Shown here one piece after another: positions 1 to 64,000 of a stretch of 64,000 nt of DNA. Position 1 is the stretch's first letter. Each line of letters starts with the position of its first letter. This DNA is from Candidatus Hydrogenedentota bacterium. Its GTDB lineage: Bacteria > Hydrogenedentota > Hydrogenedentia > Hydrogenedentales > SLHB01. Location of the stretch: positions 18,951-82,950 of the forward strand of contig JACRLJ010000033.1 in NCBI GenBank assembly GCA_016215105.1, in the 5' to 3' direction. The notes below the pieces were generated by a model. That model searched no databases. It worked only from the letters and a program-made list of their open reading frames with translations, and had not been told where the DNA came from. The translations under genes were made by a program, and so were the position numbers.

Positions 1-243
1 AATGATTGCTCCATGACTTGCCATGCTTGTCCATGGCGTCTCGTTGGCGTTTATTTGGAAGCAGGCTCGGCTTAGTTCCTGGCATCAGTTCGAACTTCGA
101 GCCGCATCCGCTGCACAGTCCATAGATGAAGGTTGGGTGCTCGAGGAATTCTCCGCAGGACGGACACGCCGGGAGATTGCGCTGGTACAACTTGGCGGGG
201 TTGTCGAAGGGATGACGGCAGAACGTGCATTGCTGCAACATCC
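1..243 (-). CDS. zinc-ribbon-like protein, C-terminus runs off the left edge
   Basis: Manual reverse-strand translation gives MLQQCTFCRHPFDNPAKLYQRNLPACPSCGEFLEHPTFIYGLCSGCGSKFELMPG... with three CxxC pairs; open to position 1. Confidence 0.5.
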
Positions 244-471
244 CCGTCCGTTCCCAACACGTTGTCGGGCTTGGCGGACACTTTCTCCGTCTTTCTTCCG
301 AACAATGCCATCTATGATTTCTCCCTTGTGCGCGCGGACGAGATCATACTTCCCACCGAAGCGCCGAATCATTCCCGGCGCTTTGTCTCTCCGCCATTCG
401 CCGGCCAAGGATATCGCACGGTTCTTCAGCATGCGCAGTGCCGTTGATCAGCAGCAGCGGTCCTATTGTGC

Positions 472-1677
472 TCATGAGGCCGCAGCTTGGCCGGAATTGG
501 GCAGCTTGAGCGCCTTCGTTACGATCACTTGCACGGGGACGCTTTCCCCATAGGATTCGTCACCGGCCTTTATAGTGAACGTGATCTCGCCGTTCTTGAC
601 TCCTGGCGCCGCATTCTCGGCCACGCCGACAGACAGCGTTTGGCTATTGGGCTTGGCGCCAGGCTGCGCGGCGACTGTCAATGCGGCGTCCGTAACTCCT
701 AGACCGGCCAACTCGAATGGCCTGTCGGCCTCGATCGTTACAGTACCGGCGTTGACCTGGCCAGGCCGGGACGCCTGAAGGACCAAACGGGCGGTTGATA
801 GCTTGTAGAACGCGGTCACTTTTCCCGTAACGGGAACGAATAGGTCGCTGACAACCGGGCGTTTACAGGTATTCTTGATCTTGATCCCGGTTGACAGTTC
901 CCCGACCGCCGCATCCTTGGTTAAGGTCACCTTCACGTCGTATTCGACGCTGTCTGGTTTGGTCCATGCCGATTCAGGAACCTTCTCGAAGGTAACTTCG
1001 AGCTGTTTCTTGTCTTCCGGCCGGGAAGGCGTGACCTGTGTGATTTCGAATGGCGCTTCGCTTATTTGGCGAACACGCAAGGTCTTCGATACGGCCGTGC
1101 CCTTTGGAACATCGCCAAACGCCAGCGTATCCGGCTCGACGGAGAACTCCGGGTCCACCTTCGATACGACGTCCAGCAAGCTCAAGGGCTTAAGAGGATC
1201 GTTCGACCGGATCTTGAGTGTCTTATTCGACCCGAAACCCTCCGGAACCCGATCGGGGTGCAGGGAGACCTTTAGTATTCCCTGTCCGCCTGGCTTTATA
1301 ACCTGCTGCCCCTCGGCCATGACCCCCTCGGTGCAATGACAAGTAGTATCGATATCGGCGATAACCAGGTCACCGGAGCCGATATTGCGGACGGGAAAAT
1401 CCACGGTCGTCGTGTGCGAGTTCGGAACAAGACCCAAATCGAGCGTTGTCGTGCCGAGCTCGATCTTGGGAATGCCCTGCTGCGTATCCGCCGTCCCAGG
1501 AATAAAGCCTTCACCCTGGTCTTGTGACTGTGACGCCGCTTTCCGGGCTTGCTTGATAAAATCGTCAGAGGACTCATAGCGGACGTTCGATGGATTCTGG
1601 CGAAGGAGAAGGATTGCCGCAGCGGCAGCCAATGCCACGCACAGAGCGGTGATTACATAGGCGCGGGAAGATCGCAT
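472..1677 (-). CDS. DUF1573 domain-containing exported protein
   Basis: 401 aa; N-terminal hydrophobic anchor; IELGTTTLDLGLVPNSHTTTVDFPVRNIGSGDLVIADIDTTCHCTEG resembles DUF1573. Confidence 0.75.
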   Translation of the reverse strand: MRSSRAYVITALCVALAAAAAILLLRQNPSNVRYESSDDFIKQARKAASQSQDQGEGFIPGTADTQQGIPKIELGTTTLDLGLVPNSHTTTVDFPVRNIGSGDLVIADIDTTCHCTEGVMAEGQQVIKPGGQGILKVSLHPDRVPEGFGSNKTLKIRSNDPLKPLSLLDVVSKVDPEFSVEPDTLAFGDVPKGTAVSKTLRVRQISEAPFEITQVTPSRPEDKKQLEVTFEKVPESAWTKPDSVEYDVKVTLTKDAAVGELSTGIKIKNTCKRPVVSDLFVPVTGKVTAFYKLSTARLVLQASRPGQVNAGTVTIEADRPFELAGLGVTDAALTVAAQPGAKPNSQTLSVGVAENAAPGVKNGEITFTIKAGDESYGESVPVQVIVTKALKLPNSGQAAAS

Positions 1678-1680
1678 GAA

Positions 1681-2691
1681 TTACTCCGACTTGAACTTGA
1701 CGCCGTAACGGGTTTCCGCATTGTCGAGATCATCCGAAAGACGCCGGTATGTGTTTTCATCCACCGTGAGGTCCATTTCCATACCCATGAGCAAAGCGCC
1801 GACTACGGGTTCAAACGACGGCATGACCGTTATAGCCAGTGGATACTCCCGGTGAATCACGGTACGCATTGCATCCGCCAGGACGGGGCTGGCGCCTTTG
1901 AAGACACTGCCCGCCATGACAACTTCAAACGCTTCGTGAGCCATATCCAATTTACGCGCGGCCGCATTTACCATGGCGCCGAGATACCGGCCGCCGCGTT
2001 CCAGGATATCACACGAAACCGGATCACCTTCAAACGCGGCGTCGGCCACAAGCTTGGCCATTGGCTGAAGCTCGGAGTAGTCCATCTGGCGCCGGTAGAG
2101 TTTGTGAAACAGCTCCTCCACGTCCCGGCACCCCGAGCGCTCGATGAACTTGCGCGTGAGCAGAGTTGGCGGAATGACTTCTTCGCGCGCCTGCCATACC
2201 GCGCGGAGGCCTTCTTCGCCGAGCCCGCCGCCGCTGCACTGGTCACCGAATTCACTGCCCAAACCGCCCACGCGAACTTCCTTGCCGCTCCGGTCGCGGC
2301 CGGCGCATACGCAGCCGGTTCCACAGGCAATCACGATTCCGTAGGGATTGCGCGTGCCGCCGCGCAATCCGGCCATGGAATCGTTACGGAACACACGCGG
2401 CGTCGAACCGAATAAGGGCGTGTACATTTCCCGTTCGAGCATCTCGTAGTCTTCGGGGAGGTCCGCTCCGGCTATGCCCATGCCTATCCCCGAAATATCA
2501 GACAAAGTTACGCCTGCGTCGTGGAGCGCGGTCTGAACGGCTTTGCGGTTTTCATCCGCCGCCGGCGCGACGCCTCGGACCTCATAATTTCCCGCGCCGG
2601 CCCGGCCAAAGCCTTTAATCGTTCCGTCTGCCGTTCCGACCAAGCAAAACGTTTTGGTGCCACCGGCGTCAAGACCCAAATAGTATTTCAT
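1681..2691 (-). CDS. BadF/BadG-type ATPase, N-acetylglucosamine kinase-like
   Basis: 336 aa; YYLGLDAGGTKTFCLVG and GIVIACGTGCVCAG match the sugar kinase/BadF family. Confidence 0.8.
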   Translation of the reverse strand: MKYYLGLDAGGTKTFCLVGTADGTIKGFGRAGAGNYEVRGVAPAADENRKAVQTALHDAGVTLSDISGIGMGIAGADLPEDYEMLEREMYTPLFGSTPRVFRNDSMAGLRGGTRNPYGIVIACGTGCVCAGRDRSGKEVRVGGLGSEFGDQCSGGGLGEEGLRAVWQAREEVIPPTLLTRKFIERSGCRDVEELFHKLYRRQMDYSELQPMAKLVADAAFEGDPVSCDILERGGRYLGAMVNAAARKLDMAHEAFEVVMAGSVFKGASPVLADAMRTVIHREYPLAITVMPSFEPVVGALLMGMEMDLTVDENTYRRLSDDLDNAETRYGVKFKSE

Positions 2692-2799
2692 TTCACTTCC
2701 TAGACCGGCAGGCTGGCGCGGTCACGCGCCGACCGCCATGTTGACAGGTTCCGGCGGATTGCCACGGAACCATCTGCTTCGTGTCTGCTACACAAACAA

Positions 2800-2828
2800 G
2801 CACGCGGGACAGATGCTGTCCCGCGTGC
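2800..2828 (-). terminator. intrinsic terminator downstream of the cpoB-like gene
   Basis: Perfect 13-bp stem GCACGCGGGACAG/CTGTCCCGCGTGC with 3-nt loop, followed on the minus strand by TTGTTTGTGT. Confidence 0.75.
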
Positions 2829-2851
2829 CGAAAATAAATCACCATTACCGC

Positions 2852-3715
2852 TCAGTTGCCGCTTTGAAGCACTTTCAGCGCGGCGCGGCCACGTTCCGCT
2901 GCCGCTGAGGACGGGTAATTCTCGACCAGTTCCTTGAACAACTCGATCGCGCGCGCCTTCTGATTCAGATTCTTGTACGCGTTCGCTTCGTTGTAAAGGG
3001 CCACCGGGATGTTGTTCGTGCTGTTCGGATAGTTGGTGCGGAACTTCTTGTATTCCGCCGCCGCCTTCTCGTAGTCGGGAACTTTCGCATAGCAGAATGC
3101 GATGCGAATCTGCGCGCTCTCGCAGTTCTCACTGTCGGGATAGCGCTGCAGGAATTCCTGATACTGCCGAATAGCCTCGTCGAACTTGCCGGCCTCTTGA
3201 GTCTTCTTTGCCGCCTCAAAGTCCGCTTTCGCGTTGGATGCGGACTCTACCTTCGGAGGAGCCGGAGGCGGCGTTGCCTCAGAGGGTTCTACTTTTGCGG
3301 GCGGCGCCGGCGTCACCTTCGTATCATCGACCTTGAACTCTTCCGATGGCGGGGGTGTCGCCGTGGGCGCTAGAGCCGGAGAATCCGGCGCGGAGATGCC
3401 ACGCTCGCTGTACAACGCCTTCGCCAACTTGTCCAGTTTGGACTGAATTCGGTCGAGCCGTTTCTGGTTCTCTTCGGACATCGACTGGAGCTTCGCAATT
3501 TCCTTGTCGCTCGCGTCTACGCGGGCGCTCAGATCCGCTGCGCTCTCGTTCAGCTTCGTCACGGATGGACCCAGCGTTTCGTCCAGTTTCTTGACTATCC
3601 GATACGTCGAGTTCAGAGTGGCTTCCGTCTGGTCACGGCTTCCCGTGGTCGCGCATCCCGCCACGAGCGGGATGAACAGCGCCCAAGCGAGAGCCTTCCG
3701 CGCCATGCTGTTCAT
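2852..3715 (-). CDS. cpoB: Tol-Pal system protein YbgF/CpoB-like, coiled coil plus TPR repeats
   Basis: 287 aa lipoprotein-like N-terminus; ADFEAAKKTQEAGKFDEAIRQYQEFLQRYPDSENCESAQIRIAFCYAK; adjacent to pal. Confidence 0.8.
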   Translation of the reverse strand: MNSMARKALAWALFIPLVAGCATTGSRDQTEATLNSTYRIVKKLDETLGPSVTKLNESAADLSARVDASDKEIAKLQSMSEENQKRLDRIQSKLDKLAKALYSERGISAPDSPALAPTATPPPSEEFKVDDTKVTPAPPAKVEPSEATPPPAPPKVESASNAKADFEAAKKTQEAGKFDEAIRQYQEFLQRYPDSENCESAQIRIAFCYAKVPDYEKAAAEYKKFRTNYPNSTNNIPVALYNEANAYKNLNQKARAIELFKELVENYPSSAAAERGRAALKVLQSGN

Positions 3716-3847
3716 GGGTCATTCCCTTACACGTTAAGCAACGTCAGCTTCAAGAGCGGCTTCGCCGCATTTGCATTGTTAACCGCGTACCTTCTTTGCC
3801 AACGACAGCCAAGTGATTTACAAGGATGAGGCCGGCAAAGCAGCGAA

Positions 3848-4390
3848 CTACATTGCCTTGTTGAATTCAGCGCGACGGTTCTTCGCCCAGGCAGCTTCGC
3901 CGTGACCGGGATCGGCAGGCTGTTCTTTGCCGTAGCTGATCGTCGCCAACTGCGCGCCCGGAATGCCCAACTGAATGAGGTAATCACGGACGGCCAACGC
4001 CCGGCGTTCACCCAGCGCCAGGTTGTACTGCTGCGTGCCGCGCTCATCGCAATGGCCAGCGATTTGAATCATCGTCTTCGGGTACTTCTTGATCATGTCG
4101 GCATTGCCCTTGAGGGCCTCGCGGGCGTCCGCGCGCAGACTCGAACTATCGAAGTCAAAATAGACAACCTTCAAGCCCGTGGCTTTATTGAAAAGTATGT
4201 CACCCGCGTCCGGCAGCTCGTTCGGATTGCCCTTGGCTGTATCCGTTGCTCCCTTGTTTCCGGCGCCCATGTCCGGATTGACTTGGACCTTCTTCTTGTG
4301 ACAACCGCCCGCCGACACCATCACCAACGCCAAACTCATGGCCAACAGGCAAAAACTTAGGTTCTTCTTCGTACTCATTGTTTCTCCCAA
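3848..4390 (-). CDS. pal: peptidoglycan-associated lipoprotein (OmpA/Pal family)
   Basis: IAGHCDERGTQQYNLALGERRALAVRDYLIQLGI OmpA-like domain; lipobox-type N-terminus. Confidence 0.9.
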   Translation of the reverse strand: MGETMSTKKNLSFCLLAMSLALVMVSAGGCHKKKVQVNPDMGAGNKGATDTAKGNPNELPDAGDILFNKATGLKVVYFDFDSSSLRADAREALKGNADMIKKYPKTMIQIAGHCDERGTQQYNLALGERRALAVRDYLIQLGIPGAQLATISYGKEQPADPGHGEAAWAKNRRAEFNKAM

Positions 4391-4645
4391 CCTTTCCTTC
4401 CACGGTTAACACAGACCAGTAGCAGAGATAGTTCGTACCACTATACCAAAGGTCATAAGACCAGTCAAATCAACGCTGATAACTAGGGTATTAATTTCCG
4501 TAAAGTGCGAAAAGTTCCCACTCCGACCTAACACGTCCCCTGCGGACCGGAAACTCCGCGCCAAAGCGCGTCGGCAACCGTGTCGGCAATCGAGAAGTGG
4601 CGCGGCTTGCGCCGAGAGGGTACGTATCGTCAGTTTCGAAAAGAA

Positions 4646-4695
4646 TAATGGCGCGCTCGAAAGGATTTGAACCTTCGACACCTGGCTCCGGAGGC
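4646..4695. repeat. att direct repeat, distal copy (3' tRNA-Arg fragment)
   Basis: taatggcgcgctcgaaaggatttgaaccttcgacacctggctccggaggc, identical to 16661-16710. Confidence 0.93.
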
Positions 4696-4984
4696 ACCAT
4701 CGGGAACGCCGCCGAACGGCGTAACTCGTTGATTTCTAGTCTACTACACCATTGCAGAAAATGCAAGAATTTTCTTTTTTCTACCCTATTTAGCCCCGTT
4801 TCGGGTACTACCCGTTTCCATTATTGGCTAGCTATCACAGTACGGGTGGGATGTTATTGGGAATGAGTTCTCAATAAGAACCCCGCCCCCGCGCGTCAAG
4901 AAGCGCCACCCCAGACACCCGAGCAATGGGCCCGGGCTCTGGGGTGACTGGCCGCGACGTGGCGAAGCGCCGCAGCAAAGGGGC

Positions 4985-5389
4985 TTAGGTATGAACCATC
5001 GGTATCCCGGGATCGTCACCGTCGTGGCCGACGGGGCTCTCCTCGTGGCTCAGGGTGAACGGTCCACGGCGTATGAATGCCGCGATATCCTGTAGCAGCG
5101 CGCGGCCTGCAGCGCCGGCGAATTCCTCGAGAGCGTTCGGAAGGTCGCATTCGATATCGAATGCCGGGATATCGGGTAACGCGCGGTCCAGTGCGTCGGC
5201 AAGGGCCGCCCCGTCCGCCTCAGTGACCGTCTGGCCTTCCGCGGGGCTCAAGTAACCACCATCAGACTGGAACGGTACAGTGCCCGTAGGCTTCCAGCCG
5301 AAGGACATCCCTATCCGGCACACGCACAGCCAATGGTAGCCGTCGAGGTAGACCCCCGCGCCGTCGTGGCCTGTCAACGTCGTGCTCAT
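4985..5389 (-). CDS. hypothetical element protein downstream of the tape measure
   Basis: Start ATG overlaps the tape-measure stop (ATGA); MSTTLTGHDGAGVYLDGYHWLCVCRIGMSFGWKPTGTVPF... Confidence 0.6.
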   Translation of the reverse strand: MSTTLTGHDGAGVYLDGYHWLCVCRIGMSFGWKPTGTVPFQSDGGYLSPAEGQTVTEADGAALADALDRALPDIPAFDIECDLPNALEEFAGAAGRALLQDIAAFIRRGPFTLSHEESPVGHDGDDPGIPMVHT

Positions 5390-7611
5390 GTCGTGCTCAG
5401 ACGGAAACCACGTCCCTTGAGCGTGGACTGTATCTGTGTCTCCCACTCACGGGAAATGACTCGGGCCAGTTTGGCGATCTCCGCGGGGTTGCTCGCGTCC
5501 AACCGGGCCACGCTGACCGTGATCGGCGATGAAATGGATACGGTGGTATTTCCCGCCCCGCCGCCGGCGCCGCCCCTGGGCATCGTGACATCCGGAAGAA
5601 AGTTCGGCACGTTACTCAGCCGCAAATGGGACGTTTCCGCCGCCGTGGATATCTCGGTACCGACCGGCACGCGGAAGATTCCAGGGCCATTGGCGCCAAG
5701 GATACCCGCCTGACCGCCGGGCGTGATTCCGAGTTCGGGGCCTTCTTCGCCCGCCAGTATCGTGGCCATGCCGCCGCCTGCCATGCCGACAATGCCGCCT
5801 CGGGCTTTCGCGGAATCCACTACGATACCGCCCTCCGCCTTTGGCCGGACAAGGTCAAGGACGCCTCGGGCCTGCTCTCTCGCCCACGCGACGGCCTTCC
5901 CGATGTAGTCACAGATTGATTCCCACGTCCCAGTCCACATCTTCCACATCGAGTCGAGTACCCCTTTCATAGGCTGAAGCATGCTCCCGAATATAGACAT
6001 AAGTCCCGAACCACCGAAGATGCTCGTTCGCACATTGTCATTGATACTCGGGCTCTCGTGGTGGTCCAGACTGAGGCGGTCGAGGTAGAGCTGCATTTCT
6101 GAAGTCGTTTTCTCCGTCTTCACTAACGCCTGCTGCATTGTGGCGTCACGCTTCAACCATGCCGCGATCTCCGCGTCCAGTTGCTTGCGGATTTCCGTCT
6201 TCTGCGCTTCCGTGAGTTGCTTCATGTCTTTGATTTGTTCGCTGGTGTAGCCTTTAGACGCGAAGAACACCGCCTCTTTGGCGTTCAAATCCAACGCTGT
6301 GCGGGCCAGTTCGGAGTTGAATATCTGCTGTTTCGTGGCTTCGGCGCCGGTCAGTAGCCGGATGATCGAGGATGTCTCTTTCTCCTTCGCCTCGATCTTC
6401 AGTTGCGTCAAGTACTGCGCTTTCTGGGCGTCATCCATTTCCTTCATTTTAACTTCATCAATCACCAACCCCCTGGCGCGCAGCGTCTCGATGTATCGTT
6501 GCGTCATCGCGTCCACCTTGGCCTGGGATTCGGCCTGCTGGCGTTCGGCTTCTGTCACGCCCATGATCGCCTTACCGACACCCCAAATCAGCGGGGTGAG
6601 CGCCAACAGCGCAATCCCTGCAAGCCCTACCGGGCCGGTCAGTGCGCCGAACGCGATCCCCAAAGCGCCGATACCGCCGACACCAGTAAGCGCCGCGGCG
6701 GCGCTACCCAGCAGACCGAACGCCGTCACGATACCGGGAAGCGCGATAATTAGCGGGCCAAGCACAGTAGCGAGACCACCAATAACGCCGATGCTCACAA
6801 CTATGATCTTTGTGAGTTCGCTGTGGTTCTTTATCCAGTCAGTAGTACTTATGACCATGCCCTTGATCATGTCGAGCAGGCCCTTGAATCCGCCGCCACC
6901 TGTCAAGGCAGATCCGATTTCCTCCATCATGCTTCCAAACTCATTTTTGAGTTGCGTCCATTTCCCGGTAAGCGTACCAGCGGCGGCGGCGGCGGACCCG
7001 CCAAACTCCGTGGACAGTTCACTGAGAATTAGCTTCTGCGCCTGCATGGTCTGGCCTGACTTGACCAGTGTTTCGATTTGCGCCTTCTGCGATTCGGTGA
7101 ACGAGACGCCCACACGCTGAAGCGCGGACACGCCAGCAATTGGATCGTTGAGCGCCTTACCCAGCTGCATGGCGCTCGACTTCAAGTCCTGCCCCAGCGC
7201 CTGGGACATGTCGAGCATTGTCCGAGTGACCTCGGGGAATACGTCTTTGCCAATGTTCGTGAACGTGAGCAGCATAGATTGTCCGGCAGTGATCGCGTCA
7301 TCCTCGAAAGGCGTCATCCGACTGAGTTCGGTGGATAGCGCTTGGATTGATTCCGCCGTCATACCGGCGGCGCCTTTGGTGCTTTTCAGGACGGCTTCGA
7401 GTTGCGCCGATGCGGCTTCGCTGTCGGCGAATGCCCCGACCGCCAGCCCTAGCCCCCCTGTAATGGCCGCGCCAACGCCGGTAATCGCCGCGCCGATCGC
7501 GAGGGAGTGTTGCTTGACGGTACCCATGATCGAACCGACTTCACCCTCAGCTTTGGAGAGGCCCGTGGTGTCGCCTTTGATCGTTAGTATCGCATCGCCC
7601 AAGGAAATCAT
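5386..7611 (-). CDS. phage tail tape measure protein
   Basis: 741 aa; FADSEAASAQLEAVLKSTKGAAGMTAESIQALSTELSRMTPFEDDAITAGQSMLLTFTNIG; central hydrophobic stretch. Confidence 0.9.
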   Translation of the reverse strand: MISLGDAILTIKGDTTGLSKAEGEVGSIMGTVKQHSLAIGAAITGVGAAITGGLGLAVGAFADSEAASAQLEAVLKSTKGAAGMTAESIQALSTELSRMTPFEDDAITAGQSMLLTFTNIGKDVFPEVTRTMLDMSQALGQDLKSSAMQLGKALNDPIAGVSALQRVGVSFTESQKAQIETLVKSGQTMQAQKLILSELSTEFGGSAAAAAGTLTGKWTQLKNEFGSMMEEIGSALTGGGGFKGLLDMIKGMVISTTDWIKNHSELTKIIVVSIGVIGGLATVLGPLIIALPGIVTAFGLLGSAAAALTGVGGIGALGIAFGALTGPVGLAGIALLALTPLIWGVGKAIMGVTEAERQQAESQAKVDAMTQRYIETLRARGLVIDEVKMKEMDDAQKAQYLTQLKIEAKEKETSSIIRLLTGAEATKQQIFNSELARTALDLNAKEAVFFASKGYTSEQIKDMKQLTEAQKTEIRKQLDAEIAAWLKRDATMQQALVKTEKTTSEMQLYLDRLSLDHHESPSINDNVRTSIFGGSGLMSIFGSMLQPMKGVLDSMWKMWTGTWESICDYIGKAVAWAREQARGVLDLVRPKAEGGIVVDSAKARGGIVGMAGGGMATILAGEEGPELGITPGGQAGILGANGPGIFRVPVGTEISTAAETSHLRLSNVPNFLPDVTMPRGGAGGGAGNTTVSISSPITVSVARLDASNPAEIAKLARVISREWETQIQSTLKGRGFRLSTT

Positions 7612-7630
7612 GACTGCTACCTTTCGTGGT

Positions 7631-8059
7631 TTACACTCGCGCCAACGCGTTGCGTAGACGCTTCATCGGGTTTTCAAGTTCATAGACCGCCTCGAACGCG
7701 GTGACGATCTGTTGTGCCGTGCCGAGACTCACGACTTCCGCCGTTAATATCTGCGGAGAATGCTCCATCAGCGCATCCCGCACCACGAGCAGATCGTCCA
7801 CCGCACCGCCGCCGATCGCGTCCATCACCCCCTGGATAGCCGTGTCAATTCGCTGAATAATGTCCGGGCCCGGTGTGCTCATGACCTCTTGCAGTCCGTT
7901 TACCGGTAGGCCCTTCCGCGCCTGCGTGAACCATTGCACCTTGACGCGTTTGGTCCATTGCACACTGGCTTCGATGTTCAACGCCTTCACTGTCACCGTG
8001 GCCGGTCCGAATTTCAGATCGAGTGTGCCTTCTTCGTTTACCGCGTTCGTGTCGCTCAT
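7631..8059 (-). CDS. small phage tail/tail-assembly-type protein
   Basis: 142 aa directly upstream of the tape measure; position and sequence style. Confidence 0.5.
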   Translation of the reverse strand: MSDTNAVNEEGTLDLKFGPATVTVKALNIEASVQWTKRVKVQWFTQARKGLPVNGLQEVMSTPGPDIIQRIDTAIQGVMDAIGGGAVDDLLVVRDALMEHSPQILTAEVVSLGTAQQIVTAFEAVYELENPMKRLRNALARV

Positions 8060-8080
8060 GATGTTTCTTCCTTCCGTTGT

Positions 8081-8542
8081 TTAGACTGAACCTTCCAAAT
8101 CACGCTTCAAATCGTTCACCGCTTTCTCAAACCCAGGAGCTATGTAGGGACGCGCATCCATTCGCTTCGTCCCAACCTCCAACCAGCCACCGTAGCCGGA
8201 CTGCGTGTAGACGCGGAACCCGATATTGTCGCCGTCCGGCATACCCTCGGACCCGCCCGCACTCGGCATGTCGCCTATGGTGTGTACCGCGCCTTTGCCT
8301 TCGGAAAAGTCGGCCGTGATGGATTTGCGGTTTGTGCCGCCACGGTAGCCGCGTGGCGCTTCCGTCTTGGTAACGGGCAACGGGTTTGCCTTTGCCCATC
8401 CGACCGGACTATTCGTCTTGGCTTCAGCTACCGTCTGATTGGCGCATTCGCGGACGTGGCCGGCAACGATCTTCTTGACCTCTTGTATCGCCGCGTGGAC
8501 CTTCTCGAAATCGAATTGCATGCCCATCGAATTGCCTTTCAA
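8081..8542 (-). CDS. HK97 gp10-like putative tail-component protein
   Basis: C-terminus SGYGGWLEVGTKRMDARPYIAPGFEKAVNDL matches the gp10-type 'vEfGTrkmpArPfl.Pa' signature. Confidence 0.7.
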   Translation of the reverse strand: MKGNSMGMQFDFEKVHAAIQEVKKIVAGHVRECANQTVAEAKTNSPVGWAKANPLPVTKTEAPRGYRGGTNRKSITADFSEGKGAVHTIGDMPSAGGSEGMPDGDNIGFRVYTQSGYGGWLEVGTKRMDARPYIAPGFEKAVNDLKRDLEGSV

Positions 8543-8702
8543 GCTACGGCAGCCACCCGTAGCATGTTCTACATGTGTTACGTGTCAACTGTTTACGAAC
8601 CAAGCCCGCCATTCGTGGCGCCGGGTTCGGGTATCGGTACCTATTTCCGACACCCCGGCCCGCGCCGTAATGCACCAACACGGGCCAGGGCTTCCCGGCG
8701 CG

Positions 8703-8918
8703 TCACGTGAGCAACGAATCGATGGTGGTGACACCGCGCTCCTCGCAAAAAAGAACCAGCGAATCCATCCCTCGGGCCGACGCGCGCGCCTCAATGCCGC
8801 GAATCGCGGCGGCGCTCTGGCCGCACAACCGCAGCAGATCAATGTTGCTTCGGCCCGGAAGGCCCTTGTCATCGTGGGGTAGGCAGGCGTTTCTCTCAGG
8901 TCCGTCATACTGTGGCAT
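8703..8918 (-). CDS. small hypothetical element protein
   Basis: MPQYDGPERNACLPHDDKGLPGRSNIDLLRL...; start overlaps the end of the upstream small ORF. Confidence 0.45.
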   Translation of the reverse strand: MPQYDGPERNACLPHDDKGLPGRSNIDLLRLCGQSAAAIRGIEARASARGMDSLVLFCEERGVTTIDSLLT

Positions 8919-9111
8919 GGCTGTATTCCTTTTCGTTTTCGATGACGCGGCGTGCTGTCGCGTCCAGTTCGTGGTTTCCACTTGGCGTCTCACAAAGGCG
9001 CCAAGCTAGGTCAATCAACTCTTCGCGGGTGGCCGACTCGTAAGGATCAAATTCCACGGGTGGCGGTGTGCGTTTCTCTAACGCCTCAAGACGCGCTCTG
9101 AGTGTTCGCAT
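8905..9111 (-). CDS. small hypothetical element protein
   Basis: 68 aa, overlapping ORF chain. Confidence 0.45.
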   Translation of the reverse strand: MRTLRARLEALEKRTPPPVEFDPYESATREELIDLAWRLCETPSGNHELDATARRVIENEKEYSHATV

Positions 9112-9397
9112 TGATTGCCGTCTCCAATACCGTTAGTCGGCGTTCCAGTTCGCCCATGTCAATCGCGCGTAAGCAGACTTCGCCTATCCGGCAGAATATT
9201 CGCGCTTTCATAGCCGATTCGACACCATCCGCCTCCACTTCGGCGACACACTTTTCGAGCATACAGCGCACTTTGTCTGCGGTGTCGAGATGTACAGGTG
9301 CGGTGAGACGCTTTCTTTCAGCAGCCCTACCAGCACGGGCTTTGCGCTTGGCCTCTCTCTGCCACGCGCGCTGTTTCTCGATGTCCTTATACGGCAA
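9086..9397 (-). CDS. small hypothetical element protein, charged N-terminus
   Basis: MPYKDIEKQRAWQREAKRKARAGRAAERKR...; overlaps neighbours. Confidence 0.5.
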   Translation of the reverse strand: MPYKDIEKQRAWQREAKRKARAGRAAERKRLTAPVHLDTADKVRCMLEKCVAEVEADGVESAMKARIFCRIGEVCLRAIDMGELERRLTVLETAINANTQSAS

Positions 9398-9626
9398 AGT
9401 CTGTCTCCGTCATTCGCCAGTCGCCTACGCTCTCCACGCTCACGGGCTCTCTGCTGTCACCAACGCGCCGATGGACAATCGTCCAGCCGGTCGCCGTTAT
9501 GCGCTCAATCACGGGCGCCGGCGGGCCGAATGGAAACCCGTCTTCGGGATAGAGGATCGTCGCCAATGGCCCGGGACGTGGTATCAGCGCCGCGGATAGC
9601 CGCTCGATGCGTGCGCGTGTTCTCAT
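9387..9626 (-). CDS. small hypothetical element protein
   Basis: 79 aa in the overlapping ORF chain. Confidence 0.45.
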   Translation of the reverse strand: MRTRARIERLSAALIPRPGPLATILYPEDGFPFGPPAPVIERITATGWTIVHRRVGDSREPVSVESVGDWRMTETDFAV

Positions 9627-9799
9627 TACAGGCGCCCCATCGCTTTGCGGATCAAAGCGTTCATCGCCGCGCTGCTATCCGTGGGCGCCACGTTCGGCAC
9701 ACCCGCGCCGGCGCCAGCGTTGGCATTCGCCGGACGCGGCGGTTGTGGAGGCGCCGCTGGGGCTGGGACACCGGACACGCGGCGAACCCAATCGTTCAT
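9626..9799 (-). CDS. small Pro/Ala-rich hypothetical element protein
   Basis: MNDWVRRVSGVPAPAAPPQPPRP...; ends at the start of the next ORF. Confidence 0.4.
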   Translation of the reverse strand: MNDWVRRVSGVPAPAAPPQPPRPANANAGAGAGVPNVAPTDSSAAMNALIRKAMGRL

Positions 9800-9803
9800 C
9801 GTG

Positions 9804-10442
9804 CTACCCATTGGCCACCTGCTCTTCGGCGCCGTCGCCCGTGACGGGCTCGGCTTGCGCGGGTTTGCGGCCCAGAAGTTTGCTCTCGGACAACCTGAAG
9901 CGTTCGTCAAAATCGGGCCGGAACACAGAGTTTAGGTGACTCATAGCGACGGCGAAACGCGCATCGTGGGGTAGCGGCACTGCCCATCCGCCACCGCGAG
10001 TATCCACCCCGCCCGCCTGCTGGGCTATCTCGGTGTACTCGCGGATGTGTTCCTGATGATCCTTGAAGAGCCCATTCAATTGCCCAGCCGCCGCCCGCGC
10101 AGTCTCGTAACCACCCATCAGTATCCGCGCTAGGGGCTCTGCCGCCTCATTGATACGCTGTAGTTCACCGGCCACCTCCGCCGCACAGTTCGGAAGACAT
10201 TGGCGCCGCGCCCGGGCAATCGCGTCTTGTAGGATGGGTAGCCTCGCCTTAGCCGCCGCGGTGGCGTCCTGGGCGGCCTGCATGGCCTTGAGCGCCACGG
10301 CCTCGGCTTTGGCGTCACCGTCGGCGATAGCGGTTTGCCAGGCGGCCTCTGCCGCGGCCTGCCGGGCCTCGAGTGTGGGGATCTCGGCTAGCGCGGCGGT
10401 GTAGCGGGCCTGCAGGTGTTCAACGGGTTCTAATGCTCGCAT
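9804..10442 (-). CDS. Ala-rich coiled-coil hypothetical element protein
   Basis: 212 aa; long Ala/Glu helical N-terminal half. Confidence 0.6.
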   Translation of the reverse strand: MRALEPVEHLQARYTAALAEIPTLEARQAAAEAAWQTAIADGDAKAEAVALKAMQAAQDATAAAKARLPILQDAIARARRQCLPNCAAEVAGELQRINEAAEPLARILMGGYETARAAAGQLNGLFKDHQEHIREYTEIAQQAGGVDTRGGGWAVPLPHDARFAVAMSHLNSVFRPDFDERFRLSESKLLGRKPAQAEPVTGDGAEEQVANG

Positions 10443-10732
10443 TGGTTCAATTCCTTGCTGAGACGTGATATCGTCTCGCGGTGGTTGGCGATCTCGGATT
10501 CCAATTCCTTGCGCCGGGCCCGGTTTGGTGAGCCAGAGAGTAACTCGTGTTGCAGTTCGGTCAGGGCGTCTTGGGTGTCGGCAAGCGCCAAGGCGGCGGT
10601 GGATGATTTGCTTGGTAGGCCATTATTCAAAGGTCGCGTGACCGTTGCGGCAGAGGCGCTTACGGGTGAAACGCGCCGTTTAGACGCCATTATGTAGGGT
10701 ACTGGTACCGAAAATGAGCCCCGGCGCGTCAT
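10430..10732 (-). CDS. small coiled-coil hypothetical element protein
   Basis: 100 aa; ATGA overlap with the upstream ORF. Confidence 0.5.
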   Translation of the reverse strand: MTRRGSFSVPVPYIMASKRRVSPVSASAATVTRPLNNGLPSKSSTAALALADTQDALTELQHELLSGSPNRARRKELESEIANHRETISRLSKELNQCEH

Positions 10733-10950
10733 GGGGCGGCCTCTAACGCGCGTAGCCGGCGCAACGCTTCAACCCGAGTAATACGCCCGGAACGTAGTTC
10801 CTCGAAAAGCTCATCTGGCATTCGCGCCAGCGATCTAGCGCGACAAACCTCATTCCTCGTGAGCCCCAACTCTTTTAGGGTTACAAAATGTACCATGCTG
10901 GTACATTTACTCTTTGGGCGGCCGCGCCCCGCTAGTAGAATCTTGCTCAT
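10729..10950 (-). CDS. small putative DNA-binding element protein
   Basis: LKELGLTRNEVCRARSLARMPDELFEELRS HTH-like; ATGA overlaps on both sides. Confidence 0.5.
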   Translation of the reverse strand: MSKILLAGRGRPKSKCTSMVHFVTLKELGLTRNEVCRARSLARMPDELFEELRSGRITRVEALRRLRALEAAP

Positions 10951-11174
10951 GGCGTCCCCCCGGCCAGCAGCTTTGCCCGTTTGCCTTCCATCTCGGCTAG
11001 GCGCTTACGAGTGGCCCGAATCTGGCGGCCAAGGTAAAGTATCTCTGACCAGTCTACCGCGGGCGCGACGTTAGCGACGTTAGCGACATGAGCTTTCTTA
11101 TGTGATCTAACCAAATATGTTTTGTCTTTTTCCCCGTAGCACATTAGGTGGCTCATGTCGCTAACGTCGCTCAT
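10947..11174 (-). CDS. 75-aa element protein with nonamer-encoded MSDVSDMSH / AHVANVANVA segments
   Basis: ATGA overlaps at both ends; 5' part contains a 20-bp inverted repeat. Confidence 0.5.
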   Translation of the reverse strand: MSDVSDMSHLMCYGEKDKTYLVRSHKKAHVANVANVAPAVDWSEILYLGRQIRATRKRLAEMEGKRAKLLAGGTP

Positions 11175-12950
11175 GTCACAACTTTCTTTGGGCCGTCACT
11201 GCTGACCGGCTTGATTGTCCAACCGCGCTCTGTGCGTGTGTCGCCTTTGGTGATGCCGTCTAACTTGCCGGCGTCTACATACCGTTTGATGATTTTTCCC
11301 ACCGTTCTGGTATGCAATGATGTATTGAGCGCCTCATTCACCGCCTTACAAGCCACCGCGGCTGACAGGAAACTAGCCTGTAGAAAGCCAGCACGTTGCC
11401 GTAGCGCGTCGCCAATAAGGTTTGCTTCCTCGAGATCTTCGTCGTATTCGTCTCTACGCTTCTGATTCTCGGCGACAATAGCGTCTACCCTGTCAGTGGC
11501 GCGCGCCAGTACTTCACTTACCCATGATTGCCAGCGGTCGCGCGCGGTCGTGTACGGCGCCGGTTTTCTGAGAATGGCGCACATGTCGGCGAGTATCTTG
11601 TCACGGTGTTCATTGGCGTATGCTCGCACGTCTTCAAGCCAACCTGGGCGGGGTGTTGGTTTCTTTAACCGGATAATGAATGCGCGGTCAGCCAAATCAC
11701 GCGAGAGGCTTAGTCCGTTGCCACTGATAAGAAATTGCGAAAAGTTCAGACGGGTACCTTCACCAAGAAATAACTGCCGTCCAGAGAATTCCGACGTGGT
11801 AATGAGGCTTTCGAGTAGCGCCGAACTGACTGACAACTTCACGTTGTCAATTCTAATGCACCGCTTTACTCTTGCCGCAGGTGAAAGTAGCCGAGTCACC
11901 AAGTGATCGTCTTTCCCCTTGTCCGGCTCAACCTCAAATAGTCCGCCTGTGAGCGCTCCGATACCTGAAAGTAGTTCGCTCTTGCCGTAGCCTCGGTCTG
12001 GCGCCGTCGAAATGATTGCCGGTCGCGCTCCGGGGAGGCCACCCCAAATAGTCCCGAGAAACGCGGCGCGAGTTAGTGCGCGGTCGTGTTCGGTTTCCCA
12101 GTTATCAAAAAAGGATAGGTACTTTTCAAAATGCGTGCCATTCGGCTCATACCCGACGGGGGGGCGCCAAAGGTAATAGACACCGGAGATCTCTGGTACG
12201 TGCGGAAATTGTTCGACAGACAGATAATTTGTCGCCGTTGCCCTCAGTGACGCGAAAAGTTCACCCTTTGTACACAGCGCCGTGAGAAATGAGTCGCTAC
12301 CCTCCGCCCATTGCATCTCCGCTTGTTCCTGAATATAGGCAAAAAGATCGTCTCTTTTTTCCATGAAACGCACCACACCGTCAACGTCGGCGAACAGCAT
12401 ACCCCCTGTGCGCTTCGGTGGCCTTGGTAAAGACGATATCGTTTTGAGAATTCTAAGTAGCGGGATAGCTTTTTTCCCGCGTTTCTTCTTTTCCTCCTCT
12501 TGAAATTCCTTGAAATTTGCCACTACAGAACACGGGGTGTTAGCTGCTATGGTTCCTTGAGGCGCCGCCGCGTAGCCAGCGCTTGTATCTGGAATGTTTC
12601 GCGGATTCGATTTGCCAGCGTTCAAGCCACTGTGGACCGTTTTCTGCGCTTCCACTTCGGATAGTCCCGACACCATAGCCGCATCTATCAATTGAGATTC
12701 GATTTCACTTTCATCAAGACCAAGGTGAATCAGAGTTCCGAGACTATACGCGGCTGTGTTTAGCGTGTGGTTGCGTACGCCTTCCGACGTTGTGGCGACT
12801 TTCTCAAGTTCCCCTTCGACAGCGGCCCGTAGATAGGCTGTCCGCGCACCATTGCCGCATGAGTGGTGTGTGCCGTTCTGACGCTTTGGCACCGCTGGCT
12901 TTTGGGCGGGTATGAAATCGATGGGGGTTTCGATCAATACCTCAGTCATG
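11171..12950 (-). CDS. phage/plasmid-type replication ATPase/helicase
   Basis: Walker A-like APDRGYGKSELL, primase-C-terminal-like N-terminal region; start MTEVLIETP overlaps the prim-pol stop. Confidence 0.7.
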
Positions 12951-13500
12951 GTGTCACCTCGGGGAGTTGTACCCAATAGCGGAGTCCAGGCTTGAGGACG
13001 TGCGCGCCAGACCAGGACCAGGGAAGTACGAAGTACCCCTTGCCCGGAAGGCGGTAGTCCACTTTGATGCCGCTGACGGTGGTAGACCTGGTGGTCTGAC
13101 TGTCGATCTTGCCATTGTCTCGGAATATGAATTGACCGCCGCGGGGGGTCTTGATGATGCCGCAACGTTGCCCTCGATACTTCGCGATCAATGTGTCCGC
13201 CGTCGCGCGATCATCCACATCAACAAGCGCGTACCCCACTGGAACACGAGCGCCGATCCAGCCGCCGCATTCCGCCCATGCCTTCGCTTGCTCTGGCGTG
13301 ATCGTTTTCGACTTCCACCGAAAGCCCCGCTTGGGTTCTTTGGCGAGGCTGTAGCGCTTGTCCGGGGCGGTCTCGACGTTCTGGTCAGAGTAGCCCACAA
13401 GAGGTAGCAAACCGTCGGCGAAGATGCCAACGTAGACGATATCTCCGCAGTCGGACTGACTGCCGGTGGCGTCCGTTGTGATGGATCGCGCGGTGGTCAT
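12946..13500 (-). CDS. bifunctional DNA primase/polymerase (prim-pol) domain protein
   Basis: GARVPVGYALVDVDDRATADTLIAKY...IIKTPRGGQFIFRDNG...GIKVDYRLPGKGYFVLPWS. Confidence 0.8.
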   Translation of the reverse strand: MTTARSITTDATGSQSDCGDIVYVGIFADGLLPLVGYSDQNVETAPDKRYSLAKEPKRGFRWKSKTITPEQAKAWAECGGWIGARVPVGYALVDVDDRATADTLIAKYRGQRCGIIKTPRGGQFIFRDNGKIDSQTTRSTTVSGIKVDYRLPGKGYFVLPWSWSGAHVLKPGLRYWVQLPEVTP

Positions 13501-13892
13501 CTCGCCCCCCTCTCTTGCCGACGCGCCAAGCGTATTGCGGCCCGTTGGCCCATCGTCAGCGCGCGGGGTTTGCGTCGGTGTGCTCGCTTCGCCCATTCGA
13601 GCCGGTCGCGCGTAGCCCGGACTGAATGCTCTCGGGACTCGACGATTCGCATTCCGGCCCAGTCTAAGTGTTTTCGGTACCCAAGATACCGCTGATGTAG
13701 GCGGGTCAACTCGGCGTCACACCTTTTCACCGTCGAGAGCGGATGCTTTGGGTGTCCAATCCAGAAATTGTACTGCCACACGAGAAAGTCCGCGAGTGCT
13801 TTTCCGAGAGTTCCGGGGCTCGAAATCGGCCTATTTTGGGTACATACCCGCGCCGTTTTCTGGCGTTCCGTTGTAAGTTCTTTCGCCATCAT
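13497..13892 (-). CDS. hypothetical element protein, basic C-terminus
   Basis: 131 aa; ATGA overlap with the prim-pol gene. Confidence 0.5.
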   Translation of the reverse strand: MMAKELTTERQKTARVCTQNRPISSPGTLGKALADFLVWQYNFWIGHPKHPLSTVKRCDAELTRLHQRYLGYRKHLDWAGMRIVESREHSVRATRDRLEWAKRAHRRKPRALTMGQRAAIRLARRQERGAR

Positions 13893-13911
13893 GGTCTTGA
13901 ACCCCTGACGG

Positions 13912-14223
13912 CTAGCGCCGTGAGCCAGCAGTCGCGCAACGGGCTTTCGCCGACGCTACAGCCGCCGCCCGCTGGGCAGGGGTCCGCCTGGGTGTGGGTT
14001 TGACTGTGGGCGTGGGGTCGGTGTCGGCCTTGGCCAACTCCTCGCCGAAGCGCCGCAGGGATTCTTGGGATACGAGGATGCGCCCGCCAATTCGCGCGTA
14101 CTCGAGTTTGACGCCTTTCAAGCCCTTTCGAGCCCAGCGCCACAAGGTAGGTATGCTCGGGCGGTGCGGAAGGGTGGCCGCGGCCTCGGACAACGTGAGT
14201 AGTTGTTCTGCTGTCGATATCAC
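13912..14223 (-). CDS. DUF1580/MerR-like HTH protein, putative excisionase/regulator
   Basis: GTG start with AGAGGAGAT upstream; LLTLSEAAATLPHRPSIPTLWRWARKGLKGVKLEYARIGGRILVSQESLRRF. Confidence 0.72.
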   Translation of the reverse strand: MISTAEQLLTLSEAAATLPHRPSIPTLWRWARKGLKGVKLEYARIGGRILVSQESLRRFGEELAKADTDPTPTVKPTPRRTPAQRAAAVASAKARCATAGSRR

Positions 14224-14264
14224 GTGACGATCTCCTCTGGTTCGAAGCGGTTTCAAAACAAAAA

Positions 14265-14340
14265 AGGGCCGCAGCACCAGACCTCGAAATAGAAGTTCGC
14301 TTTGCGCGCCCTTCGTCTCGGGATCTGGTGTTGCGGCCCT
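14265..14340 (-). terminator. long-stem intrinsic terminator/attenuator in the leader of the DUF1580 gene
   Basis: About 17-bp stem AGGGCCGCAACACCAGA/TCTGGTGCTGCGGCCCT (one G-U) with 42-nt loop, then TTTTTTGTTTT on the minus strand. Confidence 0.75.
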
Positions 14341-14405
14341 ATCGGTGCCCTAGTGGTTGCCGATTCGCACGGCCTAGTTCACTCTATGGGTCAGATTCAA
14401 CTGAT

Positions 14406-14440
14406 GTAGTGACTCTACACTACTGAGAACTGAATGTCAA
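14406..14440 (-). promoter_or_regulatory. sigma70-type promoter with palindromic operator over the -10
   Basis: Minus strand TTGACA-17 bp-TAGAGT; GTAGTG-actcta-CACTAC palindrome (14406-14423) exactly brackets the -10 hexamer (14412-14417). Confidence 0.7.
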
Positions 14441-14506
14441 TAAGAATTTAACGCAGTGGTTTTCTACGGTTTCGCCGCCTTACACCACTGGGCCGCGCGA
14501 ATGGAA

Positions 14507-14539
14507 CGCCCCGAGTCCGCGGGGTTGCGGCTCGGGGCG
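14507..14539. repeat. GC-rich hairpin in the element's noncoding region
   Basis: CGCCCCGAG-T-CCGC-GGGGTT-GCGG-CTCGGGGCG, one bulge. Confidence 0.6.
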
Positions 14540-14748
14540 CTTTGGGTACGACGGAATTTTTCCCTGCGGGTTACCGGCGCGCGCACGGTCTGACCCGGCC
14601 TTGCTTTCGTGTGGGACGCCTCGCCCCGGTCAGGACGGCTGCTACTGCTTGGATGCGAGTGTACCCGGTGGCGCCGCGAACATCAGCGCCTCGTACACGA
14701 GATCGGCAAGGCTCATGCTGGCGTAGTCGTGCTCTGGGGTGTGCGTCT

Positions 14749-15207
14749 TCATGAGGCACCGCCGATTCGCGCTTGACGGCGCGCCACCGCTTGCGCCCGG
14801 ATTCGCTTCTCTTCCTGTGATTCCTTGCTCAACTTATCGAGACGGCGCCGCTCCCCGAGCTTCTTGGCATGGGTCATATTCTTCGGTTTTAGGCGGTCCG
14901 TATACGGCCAGCGGTCCAGGCCGAGCGAGCGAAGCTGTCCCTTTCGGGTACACCCCGCGAATAGCGACTTGAATGATTCGTCAAGTTCTTTTGGACTGCA
15001 ACCGAACGGGGTGTATTCAAGGTTCGTGAGGAAATGCGATATCCGTTCCAACACCATGTCGCGGACTTCCTCGCAGGGATCTGAGGTGATGCTTTTCTCG
15101 GCAAGTATCTGTTTGAAGAAGTCCCAAACATCAAGCGGGATATCGAATGAGACTCGGACGGTTGCGGGTGTCTTCGTGGCGGGTGTGGTACTCTGTTTCT
15201 TAGCCAT
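14749..15207 (-). CDS. hypothetical element protein, RHH-like N-terminus
   Basis: 152 aa; TVRVSFDIPLDVWDFFKQILAEKSI; highly charged C-terminus. Confidence 0.55.
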   Translation of the reverse strand: MAKKQSTTPATKTPATVRVSFDIPLDVWDFFKQILAEKSITSDPCEEVRDMVLERISHFLTNLEYTPFGCSPKELDESFKSLFAGCTRKGQLRSLGLDRWPYTDRLKPKNMTHAKKLGERRRLDKLSKESQEEKRIRAQAVARRQARIGGAS

Positions 15208-15276
15208 GGTGAAAAGCTCCTTTTTCGTCGTGGTTAGGCCGCCCGGGCGCTCATACGCCCGCGGTGGCCGCTTTGT

Positions 15277-16548
15277 TTATCCCAGTTTCGAGAATACGTC
15301 CAGCGCGCGCCGGGCGTCCACCTCTGCATAGATCTCCGTCGTGGATGCAGAACTGTGGCCAAGCGCCACCTGTGCGCCCTCAAGTCCAAATTCTTGGCGA
15401 ATGCGGGTTGCGGCGGTGTGGCGTAATTGGTTTGGCGACCACGATGGAACGCCTACCTTCCCATCCGATTCTTTCCGCGCCTTCGTGTCGGCCCGTTCGC
15501 ATCCGCGCCGGACAGCCTGCGCATACGCCAAGACGCTGTAGCAGTCGCCGACTACCCGTGTTGACTTCTTGGCGTTCGGCATTTGGTCGGGGCGCCGGTG
15601 GCTTAATGCGGCCGCGTGACGCTCGGCTTCCGCATGACGGGGCGAGAACAGGAACGCGCCGACGGGCCGCTCCAGCAGCCACGGCTTGAGTATCTCTTGT
15701 GCCTTTGGCCCAAAGTACAGGGTACGCGCGCGACCGCGGTAGGCCGTCTTGTGTTGCGCCAGTTCGGCGGTCCACACGGCGCCTGTGCGGTTGATCATGT
15801 TGGCCTTGAGCACAACGACTTCGCCGGGTCTGGCGCCGCTGTATCGCTGCAATTGCACCATGGCCCAAACTTGCCGCGAGACATACGGCTGGATAGCGTC
15901 AACGTGGGCGTCCAGGACGGGCCTCACGGGCTCGGGTTCCTTTGCGAGACTCCTACCCCTCTTCAACCCGCCCAGCATCCCCAACGCCACCGCCGCCGCC
16001 GCGGGAATCAACTCTTTCGCGGCAGCCCAGCGCCAAGCCAGCTTGACTACGCCCGTCATGGCATTGATTGAGGTACGGGCCAACTTCTTGGCGATCCAAC
16101 GCTCCCGTACTGCGTCCAACTTCGTCGGCCCAAACTGCCCCGCGTCGATATCGGCGTAGATCTCGAGCACGCCATTCAGAGCGCTCTGGACGCGCGCGAT
16201 TTGCCCCGAGGGTGATCCGTCCGCTTTGACGTAGTACGCTTTGGCGTAGTCCAGAAACATGGCGCACACCTCGGCTACGCTGATATCGGGTTGCGCTGTT
16301 TCAGGTGACGTATCGGGCGCGTCGGGGTCTTTGAATGGGTACACATACCCGCCGCGGCGCCATTTGGAGAGCATGTCGCCGTACTTCTTCTCACAGTCCG
16401 GGTCATCCCGTCTGCAAAGGTAGACTTGATGTCCACTGAGCCGGACGAAGGCGCGGCCCGATGCGGCATGGGTACAGAGCTTTGGTGTCTTCTCTTTCCG
16501 CTCGGGCGTTTTGTCGGGATCTGTTTTTGGTACGTTTTTGGGTAGCAT
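15277..16548 (-). CDS. int: tyrosine recombinase/integrase
   Basis: YSGARPGEVVVLK, NQLRHTAATRI, ALGHSSASTTEIYAEVD catalytic motifs; next to the att/tRNA. Confidence 0.9.
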   Translation of the reverse strand: MLPKNVPKTDPDKTPERKEKTPKLCTHAASGRAFVRLSGHQVYLCRRDDPDCEKKYGDMLSKWRRGGYVYPFKDPDAPDTSPETAQPDISVAEVCAMFLDYAKAYYVKADGSPSGQIARVQSALNGVLEIYADIDAGQFGPTKLDAVRERWIAKKLARTSINAMTGVVKLAWRWAAAKELIPAAAAVALGMLGGLKRGRSLAKEPEPVRPVLDAHVDAIQPYVSRQVWAMVQLQRYSGARPGEVVVLKANMINRTGAVWTAELAQHKTAYRGRARTLYFGPKAQEILKPWLLERPVGAFLFSPRHAEAERHAAALSHRRPDQMPNAKKSTRVVGDCYSVLAYAQAVRRGCERADTKARKESDGKVGVPSWSPNQLRHTAATRIRQEFGLEGAQVALGHSSASTTEIYAEVDARRALDVFSKLG

Positions 16549-16660
16549 GTGCGAACCTCCAAGGGTGCGATTGGTACGAATACCAACCATTTCCGTGAGT
16601 TCGTCCGCACTGCCACGCTGGCAGGTATCAAGCTAAGTGCTTGATTCGGCAGGATTTAAT

Positions 16661-16710
16661 TAATGGCGCGCTCGAAAGGATTTGAACCTTCGACACCTGG
16701 CTCCGGAGGC
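16661..16710. repeat. att direct repeat, integrase-proximal copy, embedded in tRNA-Arg
   Basis: 50 bp identical to 4646-4695. Confidence 0.93.
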
Positions 16711-16739
16711 CAGTGCTCTATCCACTGAGCTACGAGCGC
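16664..16739 (-). tRNA. tRNA-Arg(CCG)
   Basis: GCGCTCG...CGAGCGC acceptor, anticodon arm CTGGC-CTCCGGA-GCCAG, T arm GGTTCAAATCC, encoded CCA. Confidence 0.95.
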
Positions 16740-16868
16740 ACTGCGCAACGGGTTACCCCTTTGCAGAGCGTAGTCTATCACAGGGTCCTGGAGATTGTCC
16801 ACCTGGATCACGCGCACAAAGAAGCGCGTGCGCTGCCTGCCGCGTTCTGGGAGCGATGGCCCACGCCG

Positions 16869-17660
16869 TCACAGTCGCGATACGCCAAACCCGCCGCCGA
16901 CCTCGATGACCGCGCCGGTCGCATAGTCGAAATAGCCTTCGGCGAGCGCCACGACGGCCTTGCCTACGTCTTCTTGTGTACCCCATCTCTGTTGTAGCAG
17001 TATACCGTCTGCGATCAGTTTGTCGTATTTCGCCTGTACCCCCGCAGTCATGTCGGTGGAGATAATTCCGGGCCGGATTTCGTACACGTTGATACCGTGC
17101 TCGGCGAGGCGCACCGCGAAGTTTTGCGCAGTCATACTCAAGCCGGCCTTGCTGACGCAGTACTCGGCGCGGTTGGGGCTGGCCGTGTTTGCGGAGATGC
17201 TGGTGACAAACACCAGTTTTGGCGGGTAGGCTGTTCTGCCGGCCTGTAATTGCTTCACCATTTGATTTGCGATGGATTGCGCAAGGAAGAACGGTCCGCG
17301 CAAATTGATCTGGATCAAGCGGTCAAAGCTCTCTTCGGTCGTTTCCAATATGTCGAGCCGTTGTAGCGGGGCGACCCCGGCGTTGCTCACGAAGAGGTCG
17401 ATTCCTCCGAGAGTATCGACAGCCGCCTCGATCAACCGAGCGTGGCCGGCGCAATTGGCGACATCGCTTACTATCGGTAGAAAGCGCTGCCCCAACGCCT
17501 CGACTCGAGCCTTGACCTCGTACAGCCCTGTCTCGGTGTTGCTAGGATCGGCCTTCGTCGCCGTTGCCACGATGTCGTATCCGTGTTCCGCCAGCGAAAG
17601 CGCGATACCGCGCCCAATTCCACGGCTGGCGCCGGTGATGAGCGCTACCGCTTTGGCCAT
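16869..17660 (-). CDS. SDR-family 3-ketoacyl-ACP reductase-like oxidoreductase
   Basis: MAKAVALITGASRGIGRGIALSLAEHG; YCVSKAGLSMTAQNFA; the ORF extension upstream of M is repeat-derived. Confidence 0.87.
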   Translation of the reverse strand: MAKAVALITGASRGIGRGIALSLAEHGYDIVATATKADPSNTETGLYEVKARVEALGQRFLPIVSDVANCAGHARLIEAAVDTLGGIDLFVSNAGVAPLQRLDILETTEESFDRLIQINLRGPFFLAQSIANQMVKQLQAGRTAYPPKLVFVTSISANTASPNRAEYCVSKAGLSMTAQNFAVRLAEHGINVYEIRPGIISTDMTAGVQAKYDKLIADGILLQQRWGTQEDVGKAVVALAEGYFDYATGAVIEVGGGFGVSRL

Positions 17661-17677
17661 GTTGGGTTGGTTCCTTT

Positions 17678-17733
17678 CAGGGTCTGGGGTACAGGGTACA
17701 GGGTCTGGGGTACAGGGTACAGGGTACAGGGTG
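17678..17733. repeat. heptamer tandem array (8 x 7 bp)
   Basis: CAGGGTC TGGGGTA CAGGGTA CAGGGTC TGGGGTA CAGGGTA CAGGGTA CAGGGTG. Confidence 0.93.
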
Positions 17734-17859
17734 CGAAATGCACGGGTCATGTTGTACGGTAGGGTAAGTTCCACGTGGGCGATTATTGGTCGTGATGCGA
17801 GGGTGTCTTCTTGCGAAGGCCCAAATCACTTACGAAGCAGTGACCTTCGAGGGAAGAGC

Positions 17860-18249
17860 ATGGGACTAAAGAATTACCGGGAATTGGATGCCTGGCAGAA
17901 GGCTATGGATTTGGTAGAATCCGTTTACCGCCTCACAGCTGTGTTCCCTCCGCACGAGAGATATGGACTCGCTGGCCAAGCACAACGGGCTGCTGTTTCC
18001 ATACCCGCAAATATCGCTGAGGGATACGGTCGAATACACCGAGGCGACTACTTGCATCACCTTTCTATCTCCAGCGGTTCGTTGGCCGAATTGGAGACTC
18101 ACCTGACCATTGCTGTTCGCTTGAATTACGTTCCGCGGGAAGACGCAGTCGAAACCTGGGGCCACGTCCGAGAGACCGGCAAACTCCTTACGAAACTGAT
18201 GCAATCGCTAGACGCGAAACAAAAGCCGTCTCGACCGAAGAAGACCTGA
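17860..18249 (+). CDS. four-helix bundle protein (S23/IVP family)
   Basis: MGLKNYRELDAWQKAMDLVESVYRLTAVFPPHERYGLAGQAQRAAVSIPANIAEGYGR is the diagnostic family signature. Confidence 0.92.
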   Translation: MGLKNYRELDAWQKAMDLVESVYRLTAVFPPHERYGLAGQAQRAAVSIPANIAEGYGRIHRGDYLHHLSISSGSLAELETHLTIAVRLNYVPREDAVETWGHVRETGKLLTKLMQSLDAKQKPSRPKKT

Positions 18250-18276
18250 ACCCCAGACCCTGAACCCTGAACCCGG
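18245..18276. repeat. heptamer array, inverted relative to 17678-17733
   Basis: CCTGAAC CCCAGAC CCTGAAC CCTGAAC CCGG; reverse complement GGGTTCA/GGGTCTG units. Confidence 0.88.
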
Positions 18277-18299
18277 CGCTTGACACCGCGACACGGTAG

Positions 18300-19070
18300 G
18301 TGACAGTCTTGTCCATGCTCATGATTCAGTCGGAGAACCTTCGGAAGGTGTTTCATGCCTCGCGCGGCAGGACAGTGGAAGCCGTGCGCGGCGCGACGTT
18401 CTCCGTCGCTGCGGGCGAAATCTTTGGTCTACTCGGACCGAACGGAGCCGGTAAGACCACGCTCTTGCGTATGCTGGGGACGATCATTACTCCCTCGTCC
18501 GGTCACTGTTGGATTGCGGGTAATCGAACCGATTTGGCGACCGATGAGGTGCGTCATCACATCGGGTTCCTGTCCGGTAATACCAAGCTTTATGGACGCC
18601 TGACCGCACGGGAACTGTTGCGGTACTTTGGCCGGCTCTACGGCATGCCCGACCCGGCGATCGCGAAGCGTTCCGAGGAATTGGCTGCAATGCTGGGTAT
18701 GGGTGAGTTCATGGAGAGGCGTTGCGACACGTTGTCCACCGGGCAGAGCCAAAAGGTCTCCATCGCGCGCGTGCTCTTGCACGATCCGGAAGTCCTCATT
18801 CTGGACGAGCCGACGCTGGGGCTTGACATCATGACCAGCACGACGATTCTCGATTTCATTCTCGACGCCAAACGCCGGGGGCACTGCATAATCTTCTCGA
18901 CGCACTACATGTCAGAGGCCGAACTTCTCTGCGACCGGGTCGGCCTCATCTACAACGGTTCGTTGCTGGCCATCGGGACCAAGCAGGAACTCTATGAGGC
19001 CACGGGAACGGACAATATACAGGCTGCGTTTCTTGCCATGGTCGGCGCCGAGGAGCGCAAGCACGCATGA
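18300..19070 (+). CDS. ABC transporter ATP-binding protein (NatA-like)
   Basis: GLLGPNGAGKTTLLRMLG; LSTGQSQKVSIARVLLHDPEVLILDEPTLGLD. Confidence 0.9.
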   Translation: MTVLSMLMIQSENLRKVFHASRGRTVEAVRGATFSVAAGEIFGLLGPNGAGKTTLLRMLGTIITPSSGHCWIAGNRTDLATDEVRHHIGFLSGNTKLYGRLTARELLRYFGRLYGMPDPAIAKRSEELAAMLGMGEFMERRCDTLSTGQSQKVSIARVLLHDPEVLILDEPTLGLDIMTSTTILDFILDAKRRGHCIIFSTHYMSEAELLCDRVGLIYNGSLLAIGTKQELYEATGTDNIQAAFLAMVGAEERKHA

Positions 19071-21091
19071 ATCTGCGCACCGCCAAGACCATCTTCTTCA
19101 AAGAACTGCTCGACACACTCCGCGACAAACGCACGCTCATAGCCATGTTGGGCGTGCCCGTCGTGCTCTATCCCGCGCTGTTCATCTTCGGCGCGCAGGC
19201 CATGGTGGTTCAGCAAGACACGCTCGTCAAGACGCCTTCGCGCGTGGTGGTGCAAGCATCCGACCCGCAAGTCGTCCAGTGGATTAGCGGTATGCCCATG
19301 ATCCAACTCGCCGAAGCGAAATTTCCGAGCGAGAGTATGTTCGCGGGCGAAATCGACGCGATCATCGTCGCCCAAGGCAACACTTCCGCGATGCTTCAGC
19401 TAGGGACACCGGCGAAGATCGATATTCAGTACGATGCGACCGAACCCGCCTCGCGCGAGGCGCAACGACGCCTCAGCAAGGGCCTGGAAAAGCATTTCGA
19501 GCGCCTCTTGAACGAGCGCATCGCGGCGCGCGGACTGCCTGCCGATTTCGCGCTTCCATTGAAAATTGGGTCCAAGGACATCGCACCCCCGGCGAAATCC
19601 ACCGGAACCATACTCGGCATGATCCTGCCCATGATCATGGTCGTCATGCTCGGGGTTGGCGCGTTTTATCCGGCGATCGATATCACAGCCGGTGAAAAAG
19701 AACGCGGCACCTTCGAGACGCTTCTGTCCACGCCCACCACAAAGCTCGAAATCGTGTTCGGAAAGTTCCTGACGATCTTCTTGCTTTCGCTGCTTACCGG
19801 CGTGCTCAATCTCGCCAGCCTGACCCTGACGTTTGCGTTCCAGCTTACCCAGATACAGGACAGCATTGGCGCGTTTGAAATTCATTTGCCCGCCGCAACG
19901 GTGGCGCTGATTTTTCTGCTGATGGCGCCGTTGGCGTTTTTTATCAGCGCGGCCATGATGTCCATCGCAGTCTTGGCGCGGAATTTCAAGGAGGCGCAGA
20001 ATTTCGTCACGCCTTTCTTTGCGGTGATTATGTTTCCGTCCATGTTCGCGTCCCTTCCCGGCGTGAAACTGACCGCCGCCATGCAGTTGGCGCCCATCGC
20101 CAACGTGGCTCTCCTGTTCAAAGACCTCATGACCGGCAAGAGCGACGTGCAATCGGTTTTCGTGGTTCTGGTGAGCACCGCGGTGTATGCCGTTCTCGCG
20201 CTACTCTTTGCCGCGTGGGTCTTTCAACGCGAAGAGGTCATTCTCTCCGAAGATCGCGGCATTCCGTTAACCCTTCGGAGATCGGAATTCACGCCGGAAC
20301 CCGCTCCGAGCATGGGGTTGGCGCTATTTCTCTTTGCGCTGGTGTTTATACTGATCTTCTATCTCGGAACATACGTTCAGTCACAAAATGCAATATCAGG
20401 AACCCTGATAACCCAATGGGGCATTATCCTGGCCCCCACCGTAGTCATCCTATGGTTTGTTCGCGTCGATATTGTGCGCGCGCTGAGCCTGCGCCTGCCA
20501 TCCTTCGGGGCTTCAGTCGCGACACTCTTGATGGCGCTGGCGTGGGTGGTGCTAATTCTGCAGATTTCAATCTGGCAAAACCGCGTGCTGCCTATGCCCG
20601 AGGAAATGGCTCGCCAGATGGAGGAACTTCTCCAGCTCGACAATCCCGATGTGAGCATCGTCCTCATTCTGTTCGCGTTCGCCCTCTCCCCCGCTATTTG
20701 CGAGGATGCGCTCTGCCGTGGCGCGCTATTCTCGGGCCTGCGCCGGAGAATGCCCGACTGGGTTGCCGTACTGGCGGTCGCGGCGCTGTTTGGCTTGCTC
20801 CACATGGTCGTTTACCGCGTACTGACGACGGCGATCAGTGGCGCGGTGCTGGGTTACATCGTCTGGCGGTCACGCTCGCTCTATGCCAGTATCGCTGCGC
20901 ATTTCATCAACAACGCGGTCGCGTTGCTTGCCAGCACCGGGCAATTGCCCCAGTCTGTGGGGGTACTCTGGACCGACGAACGTTATCAAAAGAGCGGCTT
21001 GCCGGTTCCGGCGTTGCTTGGAGCCCTAGCGGTGTTTGGAGCCGGAGTTGTCCTGATGGAATGGACGGCGAGGCGCAATAGGGCGGCTTAG
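19067..21091 (+). CDS. ABC transporter permease (NatB-like) fused to a CPBP-family intramembrane protease domain
   Basis: N-terminal ABC-2 type permease; C-terminal ICEDALCRGALFSGLRRR...FGLLHMVVYRV...AAHFINNAVALL. Confidence 0.85.
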   Translation: MNLRTAKTIFFKELLDTLRDKRTLIAMLGVPVVLYPALFIFGAQAMVVQQDTLVKTPSRVVVQASDPQVVQWISGMPMIQLAEAKFPSESMFAGEIDAIIVAQGNTSAMLQLGTPAKIDIQYDATEPASREAQRRLSKGLEKHFERLLNERIAARGLPADFALPLKIGSKDIAPPAKSTGTILGMILPMIMVVMLGVGAFYPAIDITAGEKERGTFETLLSTPTTKLEIVFGKFLTIFLLSLLTGVLNLASLTLTFAFQLTQIQDSIGAFEIHLPAATVALIFLLMAPLAFFISAAMMSIAVLARNFKEAQNFVTPFFAVIMFPSMFASLPGVKLTAAMQLAPIANVALLFKDLMTGKSDVQSVFVVLVSTAVYAVLALLFAAWVFQREEVILSEDRGIPLTLRRSEFTPEPAPSMGLALFLFALVFILIFYLGTYVQSQNAISGTLITQWGIILAPTVVILWFVRVDIVRALSLRLPSFGASVATLLMALAWVVLILQISIWQNRVLPMPEEMARQMEELLQLDNPDVSIVLILFAFALSPAICEDALCRGALFSGLRRRMPDWVAVLAVAALFGLLHMVVYRVLTTAISGAVLGYIVWRSRSLYASIAAHFINNAVALLASTGQLPQSVGVLWTDERYQKSGLPVPALLGALAVFGAGVVLMEWTARRNRAA

Positions 21092-21104
21092 GCGCAAGGT
21101 GGGG

Positions 21105-21147
21105 GGATCAGACGGATCGGACCGATCTGACTGATCGGACTGGTCGG
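21105..21147. repeat. nonamer tandem array, TCGGAC family
   Basis: GGATCAGAC GGATCGGAC CGATCTGAC TGATCGGAC TGGTCGG. Confidence 0.8.
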
Positions 21148-21266
21148 TTACTGCATCCCGCCGGGCCAGCGCCCGGATCGGCGGCTGAGGCGAGCCGCCG
21201 CTATTCTGCCACGCGCGCGGGTGCGAGGTCTTCGCGTTTTCTGGTCTGCATACCCCTGTTTATGGT

Positions 21267-22574
21267 ATGAATGTGCCTGTTTCGACGCACTCTGGGAAAG
21301 GAAATCTAGGACACATGATGGAAGAATTGTCTTTTCTTACAGAAGATCAGGTCCGTGCGATCCAGGCGCAATTTGGCACACCGGTCTACGTTTATGACCA
21401 AGAGACTTTGGAAAAACAGGCCAAGACTGTGGTGACCATGCCGAACGCCTACGGTCTGACCGCGCGTTACGCAATGAAAGCGCTGCCGAACGCGTCCATC
21501 ATTCGCGTGTTGACCGCTATGGGACTGCACATCGACGCGAGCAGCGCCTTCGAGGCGGAGCGCGCGATGAAGGCCGGCGTGCCGCCCTCCCGTATTCAAC
21601 TCACGGCGCAGCAATTGCCGGAAAGTCTCAGGGGGCTGGTCGAGAAGGGCGTGCTCTTCAACGCGTGCTCCATCCACCAACTCGATACGTACGGACGTAT
21701 GTTTCCCGGCGCGGAGGCGTGCATTCGCGTCAACCCGGGACTTGGCTCGGGCCACAGTAACCGCACCAACGTCGGCGGGCCGTCGTCGAGCTTCGGCATC
21801 TGGCACGAGCACCTCGATCAGGTGTTCGCAACGCTGAAGAAGCATGGCCTCCGCCTTACGCGCATGCACTCCCACATCGGATCGGGCGCGGACCCGGAGA
21901 CGTGGCATCGCTGCGCGCGGATGTCTCTGGACATCGCCGCGAAGCTTCCCGACGTCCATACGCTGAGCCTTGGCGGCGGCTACAAGGTCGGCCGCATGAA
22001 GGGTGAAGCCAGCACGGACCTGCACGTGATTGGGCGGGTGATTGTGCAGGATTTCGAGGATTTCTATAGGACCCATGGGCGCAAACTGCATCTCGAAATC
22101 GAGCCCGGCACCTACCTCGTCGCCAATGCGGGCGCCATCGTAACAACCATCATCGATGTGACGGAAACCGGCGCCGACGGATATTCGTTTATCAAGATTG
22201 ACAGCGGCATGACCGAAGTCGTTCGCCCCGCGATGTACGGCGCACAGCATCCCATTGTGGTCGTGCCCAAGACGGTGGAAGCGCGGGGAACGAAAGAGTA
22301 CCTTGTAGCCGGGCACTGCTGTGAGAGCGGAGACATTCTCACGCCGGAACGGGACAATCCGGAAGGGCTTCAGCCCCGGCAGTCGACGGAAGCGAAGATC
22401 GGCGATGCGCCCGTAATCGGCGGAGCGGGGGCGTATTGTGCAGGTATGTCGTCCAAGAACTACAACTCGTTCCCCGAGGCCCCGGAAGTGCTGCTTTCCC
22501 GCGACGGTAAGCTCACTCTGATTCGCAAGCGCCAGACCTTAGAGCAGATAGTTCAGAACGAGGCAGCCGGTTAA
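21267..22574 (+). CDS. lysA: diaminopimelate decarboxylase-like PLP enzyme
   Basis: FGTPVYVYDQETLEKQ; YAMKALPNASI; HSHIGSGADPETW; EIEPGTYLVANAG. Confidence 0.85.
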   Translation: MNVPVSTHSGKGNLGHMMEELSFLTEDQVRAIQAQFGTPVYVYDQETLEKQAKTVVTMPNAYGLTARYAMKALPNASIIRVLTAMGLHIDASSAFEAERAMKAGVPPSRIQLTAQQLPESLRGLVEKGVLFNACSIHQLDTYGRMFPGAEACIRVNPGLGSGHSNRTNVGGPSSSFGIWHEHLDQVFATLKKHGLRLTRMHSHIGSGADPETWHRCARMSLDIAAKLPDVHTLSLGGGYKVGRMKGEASTDLHVIGRVIVQDFEDFYRTHGRKLHLEIEPGTYLVANAGAIVTTIIDVTETGADGYSFIKIDSGMTEVVRPAMYGAQHPIVVVPKTVEARGTKEYLVAGHCCESGDILTPERDNPEGLQPRQSTEAKIGDAPVIGGAGAYCAGMSSKNYNSFPEAPEVLLSRDGKLTLIRKRQTLEQIVQNEAAG

Positions 22575-22580
22575 CGGGCT

Positions 22581-22619
22581 ATCGGACAAGTCGGACAGGT
22601 CAGACGGATCGGACCTGAC
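22581..22619. repeat. nonamer tandem array, TCGGAC family
   Basis: ATCGGACAA GTCGGACAG GTCAGACGG ATCGGACCT GAC. Confidence 0.8.
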
Positions 22620-22645
22620 ACGCTTTACTAAGGATCACGAATTAG

Positions 22646-22993
22646 ATGTCAACGGAAGAGCCGGACTTAGCCGCAACACAAGACGCTTTGGTGCAAAACT
22701 GGAGCATCGTGCCTGTCGCGCCGGAGACGGAAGGGTTTGGGCGCGAGGCGTTGCTCGAGGCGCTCAAGCAGCGCGTTCTCTACCTCATCCAGCACGACTT
22801 CAACCGGCTCATGACCGCGATGTACATCCTCGACGTCGCGGAGGAGCGTTTCAAGGCGGCGATGGCGACGCCGGGGGGGCTGGATAACGCCGCGAAGGCG
22901 GTCGCCGAAGTAATCCTCGAGCGGGAGATGCAGAAGGTCATCACACGCCAGAAATACCGAAATGTCTACAGTATTGAGGATCTTTCCTCATAG
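22646..22993 (+). CDS. conserved hypothetical protein
   Basis: 115 aa ORF immediately upstream of radA; VLYLIQHDFNRLMTAMYILDVAEERFKAAM. Confidence 0.7.
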   Translation: MSTEEPDLAATQDALVQNWSIVPVAPETEGFGREALLEALKQRVLYLIQHDFNRLMTAMYILDVAEERFKAAMATPGGLDNAAKAVAEVILEREMQKVITRQKYRNVYSIEDLSS

Positions 22994-23005
22994 GGGGCGC
23001 TATCC

Positions 23006-24367
23006 ATGGCAAAGTCTAAGTCTTCGTTTGTCTGCCAACAATGCGGAGCGGTGTCCATGCGCTGGCAGGGACGTTGCGCCGATTGCGGCGAGTGGAACTG
23101 CATTGTCGAAGAGGCGGTGATTGAAGAAGGCCCGCACGTGCGCCCGTCGTGGCAGGCGGAATCCCAAGCTATTCCCGTTACCGACACCACCCTCCCCCCT
23201 CCCCCGCGCATTTCCACAGGTATTGCCGAGTGTGATCGGGTGTTGGGCGGCGGCATCGTACCTGGATCGTTGATGCTGGTTGGCGGCGACCCGGGCATAG
23301 GAAAATCCACTCTGATGCTGCAAGTGTGCCACCGTGTCGCGGAACGCGGCGGCGACGTGCTCTACGTGTCTGGCGAGGAGTCGTTTGACCAAACCCGCCT
23401 CCGCGCGGGCCGGCTGGGCGCGCTTAGCGACCACTTGCTGCTGTTGACCGAGACCGGCATTGAGGCCATCCGCAATCACCTCGCCAATCATGAGTATCAA
23501 CTCGTCGTGGTTGATTCGATCCAGTCGGTCTATTCGTCCCTGTTGGCCGCCGTACCCGGCAGCGTGAGCCAGGTGCGCGATTGCGCGAACGAGTTCTTGC
23601 GCATTGCCAAGGGTAAGCCCGTGCCTATCTTTCTCGTAGGCCACGTGACCAAAGACGGGGCCATCGCCGGGCCTCGTCTGCTCGAGCACCTCGTGGACAC
23701 GGTACTCTACTTCGAGGGCGAGGGGAAGCAGGCCTTGCGCATACTGCGCGCGGTCAAGAACCGCTTTGGCTCGACCAACGAAATCGGCGTCTTCGAGATG
23801 ACGGATTCCGGTCTGCTCGAAGTGCCCAATCCCAGCGCATTGTTCCTAAATGAGCGGCCCGAGGGCGTTAGTGGTTCGGTCGTCATTCCCAGCATCGAAG
23901 GGACGCGCCCGCTGCTGGTCGAGGTGCAAGCTTTGGTCAGCGAGACGCACCTCGCGACCCCGCGCCGGACAGTCACCGGGGTGAATCCGAACCGGGTATC
24001 ACTTTTGCTTGCCGTGCTAGAGAAACGGGCGGGGCTGCATTTCTCGGATCGGGACGTGTTTGTCAATGTCGCCGGAGGCGTGAAACTGGAAGAGCCGGCG
24101 GCCGATTTGGCCATTGCGCTGGCCCTCGTATCGAGCCTCATGAATGTTCCCGTGACGCCCCACATCGTCGCGTTTGGCGAGGTCGGGCTGGCGGGCGAAA
24201 TCCGGGCCGTAGACATGGCCCGGCAGCGCGTAGCGGAAGCCTCGAAATTCGGGTTCACAAAGTGTATCTTACCGAAGGGTTCCGCGGCGGATATCGAGGC
24301 CGGTCAAGGCGAGATTCTGGCGGTATCTCGGATTTCCCAAGCAATTGACGTAGCCTTGGAGAGGTAG
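23006..24367 (+). CDS. radA: DNA repair protein RadA
   Basis: N-terminal FVCQQCGAVSMRWQGRCADCGEWN zinc finger; GGDPGIGKSTLMLQ; KNRFGSTNEIGVFEM. Confidence 0.95.
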   Translation: MAKSKSSFVCQQCGAVSMRWQGRCADCGEWNCIVEEAVIEEGPHVRPSWQAESQAIPVTDTTLPPPPRISTGIAECDRVLGGGIVPGSLMLVGGDPGIGKSTLMLQVCHRVAERGGDVLYVSGEESFDQTRLRAGRLGALSDHLLLLTETGIEAIRNHLANHEYQLVVVDSIQSVYSSLLAAVPGSVSQVRDCANEFLRIAKGKPVPIFLVGHVTKDGAIAGPRLLEHLVDTVLYFEGEGKQALRILRAVKNRFGSTNEIGVFEMTDSGLLEVPNPSALFLNERPEGVSGSVVIPSIEGTRPLLVEVQALVSETHLATPRRTVTGVNPNRVSLLLAVLEKRAGLHFSDRDVFVNVAGGVKLEEPAADLAIALALVSSLMNVPVTPHIVAFGEVGLAGEIRAVDMARQRVAEASKFGFTKCILPKGSAADIEAGQGEILAVSRISQAIDVALER

Positions 24368-24368
24368 C

Positions 24369-25454
24369 ATGGCAAAGCCACACAAGTCCAGGAAGTCCAG
24401 TAATGAGGCCCTGCGCGATGCGCTGGTGATGATTTCGCCGGGCACGCCCATTCGCGAGGCGATTGCCACTATACTCCAGAGCGGGACCGGGCTGCTGTTG
24501 TGTGTTGGCGAGACGAAGCGTCTTGCCGACCTGTCCGAAGGGGGATTTGCGTTAGATTCGCCGTTCACTCCCCAACTACTTTACGAGTTGTCGAAGCTCG
24601 ACGGGGCCATCATACTCAACGAAGACGGGACCCGGATTCTCTACGCGAACCGGTTCCTCAAGCCGGACAGCAACATTCCGTCGGACGAAACCGGCACGCG
24701 CCACCGCGCTGCGGAACGCATGGCCAACCAGGCCAAATGCGCCGTCGTAGCGGTATCGCAGCGCCGCGCCAGCGTCACGCTCTACGTCCACGATCTCAAG
24801 CACGTCATGGATAGCATTCCGACCTTGATGAACAAGGCGAATCAAGCTGTACAGACGCTTGAGAAGTACATTAACGTGCTCAACCAGGCCATGCAGGATC
24901 TGAGCATCCGCGAATTTCAGGATATGGTTACCATCTTCGACGTGTGCAAGGCGGTCCAGCGCTGCGAAATGGTGGTGCGAATCGCCAAGGAAATCGAACC
25001 ATATTTGCTTGAACTAGGGGTTGAAGGCAGGCTGATCGAACTGCAACTCAAGGAATTGATCATTCCCGTCGAAGAGGCGGAATTGGTCATCAAGGATTAC
25101 TACCGCGTCAAGACGGGCGTAACTTATGAGCAGGTCCGCGAAAGAATCAGCGATATTACCCAGCAGGAATTGCTTGATTTATCTAGCATTTCTCAGGCCC
25201 TGGGTTTTGGGCAGAACCTGCGAAGTGTAGACACCTATCTGACCCCCCGCGGGTACCGCATGCTTACCCTCACGCACCGTCTGACCCCGCAACTTATCGA
25301 AAACCTTGTGCAGAAGTTTGCGACATTGCAGCAAATCATTCGTGCTCCCAAAGACGAACTGGTGACGGTGGACGGCGTGGGCGAGGTTTTGGCCGAGCGC
25401 GTGCGCGTCAGCCTCGACCTGCTGCGCAGTCAATTGGCCTTAGACCGGAGATAG
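24369..25454 (+). CDS. disA: DisA-type diadenylate cyclase
   Basis: LSKLDGAIILNEDGTRILYANRFLKPD and GTRHRAAERMA (DGA/RHR motifs), C-terminal HhH. Confidence 0.95.
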   Translation: MAKPHKSRKSSNEALRDALVMISPGTPIREAIATILQSGTGLLLCVGETKRLADLSEGGFALDSPFTPQLLYELSKLDGAIILNEDGTRILYANRFLKPDSNIPSDETGTRHRAAERMANQAKCAVVAVSQRRASVTLYVHDLKHVMDSIPTLMNKANQAVQTLEKYINVLNQAMQDLSIREFQDMVTIFDVCKAVQRCEMVVRIAKEIEPYLLELGVEGRLIELQLKELIIPVEEAELVIKDYYRVKTGVTYEQVRERISDITQQELLDLSSISQALGFGQNLRSVDTYLTPRGYRMLTLTHRLTPQLIENLVQKFATLQQIIRAPKDELVTVDGVGEVLAERVRVSLDLLRSQLALDRR

Positions 25455-25455
25455 C

Positions 25456-26151
25456 ATGGCTACAGAATTGATCGTAGGCCTCGATGTCGATACGCGAGAC
25501 GAGGCGTTGCGCGCCGTCAAAAGCTGCGGGGTTTGCCGCTGGTTCAAGATTGGCTCGCAGTTGTTTACCCGTTGCGGGCCGGACATCGTCCGCGAAGTGC
25601 GCGGCATGGGGAAAGAAGTTTTTCTCGACCTCAAGTTCCACGACATTCCCAACACTGTCGCGAAAGCGGCCCGCGCCGCCGCCGACCTTGGCGTTTCCCT
25701 GTTCACTATCCACGCCGCCGGCGGACGGAAGATGATTGAGGCCACTCGGGCTGCGGTTGAAGGGACCTCTGCGCGCATCCTCGCCGTGACGGTGTTGACC
25801 AGTCTTTCGGACGCGATGCTTCGAGACGAGGTCGGCCTGCCCGAGACCGCCGCGGAGACCGTGTTCCGCTATGCGAAACTCGCGACAGATTCCGGCGCAC
25901 ACGGTATCGTGTGCTCTTCCCACGAAATCGCCGTGGTGCGCGAGGCCGTCGGGCCCGTACCGATCATCGTAACTCCCGGAATACGGCCAGTATGGGCTCC
26001 CGCGGACGACCAGTCGCGCATTATGACGCCCGCCGAGGCAGCCCGATCCGGCTCGAACTTCATCGTGGTTGTGCGTCCGATACTCAAGCATGCTGACCCC
26101 GCTCAGGCCGTCAATCTTATCCTCGAGGAACTCGCCCCATGCCATCCATGA
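25456..26151 (+). CDS. pyrF: orotidine 5'-phosphate decarboxylase
   Basis: FLDLKFHDIPNTVAKAARAA. Confidence 0.95.
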   Translation: MATELIVGLDVDTRDEALRAVKSCGVCRWFKIGSQLFTRCGPDIVREVRGMGKEVFLDLKFHDIPNTVAKAARAAADLGVSLFTIHAAGGRKMIEATRAAVEGTSARILAVTVLTSLSDAMLRDEVGLPETAAETVFRYAKLATDSGAHGIVCSSHEIAVVREAVGPVPIIVTPGIRPVWAPADDQSRIMTPAEAARSGSNFIVVVRPILKHADPAQAVNLILEELAPCHP

Positions 26152-26726
26152 CACCCGAACAGGTCGTAAACCTCTTTCGCAAACAGGGCGCTCTGCTCGA
26201 AGGGCATTTCATCTTTGCCAGCGGACGTCATGGCAACCGTTTCCTGCAAGCCGCCCGCATTTTGCAGCATCCTACCCACACCGAGCGCCTATGCCGCGAA
26301 TTGGCCGCGCGCTTCCAGCGGCTCAAGGTGGACGTGGTCATCGGCCCGGCAACCGGTGGAATACTCTTGGCGTACGAAACCGCGAGGAAGTTGGGATGCC
26401 GTGCGGCCTTCACCGAAAAGGACGGGCACGGGGGCATGATTCTCAAAAGAGGCTTTGTCCTAAAGCCGGGGACACGGGCGCTTGTTGTGGAAGACGTAAT
26501 CACCACCGGCGGGTCCGTGCAGAAGACTATCGATCACCTATCCGAACGCGGCGCAGAAATTGTCGGAGTTGGAGTGCTGATTGATCGCAGTGGCGGTGAG
26601 GCAAAGTTCGACTGCCGCTTCGAGGCGCTCGCGCAGTTACCCTTGGAGAGTTGGTCTCCGGAGCTCTGCGAGCTTTGCACCAAGGGGATTCCGGTGGTCG
26701 ATCCCGATGACCTGGTGCATCCGTAA
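26139..26726 (+). CDS. pyrE: orotate phosphoribosyltransferase
   Basis: GRHGNRFLQ; VIGPATGGILLAYETARKLG; ALVVEDVITTGGSVQKTI. Confidence 0.95.
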   Translation: MPSMTPEQVVNLFRKQGALLEGHFIFASGRHGNRFLQAARILQHPTHTERLCRELAARFQRLKVDVVIGPATGGILLAYETARKLGCRAAFTEKDGHGGMILKRGFVLKPGTRALVVEDVITTGGSVQKTIDHLSERGAEIVGVGVLIDRSGGEAKFDCRFEALAQLPLESWSPELCELCTKGIPVVDPDDLVHP

Positions 26727-26873
26727 GAACGGCGGGCGCGGCGTATTCGAGTCAACCAGTCCGCGGTGATTTGCAGGAGTTGCTTGGTTCGACGCGAATG
26801 ACGATTCATCAAAATGGCGCTAATTCGTAGTCTGTCCCTGATATTTGCTGATATTTGTCGGAAGGAGCGTGCT

Positions 26874-28388
26874 ATGAAAACCGTTCTGTGTCTGTTGTTC
26901 GTTGCCAGCTCGGCCATGGGCCAAGGATTTGTCATTAACGAAGATGACAGCCACTTTTTCGTGTACCGGGCGCCCGAAGAGATGAGCATGGCGGGGCTGA
27001 ATGCGTTTGTGGATCAGTATGCGGGGACGAAGGTGTCCCATTTGTTCCTGTGTCCAAATGCGATGAAGGCGAGCTATCGCAGCGCGGTGCGTGACGCGAT
27101 CTGGGATATTGACGGCCAGAACATAGACAAGGGGGATGGTTCGGGGAGGCAATGGGTCAGCAACGCCAAGCTGCTGTTCGATCGCGGGCTGGACCCCTAT
27201 GCCGTGTGGATCGCGCGGTGCCGCGAGAAAGGAATCTCGCCCTGGCTTAGCATGCGCATGAACGACGTGCACAATGTGGACGACCCGACCTGCTACATCC
27301 ACGATCACTTCTGGGTGAAGCATCCGGATTATTGGCGCGTGCCGGGGAGTAAGGGGAACTGGGTGGACCGCGCGCTCGACTACGGCATACCCGAAGTGCG
27401 CGAGCACAACATGGCGCTCGTGCGCGAACTGCTTGAACGGTACGACGCGGACGGACTCGAACTGGATTGGATGCGGTTTGGCTACCATTTTGCCCCAGGC
27501 AAGGAAAAAGAGGGTGCGGAGATCTTGACGACGTTTACGCGTGAGGTCCGCAAACTTACGAAAGAGTGGGCGGCGAAACGTGGCCATCCGATCAAGCTGG
27601 GCGCGCGCGTGCCGACGCTTCCCGACGCGGCGATCGGGTTGGGGATGGACGCCGTGACCTGGGTGCGCGAGGGGCTGATTGACATGCTCGTGCCGACGCC
27701 GTTCTGGGCGACGACCGATTTCGACATCCCCATCGAAACGTGGCGCGAGCGGATCGGGCCGTCCGTGAAGAATATCGTGCTTGCGGCGGGTGGCGAGGTG
27801 CTGTTGCGCGCTTATCCGAGCGCGCCGCTAGCTGGGGTCGACCTGCCCTCAACGCGCGGGTTCGCCGCGGCTCACTTACACCGGGGAGCGGATCAGATCT
27901 ATCTGTTCAACTACATGGACAAAGAGCCGATGCTGGGGCCCGCCGGCACGTATCAGAAATTGCTTCACGAAGGTCTGTCACTCGATGTTGCGGCGAAGAA
28001 TCCCCGGCGTCACGTTGTCACGTTTCGTGACACCGTCGCTCCGGGCATGTCGAACGACGCCGTGCTGCCGGTGGATGCGCTCAAGGGCGGGGCGTTTCGG
28101 ATATACATCGGCCCCGCGCCGAAACAAGGCAAGATGACCTTTGTGGCGGGTCTTACCGCGCGCGACGAGGTGGACAAGGCCGCGTGCGAAGTATTCTTGA
28201 ATGACGCGCCCTGCAAGCCCATGGCCGATGGTCCCGATCCGAAGTTGTATCCCACTGTGGCCCGTGCTCTGCAATTCGAATGCCCGCTCGCGAGCGCGAA
28301 GGAAGGCTATAACAACGTGCGCATCAGTCAGAAGCCCGGGCAAGCCGGACAGCAGATCGTTTGGGCGGAACTGCGCATCGAACCGTAG
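26874..28388 (+). CDS. secreted glycosyl-hydrolase-like (GH10-like fold) protein
   Basis: MKTVLCLLFVASSAMGQ signal; YDADGLELDWMRFGYHF TIM-barrel-like motif. Confidence 0.65.
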   Translation: MKTVLCLLFVASSAMGQGFVINEDDSHFFVYRAPEEMSMAGLNAFVDQYAGTKVSHLFLCPNAMKASYRSAVRDAIWDIDGQNIDKGDGSGRQWVSNAKLLFDRGLDPYAVWIARCREKGISPWLSMRMNDVHNVDDPTCYIHDHFWVKHPDYWRVPGSKGNWVDRALDYGIPEVREHNMALVRELLERYDADGLELDWMRFGYHFAPGKEKEGAEILTTFTREVRKLTKEWAAKRGHPIKLGARVPTLPDAAIGLGMDAVTWVREGLIDMLVPTPFWATTDFDIPIETWRERIGPSVKNIVLAAGGEVLLRAYPSAPLAGVDLPSTRGFAAAHLHRGADQIYLFNYMDKEPMLGPAGTYQKLLHEGLSLDVAAKNPRRHVVTFRDTVAPGMSNDAVLPVDALKGGAFRIYIGPAPKQGKMTFVAGLTARDEVDKAACEVFLNDAPCKPMADGPDPKLYPTVARALQFECPLASAKEGYNNVRISQKPGQAGQQIVWAELRIEP

Positions 28389-28526
28389 AATTGGGCGGCG
28401 CCGGAAACCGCGCTCGGCGCGAACGGTGTCTTGTCTTCCGCAAAGAATTCTTCTAGACTCTGCCAATACTCAAGACGTGATCCGTGAAAGAAACCGGGGT
28501 TGTTACAGTTTGCGCGGGGAGGACCA

Positions 28527-30797
28527 ATGATCAATCGATTGGCAGTTAAACTGGCGTTGCTTTCTATGGTTCTCGCGGCTTTGGCAATACCGGCCTATGC
28601 GGACGAATCAGCGATAAACATCATTCCGCGCCCGTCCAAGATGACGGTCGCCGCCGTGAAATTCGTTTTCGGAAATCGCGTGCAAATCGTGGTCGACTCC
28701 AGCCGCTCAGTGAAGACTGAACCTGTGGACAAGACCGGAACTATCTTGTCGAGTCGTGTCAAGCCTACTCTCGATACGCTGGACGACAGCGCTCGGTACT
28801 TGGCCGACGGACTGAAGCGCCGCATTGGCGTCCGCGCGACAATTGCTGCGGAGGCGCGTTCGGCGAAGCACTCGATTCTGCTCACTACGGCAGGCGCGCC
28901 TGCAGAGTTCGGGGACGAAGGCTACGAGTTATCCGTTACCAATGATGGCATCGTAATCCGTGCCTCGAAACCGGCTGGCGTATTCTACGGCGTCGAATCG
29001 CTCCTTCAGCTCCTCCCTGCGAAAGGCGCCCGTTCCAGCGCCCGCGCTATCCCCTGTCTCACCATTACTGACCAACCCCAATTCGCTTGGCGCGGACTGA
29101 TGATGGATTGCAGCCGTACGTTTCTTTCGATGAACTATTTGCGCCGTTACGTGGATCTGCTGGCGCAATACAAAATGAATGTGCTCCACCTTCACCTGAC
29201 CGACGACCAAGGGTGGCGGATGCAAAGCGAAACTCACCCGGAATTGACTAGCGTGGGCGCGAAGTTCGATCCGCGGTTCGAGGGACAGGTGAGCGGCTTC
29301 TATACGAAGCAAGAGCTTCGGGACCTCGTGCGCTATGCGGCCGGCCGTAACGTGACCATCGTTCCCGAGATCGAGATGCCGAGTCATTGTGTCGCCGCGC
29401 TGACCGCCTACCCGGACCTTTCTTGCCGTGGCGACGCCTACTTCATTGCGCCCTACATTCCCGATCCCACAGAAAAGACTCCCGTGCCGCCCTACGGTGT
29501 GTTTTGCGCCGGAAACGACAAGACTTTTCAAGTCCTTGAGGACGTGCTCGCCGAAGTGATTGACGTGTTTCCCTGCAAGTACATCCATATTGGGGGCGAC
29601 GAATGTCCGAAGGAGTTCTGGAAGACGTGTCCAAAGTGTCAGGCGCGTATGAAACACGAGGGTCTCAAAGACGAAAACGAACTTCAAAGCTATTTCGTGA
29701 AGCGTATCGAGAAGTTCATCAATGGGAAGAACCGCGTGCTGCTCGGGTGGGACGAGATTCTCGAGGGCGGTCTGGCCCCTAACGCGGTGGTCATGTCGTG
29801 GCGCGGGACCGCCGGAGGCATTGCCGCGGCGCGCTCCGGACATGACGTCGTCATGTCCCCTACCTCCCACTGCTATTTTGACTACGAGTATGCGACGACG
29901 CCGGTGGACAAGGTGTACGCGTTCGATCCTATCCCCGCGGAACTCACGGCGGACCAAGGGGCGCGAATTCTTGGCGCTCAGGCCAATATGTGGACGCATA
30001 TTGCCCGCACCGAGTCTGACATCGACCAGATGATATTCCCGCGCCTCGTCGCGCTTTCCGAGACGGTGTGGTCGCCGAAAGAGGGCCGTGACTGGCCGGG
30101 ATTCGAGCGCCGCCTTCAATCGCACTTGGCGCGGCTCAAGTCGGAAGGGGTGACCTGTTACTCCGAGCGGCCTGGGCCTCCCTCGTTCGCGATCTCGCCT
30201 GACGGAACGCCGTGGGTACTTGAGGAGGGCCGCGCCATGGCCTATCGGAACGGCCGATGGTCGCGTCAGCCCGGCAAGCTGCGCCAAATAGCCTTTACGA
30301 AGAACGGGCAGATGCTGGCGGTCGGGGCAACGCCCGTGCCCGGAGGTTTTGAGGTCCTTGAACGGATCGGTTCGAAATGGCGCCCTCTCAAGGGCGCGCC
30401 GGGGGCTGTTGACATCAGTTCCGCGCCCAATGCGGTCAGCCAGGTTCGTATCGGGCCGGAAGGAGAGCTGTGGGCGTTGGGGGCGTCGCCTACCGCAGGT
30501 GGATACGATATTCTGACGTGGACCGGGTCTGACTGGAAGCTGGTCAGCGCGGGCGCCGCGGCGACCGTACTTGCCCCCGGCGCGCACAAACAGTTGTATG
30601 CGCTTAACAGTCTCGGCGTTGCGTTTCGTTGGGAGAACGGCGCGTGGACCGTTCTGCCGGGCCATCCCAGCGCCATTGCGGCCGGTCCGGATAGCCGCCT
30701 TTGGGTAGTTATGCAGGGGTCGCGTTCGAAGCCTCTGCAACTGATGACGCTCGACGGCGCGGTGTGGAAAGCGGCGCCCCGAGGGCGGCACAGATAA
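28527..30797 (+). CDS. beta-N-acetylhexosaminidase (GH20) with C-terminal beta-propeller-like region
   Basis: Signal peptide; HLHLTDDQGWRMQ; YIHIGGDECPKEFWK; WTHIARTESDIDQMIFPRLVALSETVWS. Confidence 0.92.
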   Translation: MINRLAVKLALLSMVLAALAIPAYADESAINIIPRPSKMTVAAVKFVFGNRVQIVVDSSRSVKTEPVDKTGTILSSRVKPTLDTLDDSARYLADGLKRRIGVRATIAAEARSAKHSILLTTAGAPAEFGDEGYELSVTNDGIVIRASKPAGVFYGVESLLQLLPAKGARSSARAIPCLTITDQPQFAWRGLMMDCSRTFLSMNYLRRYVDLLAQYKMNVLHLHLTDDQGWRMQSETHPELTSVGAKFDPRFEGQVSGFYTKQELRDLVRYAAGRNVTIVPEIEMPSHCVAALTAYPDLSCRGDAYFIAPYIPDPTEKTPVPPYGVFCAGNDKTFQVLEDVLAEVIDVFPCKYIHIGGDECPKEFWKTCPKCQARMKHEGLKDENELQSYFVKRIEKFINGKNRVLLGWDEILEGGLAPNAVVMSWRGTAGGIAAARSGHDVVMSPTSHCYFDYEYATTPVDKVYAFDPIPAELTADQGARILGAQANMWTHIARTESDIDQMIFPRLVALSETVWSPKEGRDWPGFERRLQSHLARLKSEGVTCYSERPGPPSFAISPDGTPWVLEEGRAMAYRNGRWSRQPGKLRQIAFTKNGQMLAVGATPVPGGFEVLERIGSKWRPLKGAPGAVDISSAPNAVSQVRIGPEGELWALGASPTAGGYDILTWTGSDWKLVSAGAAATVLAPGAHKQLYALNSLGVAFRWENGAWTVLPGHPSAIAAGPDSRLWVVMQGSRSKPLQLMTLDGAVWKAAPRGRHR

Positions 30798-30923
30798 CCG
30801 GCGGTTCTCAAATTGGGGGCCGGTGGTGTAAGCTGATCGCGGATGCGAGTGTCCGCGCTCATCGAGCGCGGACGTACTTGACGGGTGGAGGAATTGGGTG
30901 CGGGTCAAGAAAGGGGCGCTTCT

Positions 30924-33900
30924 ATGAAATCAAGTTTACGATTGCTGGCGATCATTTTGGCGTTTGTCGTGGCGGGGGCCGTGGTATGGAAGGTCTTGGG
31001 GAGCCGCGGGGCTCAGCCTGAACAGGGGACCGAAAACCAAGCCCAGTCAGCGAACGCCCATAGTTCAGAGCCGGGCGCACAAACTTCAAGCGGGAAGGAC
31101 TCAACTGCGGCGCGTCTCGCGGCGAATTTCGCGCAGAAGGAGCAACGCGGTAAACAAAGCGGCGCCACAAAAGACAAAACGACTTCCTCGACGACTGGTT
31201 CGGGAACAATTGCAGGGACGGTAAAATCCAAAGCGACCGGGCAGTTGGTGGAAGGCGCGAAGATTCAGATTGCACTGCGGCCCAGCGGGCCGACTGACGG
31301 GGTTCCTGTGGATCGACCCCAGTGGGACGCGGTCACCGACGCAAAGGGGGAATTCGCGGTTGCGCAATTGCCGAAGGGGTATTTCAGTGTTCTGGCCATC
31401 AAGGACGACACGGCTGGTTATGCGACAACGTACTTGGATGACGACGAGGGTGCAGCAGAGATATCGGTGACGTTGCGGCCCGCCGGCGCATTGTCGGGCA
31501 GGGTATTGACGGAATCAGGGGCGCCCATCGAGAACGCAGTTGTATTCGCCGTTCCGTTGCGCGCGAGCGCGAAGGAAAACTCGGCAATTGATAGAGACGT
31601 CTTGGGACCAAGTCCTGCTCACGTGAAGTCAGACACTCAGGGCGCCTTCACGTTGGGGCCGCTACCGGAGGGGCCGTGGATGCTCGCAGCCAAGGCTGAC
31701 GGTTACACCTACCGCGAGAGCGACGTGCTTCCCATTGGTTCGGCGGATGTCGTGCTGACGCTCACCAAAGGCGTGATCATTCGGTGCGTGGTAACCCAAG
31801 CGGATTCCGGTCAACCCGCGTCCAAGGTCGACGTGACGCTAGGGACCAGCGAATATTCGTCCAACGTCCGCACAAAGCCGACGGACGACAGTGGTGCGGT
31901 CGAGTTCGCGGGCGTGGGCGACGGCGAGTACACGCTCTCAGCAAGAAGTGACACCTATGTGATGTCCGGCGAGCCGGTGACGTTCGCGGTCAGCGACGAG
32001 ACCGACCCCGGCGAGCAACACCTCAAGGTGATCACGGGCGGTTCAATCGCGGGACACGTCCTGGACGCCGACACGAAGCAACCCATTGCCAACGCGTTAC
32101 TAAGCGCTGAATCCGATGAATACAGGTCTACGTCCCACGAAGGGAGGTCTGCGTCGGACGGATCGTATTGTATCAAAGGTCTTTCGACCGGACTGTATGA
32201 GTTGGCGTGCAGCAAAGCGCCTGGTTACATGTCTGTCACACGCCTGGAAGGAAAGGTCGTATCGGTAAATGCCGGGCAGGCCGTCGGCGAGATGGACATC
32301 GCGCTCAAGCGCGGGCTTTCCATCCAAGGAGTCGTAGTGGATGTGGCGGGCAATCCAATCGGCCATGCGAAGGTGAGCGGTGAGGGTGATTCACCGGACT
32401 TTGACGAACTCCTTAACGACGCCATCACCGACAGCGCCGGAGCATTTACGCTGGACGGATTCGCCCCCAACTCCCGAGTTTCACTGGACGTGACAAAGAA
32501 GGGGTACGCCCAGGAGCCAACAGAGCCCGTTACGTTGTCGGACAAGGAAGCCGTCGGCGTGCGGATCGTGCTCGGCGTGGGCGCGACCATTTCGGGCACA
32601 GTTGTCGACGCGGAGGGCAAACCCGATCCTGACGCGTACGTCTGGGCGCGGCTTGCCGGATCACCCAGGTCCGCGCGCATTCGTGGTACGGTCGACGACG
32701 AAGGGCAGTTCGTGATCGACGGTTTGGCGCCAGGAACGTATGGCCTCGGAACTCAGTTTGCCATGTCCGGCGCTGGAGAGCCGGTTCAGGTGGCAAAGGG
32801 ACAGAACGTCTCCGGAATTCGATTGGTAGCGGATCGCGAGAATAGCTATGAAGGTGCATACGGAAGCCACGGTACCCTTACGATTTCCGGCCGGGTCACG
32901 AATCGCAAAGGCGAACCTATTCGCGATGCCCAAGTGATGGCCATGATGAGTGGCGATGGGTTCGGAACGGGGCATGCAGAGACTGATAAGGAGGGCGGCT
33001 ACACGGTCTCGGGTTTGGCGGAAGGAGGATACAAGGTGAGCGTTAGCGCAAGCCGCTACAGTTCTCCCGACTCGATTGAAATCGCCGCCGGTAGTTCCGG
33101 CGTGAATTTCACCATGGACCTTCCGGCGAAAGTGAGCGGTCAGGTTGTAGACGCCGTAACGAGTCAGCCGATAACCTCATTTCAGATTGCGCAACAAGAT
33201 GCATCCGACGATTCTGACGGCGTCGACTCGATGTTCTCGTGGATGTCCTACATGCGGCGTTCTCGCCAGTTCGTGACGTTCTCCGATCCTGAAGGCCGGT
33301 TCCAGTTGGACCGCGTTGAATTGAAGAATTCGGTCCTTGTAGCGCAAGCCGCAGGACATAGTCCCGCGAGATTTCCCGTGACGGGACTGCGGCCGGGCGA
33401 GACGAAGCAGGGTATCGTGATCCGAATGGACTCGGGCGCTTCAGTATCGGGGGTCGTGAAGGATAGCAAAGGCAACCCGATTGCGGGCGCGGTGGTGTAT
33501 GCGGGCGCCCAAGCTGAGATTGAAGACCGGATTGGCGAGACTCCAAATGCGTCCACCGATCAGACGGGGGCGTTTCACCTCGACTCCTTGGCGCCTGGAG
33601 AGCTTCACTTGAAAGTGACGCATCGGGAGTATGCGGCCAAATCGGCTTCGGTAATTGCGCAATCGGGCCAAGTAACACCGGTCGAAATCATCTTGACGAC
33701 CGGCGGCATGGTATCCGGCACGGTGCGTCGTGGCGGAAAGCCCGTGCCAGGGTTGTTGGTCTCGGCGTTCTCGATGAGCGAGGGCGAAATGGGCGACTCG
33801 CGCGACGCGACGACTGACGCTAACGGAACGTATACGCTGGCGGGCTTGACGCCGGGAGAGGCGCACGTCAGTGTGCAACTACACTCGAGTTTCGACGTTT

Positions 33901-34643
33901 CCAGCGCAATGTCGTTTCGGAGCAAGTCGCAGACTGTTACCGTGGAAGCGGACAAGGTCACTGCCGCCGATTTTGACTTGACTACCGGCACGGCAGTCGT
34001 GGAAGGCAAGATTACTTCGGACGGTCAGCCGGCGCGCATGGCGATGGTGGCAGTCCTGCCATCGGGCGCTGATGCGGCGACACCCCAGACTCTTGGCGAG
34101 AATATGATGGAAGCCGCGTCGATGACTGGCGCCGACGGCTCGTTCCGAATCGAGGGGTTGACAGCGGGGAAGATAACCTTGATGGTGACGGTGATTGGCG
34201 GTCTCGGTCAGGCTGAAGGCTCCGGCTCGTCCGACGTGGCGGTCGTGAGCGGCATGAACTCGCGCACCGTCACCGTGCAGACGGTGGATGGTCAGACTAC
34301 TCACCAAGACATCGAGTTGTCTGGTGGAAGCAAGGTAAGCGGGACCGTGTCTGGGCTTTCCGCGGGAGAGACGGCGATGGTCTTCGCGCTACGCGGGGAC
34401 GTTGATCTTTCGGGCACTAACCTGTTCACGGCGATGGCCCATGTGGACAAATATGCGGGTATGGCAACGTCGGATGTCGAGGGAGTGTATACCGTGAAGG
34501 GACTGGAACCCGGGCGTTACACGATAGCCGCCATGGCGGTGAATGCCAAGACGGGTCCTGACCCTGCGCATCCGCGATTCACCACGGGTGGGGTGACGGT
34601 TCCGGCGGATGGCGAAGCGAAGTTGGACTTGAAAATCCCGTGA
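30924..34643 (+). CDS. large exported protein with many carboxypeptidase-regulatory-like (CarboxypepD_reg) repeats
   Basis: MKSSLRLLAIILAFVVAGAVV anchor; repeated 'I.G.V.d..G.Pi..A.V......TD..G.f...gL..G.y'. Confidence 0.85.
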   Translation: MKSSLRLLAIILAFVVAGAVVWKVLGSRGAQPEQGTENQAQSANAHSSEPGAQTSSGKDSTAARLAANFAQKEQRGKQSGATKDKTTSSTTGSGTIAGTVKSKATGQLVEGAKIQIALRPSGPTDGVPVDRPQWDAVTDAKGEFAVAQLPKGYFSVLAIKDDTAGYATTYLDDDEGAAEISVTLRPAGALSGRVLTESGAPIENAVVFAVPLRASAKENSAIDRDVLGPSPAHVKSDTQGAFTLGPLPEGPWMLAAKADGYTYRESDVLPIGSADVVLTLTKGVIIRCVVTQADSGQPASKVDVTLGTSEYSSNVRTKPTDDSGAVEFAGVGDGEYTLSARSDTYVMSGEPVTFAVSDETDPGEQHLKVITGGSIAGHVLDADTKQPIANALLSAESDEYRSTSHEGRSASDGSYCIKGLSTGLYELACSKAPGYMSVTRLEGKVVSVNAGQAVGEMDIALKRGLSIQGVVVDVAGNPIGHAKVSGEGDSPDFDELLNDAITDSAGAFTLDGFAPNSRVSLDVTKKGYAQEPTEPVTLSDKEAVGVRIVLGVGATISGTVVDAEGKPDPDAYVWARLAGSPRSARIRGTVDDEGQFVIDGLAPGTYGLGTQFAMSGAGEPVQVAKGQNVSGIRLVADRENSYEGAYGSHGTLTISGRVTNRKGEPIRDAQVMAMMSGDGFGTGHAETDKEGGYTVSGLAEGGYKVSVSASRYSSPDSIEIAAGSSGVNFTMDLPAKVSGQVVDAVTSQPITSFQIAQQDASDDSDGVDSMFSWMSYMRRSRQFVTFSDPEGRFQLDRVELKNSVLVAQAAGHSPARFPVTGLRPGETKQGIVIRMDSGASVSGVVKDSKGNPIAGAVVYAGAQAEIEDRIGETPNASTDQTGAFHLDSLAPGELHLKVTHREYAAKSASVIAQSGQVTPVEIILTTGGMVSGTVRRGGKPVPGLLVSAFSMSEGEMGDSRDATTDANGTYTLAGLTPGEAHVSVQLHSSFDVSSAMSFRSKSQTVTVEADKVTAADFDLTTGTAVVEGKITSDGQPARMAMVAVLPSGADAATPQTLGENMMEAASMTGADGSFRIEGLTAGKITLMVTVIGGLGQAEGSGSSDVAVVSGMNSRTVTVQTVDGQTTHQDIELSGGSKVSGTVSGLSAGETAMVFALRGDVDLSGTNLFTAMAHVDKYAGMATSDVEGVYTVKGLEPGRYTIAAMAVNAKTGPDPAHPRFTTGGVTVPADGEAKLDLKIP

Positions 34644-34706
34644 CAACTGATGTGCGCGGACCCAATTCTGGAGAGAAATCGGCGGGGCCAATGTGACCGG
34701 CCAAAC

Positions 34707-35585
34707 CTAGGTCAGGCGAATTATGCCTGTTCGGTCCTCGACTTCGCCTTGGGTCCAGTCCTTGCCACTAATCAACGATCTCGAAGCGAATGACGGATCG
34801 CTCAAGCCGTGAGTGAACACCTCGATGCGATCATCGTACACCTGATACTCCCGGTACTCCGTCGGGTACTCCGGCAGAGACCCGGTGACGATATGTGTCA
34901 GGCCGTTCACTGTTACGATAAAGTTCATATGGAGATGTCCCGAGATGACGCCCTTCACCTGCGGGTACCCCTTCAGCAACTCGATCAGCAGCGCGCCGTT
35001 TGCTAGGGAGCCGGCGTTCCTCATGCCCGGACGCTGCATCCGAGCCGGAATCTGCACCGCGGGGTAGTGTACGGCAATCAACGTCGGTAGAGTCGAATGC
35101 GCCTGGAGGTCGTCTTCAAGCCAGCGCAGTTGATGGGGTGTCACTGCCCAACTGGCGCCCGCCGACGGCCCTTCGATATACGGGCACAAGGTCCCATCCT
35201 TCCACTGCCACCACGGGTCGAGCACGCAGAAGTGAAGATTCTTGTGCGTGAACGAGTAGACCGTGTCCAACACCGGCAGATGGGCCCTAAACGCCTCCAG
35301 AAACCACTCGCGGGATTCCGGCAGCACAAAATCGTGATTACCCCCCATGGGATAGTACGGAACGCCGAGCGAATCCATCAGGTCCCGCGCCGCAAACATC
35401 GCGTCCCGAGTATCCTGGCTTACGATGTCTCCCGTCGCCAGAATAAAATCGGGATCGAGCTTCGCAACGTCTCTGCGCAAGCAGCGCATAACGTCCGGCA
35501 TCATCGTGCAGATGAAATTATTGTTCCATTGCCCGTCAGTCAGACTCGCGAGATGCGGGTCCGAAACCTGCAAGAATCGCCACAT
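34707..35585 (-). CDS. metallophosphoesterase
   Basis: MWRFLQVSDPHLASL; LATGDIVSQDT; YPMGGNHDF; VISGHLHMNFI. Confidence 0.9.
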   Translation of the reverse strand: MWRFLQVSDPHLASLTDGQWNNNFICTMMPDVMRCLRRDVAKLDPDFILATGDIVSQDTRDAMFAARDLMDSLGVPYYPMGGNHDFVLPESREWFLEAFRAHLPVLDTVYSFTHKNLHFCVLDPWWQWKDGTLCPYIEGPSAGASWAVTPHQLRWLEDDLQAHSTLPTLIAVHYPAVQIPARMQRPGMRNAGSLANGALLIELLKGYPQVKGVISGHLHMNFIVTVNGLTHIVTGSLPEYPTEYREYQVYDDRIEVFTHGLSDPSFASRSLISGKDWTQGEVEDRTGIIRLT

Positions 35586-35704
35586 AACACTCCCCAACTA
35601 ATCCATGCCATACGCTTTTGGAGAAAGTAACAACGGTCGGCGCAAGACTATTCGGACTCTCGCACGTCGGGCGCTGCTTTCTCCACAGGCGTAACTTGAC
35701 CGAA

Positions 35705-36964
35705 TCATCGTCTATTGAACAGCCAGAAGGCGCCGGCGGCCACTGCTCCGAGCGGGACAAGGAGAAGCAAAGCGGCGGTGGCCTTTTGGGCGCCGACGGA
35801 TTTCGGGGCTTCTGCGACCGCCGTGACGGCGCCGGCCTTGGGCTGACCGTCATACGGCAGGTAGTCGCTCAACTTGAGGTGAATATATGGCCTGAGATAA
35901 GCGTTTTGCTCTCCGCTCGCGTAGCTTGCCCATAGCTCCAGGGCCGTCGCGTCATACACCACGTCAAGAAGATTTCCACCTTTGATCGGCACCGCCTGGG
36001 AGAGACTGATCATGCGCTCGGCGTCGTACTTGCCCAGATTGGCCGTCAAGTGCGCGTACGCAATCGGGTTTCGTCCCTCGGCGTGGTACACGACGTCCTT
36101 CAGCACATTCGGCGCGGCTTCGTCGTCCGGGTCGGCGTCGTGCCAGATTTCGAGCCCTGGTGCGAACGCCCTCATCTTGACCGCTTTCTTATTCTTCCCG
36201 TCGCCGATGATGTAATGGTACATCTTAATGCGTTGGGCTTTCTCTATCATGTCGACGGCTTCGTCGAGGTTGTTCGCCTCGTACAGAATGTCGCGAAACA
36301 GCGTGGTGAAATGCACGCCGTTCAGGTCGAACGGATACGCCTTGCCAGGAGTATCGCCAATCTCCGTGAGTGTGACGCCCTCGGCGTTCATGCCGGTGTT
36401 GACGCCGATGCTGCCCGCGAAGGTCACATTCACGTGAGGTATTCCTTCCGCGGGACTATACACCACGATACACGGGTGGTCCTGCAGTCCGGCGTGAACT
36501 TCATAGTCGAGGTTTCGGATTTGGTACAGATGGCCGTCTTTCGTGGCGCTGCCCCACAGCGCAAATCCGCTGCACGCGTAATCAGATACGACGGGGATCA
36601 TGTGCGCCCGGCGAACCGTGTCAAACGGCATATGGGACCCGTCCGCAACGCCGTGCAGTTCCTCGATAAAGCGCGGGTGTATGAACGGTGACACCGAATC
36701 CCAGGCCTTGTCCAGGCTGGCGTCCGTGTACCTAGGTTCACCTTGAGACTGCGCGAGTTTGAGATACGAACCCAGCAGGGCCACAACGTCGTCCTTCATT
36801 AAGGACCCAAAGCCGTAACCCATTTCGTAGGGCGTTCCCTTAACGACCACGACTGGGATCGAGTCCGATCCCAAGCTGACTGATGTGCGGTATCCTTCCG
36901 CGGCTGCAATCGCCGTAAGCGCGGTCACGAAGGCCGCCGCAACTATTCCGATTCTGCGCAACAT
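35705..36964 (-). CDS. C45-family peptidase/acyltransferase-like protein (NTN hydrolase fold), C-terminal TM
   Basis: GTPYEMGYGFGSLMKDDV; CSGFALWGSATKDGHLYQIRNLDY. Confidence 0.8.
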   Translation of the reverse strand: MLRRIGIVAAAFVTALTAIAAAEGYRTSVSLGSDSIPVVVVKGTPYEMGYGFGSLMKDDVVALLGSYLKLAQSQGEPRYTDASLDKAWDSVSPFIHPRFIEELHGVADGSHMPFDTVRRAHMIPVVSDYACSGFALWGSATKDGHLYQIRNLDYEVHAGLQDHPCIVVYSPAEGIPHVNVTFAGSIGVNTGMNAEGVTLTEIGDTPGKAYPFDLNGVHFTTLFRDILYEANNLDEAVDMIEKAQRIKMYHYIIGDGKNKKAVKMRAFAPGLEIWHDADPDDEAAPNVLKDVVYHAEGRNPIAYAHLTANLGKYDAERMISLSQAVPIKGGNLLDVVYDATALELWASYASGEQNAYLRPYIHLKLSDYLPYDGQPKAGAVTAVAEAPKSVGAQKATAALLLLVPLGAVAAGAFWLFNRR

Positions 36965-37158
36965 AGGAAACCTCTTCCGGCTAGCGGCCGTTCCACGCGC
37001 ATGGCGTTCGCTTCTGCGTTTCTTCCGTCGCCGAACCGTCGGGCCCGGACCAATTATCCCGCACGGGTGATCCCACGGTCCCCGAGAACGCTCTGTCTCC
37101 GTTCTATTGAACTATACCCCCTTCCCGCTCACCGCGCAAGAGGCGGCCAGAAACCGAG

Positions 37159-38682
37159 TCAGAGATTCCGAGCCACGGCCTCGTAGACCCCGCAAAGATC
37201 CTGCGCAATGTGCGAATATACGCGCGCGTAACGCTCCGCGTAGCCGTCTCGCGCGTCAGCGTTGGGCTCGACGGTTTCGACTGGGAACGCGATCTGCCCT
37301 AGCGCCTGTTCCACGTCCGCGTACACCCCAGCCCCCACCCCGGCTAACAAGGCTACGCCGAGCAGCGTGATCTCGGGATGCGTTGTCACCTCGACAGGCA
37401 GCCCCGTCATATCGGCCTTCATTTGCAGCCAGAGCGGATTCTTCTGTCCTCCCCCAACGACCCGCAGCCGTTGCGCAGTCATCCCTACGGCATGTTGAAT
37501 CGCTTCGACTTGCTGCCGCAATTGGAAACAGAGTCCCTCGAGCGCGGCCCGCACGACCTGTCCGCGGGTCGTCGCCGTTGTTAGCCCCAGCACAGTTCCT
37601 AGGGCATTTTGCGAGGCGGCAGGTCCCATGCCTCGCATAAAACTCGGCAGCACGTAGACTCCGCCGGAAGGCTGTTCAGCGTCTCCGAACATGGCTGCGT
37701 ACACTTGTTCCTCAGCGACGTCGCGATAGAATTGCCCCCGTACCCACTCGATTACGCCGCCGGCAATCATCAAGCTCTGACAGATCCACTTTCCCGGAAG
37801 CGCGTGGCATTCGAAATCGAGCCCGTGCTCGAAATGAGTTTGCTCTGGTCTAAAGTAGTCCAGCGAGGCGATCAGTATTTCCCACGTCCCTGTGATGTCG
37901 ATGAACGTGCTCGGGTCGCTCACGCCTGCGCCCAGCACCGCAATTTCGCAGTCATGGCCGCCGGTCACGACAGGCGTTCCCGCGCGCAGCCCCGTTTCTT
38001 TTGCCGCCTGCGCTGTAATCGCGCCGATCTGCGTCCCGGCCTCGACCGTCGAAGGAAGAATATCGGGGTCGATACCGGCCGCGTTCAGCAGGGTAGTCGA
38101 CCACGAGCGGCTCGATAGATTGAGCATCATCGTGGTCGAGGCGATGGTGCATTCGGTGGTGTATTCGCCCGAGAATCGAAATGCGATGTAATCCTGCATC
38201 TGCAGCCAGCGATGGGTCTTCTCGAGGATGTCCGGACGATTCTGGCGGTACCACAGCAAACGATTGAGCGTGTTGATCGAGTAGTTGTGGTAGCCGGTGA
38301 CGCCGAAAATCGTGCTATCCCCCACTCGCTTGGAAAGCTCCTGGCATTGGGGCAGCGTTCTTGAGTCGTGCCAACTAATAAACGGATAGAGCCGTTCCCC
38401 GTCCGTGCTCATGGGAACGCCGTCCGCGCCAAATCCCGTACAGGCCACCGCGCGTACGCGCGCCGGATCGCCGATTTTCGGCAAGCATTCGCGTATGCAC
38501 TGGCAAATCTTTCCCCAAATGTCATCCGCGTCCCAGATCAGCCAGTTGGCTTCGCCGCCGGGCTGGCTGACGGGGCCGTTTCGGCGGCCGGCCAGCGCCA
38601 CGAGCTTCCCATCGGGCGAAAAGAATCCCGTCTTGATTCCCGTGGCGCCGACGTCTACACCGAGCAACAAGTCCGTGGTCAT
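37159..38682 (-). CDS. xylB: xylulokinase-like FGGY carbohydrate kinase
   Basis: TDLLLGVDVGATGIKTGFF; GGHDCEIAVLGAG; LRVVGGGQKNPLWLQMKADMTGLPVEV; ATGA overlap with the upstream gene. Confidence 0.88.
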   Translation of the reverse strand: MTTDLLLGVDVGATGIKTGFFSPDGKLVALAGRRNGPVSQPGGEANWLIWDADDIWGKICQCIRECLPKIGDPARVRAVACTGFGADGVPMSTDGERLYPFISWHDSRTLPQCQELSKRVGDSTIFGVTGYHNYSINTLNRLLWYRQNRPDILEKTHRWLQMQDYIAFRFSGEYTTECTIASTTMMLNLSSRSWSTTLLNAAGIDPDILPSTVEAGTQIGAITAQAAKETGLRAGTPVVTGGHDCEIAVLGAGVSDPSTFIDITGTWEILIASLDYFRPEQTHFEHGLDFECHALPGKWICQSLMIAGGVIEWVRGQFYRDVAEEQVYAAMFGDAEQPSGGVYVLPSFMRGMGPAASQNALGTVLGLTTATTRGQVVRAALEGLCFQLRQQVEAIQHAVGMTAQRLRVVGGGQKNPLWLQMKADMTGLPVEVTTHPEITLLGVALLAGVGAGVYADVEQALGQIAFPVETVEPNADARDGYAERYARVYSHIAQDLCGVYEAVARNL

Positions 38683-40946
38683 GGAACGCTTCCCTCCGTT
38701 GCCGGGGTCAACCGCAGAATCCGCGTCTCCCCCGCTTCCATCATGAGATTGAAAACCTGTTTCTTGGCCCAACCGATATCGGGACTCAGAATATCTTGCA
38801 CGTCATACGTCGAGTCGAGATCAACCAAGCGCTCACCCGTTTCGCCGGCATGAATCGCGATCAGGTTCGGACCGAAGTAGGCGGCGTCCATTTGCTTGAC
38901 GGACGTCCTGCGGAAATACACGTGCTGCTCGAGCAAGAGCAGTATTTCGCGGAATAGTCCCGCTGAAGGAGACGGATCCGCGACGTAAATCGATGCCCAC
39001 CCTTCTTCCAAGAACCGGACCGCCACGCTGGCGTTTCCGGAATCCTTGTACTTGGCGATTACGTTGGTCGAGGCGTCCACGATATAGAATAGCGGCTGCC
39101 ACAGCGCTGGATTCCCGAACTCCTCGTCTTTGTCGAGCCACCGCCCGGTGAGCAGGTACTTCGATCCTGACTTCGCGGGCTTGTCGAACGCCCTAACCTC
39201 CATCTTTGTCGTGGCGCTGATGTTCTCCACGTCGGCCTTCTCGTCGATGTAACCGGGAGCGTAAAGCCACACCGCCGTCGCTTTCTTTCGAGCCAGAATC
39301 TCGTGCAGCCGATCCCGTTCGGCGGCGGTAAGGTGGAACAGGTTGCAAAACACATATACCGACGCGTGAACGGCGCGTTCTTCGAGCAGATCCTGGAAGA
39401 GGCAAAACTGCACCGGGACGCCGCACCGAATCGCGCTGTCGCGAGTCTCGATTAACAGTCGTGTATTCAATGGTTCATCGCATTGCTGGTAGAAGCGGCT
39501 TGTCTCGTCCACTACGACGCACAGCGTGGTTTCGTCAGACGGCCTGATACCGTGTTCCTCGATAGCGGGTTGGGTCTCGGGAGAGGCTGGCGGCGAGTAT
39601 ACGCTTTGATACTTTTCGCGCATTGCGCCGAACCGCTTCCACATTTCGTCATCCAGTAAGCGACCGTCGGGTTCGGTGTCCGCCCACACCAGTCCCAGTT
39701 TGTGACACACTGCCTCCGCGTAGTTCCGCGTCTGAAGGCGGTATACGTCTTCGGGACGTAGTCCCTTGATGCGGCTGATCGCGCCGTTGGCCGGGTCCTG
39801 GGAGATCCCTGTCCGTGTGTCATCGAGAATGTACCACTGCTTCTCATGATACATTGCGCTATCGACGGGGCCCATGAAGCCGCCCGCCCCGCCCAACCCG
39901 CGATCCGCATAGCATACCGGGCTCCAGAACCCATCGACCTCGCTGTCAATAATCTCAATCAAAGAGAAGTGGCCGGCGTCGTTCTTCGTCAACTCGAACG
40001 AATAGCCATACGGCGCCATGACTCGAGTCTGTGGTCCCCCGCGCTGCTTAATGTGGGCTGATACTGCCTCGATGGCCTCGGCCACCGAATCGGAAACGAA
40101 ATGCAGAAAATCTACATTCCGCCGCATGTCGGGCAACTCAAAGAAGACTTGCTGCGTATCGCCGGTAACCGGCTTCAAGGGAACCGAAACGAGGGACAGC
40201 GCCTTGCTCTCGCTTCCCCATGCTTCGGACAAGGCCTCATCCGTCTTGTAGCGGCGTTGCAGCCAGACTTGATAGGCCTCCGTGTTAGCGCTCGAAGTGT
40301 CGTATCCGTCGGCGTGATACCACTGACCGCCTTCCAGCGCCGCGATTACATACCCCGACACGTTCTGCTGCGGATCGGCCTGTTGAACCGTATCCATGAG
40401 CCGATCAATCGCTTCCGTGACATCGTGGCGCCAGACACTCGACGCTACGCAGGCGGCGGGATGCGGCTTCGAGTTAATCTGCATCGTATCCGCGGGGTGC
40501 GCATCGAGCCACGTGGCCGGCGGATCCAAAACAATGTACAGAAGGATATTGGCGTGAGGATCAGCGGCGCACAGCGCTTTGATCCGTTGAACGACCGTCT
40601 CGGCCTCGGCGTTTTCGGCGGACCAAGACAGCGGTACCCCTATACAGAAGCCGTGAATTCCGTTGCGGACAGCCATCTTGAGTTCGTCGGAAACTACCGC
40701 CAAGTCCGTTCCTGAGCGGGGATTGGCAAAGAAGAAGAGTGGCGGTTCTTGCGCGTCCTGGGCGACCTCGGCCACCGGAGTCTTGGGACCGGCCGCGGTT
40801 TTCGTCGCCGCGGGAGACTCGGTGGCTTGGCGCCCTGGAGCATTACCAAGCCAAAGCCCCAGTAGGGCGGCCAAGACCATGAGGACGAGGACGCCGGCAG
40901 CCCGCCAATAGAAGGCCTGCGAGCTAGGCGGTTCGTGTTCGGACAT
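38679..40946 (-). CDS. membrane-anchored GH42/beta-galactosidase-like protein
   Basis: N-terminal TM; YQVWLQRRYKTDEALSEAWGSE typical of GH42-like proteins. Confidence 0.55.
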   Translation of the reverse strand: MSEHEPPSSQAFYWRAAGVLVLMVLAALLGLWLGNAPGRQATESPAATKTAAGPKTPVAEVAQDAQEPPLFFFANPRSGTDLAVVSDELKMAVRNGIHGFCIGVPLSWSAENAEAETVVQRIKALCAADPHANILLYIVLDPPATWLDAHPADTMQINSKPHPAACVASSVWRHDVTEAIDRLMDTVQQADPQQNVSGYVIAALEGGQWYHADGYDTSSANTEAYQVWLQRRYKTDEALSEAWGSESKALSLVSVPLKPVTGDTQQVFFELPDMRRNVDFLHFVSDSVAEAIEAVSAHIKQRGGPQTRVMAPYGYSFELTKNDAGHFSLIEIIDSEVDGFWSPVCYADRGLGGAGGFMGPVDSAMYHEKQWYILDDTRTGISQDPANGAISRIKGLRPEDVYRLQTRNYAEAVCHKLGLVWADTEPDGRLLDDEMWKRFGAMREKYQSVYSPPASPETQPAIEEHGIRPSDETTLCVVVDETSRFYQQCDEPLNTRLLIETRDSAIRCGVPVQFCLFQDLLEERAVHASVYVFCNLFHLTAAERDRLHEILARKKATAVWLYAPGYIDEKADVENISATTKMEVRAFDKPAKSGSKYLLTGRWLDKDEEFGNPALWQPLFYIVDASTNVIAKYKDSGNASVAVRFLEEGWASIYVADPSPSAGLFREILLLLEQHVYFRRTSVKQMDAAYFGPNLIAIHAGETGERLVDLDSTYDVQDILSPDIGWAKKQVFNLMMEAGETRILRLTPATEGSVP

Positions 40947-41790
40947 GCTCTGCCAGGTCGCGCAGAGTTTCGGCGCGGTCGCCGAACGGCTCCAGAACGC
41001 TCGTCGCCGCGGCGATTAGGTCTGCGACCTTACTACGGGCGCCCTCAACGCCAAGATGCGAGGCAAACGTGCTTTTCCCGACATCTTCGTGATCGCAGTG
41101 GGAATCCAAGACGTCGTCCGTGATCTGAAACGCGAGGCCCATATAGCGGGCGTACGATTCCAGGACCTGAATTTCGTCAGGCGGCAGGCCCACCAAATAG
41201 GCCGGCACCTGCACGGAGGCCAGGAACAAAGCCCCGGCCTTCTGGTGGTGGGTATATTCCAATTCGTCGAGAGAGACGGCGCGATCGGTCAAGTCGAGGT
41301 CCGCGTGCTGACCGGCGACCAAGCCCCCCGTTCCCACCGCGTGCGCCAGATGCCGTACCGCCGGGCTCGCGGCGCCGCCGCAGCCGAACATCTCCGCGTT
41401 GTGCGCGACCAGATCGAACGCCAATGCAATGAGGCCCATCGCCGCGAGGATGGCCGTGGCCTCGCCGTATTTGATATGCGTGCAGGGACATTCGCGCCGT
41501 AGAATCGCGTTATCCATCGAAGGCAAGTCATCAAGAACCAAGGAGGCGGCGTGAACAAACTCCACCGCGCATGCCGCGTCCATCACACGCTCCAGCGGTG
41601 TCCCCGCCAAATCACTGACCGCCAGCACCAGCACCGGACGCAACCGTTTGCCTGCGCTGAGCGCGGCGTACCTCATGGCATCGTGTACCCGTTGCGGCGG
41701 GGTGTCGGTGTCCGGAAGGCGTGAGTCAAGCGCGCGATCCACCAGTGCCCTTCGCTGCTCCAAATACTCGGCCAGCGCTATATGCGGCAT
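40924..41790 (-). CDS. ispA: polyprenyl synthetase (FPP/GGPP synthase family)
   Basis: LVLDDLPSMDN and FQITDDVLD Asp-rich motifs. Confidence 0.93.
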   Translation of the reverse strand: MPHIALAEYLEQRRALVDRALDSRLPDTDTPPQRVHDAMRYAALSAGKRLRPVLVLAVSDLAGTPLERVMDAACAVEFVHAASLVLDDLPSMDNAILRRECPCTHIKYGEATAILAAMGLIALAFDLVAHNAEMFGCGGAASPAVRHLAHAVGTGGLVAGQHADLDLTDRAVSLDELEYTHHQKAGALFLASVQVPAYLVGLPPDEIQVLESYARYMGLAFQITDDVLDSHCDHEDVGKSTFASHLGVEGARSKVADLIAAATSVLEPFGDRAETLRDLAEHVRTRTA

Positions 41791-41871
41791 GACTGCTCCA
41801 ACTGCGTCGCGTGGACGCTGTACATCAGTGGCAGGCCACGTCCGGGCCGCGTCAGTGCGATGTCCATTCGC

Positions 41872-43194
41872 TCAGCGCTCCTCCACTCGAATCCAGCCGC
41901 CAATATCCACCCGCTCCCCGGTCAATTCCGCGTCAAATATGCGGTCTGCCCGAAACTCGAGTGTCCCCGCCTCCACATCCAAAAGCACGGTATCGGCGTC
42001 GCGTGTAGCCAACGTGGCTACTACACTGCCGCCCTGGAGCAATTGTATCTCCGTTGGTCCAAGTTGAGGATAACAATTCATGTGTGTAACCCGCAAGCTG
42101 CCAGAGGTCACCGTGAGCCGCGCGTGATGCGACATGGGCCGGCACCGGCAGCCGCGCACCGTTCTCTCCGCATACCAACCATCCAGCGGAAACTCCGCGC
42201 CGGGGAAAAACAGGGTTCCCAGCTCGATGAGGCCCCAGAAGCGGCAGCCCCGCTGCCCTTCCCGCCGCCTCCGCCGGCGTTCGGCCATGGCCTGCGGCCA
42301 GTATCCCACGGCGGCGGACCACGCCTTCGCGTGAGCGCCGAGCTTCCACCACTCTCTGTCGAGGACGGCCCGTCCCAGCGCGCGCGACTCGCCCAGAATG
42401 GTCGCCAACTTGATTGGCACCGCGTGTGACAAGGGGAAGTTCCGGCCGATTAGCCAGAACCTGTTGCGCGTATTCAGATAGTACTTTCGCTGGGCGCGTT
42501 CTCCCTCGCCCATCGTCGCGCTGAATTTGTGGCGGACCGCCGCTTCCGGGCACGACCACACTTCATACCCCGCATTCCATATTCGCAGGCACAAATCGAG
42601 GTCGTCCAAATAAATCTCGAACTCCTCCGGCAGCAAACCGGTCTTGCGAAGGGCCGATACCCGTAAGAAGCATGCGCCGCCGCATGCCCCGGCGACCCGT
42701 CGCCGGACGTTCCAACGGGGTGCGTCCAAACGGCCCAGGCCCACGTCCCAGCAGCCCCCGATTATGGAGCAAGCCAGGCCAACCGAGTTGATAATCCCGG
42801 GCGCGTCGTACAACAGCATCTTGGGGGCCAGCGCGCCGATTTCCGGGCGGGATTCGGCCATTTCAACGAGCCGCTCGATAGCGTCTGGCGCGGTCACGGT
42901 GTCGTTGTTGAGAAGGAACACATAGTCTGCGTTATACTCTAATGCACGGCTTAAGCCGGCGTTGTTGCCCCCTGACCAACCCAGGTTGCGGGGGAGAACG
43001 AGGATTTCGACCCGGGGATCGTTACGGTAGGTATCGCGCACGAAAGCGGCCGATTCGTCTTCGCTGGCGTTATCGAGTAAAATGAACTTGGCGTTGGAAT
43101 ACGTACAGGCAGCCAACGAGTCGAAGCATTCGCGCAGATGCTTCAGACCATTCCAGTTGATAACTAATACGTGTACTAATGGCAGATTCTTCAT
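41872..43194 (-). CDS. glycosyltransferase family 2
   Basis: VHVLVINWNGLKHLRECFDSL; VFLLNNDTVTAPDAIERL. Confidence 0.9.
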   Translation of the reverse strand: MKNLPLVHVLVINWNGLKHLRECFDSLAACTYSNAKFILLDNASEDESAAFVRDTYRNDPRVEILVLPRNLGWSGGNNAGLSRALEYNADYVFLLNNDTVTAPDAIERLVEMAESRPEIGALAPKMLLYDAPGIINSVGLACSIIGGCWDVGLGRLDAPRWNVRRRVAGACGGACFLRVSALRKTGLLPEEFEIYLDDLDLCLRIWNAGYEVWSCPEAAVRHKFSATMGEGERAQRKYYLNTRNRFWLIGRNFPLSHAVPIKLATILGESRALGRAVLDREWWKLGAHAKAWSAAVGYWPQAMAERRRRRREGQRGCRFWGLIELGTLFFPGAEFPLDGWYAERTVRGCRCRPMSHHARLTVTSGSLRVTHMNCYPQLGPTEIQLLQGGSVVATLATRDADTVLLDVEAGTLEFRADRIFDAELTGERVDIGGWIRVEER

Positions 43195-43253
43195 TCGCGA
43201 AGTATAGCAATGGGCGCCGGGCAATTGGAACGCCGCGGCGAGGAGGGAGCACT

Positions 43254-43736
43254 ATGACACCACAACAGCGCAGCGCGCTCCTAGAGGATTTTGCAGGCGC
43301 GCACAGCCAATTGCTCGAGGCGCTCGAAGCGTTCCCCAAGAAGATGTGGGAGTACAAACCCGAGCCGGGCAAGTGGAGTATCCACCAAATTGTGTGGCAC
43401 CTCGCGGATAGCGAGACGATCAATTATGGCCGCTGCAAGAAGATTATCGCCGAGCCGCGCAAACTGGTGATGACTTTCAATCAAGACAAATGGGCTGATG
43501 CGTCGCATTACCATGCGAACAGCGTGAAAGACGCGCTCGAGATCATCCGGCTCCTGCGTGCGGTCGAGACGCGCCTGCTGAAGGGGCTGCCGGCGGATGC
43601 CTGGAAAAGAACCATGCGGCACCCGGAGGCGGGCATCAAAACTCTCGAAGAATGGCTGGTCATGAACACCAACCACGTCCATGTCCACATCAAACAAATG
43701 CAGCGCACTTTCGATGCCTGGAAAGCCAATTCGTGA
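43254..43736 (+). CDS. DinB family protein
   Basis: WEYKPEPGKWSIHQIVWHLADSETINYGR; NTNHVHVHIKQM. Confidence 0.85.
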   Translation: MTPQQRSALLEDFAGAHSQLLEALEAFPKKMWEYKPEPGKWSIHQIVWHLADSETINYGRCKKIIAEPRKLVMTFNQDKWADASHYHANSVKDALEIIRLLRAVETRLLKGLPADAWKRTMRHPEAGIKTLEEWLVMNTNHVHVHIKQMQRTFDAWKANS

Positions 43737-43743
43737 GCCGTGG

Positions 43744-44496
43744 ATGACCCATCTTGTCCGCGAAACCACGGCCGCGCCACGAATCCAAGCCCTCATTTTC
43801 GATTTTGACGGGCTTATTCTGGACACCGAAACCCCGGACTTTCAGTCCTGGCAGGAAATCTATGCGGCGCACGGCGCTGAACTGACCATGGATATTTGGG
43901 CGGATTGCGTCGGGCGTCCAGCCCACGTGTTCGATGCTCACACTCACCTCGAAGGGCTGCTGGGCCAGGCTTTGGACCGATTCGAGGTCCGCGCGCAGCG
44001 GTGGCTGCGCTTTGCGGAGTTGCTGGAGGCGCAGTCCCTCCTGCCCGGTGTGGAATCGTACGTCACGGAAGCCCGGCGGCTCGGATTGCGCGCGTCCGTG
44101 GCCTCGAGCGCCCCGCGAAGCTGGGTCGAACACCATCTCGAACGGCTTGGCTTGCTTGCTCAATTCGACTGTCTCCGATGCGTCGAGGACGTCACGCACG
44201 CCAAACCGCACCCTGAACTCTACCAAAGCGCCCTGACCGCCCTGGGCGTCGAACCCATTCGGGCCATCGCGTTTGAAGATTCTCCGAACGGGGCCCAGGC
44301 CGCCAAAAGAGCGGGCCTTTATTGTGTGGCGGTTCCCAATGCCGTTACCCGCCAATTGCTCATTGACCACGCGGATTTGGTCCTCAATTCCCTTGCCGAC
44401 CTCACCTTGCCGGAATTGCTTTCCAAGGTGGAATCCGAAGAAGGCCGGTTGAATCCAAATTCGCGCAGTGATACCATCCCGCGAATCGATGAGTGA
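43744..44496 (+). CDS. HAD-family hydrolase (phosphoglucomutase-like)
   Basis: ALIFDFDGLILDTETPDF; FEDSPNGAQAAKRAGLYCVAVPN. Confidence 0.92.
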   Translation: MTHLVRETTAAPRIQALIFDFDGLILDTETPDFQSWQEIYAAHGAELTMDIWADCVGRPAHVFDAHTHLEGLLGQALDRFEVRAQRWLRFAELLEAQSLLPGVESYVTEARRLGLRASVASSAPRSWVEHHLERLGLLAQFDCLRCVEDVTHAKPHPELYQSALTALGVEPIRAIAFEDSPNGAQAAKRAGLYCVAVPNAVTRQLLIDHADLVLNSLADLTLPELLSKVESEEGRLNPNSRSDTIPRIDE

Positions 44497-44587
44497 TTAT
44501 CCTTGGTCTTCACAGGAGATCCGTGGTAATTGGTGTGTGCCGGCGTGCGCAACCGCGTGATCGCGGCCTGAACTTTTCAATCAATGA

Positions 44588-45892
<1,305 letters not shown>

Positions 45893-45953
45893 CTTGAACG
45901 CCGGATAGGGTTAGCCAGCGCGCGGCGCTGACGGTTCAGGCAGGGACGAAAAC

Positions 45954-47771
45954 ATGTCCGAAGAAGCATCGGTAGGGATTGTCGAAACCAAATTCTTCTC
46001 CTTTGCCGAACCGCCCAACGTTCTGCAATTGGACTGCGGCCGCACGCTCGGCCCGATCACGCTGGCGTACGAGACCTACGGTGAACTCAACGCGGACCGC
46101 TCCAACGCCGTCTTGATTGTCCATGCCCTCTCTGGTGATGCGCATGCCGCGGGAATACACTCCGCGGACGACCGCAAGCCGGGCTGGTGGGACAGCATGA
46201 TCGGCCCCGGCAAAGGCTTCGACACCACCAAGTACTTCGTCATTTGCTCGAACGTTATCGGAGGTTGTGTCGGATCGACGGGGCCCAGTTCTATCGACCC
46301 TGCGACCGGAAGACGCTATGGCCTGCGCTTCCCCATCATTACTATTGGCGACATGGTGCGCGCGCAGCGGCATCTCATCGACCACCTGGGAATCGACAAA
46401 CTCTTGGCTGTCGCCGGCGGTTCGATGGGCGGCATGCAGACCCTTGATTGGGTCACGCGCTATCCGGATCGCGTCCGGGCTGCGCTGGTCATTGCATCTA
46501 CCCCGCTCTTGAGCGCGCAGGCCATCGCGTTTGACGCCGTTGGCCGCCACGCCATTCAAGGTGATCCGGCCTTCAGGGATGGCGACTTCTACGATGGAGA
46601 TCAGCCTGTCCAAGGGCTTTCTATCGCGCGCATGCTCGCGCATATTACCTATCTTTCCGATGAGTCAATGCGCGCCAAATTCGGACGCGCCCTGCGCAGC
46701 ACAAAAGAATACAGCTACGATTTCGGCAGCGAGTTCTCCGTCGAAACGTATCTCGATTACCAAGGCGAACAGTTCGTCAATCGGTTCGACGCCAATAGCT
46801 ATCTCTATATCACCAAGGCTATCGACTATTTTGATCTCGCGTCCCAGCACGGTTCGCTGGAAAGGGCCATGTCCGCCGTCACCGGGAAAATGCTGGTCCT
46901 GTCGTATTCGTCCGATTGGCTCTATCCCCCGTATCAGTCCGAGGAAATCGTTAACACCCTCATGCGTCTGCGCAAGGATGTTACCTACTGCAGCATCCAG
47001 TCCGACTACGGCCACGACGCGTTTCTGCTCGAGGTCGGAGTGATGAAGAAGATCATTGGCGGTTTCCTCGATAACGCGATGAATCCCGACAAAGTCAAAG
47101 TGCGCCGCAGTAAGGTCATGGATTCGGAGACTGAACTCGGGCCGCCGGCCCTGCTGACAGAGAGCATTTACGAAGGCCACCGCGTGGACTACGATCTCAT
47201 CGTGGACCTCGTGGACGAGGGCAGCCGCGTCCTGGATATCGGCTGCGGCGACGGCGAGCTGCTCTGCCGGCTCATCGCCGAAAAGAACGTCAATGGCATG
47301 GGCCTCGAAGTGTCCCAGGGCAACATCGTCAGTTGTGTGCGCCGCGGTATCTCCGTCGTCCAGGCCGACGTGGACAAAGGGCTCAGCGCGCTTCCCGATC
47401 AAAGCTATGACTACGTGATCTTGAGCATGACCCTGCAAGTTATTCGGAAACCCGAGGTGGCCATACGCGAAATGCTGCGCGTCGGCAAGAAGTGCATCAT
47501 CAGCTTTCCCAACTTCGGATTCTGGAAAGTCCGCGGTAAGGTGTTGATCTACGGCCAAGCCCCTGTCACCCGCAATCTCCCCTTCGCGTGGTACGTCAGC
47601 CCCAACCGCCACGTCCTCTCCATCAAAGACTTCCGTCACTTCTGCGAAGTCCACAACGCCCGCATCGAAACCGAAATCCCCCTCGGCCCCCGCGGCGCCG
47701 GCTGGAGCGCCAAACTCTGGCCCAACCTCTTCGCCGATGAGGCTGTGTTCGTCATCTCCGCGATGCCGTAA
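45954..47771 (+). CDS. metX: fused homoserine O-acetyltransferase (MetX) - MetW methyltransferase-like protein
   Basis: MetX: ALSGDAHAAG, GGSMGGMQTLDW; C-terminal MetW: RVLDIGCGDGELLCRL, ISFPNFGFWKVRGKVL. Confidence 0.92.
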   Translation: MSEEASVGIVETKFFSFAEPPNVLQLDCGRTLGPITLAYETYGELNADRSNAVLIVHALSGDAHAAGIHSADDRKPGWWDSMIGPGKGFDTTKYFVICSNVIGGCVGSTGPSSIDPATGRRYGLRFPIITIGDMVRAQRHLIDHLGIDKLLAVAGGSMGGMQTLDWVTRYPDRVRAALVIASTPLLSAQAIAFDAVGRHAIQGDPAFRDGDFYDGDQPVQGLSIARMLAHITYLSDESMRAKFGRALRSTKEYSYDFGSEFSVETYLDYQGEQFVNRFDANSYLYITKAIDYFDLASQHGSLERAMSAVTGKMLVLSYSSDWLYPPYQSEEIVNTLMRLRKDVTYCSIQSDYGHDAFLLEVGVMKKIIGGFLDNAMNPDKVKVRRSKVMDSETELGPPALLTESIYEGHRVDYDLIVDLVDEGSRVLDIGCGDGELLCRLIAEKNVNGMGLEVSQGNIVSCVRRGISVVQADVDKGLSALPDQSYDYVILSMTLQVIRKPEVAIREMLRVGKKCIISFPNFGFWKVRGKVLIYGQAPVTRNLPFAWYVSPNRHVLSIKDFRHFCEVHNARIETEIPLGPRGAGWSAKLWPNLFADEAVFVISAMP

Positions 47772-47789
47772 CGGGCTATACGGACCCAA

Positions 47790-47814
47790 AGTAGATGCGG
47801 CGTCCCGCCGCATC
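47790..47814. repeat. dispersed palindromic intergenic repeat AGTAGAYGCGGCGTCC(T)CGCCGCRT
   Basis: agtagatgcggcgtcccgccgcatc; related copy at 51481. Confidence 0.6.
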
Positions 47815-48070
47815 CGAGGCGCCCTGAATATGCGCAATACAACCGAGTTCTAGCCGGTCAGTATCCCATGCACGCTCTCTCTTTTCCCAATTCCCTGATT
47901 TCCAGACTCAATTCAGCCCACCGAACCGACGCTGTGAATCTTGAACTCAGGAAATCAGGAAGAACCGGCGACCAGGCAATTTCAGGAAGGACTACGAAAT
48001 TCCAGCCACGGGCACTACGGGAAATAAAGGGACAGACTACGTATTGACGCGTTCGTGTTCCCCTTCGCCG

Positions 48071-48589
48071 TCACTCCCTGATCTCAATCCGGAAAGGCAC
48101 ACTCTGAGTTCTCTGAGTGAGGGGCGGTTTGAGCCCCGGAGCGTGGCGCTCGCCACGGTAGAGGTAGCTGAGCGAGATGTCGAGTTTGCCTTCGAGCACG
48201 CCCGGTCCCACGAGACCCTGCGCGGCGAAGTCTCTCAACGGGAGCTTCAAGTCGAGTCTTTTGCTCCACGGATACGTCAAAGGACTGCTGTCAAACAGGC
48301 CGGAAAAGTCTCGCGGCGCCCCTTGGTAGAGAATCGTGGGATTGAACAGTCCTTTTGGCCCTTTGGCCGTTGAGGCGTAGTAGTCCACGTAGAAGCGGAC
48401 ACTAACGATGTTGACGTTGCTGTGCCACGCGCGGACGACCGCGGTGAATTCGGGATCCTCCCGCAGCGACATCGTCTCGGGAATCGAGGCGGTCGCGTGC
48501 GGCGGCGGACAGATCATGGGGGGCAAGACTAGGTAGAATGCGAAGACGACGAGGACACCGCCAACAACTCTTTTGTAGTTGCTCTGCAT
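48071..48589 (-). CDS. hypothetical exported protein
   Basis: MQSNYKRVVGGVLVVFAFYLVLPPMICPPPHA; plausible ORF. Confidence 0.6.
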   Translation of the reverse strand: MQSNYKRVVGGVLVVFAFYLVLPPMICPPPHATASIPETMSLREDPEFTAVVRAWHSNVNIVSVRFYVDYYASTAKGPKGLFNPTILYQGAPRDFSGLFDSSPLTYPWSKRLDLKLPLRDFAAQGLVGPGVLEGKLDISLSYLYRGERHAPGLKPPLTQRTQSVPFRIEIRE

Positions 48590-48648
48590 CGTATAGCCTT
48601 CCCCGCATCGTGCGTACAAACAACACTTGAAGTCTGTTTCACCCGCGG

Positions 48649-49533
48649 CTATTGTCCGGGGCGCCCGCTGTCCGGAACGACCGTATCGAGAAACTTCTTC
48701 AGCCCGTCCGTGTATGCTTTCATACTGACGAAGAACCCCTCGTTGTGATCCCCATGGATTTCCAGGAACTCCTTTTGCTTCGACGTGGCGCGATCGAAGA
48801 GCGCACGGCCTTGCGCAAAGGGAATGACGCCGTCGTCCGGACTGTGAATGACGAGCAGCGGCGCCGTGATCCGGGTGATATTGGCTTCATTATCGAACTT
48901 GTGCCGAAGTATCAATCCTGCCGGGAGGAACGGGAAGCGCAGGCGGGCCATACTGGGCAGAGACCGAAACGTGCTTTCCAATACCACGCACGCGGGCGCA
49001 ATCTCGGCAGCCAACCGTGTCGTCGGTCCGCCGCCTAGAGATCGGCCGTGCAACACGACACTCTCGGCCCCAAGACCGCGGGTTTCGGTCAAGTACTTCC
49101 ACATTGCGCGGATGTCGTCATTGCAGCGCCTCTCCGACGGCGCGCCTGTGCTCTTTCCGTAACCGCCGTAGTCGTACAGCAGCACGTTGAATCCCAATTC
49201 GCGATAAACCGGGACCAACTCGAGACCGTCAGCGACGTTTTCCCCGTTGCCGTGCGAGAACAGGACCGTCCCACGGGCGGCGTCCTTCGGGATAAACCAT
49301 CCGTGAGTGGTCTCCCCGTCCACCGAAAGGGACACGTCGTCAAACGGCCATCCTTTGTCGGTAGGAGTGCGATATATCTCGCGCGGCGCAGGAAAGATGA
49401 TCTTCTCCTGGAAGAAGTAGCCCAGAAAGACCAGACCACCGTAGGACAGGCCCCCTGCCAATAATACGCTGCGAAACATACGAAATATCCAATGCGGTTT
49501 TCTTTTCGGCGCAGGCTGGTCAACCGTCATCAC
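48649..49533 (-). CDS. alpha/beta hydrolase (BEM46/YqkD-like)
   Basis: VLLYDYGGYGKSTGAPSE; VVLHGRSLGGGPTTRLA; HSPDDGVIPFAQG. Confidence 0.88.
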   Translation of the reverse strand: MMTVDQPAPKRKPHWIFRMFRSVLLAGGLSYGGLVFLGYFFQEKIIFPAPREIYRTPTDKGWPFDDVSLSVDGETTHGWFIPKDAARGTVLFSHGNGENVADGLELVPVYRELGFNVLLYDYGGYGKSTGAPSERRCNDDIRAMWKYLTETRGLGAESVVLHGRSLGGGPTTRLAAEIAPACVVLESTFRSLPSMARLRFPFLPAGLILRHKFDNEANITRITAPLLVIHSPDDGVIPFAQGRALFDRATSKQKEFLEIHGDHNEGFFVSMKAYTDGLKKFLDTVVPDSGRPGQ

Positions 49534-49554
49534 GAGATCTCATGCCACGGTGTG

Positions 49555-50211
49555 TCACGGCTTCTCGGTAGATTGGCCATAGTATGCGCCGGTTCCATGC
49601 TTGCGCAGAAAATGCTTGTCCAGTAGAGTCTGCCCGATCGCGGATTGGTTGGGGGAAATCATAAGCGTGTGTAAGGCCATGCGCGCAATCTCTTCGAGGA
49701 CCGCCGCGTTCTCGACCGCTTTCTCGATAGTCTCACCCCACGTAAACGGCGCGTGGTTGGCCACCAAGACGCCCGGATAGTGAAGCGGGTCCAACTTCGC
49801 GAACCGGCGCACAATCACTTCGCCGGTGTTGCGCTCGTAATGTTCCGCGATTTCCGCGGAACTCAGCGGCTCCGTCACCGGAACGTCGCCATAGAAATGG
49901 TCCGCGTGCGTAGTTCCCAGGCACGGTATGGCCCGGCAGGCTTGCGCCCAGCAGGTCGCGTAATGCGAATGGGTGTGCGTGACCGCGCCAATGCCCGGAA
50001 AGGCCTTGTACAAGGCCAGATGAGTCGCCGTGTCGGACGACGGCCGGAGCGCGCCCTGCGCCACCTTGCCGTCTTCTAAGTCCACCGCGAAGCAATGAGT
50101 TTCCGAAAAGTTACCCGTCTGGGCGCTCGGGAGGGCGGCTGTCCTCAGCCGCCGCACAACGTGCGAAAACCCTCGTTTCTCGTTCCAAGCATCCGTACTC
50201 AGATCCTCCAA
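49555..50211 (-). pseudogene. araD: L-ribulose-5-phosphate 4-epimerase-like, N-terminally truncated
   Basis: Homology pattern starts at VDLEDGKVAQGALRPSSDTATHLALYKAFPGIGAVTHTHS; the N-terminal GNVS/lysine region is absent and replaced by repeat-encoded sequence. Confidence 0.7.
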
Positions 50212-50312
50212 AAAAACTTGGGCGGCTAATCCGCGAACACGTAGCGCCGGCTTCCAGCCGGCAAGGTTCAGTCGCTACGATGCCGGCAAGATGCCGGCGC
50301 TGCGTCCAATGA
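50121..50312. repeat. cluster of palindromic intergenic repeats (CGGCTGTCCTCAGCCG; GTAGCGCCGGCTTCCAGCCGGC...CGCTAC)
   Basis: Visible inverted repeats within and upstream of the truncated araD. Confidence 0.6.
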
Positions 50313-50414
50313 AAAAGTCTTGCTATAAGCTCTGAGTCGAGGCCGCGCAACGCGCCTGCGGACGTCCACGTACAATTATCGGCGAATGAGGACATCCGCC
50401 CTCCAGGGCCACAC

Positions 50415-50449
50415 GATTCTCAATTCTTAATTGATAATTCGTAATTCTC
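50415..50449. repeat. heptamer array (AATTNNN)5 overlapping the dusB 3' end
   Basis: GATTCTC AATTCTT AATTGAT AATTCGT AATTCTC. Confidence 0.75.
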
Positions 50450-51415
50450 CTCCGCCGGGTACTCATCCCGATACTGATTAAGCCGCGCGAGTATCGGCTC
50501 GACCTCCACATACTGCATCATCTCAGCGCGGAACTTGGCCGCGTTGTGCAATCCCTTCAAGTAACCCCCGTAATGCTTGCGAAACTCCAGTACGCCCCGC
50601 CGCTCGCCTTTATGTTCGGCGGACAATGTCAGGTGCTCGATACACGTGTTCACGCGTTCCACCATGCCCGGCGGCGGCAAATGTTCGCCTGAAGACAGGA
50701 AATGTTTCGTCTCGCGGAAGATCCACGGATTCGTGATCGCCCCGCGCCCTATCATCGCGCCGTCGCAGCCGGTTTCGAACATGCGCTTTACGTCCTCCGG
50801 CTTCACCAGATCGCCATTGCCAATAACAGGAATGGAGACCACCCGCTTTACCCGCTCGAGCCAGCTCCAGTCCGCGTCGCCGTCGTGGGCTTGCGAACGC
50901 GTCCGGCAGTGTATGGTGATTGCCTGCGCGCCCGCCTGTTCGACCATACGCGCCACGTCCTCAATATTGATGCTGTCTGGGTCCCAGCCCAATCGCGTCT
51001 TTACGGTAACGGGCAGGCGCGTGCCGGAGATGACCGATTTGACGACCGCCTCGAACTTCGGCAGGTCCTTCAACAGCCCCGCTCCCTCGCCGCGTAACAC
51101 TACGTTCCGTACCCAGCACCCGCAGTTGATGTCGATGAAGTCGGGGTTAGCCCGTTCCGCGACCGCGGCGGCGCCCTCCATCGAAGTCTCCACCCCGCCA
51201 AAAATCTGCACCGCAACCGGACGTTCCTCGTCCGTCACCCGGATCTTTGCCATCGCCTTGCGGGCATCCCGAATCAGCGCCTCGCTGGCGACAAACTCCG
51301 TGTACAAGAGGTCTGCGCCCAAGCGCTTGCAGAGCAGACGGAACGAGATATCCGTCACATCTTCCATGGGCGCCAGGGCCAGCGGTTTTTCGAGTTCTAT
51401 TGTGCCGATACGCAT
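50420..51415 (-). CDS. dusB: tRNA-dihydrouridine synthase
   Basis: RIGTIELEKPLALAPMEDVTDISFR; INCGCWVRNVV; GNGDLVKPEDVKRMFETGCDGAMIGRG. Confidence 0.93.
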   Translation of the reverse strand: MRIGTIELEKPLALAPMEDVTDISFRLLCKRLGADLLYTEFVASEALIRDARKAMAKIRVTDEERPVAVQIFGGVETSMEGAAAVAERANPDFIDINCGCWVRNVVLRGEGAGLLKDLPKFEAVVKSVISGTRLPVTVKTRLGWDPDSINIEDVARMVEQAGAQAITIHCRTRSQAHDGDADWSWLERVKRVVSIPVIGNGDLVKPEDVKRMFETGCDGAMIGRGAITNPWIFRETKHFLSSGEHLPPPGMVERVNTCIEHLTLSAEHKGERRGVLEFRKHYGGYLKGLHNAAKFRAEMMQYVEVEPILARLNQYRDEYPAEENYELSIKN

Positions 51416-51480
51416 CAACCCAGAATCACAGAATCCCGGGCGGATTTCAACTAACCCATGCATCTCGCGGCTGCCCCAAT

Positions 51481-51505
51481 AGTAGACGCGGCGTCCTCGC
51501 CGCGT
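51481..51505. repeat. dispersed palindromic intergenic repeat, second copy
   Basis: agtagacgcggcgtcctcgccgcgt. Confidence 0.6.
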
Positions 51506-51540
51506 AAGTCGGAGCGCGAAGACCTAGCCTTCGTAAATCT

Positions 51541-51665
51541 CAGATCTCAGATCCCAGATCCCAGATCCCAGATCCCAGATCCCAGATCCTAAACCCTAAA
51601 CCCTGAACCCTGAACCCTGAACCCTGAACCCTGAACCCTGAACCCTGAACCCGGAACCCTGAACA
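51541..51665. repeat. heptamer tandem array, about 18 units, composite motif
   Basis: CAGATCT, (CAGATCC)6, (TAAACCC)2, (TGAACCC)7, GGAACCC, TGAAC. Confidence 0.95.
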
Positions 51666-51738
51666 CGCGCATAGATTGTCGTAACCACCCCCGTGCTGGT
51701 ATGCTCACGGTGAGTACGGTTGAATAATAGGGGTACCC

Positions 51739-52545
51739 ATGCGAAACACATCAGCCATTTTCCAACGAACACTGATCGCCCTCGCTCTCCTCGCGCCTAT
51801 CGCAGCCTGCCAGCGTCCGAAGGAAGGTACCCCGAACTTCAACGGCTTCACACTGGTGCATGACGCAGCGCGCACGCGTGACCTCGCGAAGTTGCAGGAA
51901 CTGTTCGACAAGGGCGCGAACATGAACGTGCGCGATGTCGACGGCGTCACGGCCCTGCATCGCGCCGCCCGCGCCGGCGACGTAGAGGTCGCCGATGCGC
52001 TCATGCGTTACTATGCCGATCCCAACGCCACGACCGGTACGGGCTAGACTCCTCTTCTGCTGGCCGCGCGCGAGGGTCACAAGGACATGATTGAACTGTT
52101 GATTCGCTACGGCGCCGACATACGCAAGAAGTCACCTGACGGATGGACGCCGCTTCTCCTGGCATGCCGGGCCAATAGCGCTGCTGCTGCGGAGACGCTC
52201 GTAAGTGATTGGGCGCTCAAAACCGAAGAAGGTGGCAAGAGTAACATCGACGAAAAAGATCCCAAGGGGCAAACAGCGTTGCACCACGCCATTGCCAACG
52301 CCAATTGGGATTTGGTGAGGACCCTGACCAACAAGGGCGCCGACGTCAACCTTCCGAACGCGCAGGGCGTCCTTCCGATCTTTCCCATCGTGGAATTGGG
52401 CGACTCGTCGCTGGTTCTTGGGCTTCTGACGCATGGCGCCAAGCCTAACGTCGCTGATAAGAGTGGAATGACACCCCTGCAAATCGCGGTGTCGCGGAAA
52501 AACACCCCTGTGGCCCAGGCGCTCTTTCAGTACGGAGCCCGTTGA
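51739..52545 (+). pseudogene. exported ankyrin-repeat protein interrupted by an in-frame TAG at 52045-52047
   Basis: Both halves are in the same frame: ...YYADPNATTGTG-TAG-TPLLLAAREGHKDMIELLIRYGADI... Confidence 0.8.
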
Positions 52546-52549
52546 GGCG

Positions 52550-53410
52550 CTAGAGCCCCAATTGCCAAACCATTTCTGCCCACGCACGGCTGCACGGAAA
52601 CATCCCCGGATACTTCATGAATTCCACGTGCCCGTCCATGTATAGAATATTGCCCCCACCCGGAATATGATTGAAGTCGTCAGGCTTCTGGCTTACCTTG
52701 TCATACATGATCGGAATCGCGCTCTGGGACATCGCGCCCCGCGATGGATTGTTGATGTCGGTAATCATGAAGCGCTCGACACCCTCGCGCAAGCGGGGAA
52801 CCTCGTGGCTCTCTCCGTCATAGTCTACGAAGGTCCAAGAAGCCGTGACATCGCCGTTCTCGAGCACGTCTTTCAGAGCGCTCTCGAAGCGCAGCGACGC
52901 GTCATTGGTCGCCGGGTCCGCCAGCCATTCCGTCTTGAACACCCAGCCGGTGTAATAGTAGGAGAGTTGGTCCAAAAGACACGGGTCCACGCTGCCGTTG
53001 CTACGGCTGCCCCCGGGCCCGTCCGCGCGATTCCATCGTCCGGCCCGGAAATCTTCTTCCGCGTGCGCCGACGACGGGCAGACCAGAATCCGGGTCTCCG
53101 TGAGGTACTCCGGATAGACGCTCTTGCCGTCCACCATCAACACGCGTGTGTTGCGTACGGTGCAGTCCGGTCCAACCATTTTCGGTATTGACGGGTACGC
53201 GTCCTTCGCTTCGCCCGCGAACATCTTAAACACGAGGCCCATCTGCTTCAGATTATTCGCGCACGACACCCGGCGCGCCGACTCCCTCGCGCGAGACAGC
53301 GCGGGAAGCAACATCGCCGCCAAGATGCTGATGATGGATATGACCACCAGCAACTCAATTAGCGTGAATCCCGCCGAACGTTTATGACGCCCACCACCCA
53401 GGTTATCCAT
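52550..53410 (-). CDS. type II secretion/prepilin-like protein with H-X9-DG motif
   Basis: [67 protein letters not shown]. Confidence 0.9.
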
Positions 53411-53520
53411 GGGGTCTATAGTACACTCACTTGCGTCCGATGACAAGAGGATATAGTGGACAAGACTCGTGCGATTCCCGCTCCGCGGCACGCATCTTCC
53501 CCTCGCGTCAGTGTGCGCAT

Positions 53521-54993
53521 TCACGCTCGTCGCCTCGCAGCGGCCTTCATCGCGGTAATGAGCCGGGGGGTATAGGTCTCGACCAGCGCGAACCCGTTCC
53601 GCAATCGCTCCGACGGCGTGGCGCCTTCCGCAATGTAATTGCGGGTCTCCAGCGCCGCGTCGAGTTCCAGGTCGCCGAATGACTGTAAGGCCTCCACCAA
53701 GCCGGGCCACGACCAATTGTTCCCATATCCGTGTACGCCTTGCCACGCCTCGGCGGCGTTCGCAAACGAGCCGAGCAAGGACGCCGCTGTCTTGGTGTCA
53801 CGCGGTTCCGCGCATACCACGGATTGGAACCGCTTCCATGCCGCGACGAGCCGAAGTTGCAGGGCCAAGTCACTAAGAAACCGCCTCGGATTTCCGAAAA
53901 GAAGCCCCCCCAACGGTCCTTCTTCAATTGGGTTTCGCTGTATCGCTTCTACTGATGTCACAGCCTCGTCCATCGCATCCGGGGCGTGGCCGGCCAGGGC
54001 TGTCCAACAGGCGACGATGCGCTCGCCGGCGCCTTCAATGAGTTCGCCGGCAAATCGGACGTAGTCCGCCTCCGTGACCGCAAGGCCCTTGGCCGCGCGC
54101 GCAAAGGCAAATGTATTGGGGAGCTGGAGACAGTGCGTCTGGGCATTGCCCATGATTCCCTGCCGACCAAGATTCTGACGTACCTTCTCGCCGACGCCCG
54201 TTTCGAAATTCGTCAGCGGAAAACTAGGCTCGCCTTCGATAGTTCCGTAGGGAAAGGTGAACATGCGATCGCCAAGCCCCACCTGCTCCACCACATGCTG
54301 GCGTGCGCCGGTGATTCCCCAGGGCTCCAAATTCCGAGACGACAGCAACGCGATGGTCTCTGCCACCTCGTCGTCGGGCCCCCACTCGAAGTGCGCCGTG
54401 GCGTAGAACCGGCCATACGCCTGCCAACCCGCATGAATCCAGTACACGAGTTCAATGCCGTTTCGGAGCCGATCCAGCATGTGCCGATGATCTTCGAGCA
54501 ACTGAACGAACTCGGCGTTCGTCGAGCCCGCGTATCCACCCGGATCGCTATCAATGATGACCAATCCATCCATGCGGGAAAGCGGTTCCAGCAGACGTTC
54601 CCGCCAAGAAATCATCTCCGCTCGGGCGGTCGCATCCGACGGATCGATGCGCTCATCACAGTAAAAGAACGGGCGATCCTCGAACGCGAACTTCGACGCC
54701 TCTTCGTTTCGCGCAACGACGTTCGGAGAAAGAGTAACGTAAGCCTGCATGCAGAATTCGGACTTCAACAAGTCGATGACCCGCGCAATCTTTTCGATAT
54801 TCGCGATATCACTCGGAGTCAGCGGGTCCGGCATCGTCTCGAGCAAGGGCCAGATCATCACGGCGTTGTATCCCAACCGTTTCAGCCCGCCAACGTAACC
54901 ACGCCAATCTTCCAATGACCAAGTGCGCGCCGCGTAGGGATGGTTATAGGCCCAATGTTGGTGGACATACATTCCGATGACTTTCTTGTCCAT
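53521..54993 (-). CDS. hypothetical glycosidase-like protein
   Basis: 490 aa; [36 protein letters not shown]-barrel style. Confidence 0.6.
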
Positions 54994-55029
54994 TTCGCTT
55001 TCTTCTTCACCACTTCGCGCGCAAAGCGC

Positions 55030-55566
55030 TCAATCAAAGGTCAGTCGCATCTCATACGAATCATTGGCCGAGCGAAACGACACGTCTTCACGAACAATCT
55101 GGAACCCGTGCCGTTGATACAATCGCAGTGCACGCGCATTGGTCTTCATCACGGTAAGTCCAATAGCATTCTTGCGAAGTACGCGCCGTCCCACGGCGAT
55201 GAGATACGCGAGAAACACGCCGCCAAGCCCCGTCCCCTGGGCATCTTCGCGCAGGCCGATGCCGAGATGCGGGACCTCGCTCGCAACGTCCATGAAGAAG
55301 AAATGCCCTATGATGCCCCCGGCCTCGTCCAACGCGACACTGCTAAAATCAAAGCCAGACAGGGCGCGCCGAACGACCTCGTTCATCGCATCGACGCTGA
55401 CGTCGGCATACGGCTCGAAAAAGTACCGGCTCTGTTCGGGCAAGGCCTGGTAAAAACGCGAAAGCCGGGCGGCGTCATCGTGCGCCAGCACTCGAACCCG
55501 GAAACCGAGAATCGGTCCCGGCGTCGCTTTCGGCGAGATGCTGGACGTCACAGGGCGGTCCTCCAT
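55030..55566 (-). CDS. GNAT family N-acetyltransferase
   Basis: HLGIGLREDAQGTGLGGVFLAYLI...LTVMKTNARALRLYQRHGFQIV. Confidence 0.88.
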   Translation of the reverse strand: MEDRPVTSSISPKATPGPILGFRVRVLAHDDAARLSRFYQALPEQSRYFFEPYADVSVDAMNEVVRRALSGFDFSSVALDEAGGIIGHFFFMDVASEVPHLGIGLREDAQGTGLGGVFLAYLIAVGRRVLRKNAIGLTVMKTNARALRLYQRHGFQIVREDVSFRSANDSYEMRLTFD

Positions 55567-55599
55567 GCTTGTCCGACTTGTCCGACCTGTCTGACCGTC
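55567..55599. repeat. nonamer array forming the entire T3PKS-GNAT intergenic gap
   Basis: Minus strand GGTCAGACA GGTCGGACA AGTCGGACA AGC-ATG. Confidence 0.8.
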
Positions 55600-56683
55600 A
55601 TACGATCAAAACGGCCTCTACCATCAAACCGGGACCAAACGCCATTGCGACCAACGGCAACGGGGCATTGCGCTCGCGCATCTTCTTGAGAATGAACAAT
55701 ATCGTTGGAGACGACATATTGCCGTGCGTTTTCAGAATCTCGCGCGAATCTTCCGTGACATCCTTGTCCAGGTCGAGCGCCTTTGCGGCAGACTGAATGA
55801 TGCGCGGCCCGCCGGGGTGTATCGCCCACGATCTAATTTCCGGAAGGGTCATCCCGTATCCCGCCAACCATTCTTCCATCCAGCCGCGCAGGTGCGTGCA
55901 AATCAAATCCGGCACGTGCGGCGACAAACTCATCACGAATCCATGATCGCGGATGCGCCAAGTCATGGCATCCTGCGAATCCGGCATCAGACACGAGCCC
56001 GTTCCGACGACACGCCACCGGTCCGCCACAGGCTCGCCGCTTCCCACAATCGCCGCGGCGCCGTCCGCGAACAACGCATTGGCGACAATCTGTTCTGGTT
56101 CCCATCCATAATGGTAATGGAGACTGCACAATTCCACGGCGCAAAGAAGCACACGCGCATTGGGGTCTCCATGGGTGAAGCCGCGCGCCACGCGCAGGCC
56201 GTTGAGTGCGCCGTGACAGCCCATGAACCCTACGTGGGTACGTTGTACCGTGCGCCGAAGTCCCAGTTCCTGAATCAATCCCACATCCACACCGGGCGCA
56301 TAAAAACCACTGCACGAAACCGTCACCAAGTGCGTGATGTCATCCGGCGCCAGCTCCGACTGCGACAGTGCTTCGCGGGCGGCCTGTTCCGCCAGGACCA
56401 GCGCGCACTTCTCGTACTTCTCCATACGCTGACCTATACCCGGTCCCAAGTCATTCCCGTTGTCCGGATAGGGAAAGAACGATTGGCGGCTTTCCTGATC
56501 TTCCGGCGCCTCGAGCAGCACGCTATGGCGCCGCTTGACGCCAGTCATACGGTACAGCGCGGGCAGCAGACGGCGCTGCTCGTCGGTATGGCACGAAACC
56601 TTCTTTGCGTATTCAACGACGATATCTTGAGCCATCGAGTACTCGGGCAGGCCCGTCCCTTGTCCCAGAATGGTGAAATTCAT
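55598..56683 (-). CDS. type III polyketide synthase (chalcone/stilbene synthase family)
   Basis: THLVTVSCSGFYAPGVDVGLIQELGL; GFMGCHGALNGLRVA; SWAIHPGGPRIIQSAAKAL. Confidence 0.93.
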   Translation of the reverse strand: MNFTILGQGTGLPEYSMAQDIVVEYAKKVSCHTDEQRRLLPALYRMTGVKRRHSVLLEAPEDQESRQSFFPYPDNGNDLGPGIGQRMEKYEKCALVLAEQAAREALSQSELAPDDITHLVTVSCSGFYAPGVDVGLIQELGLRRTVQRTHVGFMGCHGALNGLRVARGFTHGDPNARVLLCAVELCSLHYHYGWEPEQIVANALFADGAAAIVGSGEPVADRWRVVGTGSCLMPDSQDAMTWRIRDHGFVMSLSPHVPDLICTHLRGWMEEWLAGYGMTLPEIRSWAIHPGGPRIIQSAAKALDLDKDVTEDSREILKTHGNMSSPTILFILKKMRERNAPLPLVAMAFGPGLMVEAVLIV

Positions 56684-57861
56684 GCGGAACTCCTCGTAGC
56701 GCGGGTTACTTCTGCATTGAGTTGTCGTATCAAAGGCCGGGCCAATCCGGGCGCGACCGCCAAAGCTCTGACTATCGTGGCCGTCAGGCGCGGGTGGCGC
56801 AGCAAAGCGGACAGGGCTTTGCACACCAACTGCCGTTGCGTCACCATGCGGCGGTAGCACAGGCGCCACTCGTCCTCGATGGCGCTATGCCACTGTGGCA
56901 GTATTCTAGAAGCAATTCGCGCAAGCTCGGCTCCGCCGGACAGAGCCCACGCCATGCCCTCCCCGGTGAATGGCTCCACATACCCCGCCGCGTCTCCAAC
57001 CAGGAGCAGGCGGTGCGCGCTAATCCGCGCCGTATGCCGCGTCAACGCGGGGGTGCCACGCCAATCCAACGAGTCCAAATCCGTCATTTCCCTGAAGCCC
57101 GCCTCCTCCAATACACGCGAAGCGACTCTCGCCAATCCGCCGTTTGTCCGCACTGCGTCGGCGTTTAAAGCTGCCGCGACGTCCAGACGGCCGCCTTCAA
57201 TCATCGTGAACCCCACGTATCCCGCTTTGGCGCAGGCCATGTAGATGGTACCGGATTCATAACCACTGGGCGCAACTGGCGCAATGGCTCCGGCGCCGAT
57301 GCGCGATCCAGGCGTTGGCGTAGTGGCAAATTCTTCGGAATCAGTAAGCAATTTGCTACCGAGGCCACTCGCTACCACCACCAATCGCGCTTGCGCCGTA
57401 ACGGCCTCATCGCCGCTGCGTAGCCGCGCGGTTCGATAGTCTGCGGCCACGCCTTCGAGCGACGCGGACGTCTGGGGCAGAAACTGAGCGCCCGCTTGGA
57501 TCGCGGCTTCGACTAGCGCGGCGTCCAGCGCCTCCCGCGACAGCGTCACGCCCCCAGGCAGCGGCAACTGACAGCGCCCGCCCATGGAAGCGACTTCAAT
57601 GCGATGCAGCGGTACCCCGCCACGTTCGCGCACCAACGATCCCAATCCCGCCTCATCGAAAACGGACAACGCTCGCAGGTTTAGGCAACACCCGCATACC
57701 TTCCAACGCGGAAAGCGCGCTTTGTCCACCAGCAACACCTTCCGGCCCGTCAAGGCCAGACCGCGCGCCGCGATGGCCCCCGAAGGCCCAGCGCCTACTA
57801 CAATCGCATCCCAATCGATTGTCCCTGTTTCGCGCAGCGTGAGAGTTGCGGCAATGCTCAT
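56680..57861 (-). CDS. FAD-dependent oxidoreductase (geranylgeranyl reductase-like)
   Basis: DAIVVGAGPSGAIAARGLALTGRKVLLVDKARFPRWKVCGCCLN; LLVGDAAGYVEPFTGEGMAWAL. Confidence 0.92.
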   Translation of the reverse strand: MSIAATLTLRETGTIDWDAIVVGAGPSGAIAARGLALTGRKVLLVDKARFPRWKVCGCCLNLRALSVFDEAGLGSLVRERGGVPLHRIEVASMGGRCQLPLPGGVTLSREALDAALVEAAIQAGAQFLPQTSASLEGVAADYRTARLRSGDEAVTAQARLVVVASGLGSKLLTDSEEFATTPTPGSRIGAGAIAPVAPSGYESGTIYMACAKAGYVGFTMIEGGRLDVAAALNADAVRTNGGLARVASRVLEEAGFREMTDLDSLDWRGTPALTRHTARISAHRLLLVGDAAGYVEPFTGEGMAWALSGGAELARIASRILPQWHSAIEDEWRLCYRRMVTQRQLVCKALSALLRHPRLTATIVRALAVAPGLARPLIRQLNAEVTRATRSSA

Positions 57862-58643
57862 GCGCGTCCAATCTCGAGCATGAATCGAAACGGAAAACGC
57901 CGTTCAATACGGTAGCGCGTCAGCCCCGCCCGTCGCGCCAGCGCCTGCGCTTCCTGCTCGGTAAACGCCGACATCACCGACAATGGCGCATCAATATGGA
58001 CAACCCGTGAGGGAATCGCTAGCCGGCAGCCCCAATACGCCAGCGCGTAGCCGGGTTTGCTTCGCACCAAGTCGAGCAACAGCGCGGTGCGTTTTGCGCG
58101 TCGCGAAAGCTGTTTCAAAAGAGTCACTGCCTGTTCATCTTCCAAGTGATGCAAGAACAGCGAACACAGGATTACATCGAAGCCTTCGGGAACACCCTGT
58201 GCGACCACGTCCCACGCAAAGAAGTTCACCTGTGCTCCGGCGTCATCGGCGCCCCGCCGCGCGTATGCCACGGCGCGTTCACTAATGTCGCATCCCGCAA
58301 GAACCAGCGGAATGCCCGCCCGTCGGGCTCGCTTGGCCAGTGAAAGGAGTACCCCTCCGCCCCCGGTTGCGATGTCGAGCACACGCAGTGGCCGTCCTTC
58401 CACCTCGCGGGCCGCGTCAACGATACGAGGCCAAAAGTACCGTGCCCCGCCGGTCATGCAATGGATACGTTCGAGGCCGCGCAACGCTTGAACGTGTTGG
58501 GCTTCGTCCAGGTCAGGCAGGTCCATGATTTCGCCTTGCAGGCGGCGCGTTCGAAGAGAGGGAAACCATGGAATTCGGGGGGAGTGAATACATTTCTCGA
58601 TCAGGTCCGATGCGGATGCGACTTCTGTCGAGGTGTCCTGCAC
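57858..58643 (-). CDS. class I SAM-dependent methyltransferase
   Basis: LRVLDIATGGGGVLLSLAKRARRAG; DVILCSLFLHHLEDEQAVTLLKQL; overlaps the oxidoreductase start. Confidence 0.9.
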   Translation of the reverse strand: MQDTSTEVASASDLIEKCIHSPRIPWFPSLRTRRLQGEIMDLPDLDEAQHVQALRGLERIHCMTGGARYFWPRIVDAAREVEGRPLRVLDIATGGGGVLLSLAKRARRAGIPLVLAGCDISERAVAYARRGADDAGAQVNFFAWDVVAQGVPEGFDVILCSLFLHHLEDEQAVTLLKQLSRRAKRTALLLDLVRSKPGYALAYWGCRLAIPSRVVHIDAPLSVMSAFTEQEAQALARRAGLTRYRIERRFPFRFMLEIGRA

Positions 58644-58910
58644 GCCGGTGTGTACCTACTTGAATTGCAGAGAAAGGGAGACGCCTCCCGATTACATCCG
58701 AGTACGATGGTACGCGCCCATTATTTCACATTGCCAAAACCCGACAAAAGCGAGCGCCGGTATTAAACAACTTACAGATGCTTTCTGGCCGCGCCGCGTC
58801 AAATAGCCGACTTTCTGGCCGAACTCCTAAACTGCTGATGTTGGCGCGATCGGTGTGAACCGGGCGGAGCGCCTGCCGTAGCGCTCAGCCGTTAGACTTC
58901 CTGGACACGT

Positions 58911-60830
<1,920 letters not shown>

Positions 60831-60923
60831 TTAGTAGCGTGGCGCGTGCTTATGCCCGCGGAGTCCAACGGCCTTCATCTTTCTGATAGTGGCGCGTCAA
60901 ATCGGTGGTTAATTCAACCTTGT

Positions 60924-61139
60924 TTAGCCGGGAATCGGACGCTTAAACGTCGCGATGATTCCCTGCGGCTTGGTCCCAACGAGCATACCGGCGTCCCGCA
61001 TGTCCGGGATGTAGGTCACAAGTTCCCATCCATCCTGACCAAACTTGTTGTAGTATTCGGTCAATCCCTGAATGGCTTCCGTATCGAGCGCCTTCCGTTT
61101 CAACTGTATGTACTCTTGCCGGTATTCCCAACGTGTCAT
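60924..61139 (-). CDS. DUF4177-like small protein
   Basis: MTRWEYRQEYIQLKRKALDTEAIQGLTEYYNKFGQDGWELVTYIPD. Confidence 0.7.
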   Translation of the reverse strand: MTRWEYRQEYIQLKRKALDTEAIQGLTEYYNKFGQDGWELVTYIPDMRDAGMLVGTKPQGIIATFKRPIPG

Positions 61140-61206
61140 ATCCGCATCCACCTACCGTTCTCTTATCAAACACTCGGTTTCAAGCCGTTATTCTTTACGG
61201 CGCTCG

Positions 61207-62568
61207 CTATGCGGTAAGCCGCTGTACGGCCCGGTGCGCCGAAATGACGCAGTCATTCAGCCCGACACCTCGGTAGGCGTTGCCAGCCATGACCAGCCCG
61301 GGGAAACGGCTCTCCGCCGCTTCAATCTCGTTAAGATAGGTCCCGTGGCTCAACAGGTATTGCGGAATGCCTTTGAAATGCCTGAATATCCGCACAAATT
61401 CCGGTTTCGACGAAATCCCCAACAAAGGGTCGACTTCGCGTCGAACATGCTCGAGCAACTGGGCGTCGTCCAGCCGAACCACATCAGGGTCGTTATATCC
61501 GCCGTAAATCGTCCGCAACAGCACCCAGTCGTCCGGCGCTTGCTTCGGAAAGATGGACGAGGTCCACAGGCATCCCAACAACCGCTTGTTCTGATTGCGG
61601 GGCACGAGAAACCCGAATCCGTTCACATCGCGGCTCACGTGTGACTTACGGTATCCGGTACAAATCACCACACAATCCGCGTAGGCAATGTTTCTCAACG
61701 TCTTGCTCAACGCCGGGTCAAGCTCGCCGGTCAGTTCCGCCGCTGCGAACGCCGGTACGGCCACCACCACCGACGCCGCATCCACCGTCAGGCCGGCGCT
61801 GGTCTCGATTCGGAAAGTCCCGTTCGGTTTGGTTAGCCGCGTGACACGGTTCCCGCTGCGTACCCGATTGCCCAGCTTCGCCGTGGCGACCTGCGCCAAA
61901 TGTCCAATGCCGCCCGCGAAGCTGGTCAGCACGCCCTTTGGTCCCATGGCGCTGGCCTCTTTGTCCACGCGGCGCTTTGCCATCAACGCGTTGAACAACG
62001 TGCCGTAGTCGCGCTCCATCGCGGCCATGCGCGGGAAACAGTGGGCCAGCGACAACGCGTGCGCGTCTCCCGCGAATATCCCGCTCACCATCGGCCCGAC
62101 CATCATGTCGGCCGCTTCGCGCCCTATCCGCCGCGCCGCAAAGTCCCACACTGATTCCGGCGCGTCGTCGCGCTTGGCCCTAATCATGGGCTCGCAGAGC
62201 AGACGCGCCCGGCCCTTGACCGAAAGCAACGGCTGCAACAAAAACTTCGGCGGCCCCAAGATCTCGATCAATTGGTCGTTCTTGAGAATGAACCGGTGCG
62301 CCGCCGCCTCGTTCGCCAACACCAGTTCCGGCGTCAGACCCAGCTCGTCCACCCACTCCAAGGTCAACGGCTCGCGATTCAAGAAGCCATTTGGACCCCA
62401 ATCGCACGAGAACCCGTCAATTTGGTCCGTCCGCGTGTGTCCACCGACGTAGTCCGAGCCTTCTATCAGCAGAACGCTATCCGTCCCGAACGCCTTGGAG
62501 AGGTGATGCGCCGCGCAGAGGCCGGTCACTCCCCCTCCGATGATGGCTACTCGTACTTCTTCGTGCAT
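61207..62568 (-). CDS. hemG: protoporphyrinogen/coproporphyrinogen oxidase (FAD)
   Basis: RVAIIGGGVTGLCAAHHLSKAFG; GGHTRTDQIDGFSCDWGPNGFL; GNAYRGVGLNDCV. Confidence 0.9.
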   Translation of the reverse strand: MHEEVRVAIIGGGVTGLCAAHHLSKAFGTDSVLLIEGSDYVGGHTRTDQIDGFSCDWGPNGFLNREPLTLEWVDELGLTPELVLANEAAAHRFILKNDQLIEILGPPKFLLQPLLSVKGRARLLCEPMIRAKRDDAPESVWDFAARRIGREAADMMVGPMVSGIFAGDAHALSLAHCFPRMAAMERDYGTLFNALMAKRRVDKEASAMGPKGVLTSFAGGIGHLAQVATAKLGNRVRSGNRVTRLTKPNGTFRIETSAGLTVDAASVVVAVPAFAAAELTGELDPALSKTLRNIAYADCVVICTGYRKSHVSRDVNGFGFLVPRNQNKRLLGCLWTSSIFPKQAPDDWVLLRTIYGGYNDPDVVRLDDAQLLEHVRREVDPLLGISSKPEFVRIFRHFKGIPQYLLSHGTYLNEIEAAESRFPGLVMAGNAYRGVGLNDCVISAHRAVQRLTA

Positions 62569-62585
62569 TGTGTTTGGCCCCCCGA

Positions 62586-63878
62586 TTAAACCGTGCGCGA
62601 AAACAGTTTGAATCCGGCGGGACGCTTGATATAGGCGTCAAACAGCATCGCGACATTGCGAATGAAGATCTGTCCCAATGGAAGTACCTGCAGATTTCCA
62701 TTGTCCCGCGCCACGAACCCTTGCTCCTCGAATTCGTGCAGCGCCTGGTCCTCTGTCGCAAAATAGTCGCGGTACTGCACGCCCAGCTTGCGCTCCAGCA
62801 TCGCCGTGTCCAAATAGAAATTACACATGATCTGCCGTATTACCCAGCGGCGTATCACGTCGTCGCGCGTAAGAACACACCCGCTATGCGTCGCGAAACG
62901 GCCTGCTTCAATCGCCTCTTCATAGGTGGACAACTTCTTTTCGTTCTGCGCATAGGATCCGCCGATCTCGCCAATGGCCGACGTCCCTATCCCCAACATC
63001 TCCGAGGCCGGCACCACCGTATAGCCCATGAAATTCCGGTGCAGACGCCGTTCGTCCAACGCCGCCGACAACTCGTCCGTCGGCAGCGCAAAATGGTCCA
63101 TCCCTATCGCCCGGTATCCGCCCCCGACCAGCATTCGCCGCGCCATCGCAAACAACTCGTATTTCTCAGGTCCCGTCGGCAACGCCGTCGCATCAATGCG
63201 CCGTTGGTTGCGCAGTTTCTCGGGCAGATGCGCGTAACTGTATATCGCCAGGCGATCCGGTCGTACGTCGAGTATAGATTCAATCGTGCGCGCCCATCCC
63301 TCGGGCTTCTGGCCGGGCAATCCGTACACTAAGTCGATGTTGATACCGTCGAAACCGGCCTCCCGCGACCACGCGCAAAGTTGCCGTGCCTCGAACTCGG
63401 TCTGATTCCGGTGAATTTCGACCTGCACCCCCGGATCAAAATCCTGCACCCCCATGCTGATCCGGTTGAACCCCAGCTCCCGAAGCGTCTCGATTTGCCC
63501 GCGTGTCGTAACCCGAGGGTCGACCTCGAGCGCCACTTCCGCCGCCGGGTCTATCGAAAACAGCCGCGCAATCGTCCCATGAAGCCGCCGAATTTGCGGA
63601 ATATCGAGGTAGGTCGGTGTCCCGCCACCCCAATGCAGTTGTTTGACGGTTCTGCGGCCCTTCAACGCCTCCGCGGCCATCGCCAGCTCGCGCTCGACGT
63701 ACCCCAGATAGGTCTCGGCAACCCCCGCCTTTTTCGCAATAACGACGTTGCAGCCGCAAAACGCGCAACGTTCATGGCAAAACGGGATATGGACATACAG
63801 CGACAGCGGCTCGTCTGGACGCGACGCCGCATCCGCCAGCGCGCCGCGGTATTCTGCGTCGCCAAAATCCTCGCGCCA
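62586..63878 (-). CDS. hemN: oxygen-independent coproporphyrinogen III oxidase, 5' end disrupted at about 63880
   Basis: Manual upstream translation WREDFGDAEYRGALADAASRPDEPLSLYVHIPFCHERCAFCGCNVVIAKKAGV then MAAEALKGRRTVKQLHWGGGTPTYL; in-frame TAA at 63879-63881. Confidence 0.85.
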   Translation of the reverse strand, partial: WREDFGDAEYRGALADAASRPDEPLSLYVHIPFCHERCAFCGCNVVIAKKAGVAETYLGYVERELAMAAEALKGRRTVKQLHWGGGTPTYLDIPQIRRLHGTIARLFSIDPAAEVALEVDPRVTTRGQIETLRELGFNRISMGVQDFDPGVQVEIHRNQTEFEARQLCAWSREAGFDGINIDLVYGLPGQKPEGWARTIESILDVRPDRLAIYSYAHLPEKLRNQRRIDATALPTGPEKYELFAMARRMLVGGGYRAIGMDHFALPTDELSAALDERRLHRNFMGYTVVPASEMLGIGTSAIGEIGGSYAQNEKKLSTYEEAIEAGRFATHSGCVLTRDDVIRRWVIRQIMCNFYLDTAMLERKLGVQYRDYFATEDQALHEFEEQGFVARDNGNLQVLPLGQIFIRNVAMLFDAYIKRPAGFKLFSRTV

Positions 63879-63881
63879 TTA

Positions 63882-64000
63882 CGGCGCCGTCGGGTCGGAC
63901 GGTGATCTGCGACGTAGCGGGCGGCACGGTAATGTCGCCGCCGCTGCCGGCCACCGGAAGGCCGCCGATGTTTTGGAGGCGTCCCTCGGCGCCGAGCCCG
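63882..64000 (-). pseudogene. flagellar basal-body rod protein FlgF/FlgG-like fragment
   Basis: GLGAEGRLQNIGGLPVAGSGGDITVPPATSQITVRPDGAV, then reads out of frame into hemN. Confidence 0.55.

What the first reader, a model, noticed from the sequence alone, without database searches (positions are those of the whole stretch)
4646..16710. Compact 12-kb tRNA-Arg element combining a prim-pol/helicase replicon with a tail module but no recognisable head or packaging genes
Seen: exact 50-bp att repeats, an integrase next to the reconstituted tRNA, and an almost entirely leftward gene set. The order is int, RHH-like, DUF1580-like, 131-aa ORF, prim-pol, helicase, about nine tiny overlapping ORFs, gp10-like, small tail-type protein, tape measure, 153-aa ORF. 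Terminase, portal, protease, major capsid, tail tube and distal tail proteins were not recognised. Known satellites (P4, PICI, cf-PICI) usually keep packaging or capsid functions rather than a tape measure. The inference is that this is either a prophage with a clean structural deletion or a new satellite class that supplies or redirects tail length and assembly.
Basis: partly seen in the sequence, partly recalled or inferred. Interest (0 to 1): 0.8.

Follow-up and report, generated by a model that had tools for sequence, protein, structure and literature searches.

The report
Phage satellite carrying its own tape-measure
A 12-kb DNA parasite integrated in a tRNA gene of a Hydrogenedentota bacterium appears to live off larger viruses and carries its own tail-length "ruler" gene with its chaperone, a trick shown experimentally so far only for cholera-bacterium satellites, and similar elements recur in other genomes.

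Summary
In detail: exact 50-bp att repeats, a tRNA-Arg(ccg) and a tyrosine integrase bound a 12.0-kb leftward element whose only recognised virion genes are a neck/tail-completion protein, a tail-assembly-chaperone candidate and a tape measure protein (TMP). A relative (G012) has pal directly beside an uninterrupted tRNA-Arg(ccg), the natural empty site. The element is best read as a phage satellite, not a deleted prophage. Its integrase family occurs at about 45 loci in 22 of 68 Hydrogenedentota genomes; complete att-bounded members are 5-12 kb and several carry terminase-small-subunit-type genes. TMPs from different phage lineages sit in three further compact elements: G067 (11.1 kb, both att), G004 (9.9 kb, both att, plus a capsid gene) and G028 (contig-truncated). 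An actinobacterial element (L092) is similar. An IMG/VR siphophage (L182) has the block neck-terminator-tube-chaperone-TMP; the satellite keeps neck, chaperone and TMP, tightly spaced. Most likely it substitutes its TMP and chaperone in helper tails, as Vibrio cholerae PLEs do (Nature 2026, PMC12987554): a new variant of a recently established kind, in another phylum. Helper, packaging signal and function are untested.

The parts
4646..4695 (.). attL, 50-bp copy of the tRNA-Arg 3' end
   Evidence: exact direct repeat
16661..16710 (.). attR, 50-bp copy inside the intact tRNA gene
   Evidence: exact direct repeat
16664..16739 (-). tRNA-Arg(ccg), integration target
   Evidence: ARAGORN, Rfam RF00005; empty counterpart next to pal in G012
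15277..16590 (-). tyrosine integrase
   Evidence: PF00589 1.1e-12, phrog_1 7.9e-26
14749..15207 (-).
   Evidence: ORF; no family hit
13912..14277 (-). DUF1580/HTH_17 protein, excisionase/regulator-like
   Evidence: PF07618 2.2e-8; phrog_66 1.2e-5
13497..13892 (-). 131-aa ORF, unknown
   Evidence: ORF; no significant hit
12946..13596 (-). diverged prim-pol-like ORF (216 aa), 4-bp overlap with the helicase
   Evidence: position of the PF09250 domain of single-chain homologues; no Pfam hit itself
11171..12949 (-). replicative helicase (592 aa)
   Evidence: 40-44% identity to helicases of L033, L035, L036
10947..11174 (-). 75-aa ORF
   Evidence: ORF, 4-bp overlaps on both sides
10729..10950 (-). 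73-aa ORF
   Evidence: ORF
10430..10732 (-). 100-aa ORF
   Evidence: ORF
9804..10442 (-). 212-aa coiled-coil-like protein shared with other satellites
   Evidence: 38% identity over 199 aa to a protein of the 6.7-kb element L044
9387..9626 (-). 79-aa ORF
   Evidence: ORF
9086..9397 (-). 103-aa ORF; tested as TerS, not supported
   Evidence: ORF; profile test negative
8905..9111 (-). 68-aa ORF with a weak homologue in satellite L269
   Evidence: phmmer E 2e-4
8703..8993 (-). 96-aa ORF with a homologue in satellite L044
   Evidence: blastp 1.6e-6
8081..8527 (-). HK97-gp10/Neck1-type tail-completion protein
   Evidence: phrog_5 4.8e-10; 38% identity to the gene at the same place in siphophage contig L182
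7631..8059 (-). tail assembly chaperone (TAC) candidate
   Evidence: 36% identity, 6.6e-26, to the gene just before the TMP in L182; 19 bp before the TMP here
5386..7611 (-). tail tape measure protein, 741 aa, intact
   Evidence: phrog_27166 1.7e-33, PF06791 5.2e-10; 55% identity over 303 aa to the prophage TMP of G020
4985..5389 (-). 134-aa last ORF, 4-bp overlap with the TMP, unknown
   Evidence: gene call; no hits

Best explanation
The element is a phage satellite: a small integrative element that excises with its own integrase, replicates with its own prim-pol/helicase, and depends on a tailed helper phage for most of the particle. It carries the tail-length block of a siphophage (neck protein, tail assembly chaperone, tape measure protein) and would place the TMP in the helper's tail tube and tip. 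The result would be a chimeric tail whose length and DNA-ejection core are set by the satellite. Shown: anatomy, bounded insertion, empty site in a relative, recurrence of the architecture, homology of the tail genes to phage tail genes. Inferred: helper dependence, packaging, incorporation of the satellite TMP, and any advantage (escaping a block on helper tails, tail length, entry specificity, or competition with the helper TMP).
For: Insertion: exact att and a natural empty site in G012, where pal-ybgF lie beside an uninterrupted tRNA-Arg(ccg). Satellite kin: about 45 integrases of this family in 22/68 genomes. Complete elements with two att copies: L040 7.3, L265 9.0, L269 5.2, L276 6.8, L283 6.4, L290 6.9 and L279 11.1 kb; L044 6.7 kb shares the 212-aa protein. 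TerS without TerL seen in L264 (PF03592 2e-20); TerS in L277, whose contig ends just after it; TerS or TerS-like proteins in L040, L280, L283 and L080. TMP in compact elements: window, L279 (phrog_28 4.6e-43), L008, L080, L092, derived from different phage TMPs. L182 shows the full phage order gp10-terminator-tube-TAC-TMP; the window has gp10-TAC-TMP with gaps of 21 and 19 bp and no debris. PLE satellites carry TAC and TMP and build functional chimeric tails; tmp deletion cuts transduction by 96-99.9% (PMC12987554).
Against: No helper identified. In the own genome the TMP and neck searches find only this element, and the one TerL-family hit is a RecQ-like gene; that TerL search also missed the G020 prophage, so it is weak. 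No TerS or cos/pac site found in this element (TerS; cos/pac not searched). No close copy of the exact gene set exists in the searched collections. TMP is a minority trait: 2 of 8-9 complete elements with this integrase family. TAC identity rests on position and one homologue; the structure model was unusable (pLDDT 39.5).
Confidence: 0.6

Rival explanations
1. The element is a satellite, but its neck-TAC-TMP block is an anti-phage device: excess or incompatible TMP/chaperone poisons the helper's or a competitor's tail assembly rather than being built into satellite particles.
For: Tail assembly is a known target of satellite- and prophage-borne defence: Tai (PMC11364771) and PLE11 Rta (PMC12987554). 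The TMP differs in length from related phage TMPs (741 vs 543, 811, 1365 aa).
Against: Known tail-blocking proteins are dedicated inhibitors, not complete TMP-TAC pairs. The TMP is full length with its chaperone and a neck protein, as a working module would be. In PLEs the comparable pair is needed for transfer.
Confidence: 0.15
2. Deletion relic: a once complete siphophage prophage lost head, packaging, tail-tube and tail-tip genes and is now cryptic.
For: All three tail genes have homologues in complete phages. No helper or close sister element is known. Many integrase-family contigs are truncated, so larger kin cannot be excluded.
Against: Several separate, gene-exact deletions would be needed without debris (21- and 19-bp gaps). 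The replication and integration genes match small att-bounded elements, not the tail-gene donors. Other compact elements carry other TMPs. ORFs and att are intact.
Confidence: 0.15
3. Integrative element without a phage stage (plasmid-like or conjugation-mobilised island) that picked up tail genes as passengers.
For: Helicase relatives occur in elements with other cargo, for example L035 and L033.
Against: Relatives with the same integrase family carry terminase small subunits; no relaxase was hit among element ORFs; an intact chaperone-TMP operon is an odd passenger.
Confidence: 0.07

Closest known systems
PLE satellites of Vibrio cholerae (PLE1, PLE4, PLE11), chimeric tails
   Same: Satellite encoding its own TMP and tail assembly chaperone while relying on the helper for capsid and most tail parts (PMC12987554)
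   Different: PLEs average 18 kb (PMC10803314), parasitise the virulent contractile-tailed phage ICP1 and may carry a baseplate hub. Here a 12-kb tRNA-Arg element with tyrosine integrase, siphophage-type TMP, neck protein instead of hub, different phylum
cf-PICI (capsid-forming PICIs)
   Same: Satellite with some structural genes; some cf-PICIs have predicted tmp genes (PMC12987554 Extended Data Fig. 10)
   Different: cf-PICIs encode capsid, portal, connectors and both terminase subunits and steal tails (PMC10690885); none of the capsid or packaging genes is present here
PICI / P4-like satellites
   Same: Size, integrase-regulator-primase order; TerS in sister elements
   Different: No AlpA, Sid, Psu or other PICI/P4 signature among family hits; no TerS in this element; carries a TMP
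PICMI
   Same: Minimal satellite with int, regulator and primase (PMC10803314)
   Different: PICMIs carry no recognised packaging or virion genes; this one has a tail block
Siphophage contig IMGVR_UViG_3300014656_000148 (L182) and Hydrogenedentota prophages G020:C696, G018:C323
   Same: Homologous TMP segments and neck proteins (all three) and TAC (L182)
   Different: Head and tail modules present; TMPs of 1365, 543 and 811 aa; no homologue of the satellite's replication genes seen in the stretches held

Membership tests
Phage satellite (general) | Bounded integrative element with own integrase and att sites | tested here: met
   empty site in G012
Phage satellite (general) | Own replication module | tested here: met
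   helicase homologous to those of other compact elements
Phage satellite (general) | Lacks a complete set of virion and packaging genes | tested here: met
   no TerL, portal, capsid, tube or tail-tip family hit
Phage satellite (general) | Mobilised by a helper phage | not testable with these tools
   needs infection or induction experiments
Tail-manipulating satellite (PLE-like mechanism) | Encodes own TMP | tested here: met
Tail-manipulating satellite (PLE-like mechanism) | Encodes tail assembly chaperone next to the TMP | tested here: met
   36% identity and same position as in phage L182; structure model inconclusive
Tail-manipulating satellite (PLE-like mechanism) | Satellite TMP is in the particle and needed for transfer | not testable with these tools
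   shown for PLE only (PMC12987554)
PLE | Vibrio host and ICP1 helper; homology to PLE genes | tested here: not met
   host is Hydrogenedentota (titles); homology to PLE genes was not compared directly
cf-PICI | Capsid, portal, connectors, TerL/TerS | tested here: not met
PICI / P4-like | AlpA/Stl, TerS or Sid/Psu/Delta signature genes | tested here: not met
   no such family hit; TerS profile test negative
Complete small tailed phage | TerL, portal and major capsid genes | tested here: not met
   no unassigned ORF long enough

The most novel reading that the evidence does not exclude
Tail-length takeover is a recurrent satellite strategy outside Vibrio. tRNA-integrated satellites of Hydrogenedentota, and at least one actinobacterial element, have independently captured tape measure genes (with chaperone, neck, terminase-small, minor-head or capsid genes in varying combinations) from different phages, so that satellite-encoded rulers rather than capsid remodelling define their particles.
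Probability: 0.45. Interest if true: 0.75.

Novelty: new variant of a known kind. Interest (0 to 1): 0.6.

Why it matters
The PLE work ended with the suggestion that manipulating tail assembly may be a broader part of satellite biology. These elements supply independent cases in a different phylum, with siphophage-type TMPs, a different integrase and replicon, and at least three separate TMP origins. They make the question testable: whether satellites generally swap the tape measure, and whether this serves tail length, DNA ejection or evasion of tail-blocking defences. They also warn that a compact element with a TMP but no head genes should not be annotated as a prophage remnant by default.

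Tried and rejected
TerS in the window element: the 103-aa ORF looked TerS-like at its C-terminus, but a profile of TerS-like satellite proteins did not match it. Resident helper: the only TerL-family hit in the own genome is a RecQ-like gene; this search also missed the G020 prophage, so it is weak evidence. IMG/VR scans with the TAC, helicase, integrase and L092 TMP found no further TMP satellites; TMP-based scans mostly returned ordinary phages, and only a few loci carried an integrase. No terminal repeats among those loci. AlphaFold model of the TAC candidate unusable (pLDDT 39.5); no PDB sequence match. No PADLOC defence hit among ten element ORFs. L078 (TMP C-terminus then host-like genes) is cut by the contig start and was not counted.
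Full report
Observation. The repeat pair 4646-4695/16661-16710 is 50 bp and exact. The right copy lies in an intact tRNA-Arg(ccg). The integrase starts 74 bp from the tRNA and is read into the element. All called genes between the att copies are on the minus strand and most overlap or abut. The host is Candidatus Hydrogenedentota: the closest named TMP locus, on the same contig as the same-family genome G020, is from that phylum, and only 68 genomes of the phylum are held.

Insertion is real. In G012, pal and ybgF lie directly beside an uninterrupted tRNA-Arg(ccg), 248 bp from pal; in the window the left att copy is 268 bp from pal and the element separates it from the rest of the tRNA. This is a natural empty site.

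Gene content. Supported: integrase, DUF1580/HTH_17, helicase, Neck1-type gp10, TMP. The 216-aa ORF before the helicase has no Pfam hit; homologous single-chain proteins have PF09250 at that place, so 'prim-pol' is inference. The helicase is 40-44% identical to those of L033 (same genome, contig 25), L035 and L036. No TerL, portal, protease or capsid was found, and no unassigned ORF is long enough to be one.

The tail block. The 142-aa ORF matched no family, but phmmer against all fetched loci found one homologue outside the window, in IMG/VR contig L182. L182 is a siphophage contig with portal and minor head protein (read from sequence and position), capsid (phrog_3990), connectors, gp10 homologue (38%, 1e-29), tail terminator (phrog_123), a 199-aa gene at the tail-tube position, the 142-aa homologue (36%, 7e-26), then a 1365-aa TMP. 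The gene between tube and TMP is the tail assembly chaperone position. The window has gp10, TAC and TMP in the same order without terminator and tube, with 21- and 19-bp gaps. The window TMP is mosaic: residues 1-299 are 55% identical to the G020 prophage TMP, residues 592-668 are 65% identical to L182, and residues 221-568 resemble the G018 prophage TMP.

Relatives. Helicase and integrase searches of the phylum led to many tRNA-flanked elements. Complete ones with two att copies are 5.2-11.1 kb. Their usual order is integrase, DUF1580, replication protein, small ORFs, then often a TerS or TerS-like HTH protein. Terminase_2 is clear in L264 (2e-20) and L277 (1.5e-17); no TerL was seen in L264, while L277 ends at its contig edge. 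L040 matches phrog_57 terminase small subunit (7.8e-6). L280, L283 and L080 share one HTH family, phrog_645, which PHROGs does not name a terminase; calling it TerS-like is inference. The window's 212-aa coiled-coil-like protein and its 96-aa ORF have homologues in L044.

TMP-bearing compact elements. L279 (G067): 11.07 kb, tRNA-Arg(ccg), exact 53-bp att copies, 948-aa TMP 38% identical over 630 aa to the 1745-aa TMP of G061. L008 (G004): 9.86 kb, tRNA-Arg(tct), diverged att copies sharing the anticodon-side core, TMP 722 aa, HK97-type capsid protein (PF05065 2.3e-32), integrase of another family. L080 (G028): integrase 46-47% identical to the window's, DUF1580-like, D5-type primase, Mu-F minor head protein 41% identical to the G020 prophage's, TerS-like, TMP cut by the contig end. 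L092 (actinobacterial MAG): tRNA-Gly, integrase, HTH, RepA-like ATPase, small ORFs, TMP of 570 aa, contig ends 87 bp later. TMP similarities show at least three separate sources. TMP remains a minority trait among these elements: of the 40 newly fetched integrase loci only L279 has one, many of them truncated.

Mechanism. The closest experimental precedent is the PLE family, where satellite TMP, TAC and sometimes a baseplate hub replace helper parts, tails are about 10 nm shorter, and tmp deletion reduces transduction by 96-99.9% (PMC12987554). [quoted passage not shown] The window element fits this scheme with a siphophage-type block. Using about 1.5 angstrom per residue (general knowledge), 741 aa would give a tail near 110 nm. 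Whether the gain is tail length, altered DNA ejection or escape from a block on the helper TMP is not known.

Limits. Most relatives are metagenome contigs; several elements are truncated; the helper and packaging signal are unknown; sequence work cannot show transfer. L262, L264, L266, L274 and L289 have no second att copy found within the fetched stretch, so larger kin with this integrase are not excluded. The TerL search was insensitive (it missed the G020 prophage).

Noticed in passing
L033 (G000:C25:44000-63999): The same genome holds a second locus with a related helicase (48-50% identity) and its own integrase, beside restriction-modification-like genes and without TMP.
   Followed up: partly
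L006:18311-19864: TerL of the G020 prophage appears to be interrupted near its Walker A motif by an intein-like insertion (a ...THNS junction is visible); by eye only.
   Followed up: no
L008:4065-4264: Array of 22-bp repeats inside the 262-aa replication-initiator-like ORF, resembling iterons; the ORF is weakly related to proteins of satellites L265 and L269.
   Followed up: partly
window 11065-11177: Three copies of GTTAGCGACRT within 100 bp, two direct and one inverted, at the helicase stop and the start of the 75-aa ORF; possible operator or iterons (all three exact matches in the window lie here).
   Followed up: partly
L279:7131-7808: Sigma-70 region 2-like protein (2.4e-6) directly after the TMP in the 11-kb element; may be a late regulator.
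   Followed up: no
window 17676-18264: Direct copies of a GGGTCTGGGGTACAGGGT repeat and an inverted copy 549 bp away, around an ORF resembling a four-helix-bundle protein, just outside the element.
   Followed up: no

Follow-up and report, generated by a model that had tools for sequence, protein, structure and literature searches.

S23 genes between inverted heptamer arrays: a broad class of presence/absence cassettes among protein genes

The S23 protein was first seen inside bacterial ribosomal RNA genes, and its family is by now some 30 years old. Structures have been solved since 2006, and we know of no function assigned to the family; homologues of the S23 fold form a pentamer. A related arrangement is found in the REP/REPIN-RAYT systems: inverted copies of a short repeat stand on both sides of a gene, and further copies occur by themselves elsewhere in the genome. 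Another close system is the intervening sequence (IVS) of the Coxiella 23S rRNA, which comprises an S23 ORF and terminal inverted repeats, is processed by RNase III, and carries two or three tandem GACAGAT heptamers, the number of which differs between strains (PMC4990558). A mobile role for the IVS ORF was suggested in 1993 by Ralph and McClelland, as cited in PMC4990558.

The window, that is, the whole 64-kb stretch of DNA analyzed here, contains an S23 gene with the following surroundings:

16869..17660, minus strand: left neighbour, divergent, SDR / 3-ketoacyl-ACP reductase gene (NF009386, 322.9 bits)
17678..17732, plus strand: left heptamer array (GGGTCTG/GGGTACA)n, chance expectation 0.01 matches per 64 kb
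17733..17859, plus strand: leader from the left array to the gene, 127 bp (usually ~20-100 bp), with a GA-rich SD-like GAGGGAAGAG ahead of the ATG
17860..18249, plus strand: gene of the S23 / 23S_rRNA_IVP four-helix-bundle protein, 129 residues, ATG to TGA
18247-18249: stop codon TGA of the S23 gene, inside the right array
18245..18275, minus strand: right heptamer array, GGGTTCA/GGGTCTG on this strand, reverse complement of the left unit, about 4.3 copies (CCTGAAC/CCCAGAC)
18280..18285, plus strand: TTGACA hexamer, by eye the probable -35 box of the ABC gene
18321..19070, plus strand: right neighbour, ABC transporter ATPase, NatA-like (PF00005, 108 bits)
51537..51664, minus strand: solo composite array, (GATCCCA)n then (CCTGAAC)n, with no S23 gene nearby

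The arms of the cassette are inverted repeats (27/30 bp over the best stretch of their alignment); this alignment and the coordinates confirm the original prediction of inverted heptamer arrays around the gene, the right one covering its stop codon. The pattern (GGGTNNN)x2+GGGT returns 16 matches in the window, against 0.01 expected from dinucleotide shuffles, six of them in the left array, two in the right array and eight in the gene-less array at 51593-51659. The (CCTGAAC)n part of the solo array at 51537-51664 is the unit of the right arm, and this array lies between a dus-like gene and an ankyrin-repeat-like gene, the latter interrupted by a TAG at about 52046. The TTGACA hexamer starts five bases past the end of the right array, and a TTGACA motif is also seen by eye upstream of natA in many relatives. 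S23 is the only recognized ORF of the cassette, which encodes no transposase and has no match in the phage collection. Compared with other members of the class described below, it is atypical in its divergent left neighbour and its 127-bp leader. Rather than in a 23S (or 16S) rRNA gene, it sits between the SDR and ABC genes; the prediction that neither rRNA nor a diversity-generating retroelement (DGR) is present also holds, with these two neighbours and a genome free of RVT_1 matches. Near the left end of this neighbourhood, a long ORF on the minus strand (15277-16590) has the look of a putative tyrosine recombinase/integrase.

Profile search of the window protein reports strong hits with PF05635 (120 bits, cut-off 33.8) and TIGR02436 (112.6 bits, cut-off 24), in agreement with the predicted S23 membership. 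The Avd profile scores 26.2 bits, below its cut-off of 80. The AlphaFold model (pLDDT 91.7) has 2GSC as its best PDB match (52% identity), followed by 2RLD, Avd 4DWL, and the DGR ribonucleoprotein 8UB7. At fixed sites, dN/dS of S23 orthologues amounts to 0.10 in Rhizobium, 0.11 in Flavobacterium, and 0.14 in Brucella/Ochrobactrum (5 pairs only). Judged from these ratios of about 0.1, the S23 gene is under purifying selection and encodes a working protein. No catalytic motif was identified in the cassettes.

The same anatomy recurs far beyond the window. By protein similarity alone, 129 homologous loci from many phyla were gathered, comprising a first set of 49 loci with up to 20 kb of context and a second set of 80 further loci with named organisms, distributed over Planctomycetota, Pseudomonadota, Bacteroidota, Cyanobacteria, Acidobacteriota, Chloroflexi, Clostridia, Gemmatimonadota, candidate phyla, and one archaeal bin. 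Around the 49 genes, period-7 arrays reach 2.8/kb in the 250 bp upstream versus 0.059/kb beyond 1 kb (32 in 541 kb); an upstream array is present at 31 loci, a downstream one at 33, and at least one at 39. S23 flanks are thus enriched about 50-fold in heptamer arrays, so the check by which the original prediction was to be refuted did not refute it. Near the genes of the 80-locus set, 76 period-7 and 17 period-8 arrays were counted, every other period giving at most 3. Independently of any period or presumed unit length, alignment of the upstream flank to the reverse-complemented downstream flank passes the threshold that was set at 104 of 127 loci, as compared with 3.8% for flanks of different loci and 16/127 in the direct orientation. 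A third set of 12 named genomes, partly overlapping the second, yields inverted flanks in 25 of 29 loci. Units of 8 bp instead of 7 bp are found at six loci (L145, L143, L148, L194, L206, and L219), inverted on both sides in most, and the arms are direct rather than inverted at two (L074 and L042). S23 cassettes are a real and broad class of presence/absence cassettes between protein genes, about 450-600 bp in size.

Several loci depart from this scheme. Among the other four PF05635 matches of the window genome, two are without arrays, one has weak inverted heptamers, and one is a larger variant with 9-bp arrays. Locus L005 (G000:C168, S23 match 1501-1698) comprises a larger S23-like gene with a weak PF05635 score and GTCNGAC 9-bp arrays upstream, a second 9-bp array apparently lying in frame inside the coding region; it may be a 9-bp counterpart of the cassette. 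At L101 (G096:C4:217329-218692), two S23 genes stand in a row, the second match being partial, and array copies with almost identical units, GAAGACA, occur at several places (L060 153, 1429, 1871, and 2604); this unit is close to the Coxiella IVS heptamer GACAGAT. Genome G075 returns twelve S23-like matches with weak scores, which may belong to a different small-protein family; several of them form divergent pairs spaced by a few hundred bases. On Nostocales plasmids (L186-L189), S23 genes stand in operon-like rows beside integrase or hypothetical genes and are not isolated cassettes. Twin S23 genes on two Calothrix plasmids were considered as a recent transposition, which was rejected since the neighbouring genes are also shared and the genes are operonic.

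The repeat unit varies from locus to locus yet agrees from left to right. Within a locus, the left array and the inverted right array have 37% of their 9-mers in common, versus 1% between loci, and none of 20000 permutations did as well. Unit similarity also tracks protein similarity (Mantel r=0.23, p=0.0005, unchanged after GC correction), the mean unit cosine rising from 0.05 at a protein similarity of 0.3-0.4 to 0.18 at 0.6-0.75 and 0.38 above 0.75. Read by eye, the MRDHRKL subfamily goes with AG(G/T)CTNN-type units and the YREL subfamily with GGGTNNA-type units. A stop trinucleotide is present in 77 of 98 arrays; stop codons in all three frames were nevertheless rejected as the general reason for the period, since 9-bp arrays exist.

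Most S23 genes point the same way as their neighbours, in 100 of 117 loci for the upstream neighbour and in 81 of 116 for the downstream one, and S23 begins a median of 66 bp behind the stop codon of the upstream gene; these values come from a simple ORF caller, which makes some errors at GC-rich loci. Where presence and absence could be compared at orthologous sites, the cassettes mostly occupy a narrow space immediately behind the stop codon of a gene in like orientation. Flanks read by eye place cassettes inside operon pairs, namely nuoC / nuoD in Rhizobium, Bosea, and another Hyphomicrobiales, carA / carB in Ramlibacter, pheS / pheT in Granulicella, and others. That all cassettes are rRNA IVSs was considered because shared flanks of several loci resembled rRNA in a blast comparison, and was rejected: Rfam reports none and the flanks are operon genes such as nuoC/nuoD and carA/carB. 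LSU rRNA is absent from the 10 loci searched with Rfam, and conserved 23S motifs turn up in just one of the 129 locus records, where they lie on the opposite strand.

Orthologous sites with and without a cassette can be compared. The site upstream of natA, compared in 20 relatives of the window genome, holds neither S23 nor arrays, and the SDR gene still adjoins it in 9 of them, so that the cassette is missing there in conserved synteny. In Brucella/Ochrobactrum, an empty gap of 11-23 bp contrasts with filled ones of 459-497 bp, the latter with 3 to 7 units of GGGAGTAA, a copy number that differs between close species. One species (L267) has another unit (AGGGCAGT) on both sides together with a diverged S23, 76-78% identical to the other Brucella/Ochrobactrum S23 proteins, which are 88-97% alike. 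In Mesorhizobium, the 25 empty junctions read measure 29-35 bp, versus 456 bp for the filled site, where the upstream gene takes its stop codon from the array. In Brucella and Mesorhizobium the boundaries can be placed with an uncertainty of a few bases, and the empty sites are precise, as for a DNA transposon or insertion sequence. No target-site duplication is evident at the junctions read, where filled and empty flanks are 10-20% diverged. The nuoC-nuoD gap of Rhizobium measures either about 65-82 bp or about 485 bp (60 genomes); here empty and filled intergenic regions give no clean alignment and the exact junctions are uncertain. At least three kinds of cassette with differing units occupy this site; their S23 proteins are ~60% identical across kinds and the nuoD DNA is ~90% identical, and therefore gene and arrays change together. 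One species (L241) has kept the right array alone, as a solo scar. Orthologous cassettes are kept across more than 20 Flavobacterium species, and no pair of recent near-identical cassettes was found at different sites of one genome.

Since the empty sites are without any repeats, the arrays come in together with the gene; the idea that an S23 gene had entered an array already in place was rejected on this ground and also for the inverted, not direct, orientation of the arms. Taken together, these comparisons show that gene and arrays appear and disappear jointly, without fixing by themselves which way each single event ran. The original prediction of a cassette is thus strongly supported by the constant anatomy, empty and occupied orthologous sites, replacement of whole cassettes, and loss leaving a solo array. 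For its further proposal that the unit moves, the support is comparative; neither an intermediate of transposition nor a target duplication nor an enzyme was detected.

Arrays are also dispersed on their own. The pattern (GGGTNNN)x2+GGGT matches 83 times in the window genome, and most of these places have no S23 gene. Of the 67 genomes of the order compared, 16 encode a close homologue of the window S23 (at least 100 bits against P0001), and 14 of these carry longer GGGTNNN arrays, versus 12 of the 51 others (Fisher p=7e-6); for any S23 match the counts are 18 of 31 with and 8 of 36 without (p=0.005). Neither comparison is corrected for kinship or genome size. The dispersed unit is that of the resident cassette in several genomes (GGGTATA in G056, GGGTCTA/GGGTTTA in G033 and G039). 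That the cassette expands repeats, as originally proposed, is suggested by these solo arrays matching the resident unit; the relation is a correlation. Pairs of inverted arrays separated by only short stretches (G000:C61:27338/27410, G056:C66:2120/2215, and G039:C27:31884/32030) look like gene-less derivatives of cassettes. A second dispersed tandem repeat family has a 9-bp unit with the palindromic core GTCNGACNN, found in the window at 21106-21147, 22582-22605, and 55568-55595 and genome-wide in G000; its pattern GTCNGACNNGTCNGACNNGTCNGAC gives 117 matches per strand in the genome versus 3 for the reversed control.

We consider it probable that these loci, the window element among them, form a widespread class of small DNA cassettes, each with one S23 gene and, at either end, inverted arrays of a short unit (mostly 7 bp, at times 8, perhaps 9), with array recognition and host-borne copying as the proposed mode of action. 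The arrays would act as DNA terminal inverted repeats recognized by the S23 protein, and protein and arrays together would let the host machinery copy or insert the cassette at gene ends. S23-array activity, or polymerase slippage and template switching in the repeats, could then spread and homogenize the arrays genome-wide, and the 23S rRNA IVS with an S23 ORF would be a special case of such a cassette lodged in rRNA. More tentatively, and with less than even confidence, S23 cassettes may constitute a separate, transposase-less class of mobile DNA, with ends made of its own 7-9 bp arrays and recognized by a pentameric S23; such elements would insert at gene termini and give rise to the heptamer arrays scattered through many bacterial genomes, rRNA IVSs being members trapped in rRNA.

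An unlikely alternative is that S23 is a host-function gene located by chance in repeat-rich gaps, the arrays arising by slippage, their two sides being homogenized by template switching, and the whole travelling passively by homologous recombination. The strong purifying selection on S23, the variable copy number between close Brucella/Ochrobactrum species (3 to 7 units), and the retention of orthologous cassettes in Flavobacterium are what such a history would leave; empty sites devoid of any repeat, a single anatomy in many phyla, units that follow the protein, and different cassettes at one site are at odds with it. The arms could instead work at the RNA level, forming a long stem in a polycistronic transcript that RNase III would cut, isolating or removing the S23 mRNA, with insertion being neutral in operons. 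Such processing is known for the Coxiella rRNA IVS with its S23 ORF and heptamer-bearing terminal inverted repeats (PMC4990558), the cassettes are mostly co-directional with the upstream gene, and in the window cassette the predicted RNA fold has z=-2.8 with both arms paired. Selected pairing of the sense RNA, however, predicts more G-U than A-C mismatches between the arms, while 152 G-U and 150 A-C were counted (p=0.95, 116 loci) and the Flavobacterium orthologues show the reverse (62 A-C, 27 G-U); in addition, the window cassette shares no operon with the gene on its left. With G-U equal to A-C, a selected RNA stem is not supported and the arms are therefore better read as DNA-level inverted repeats; this RNA reading is quite improbable. 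Their inverted complementarity is most simply explained as a DNA property, although young arrays may be too recent to show weak selection.

Very improbable is a retro-mobile element in which S23, like Avd, partners a reverse transcriptase acting in trans that copies the cassette and expands the arrays. In fold, S23 matches Avd as seen in 4DWL and within the DGR ribonucleoprotein 8UB7, and the Avd profile does give its weak score of 26.2. Yet a search for reverse TRANSCRIPTASE with the RVT_1 profile returned no match in the window genome (95% complete), nor do four other genomes with array-bearing S23 genes (G034, G039, G062, and G065) have one, and S23 and reverse transcriptase are unassociated over the 67 genomes of the order (Fisher p=0.15). 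This lack of association led us to reject a reverse transcriptase in trans, and it argues against an obligate Avd-like partnership of S23. The link between protein and unit also provides a possible source of the heptamer arrays that many bacteria have between their genes. Both S23 function and ORF mobility can be tested directly, since intact, polymorphic cassettes are available outside rRNA in genera that can be cultured, Rhizobium and Flavobacterium among them.

Among known systems, DNA transposons and insertion sequences leave similar empty sites, but the encoded transposase is missing from the S23 cassette. The Avd protein of diversity-generating retroelements (4DWL, 8UB7) has the four-helix-bundle fold in common and a remote profile similarity, whereas here the Avd score is below cut-off and there is no reverse transcriptase, template, or variable repeat. 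Cyanobacterial STRR and Beggiatoaceae TAACTGA repeats are likewise intergenic tandem 7-bp arrays, some in common lineages; the terms S23 and intervening sequence are absent from their description (PMC4679880), and a link to S23 is a hypothesis. As in REP/REPIN-RAYT, the S23 gene is flanked by inverted copies of a genome-dispersed repeat; however, S23 is an all-alpha four-helix bundle and not a Y1/HUH transposase, and its repeat is a tandem 7-8 bp array instead of a short palindrome. The full texts searched, which cover subscription papers and preprints thinly and so are weak evidence on this point, hold no account of S23 cassettes outside rRNA; the original description of the element as undescribed stands to that extent, but the Coxiella rRNA IVS already combines an S23 ORF, inverted repeats, and heptamers (PMC4990558). 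With the 23S rRNA IVSs of Coxiella and Leptospira (PMC4990558), the cassettes share the S23 ORF between inverted repeats and the sporadic presence, and with that of Coxiella also tandem heptamers (GACAGAT) of variable number. Unlike them, they lie between protein genes, with an intact ORF under purifying selection, arrays on both sides, a unit that varies with the protein, and no sign of selection for RNA pairing. The window element is a relative of the 23S rRNA IVS living outside rRNA.
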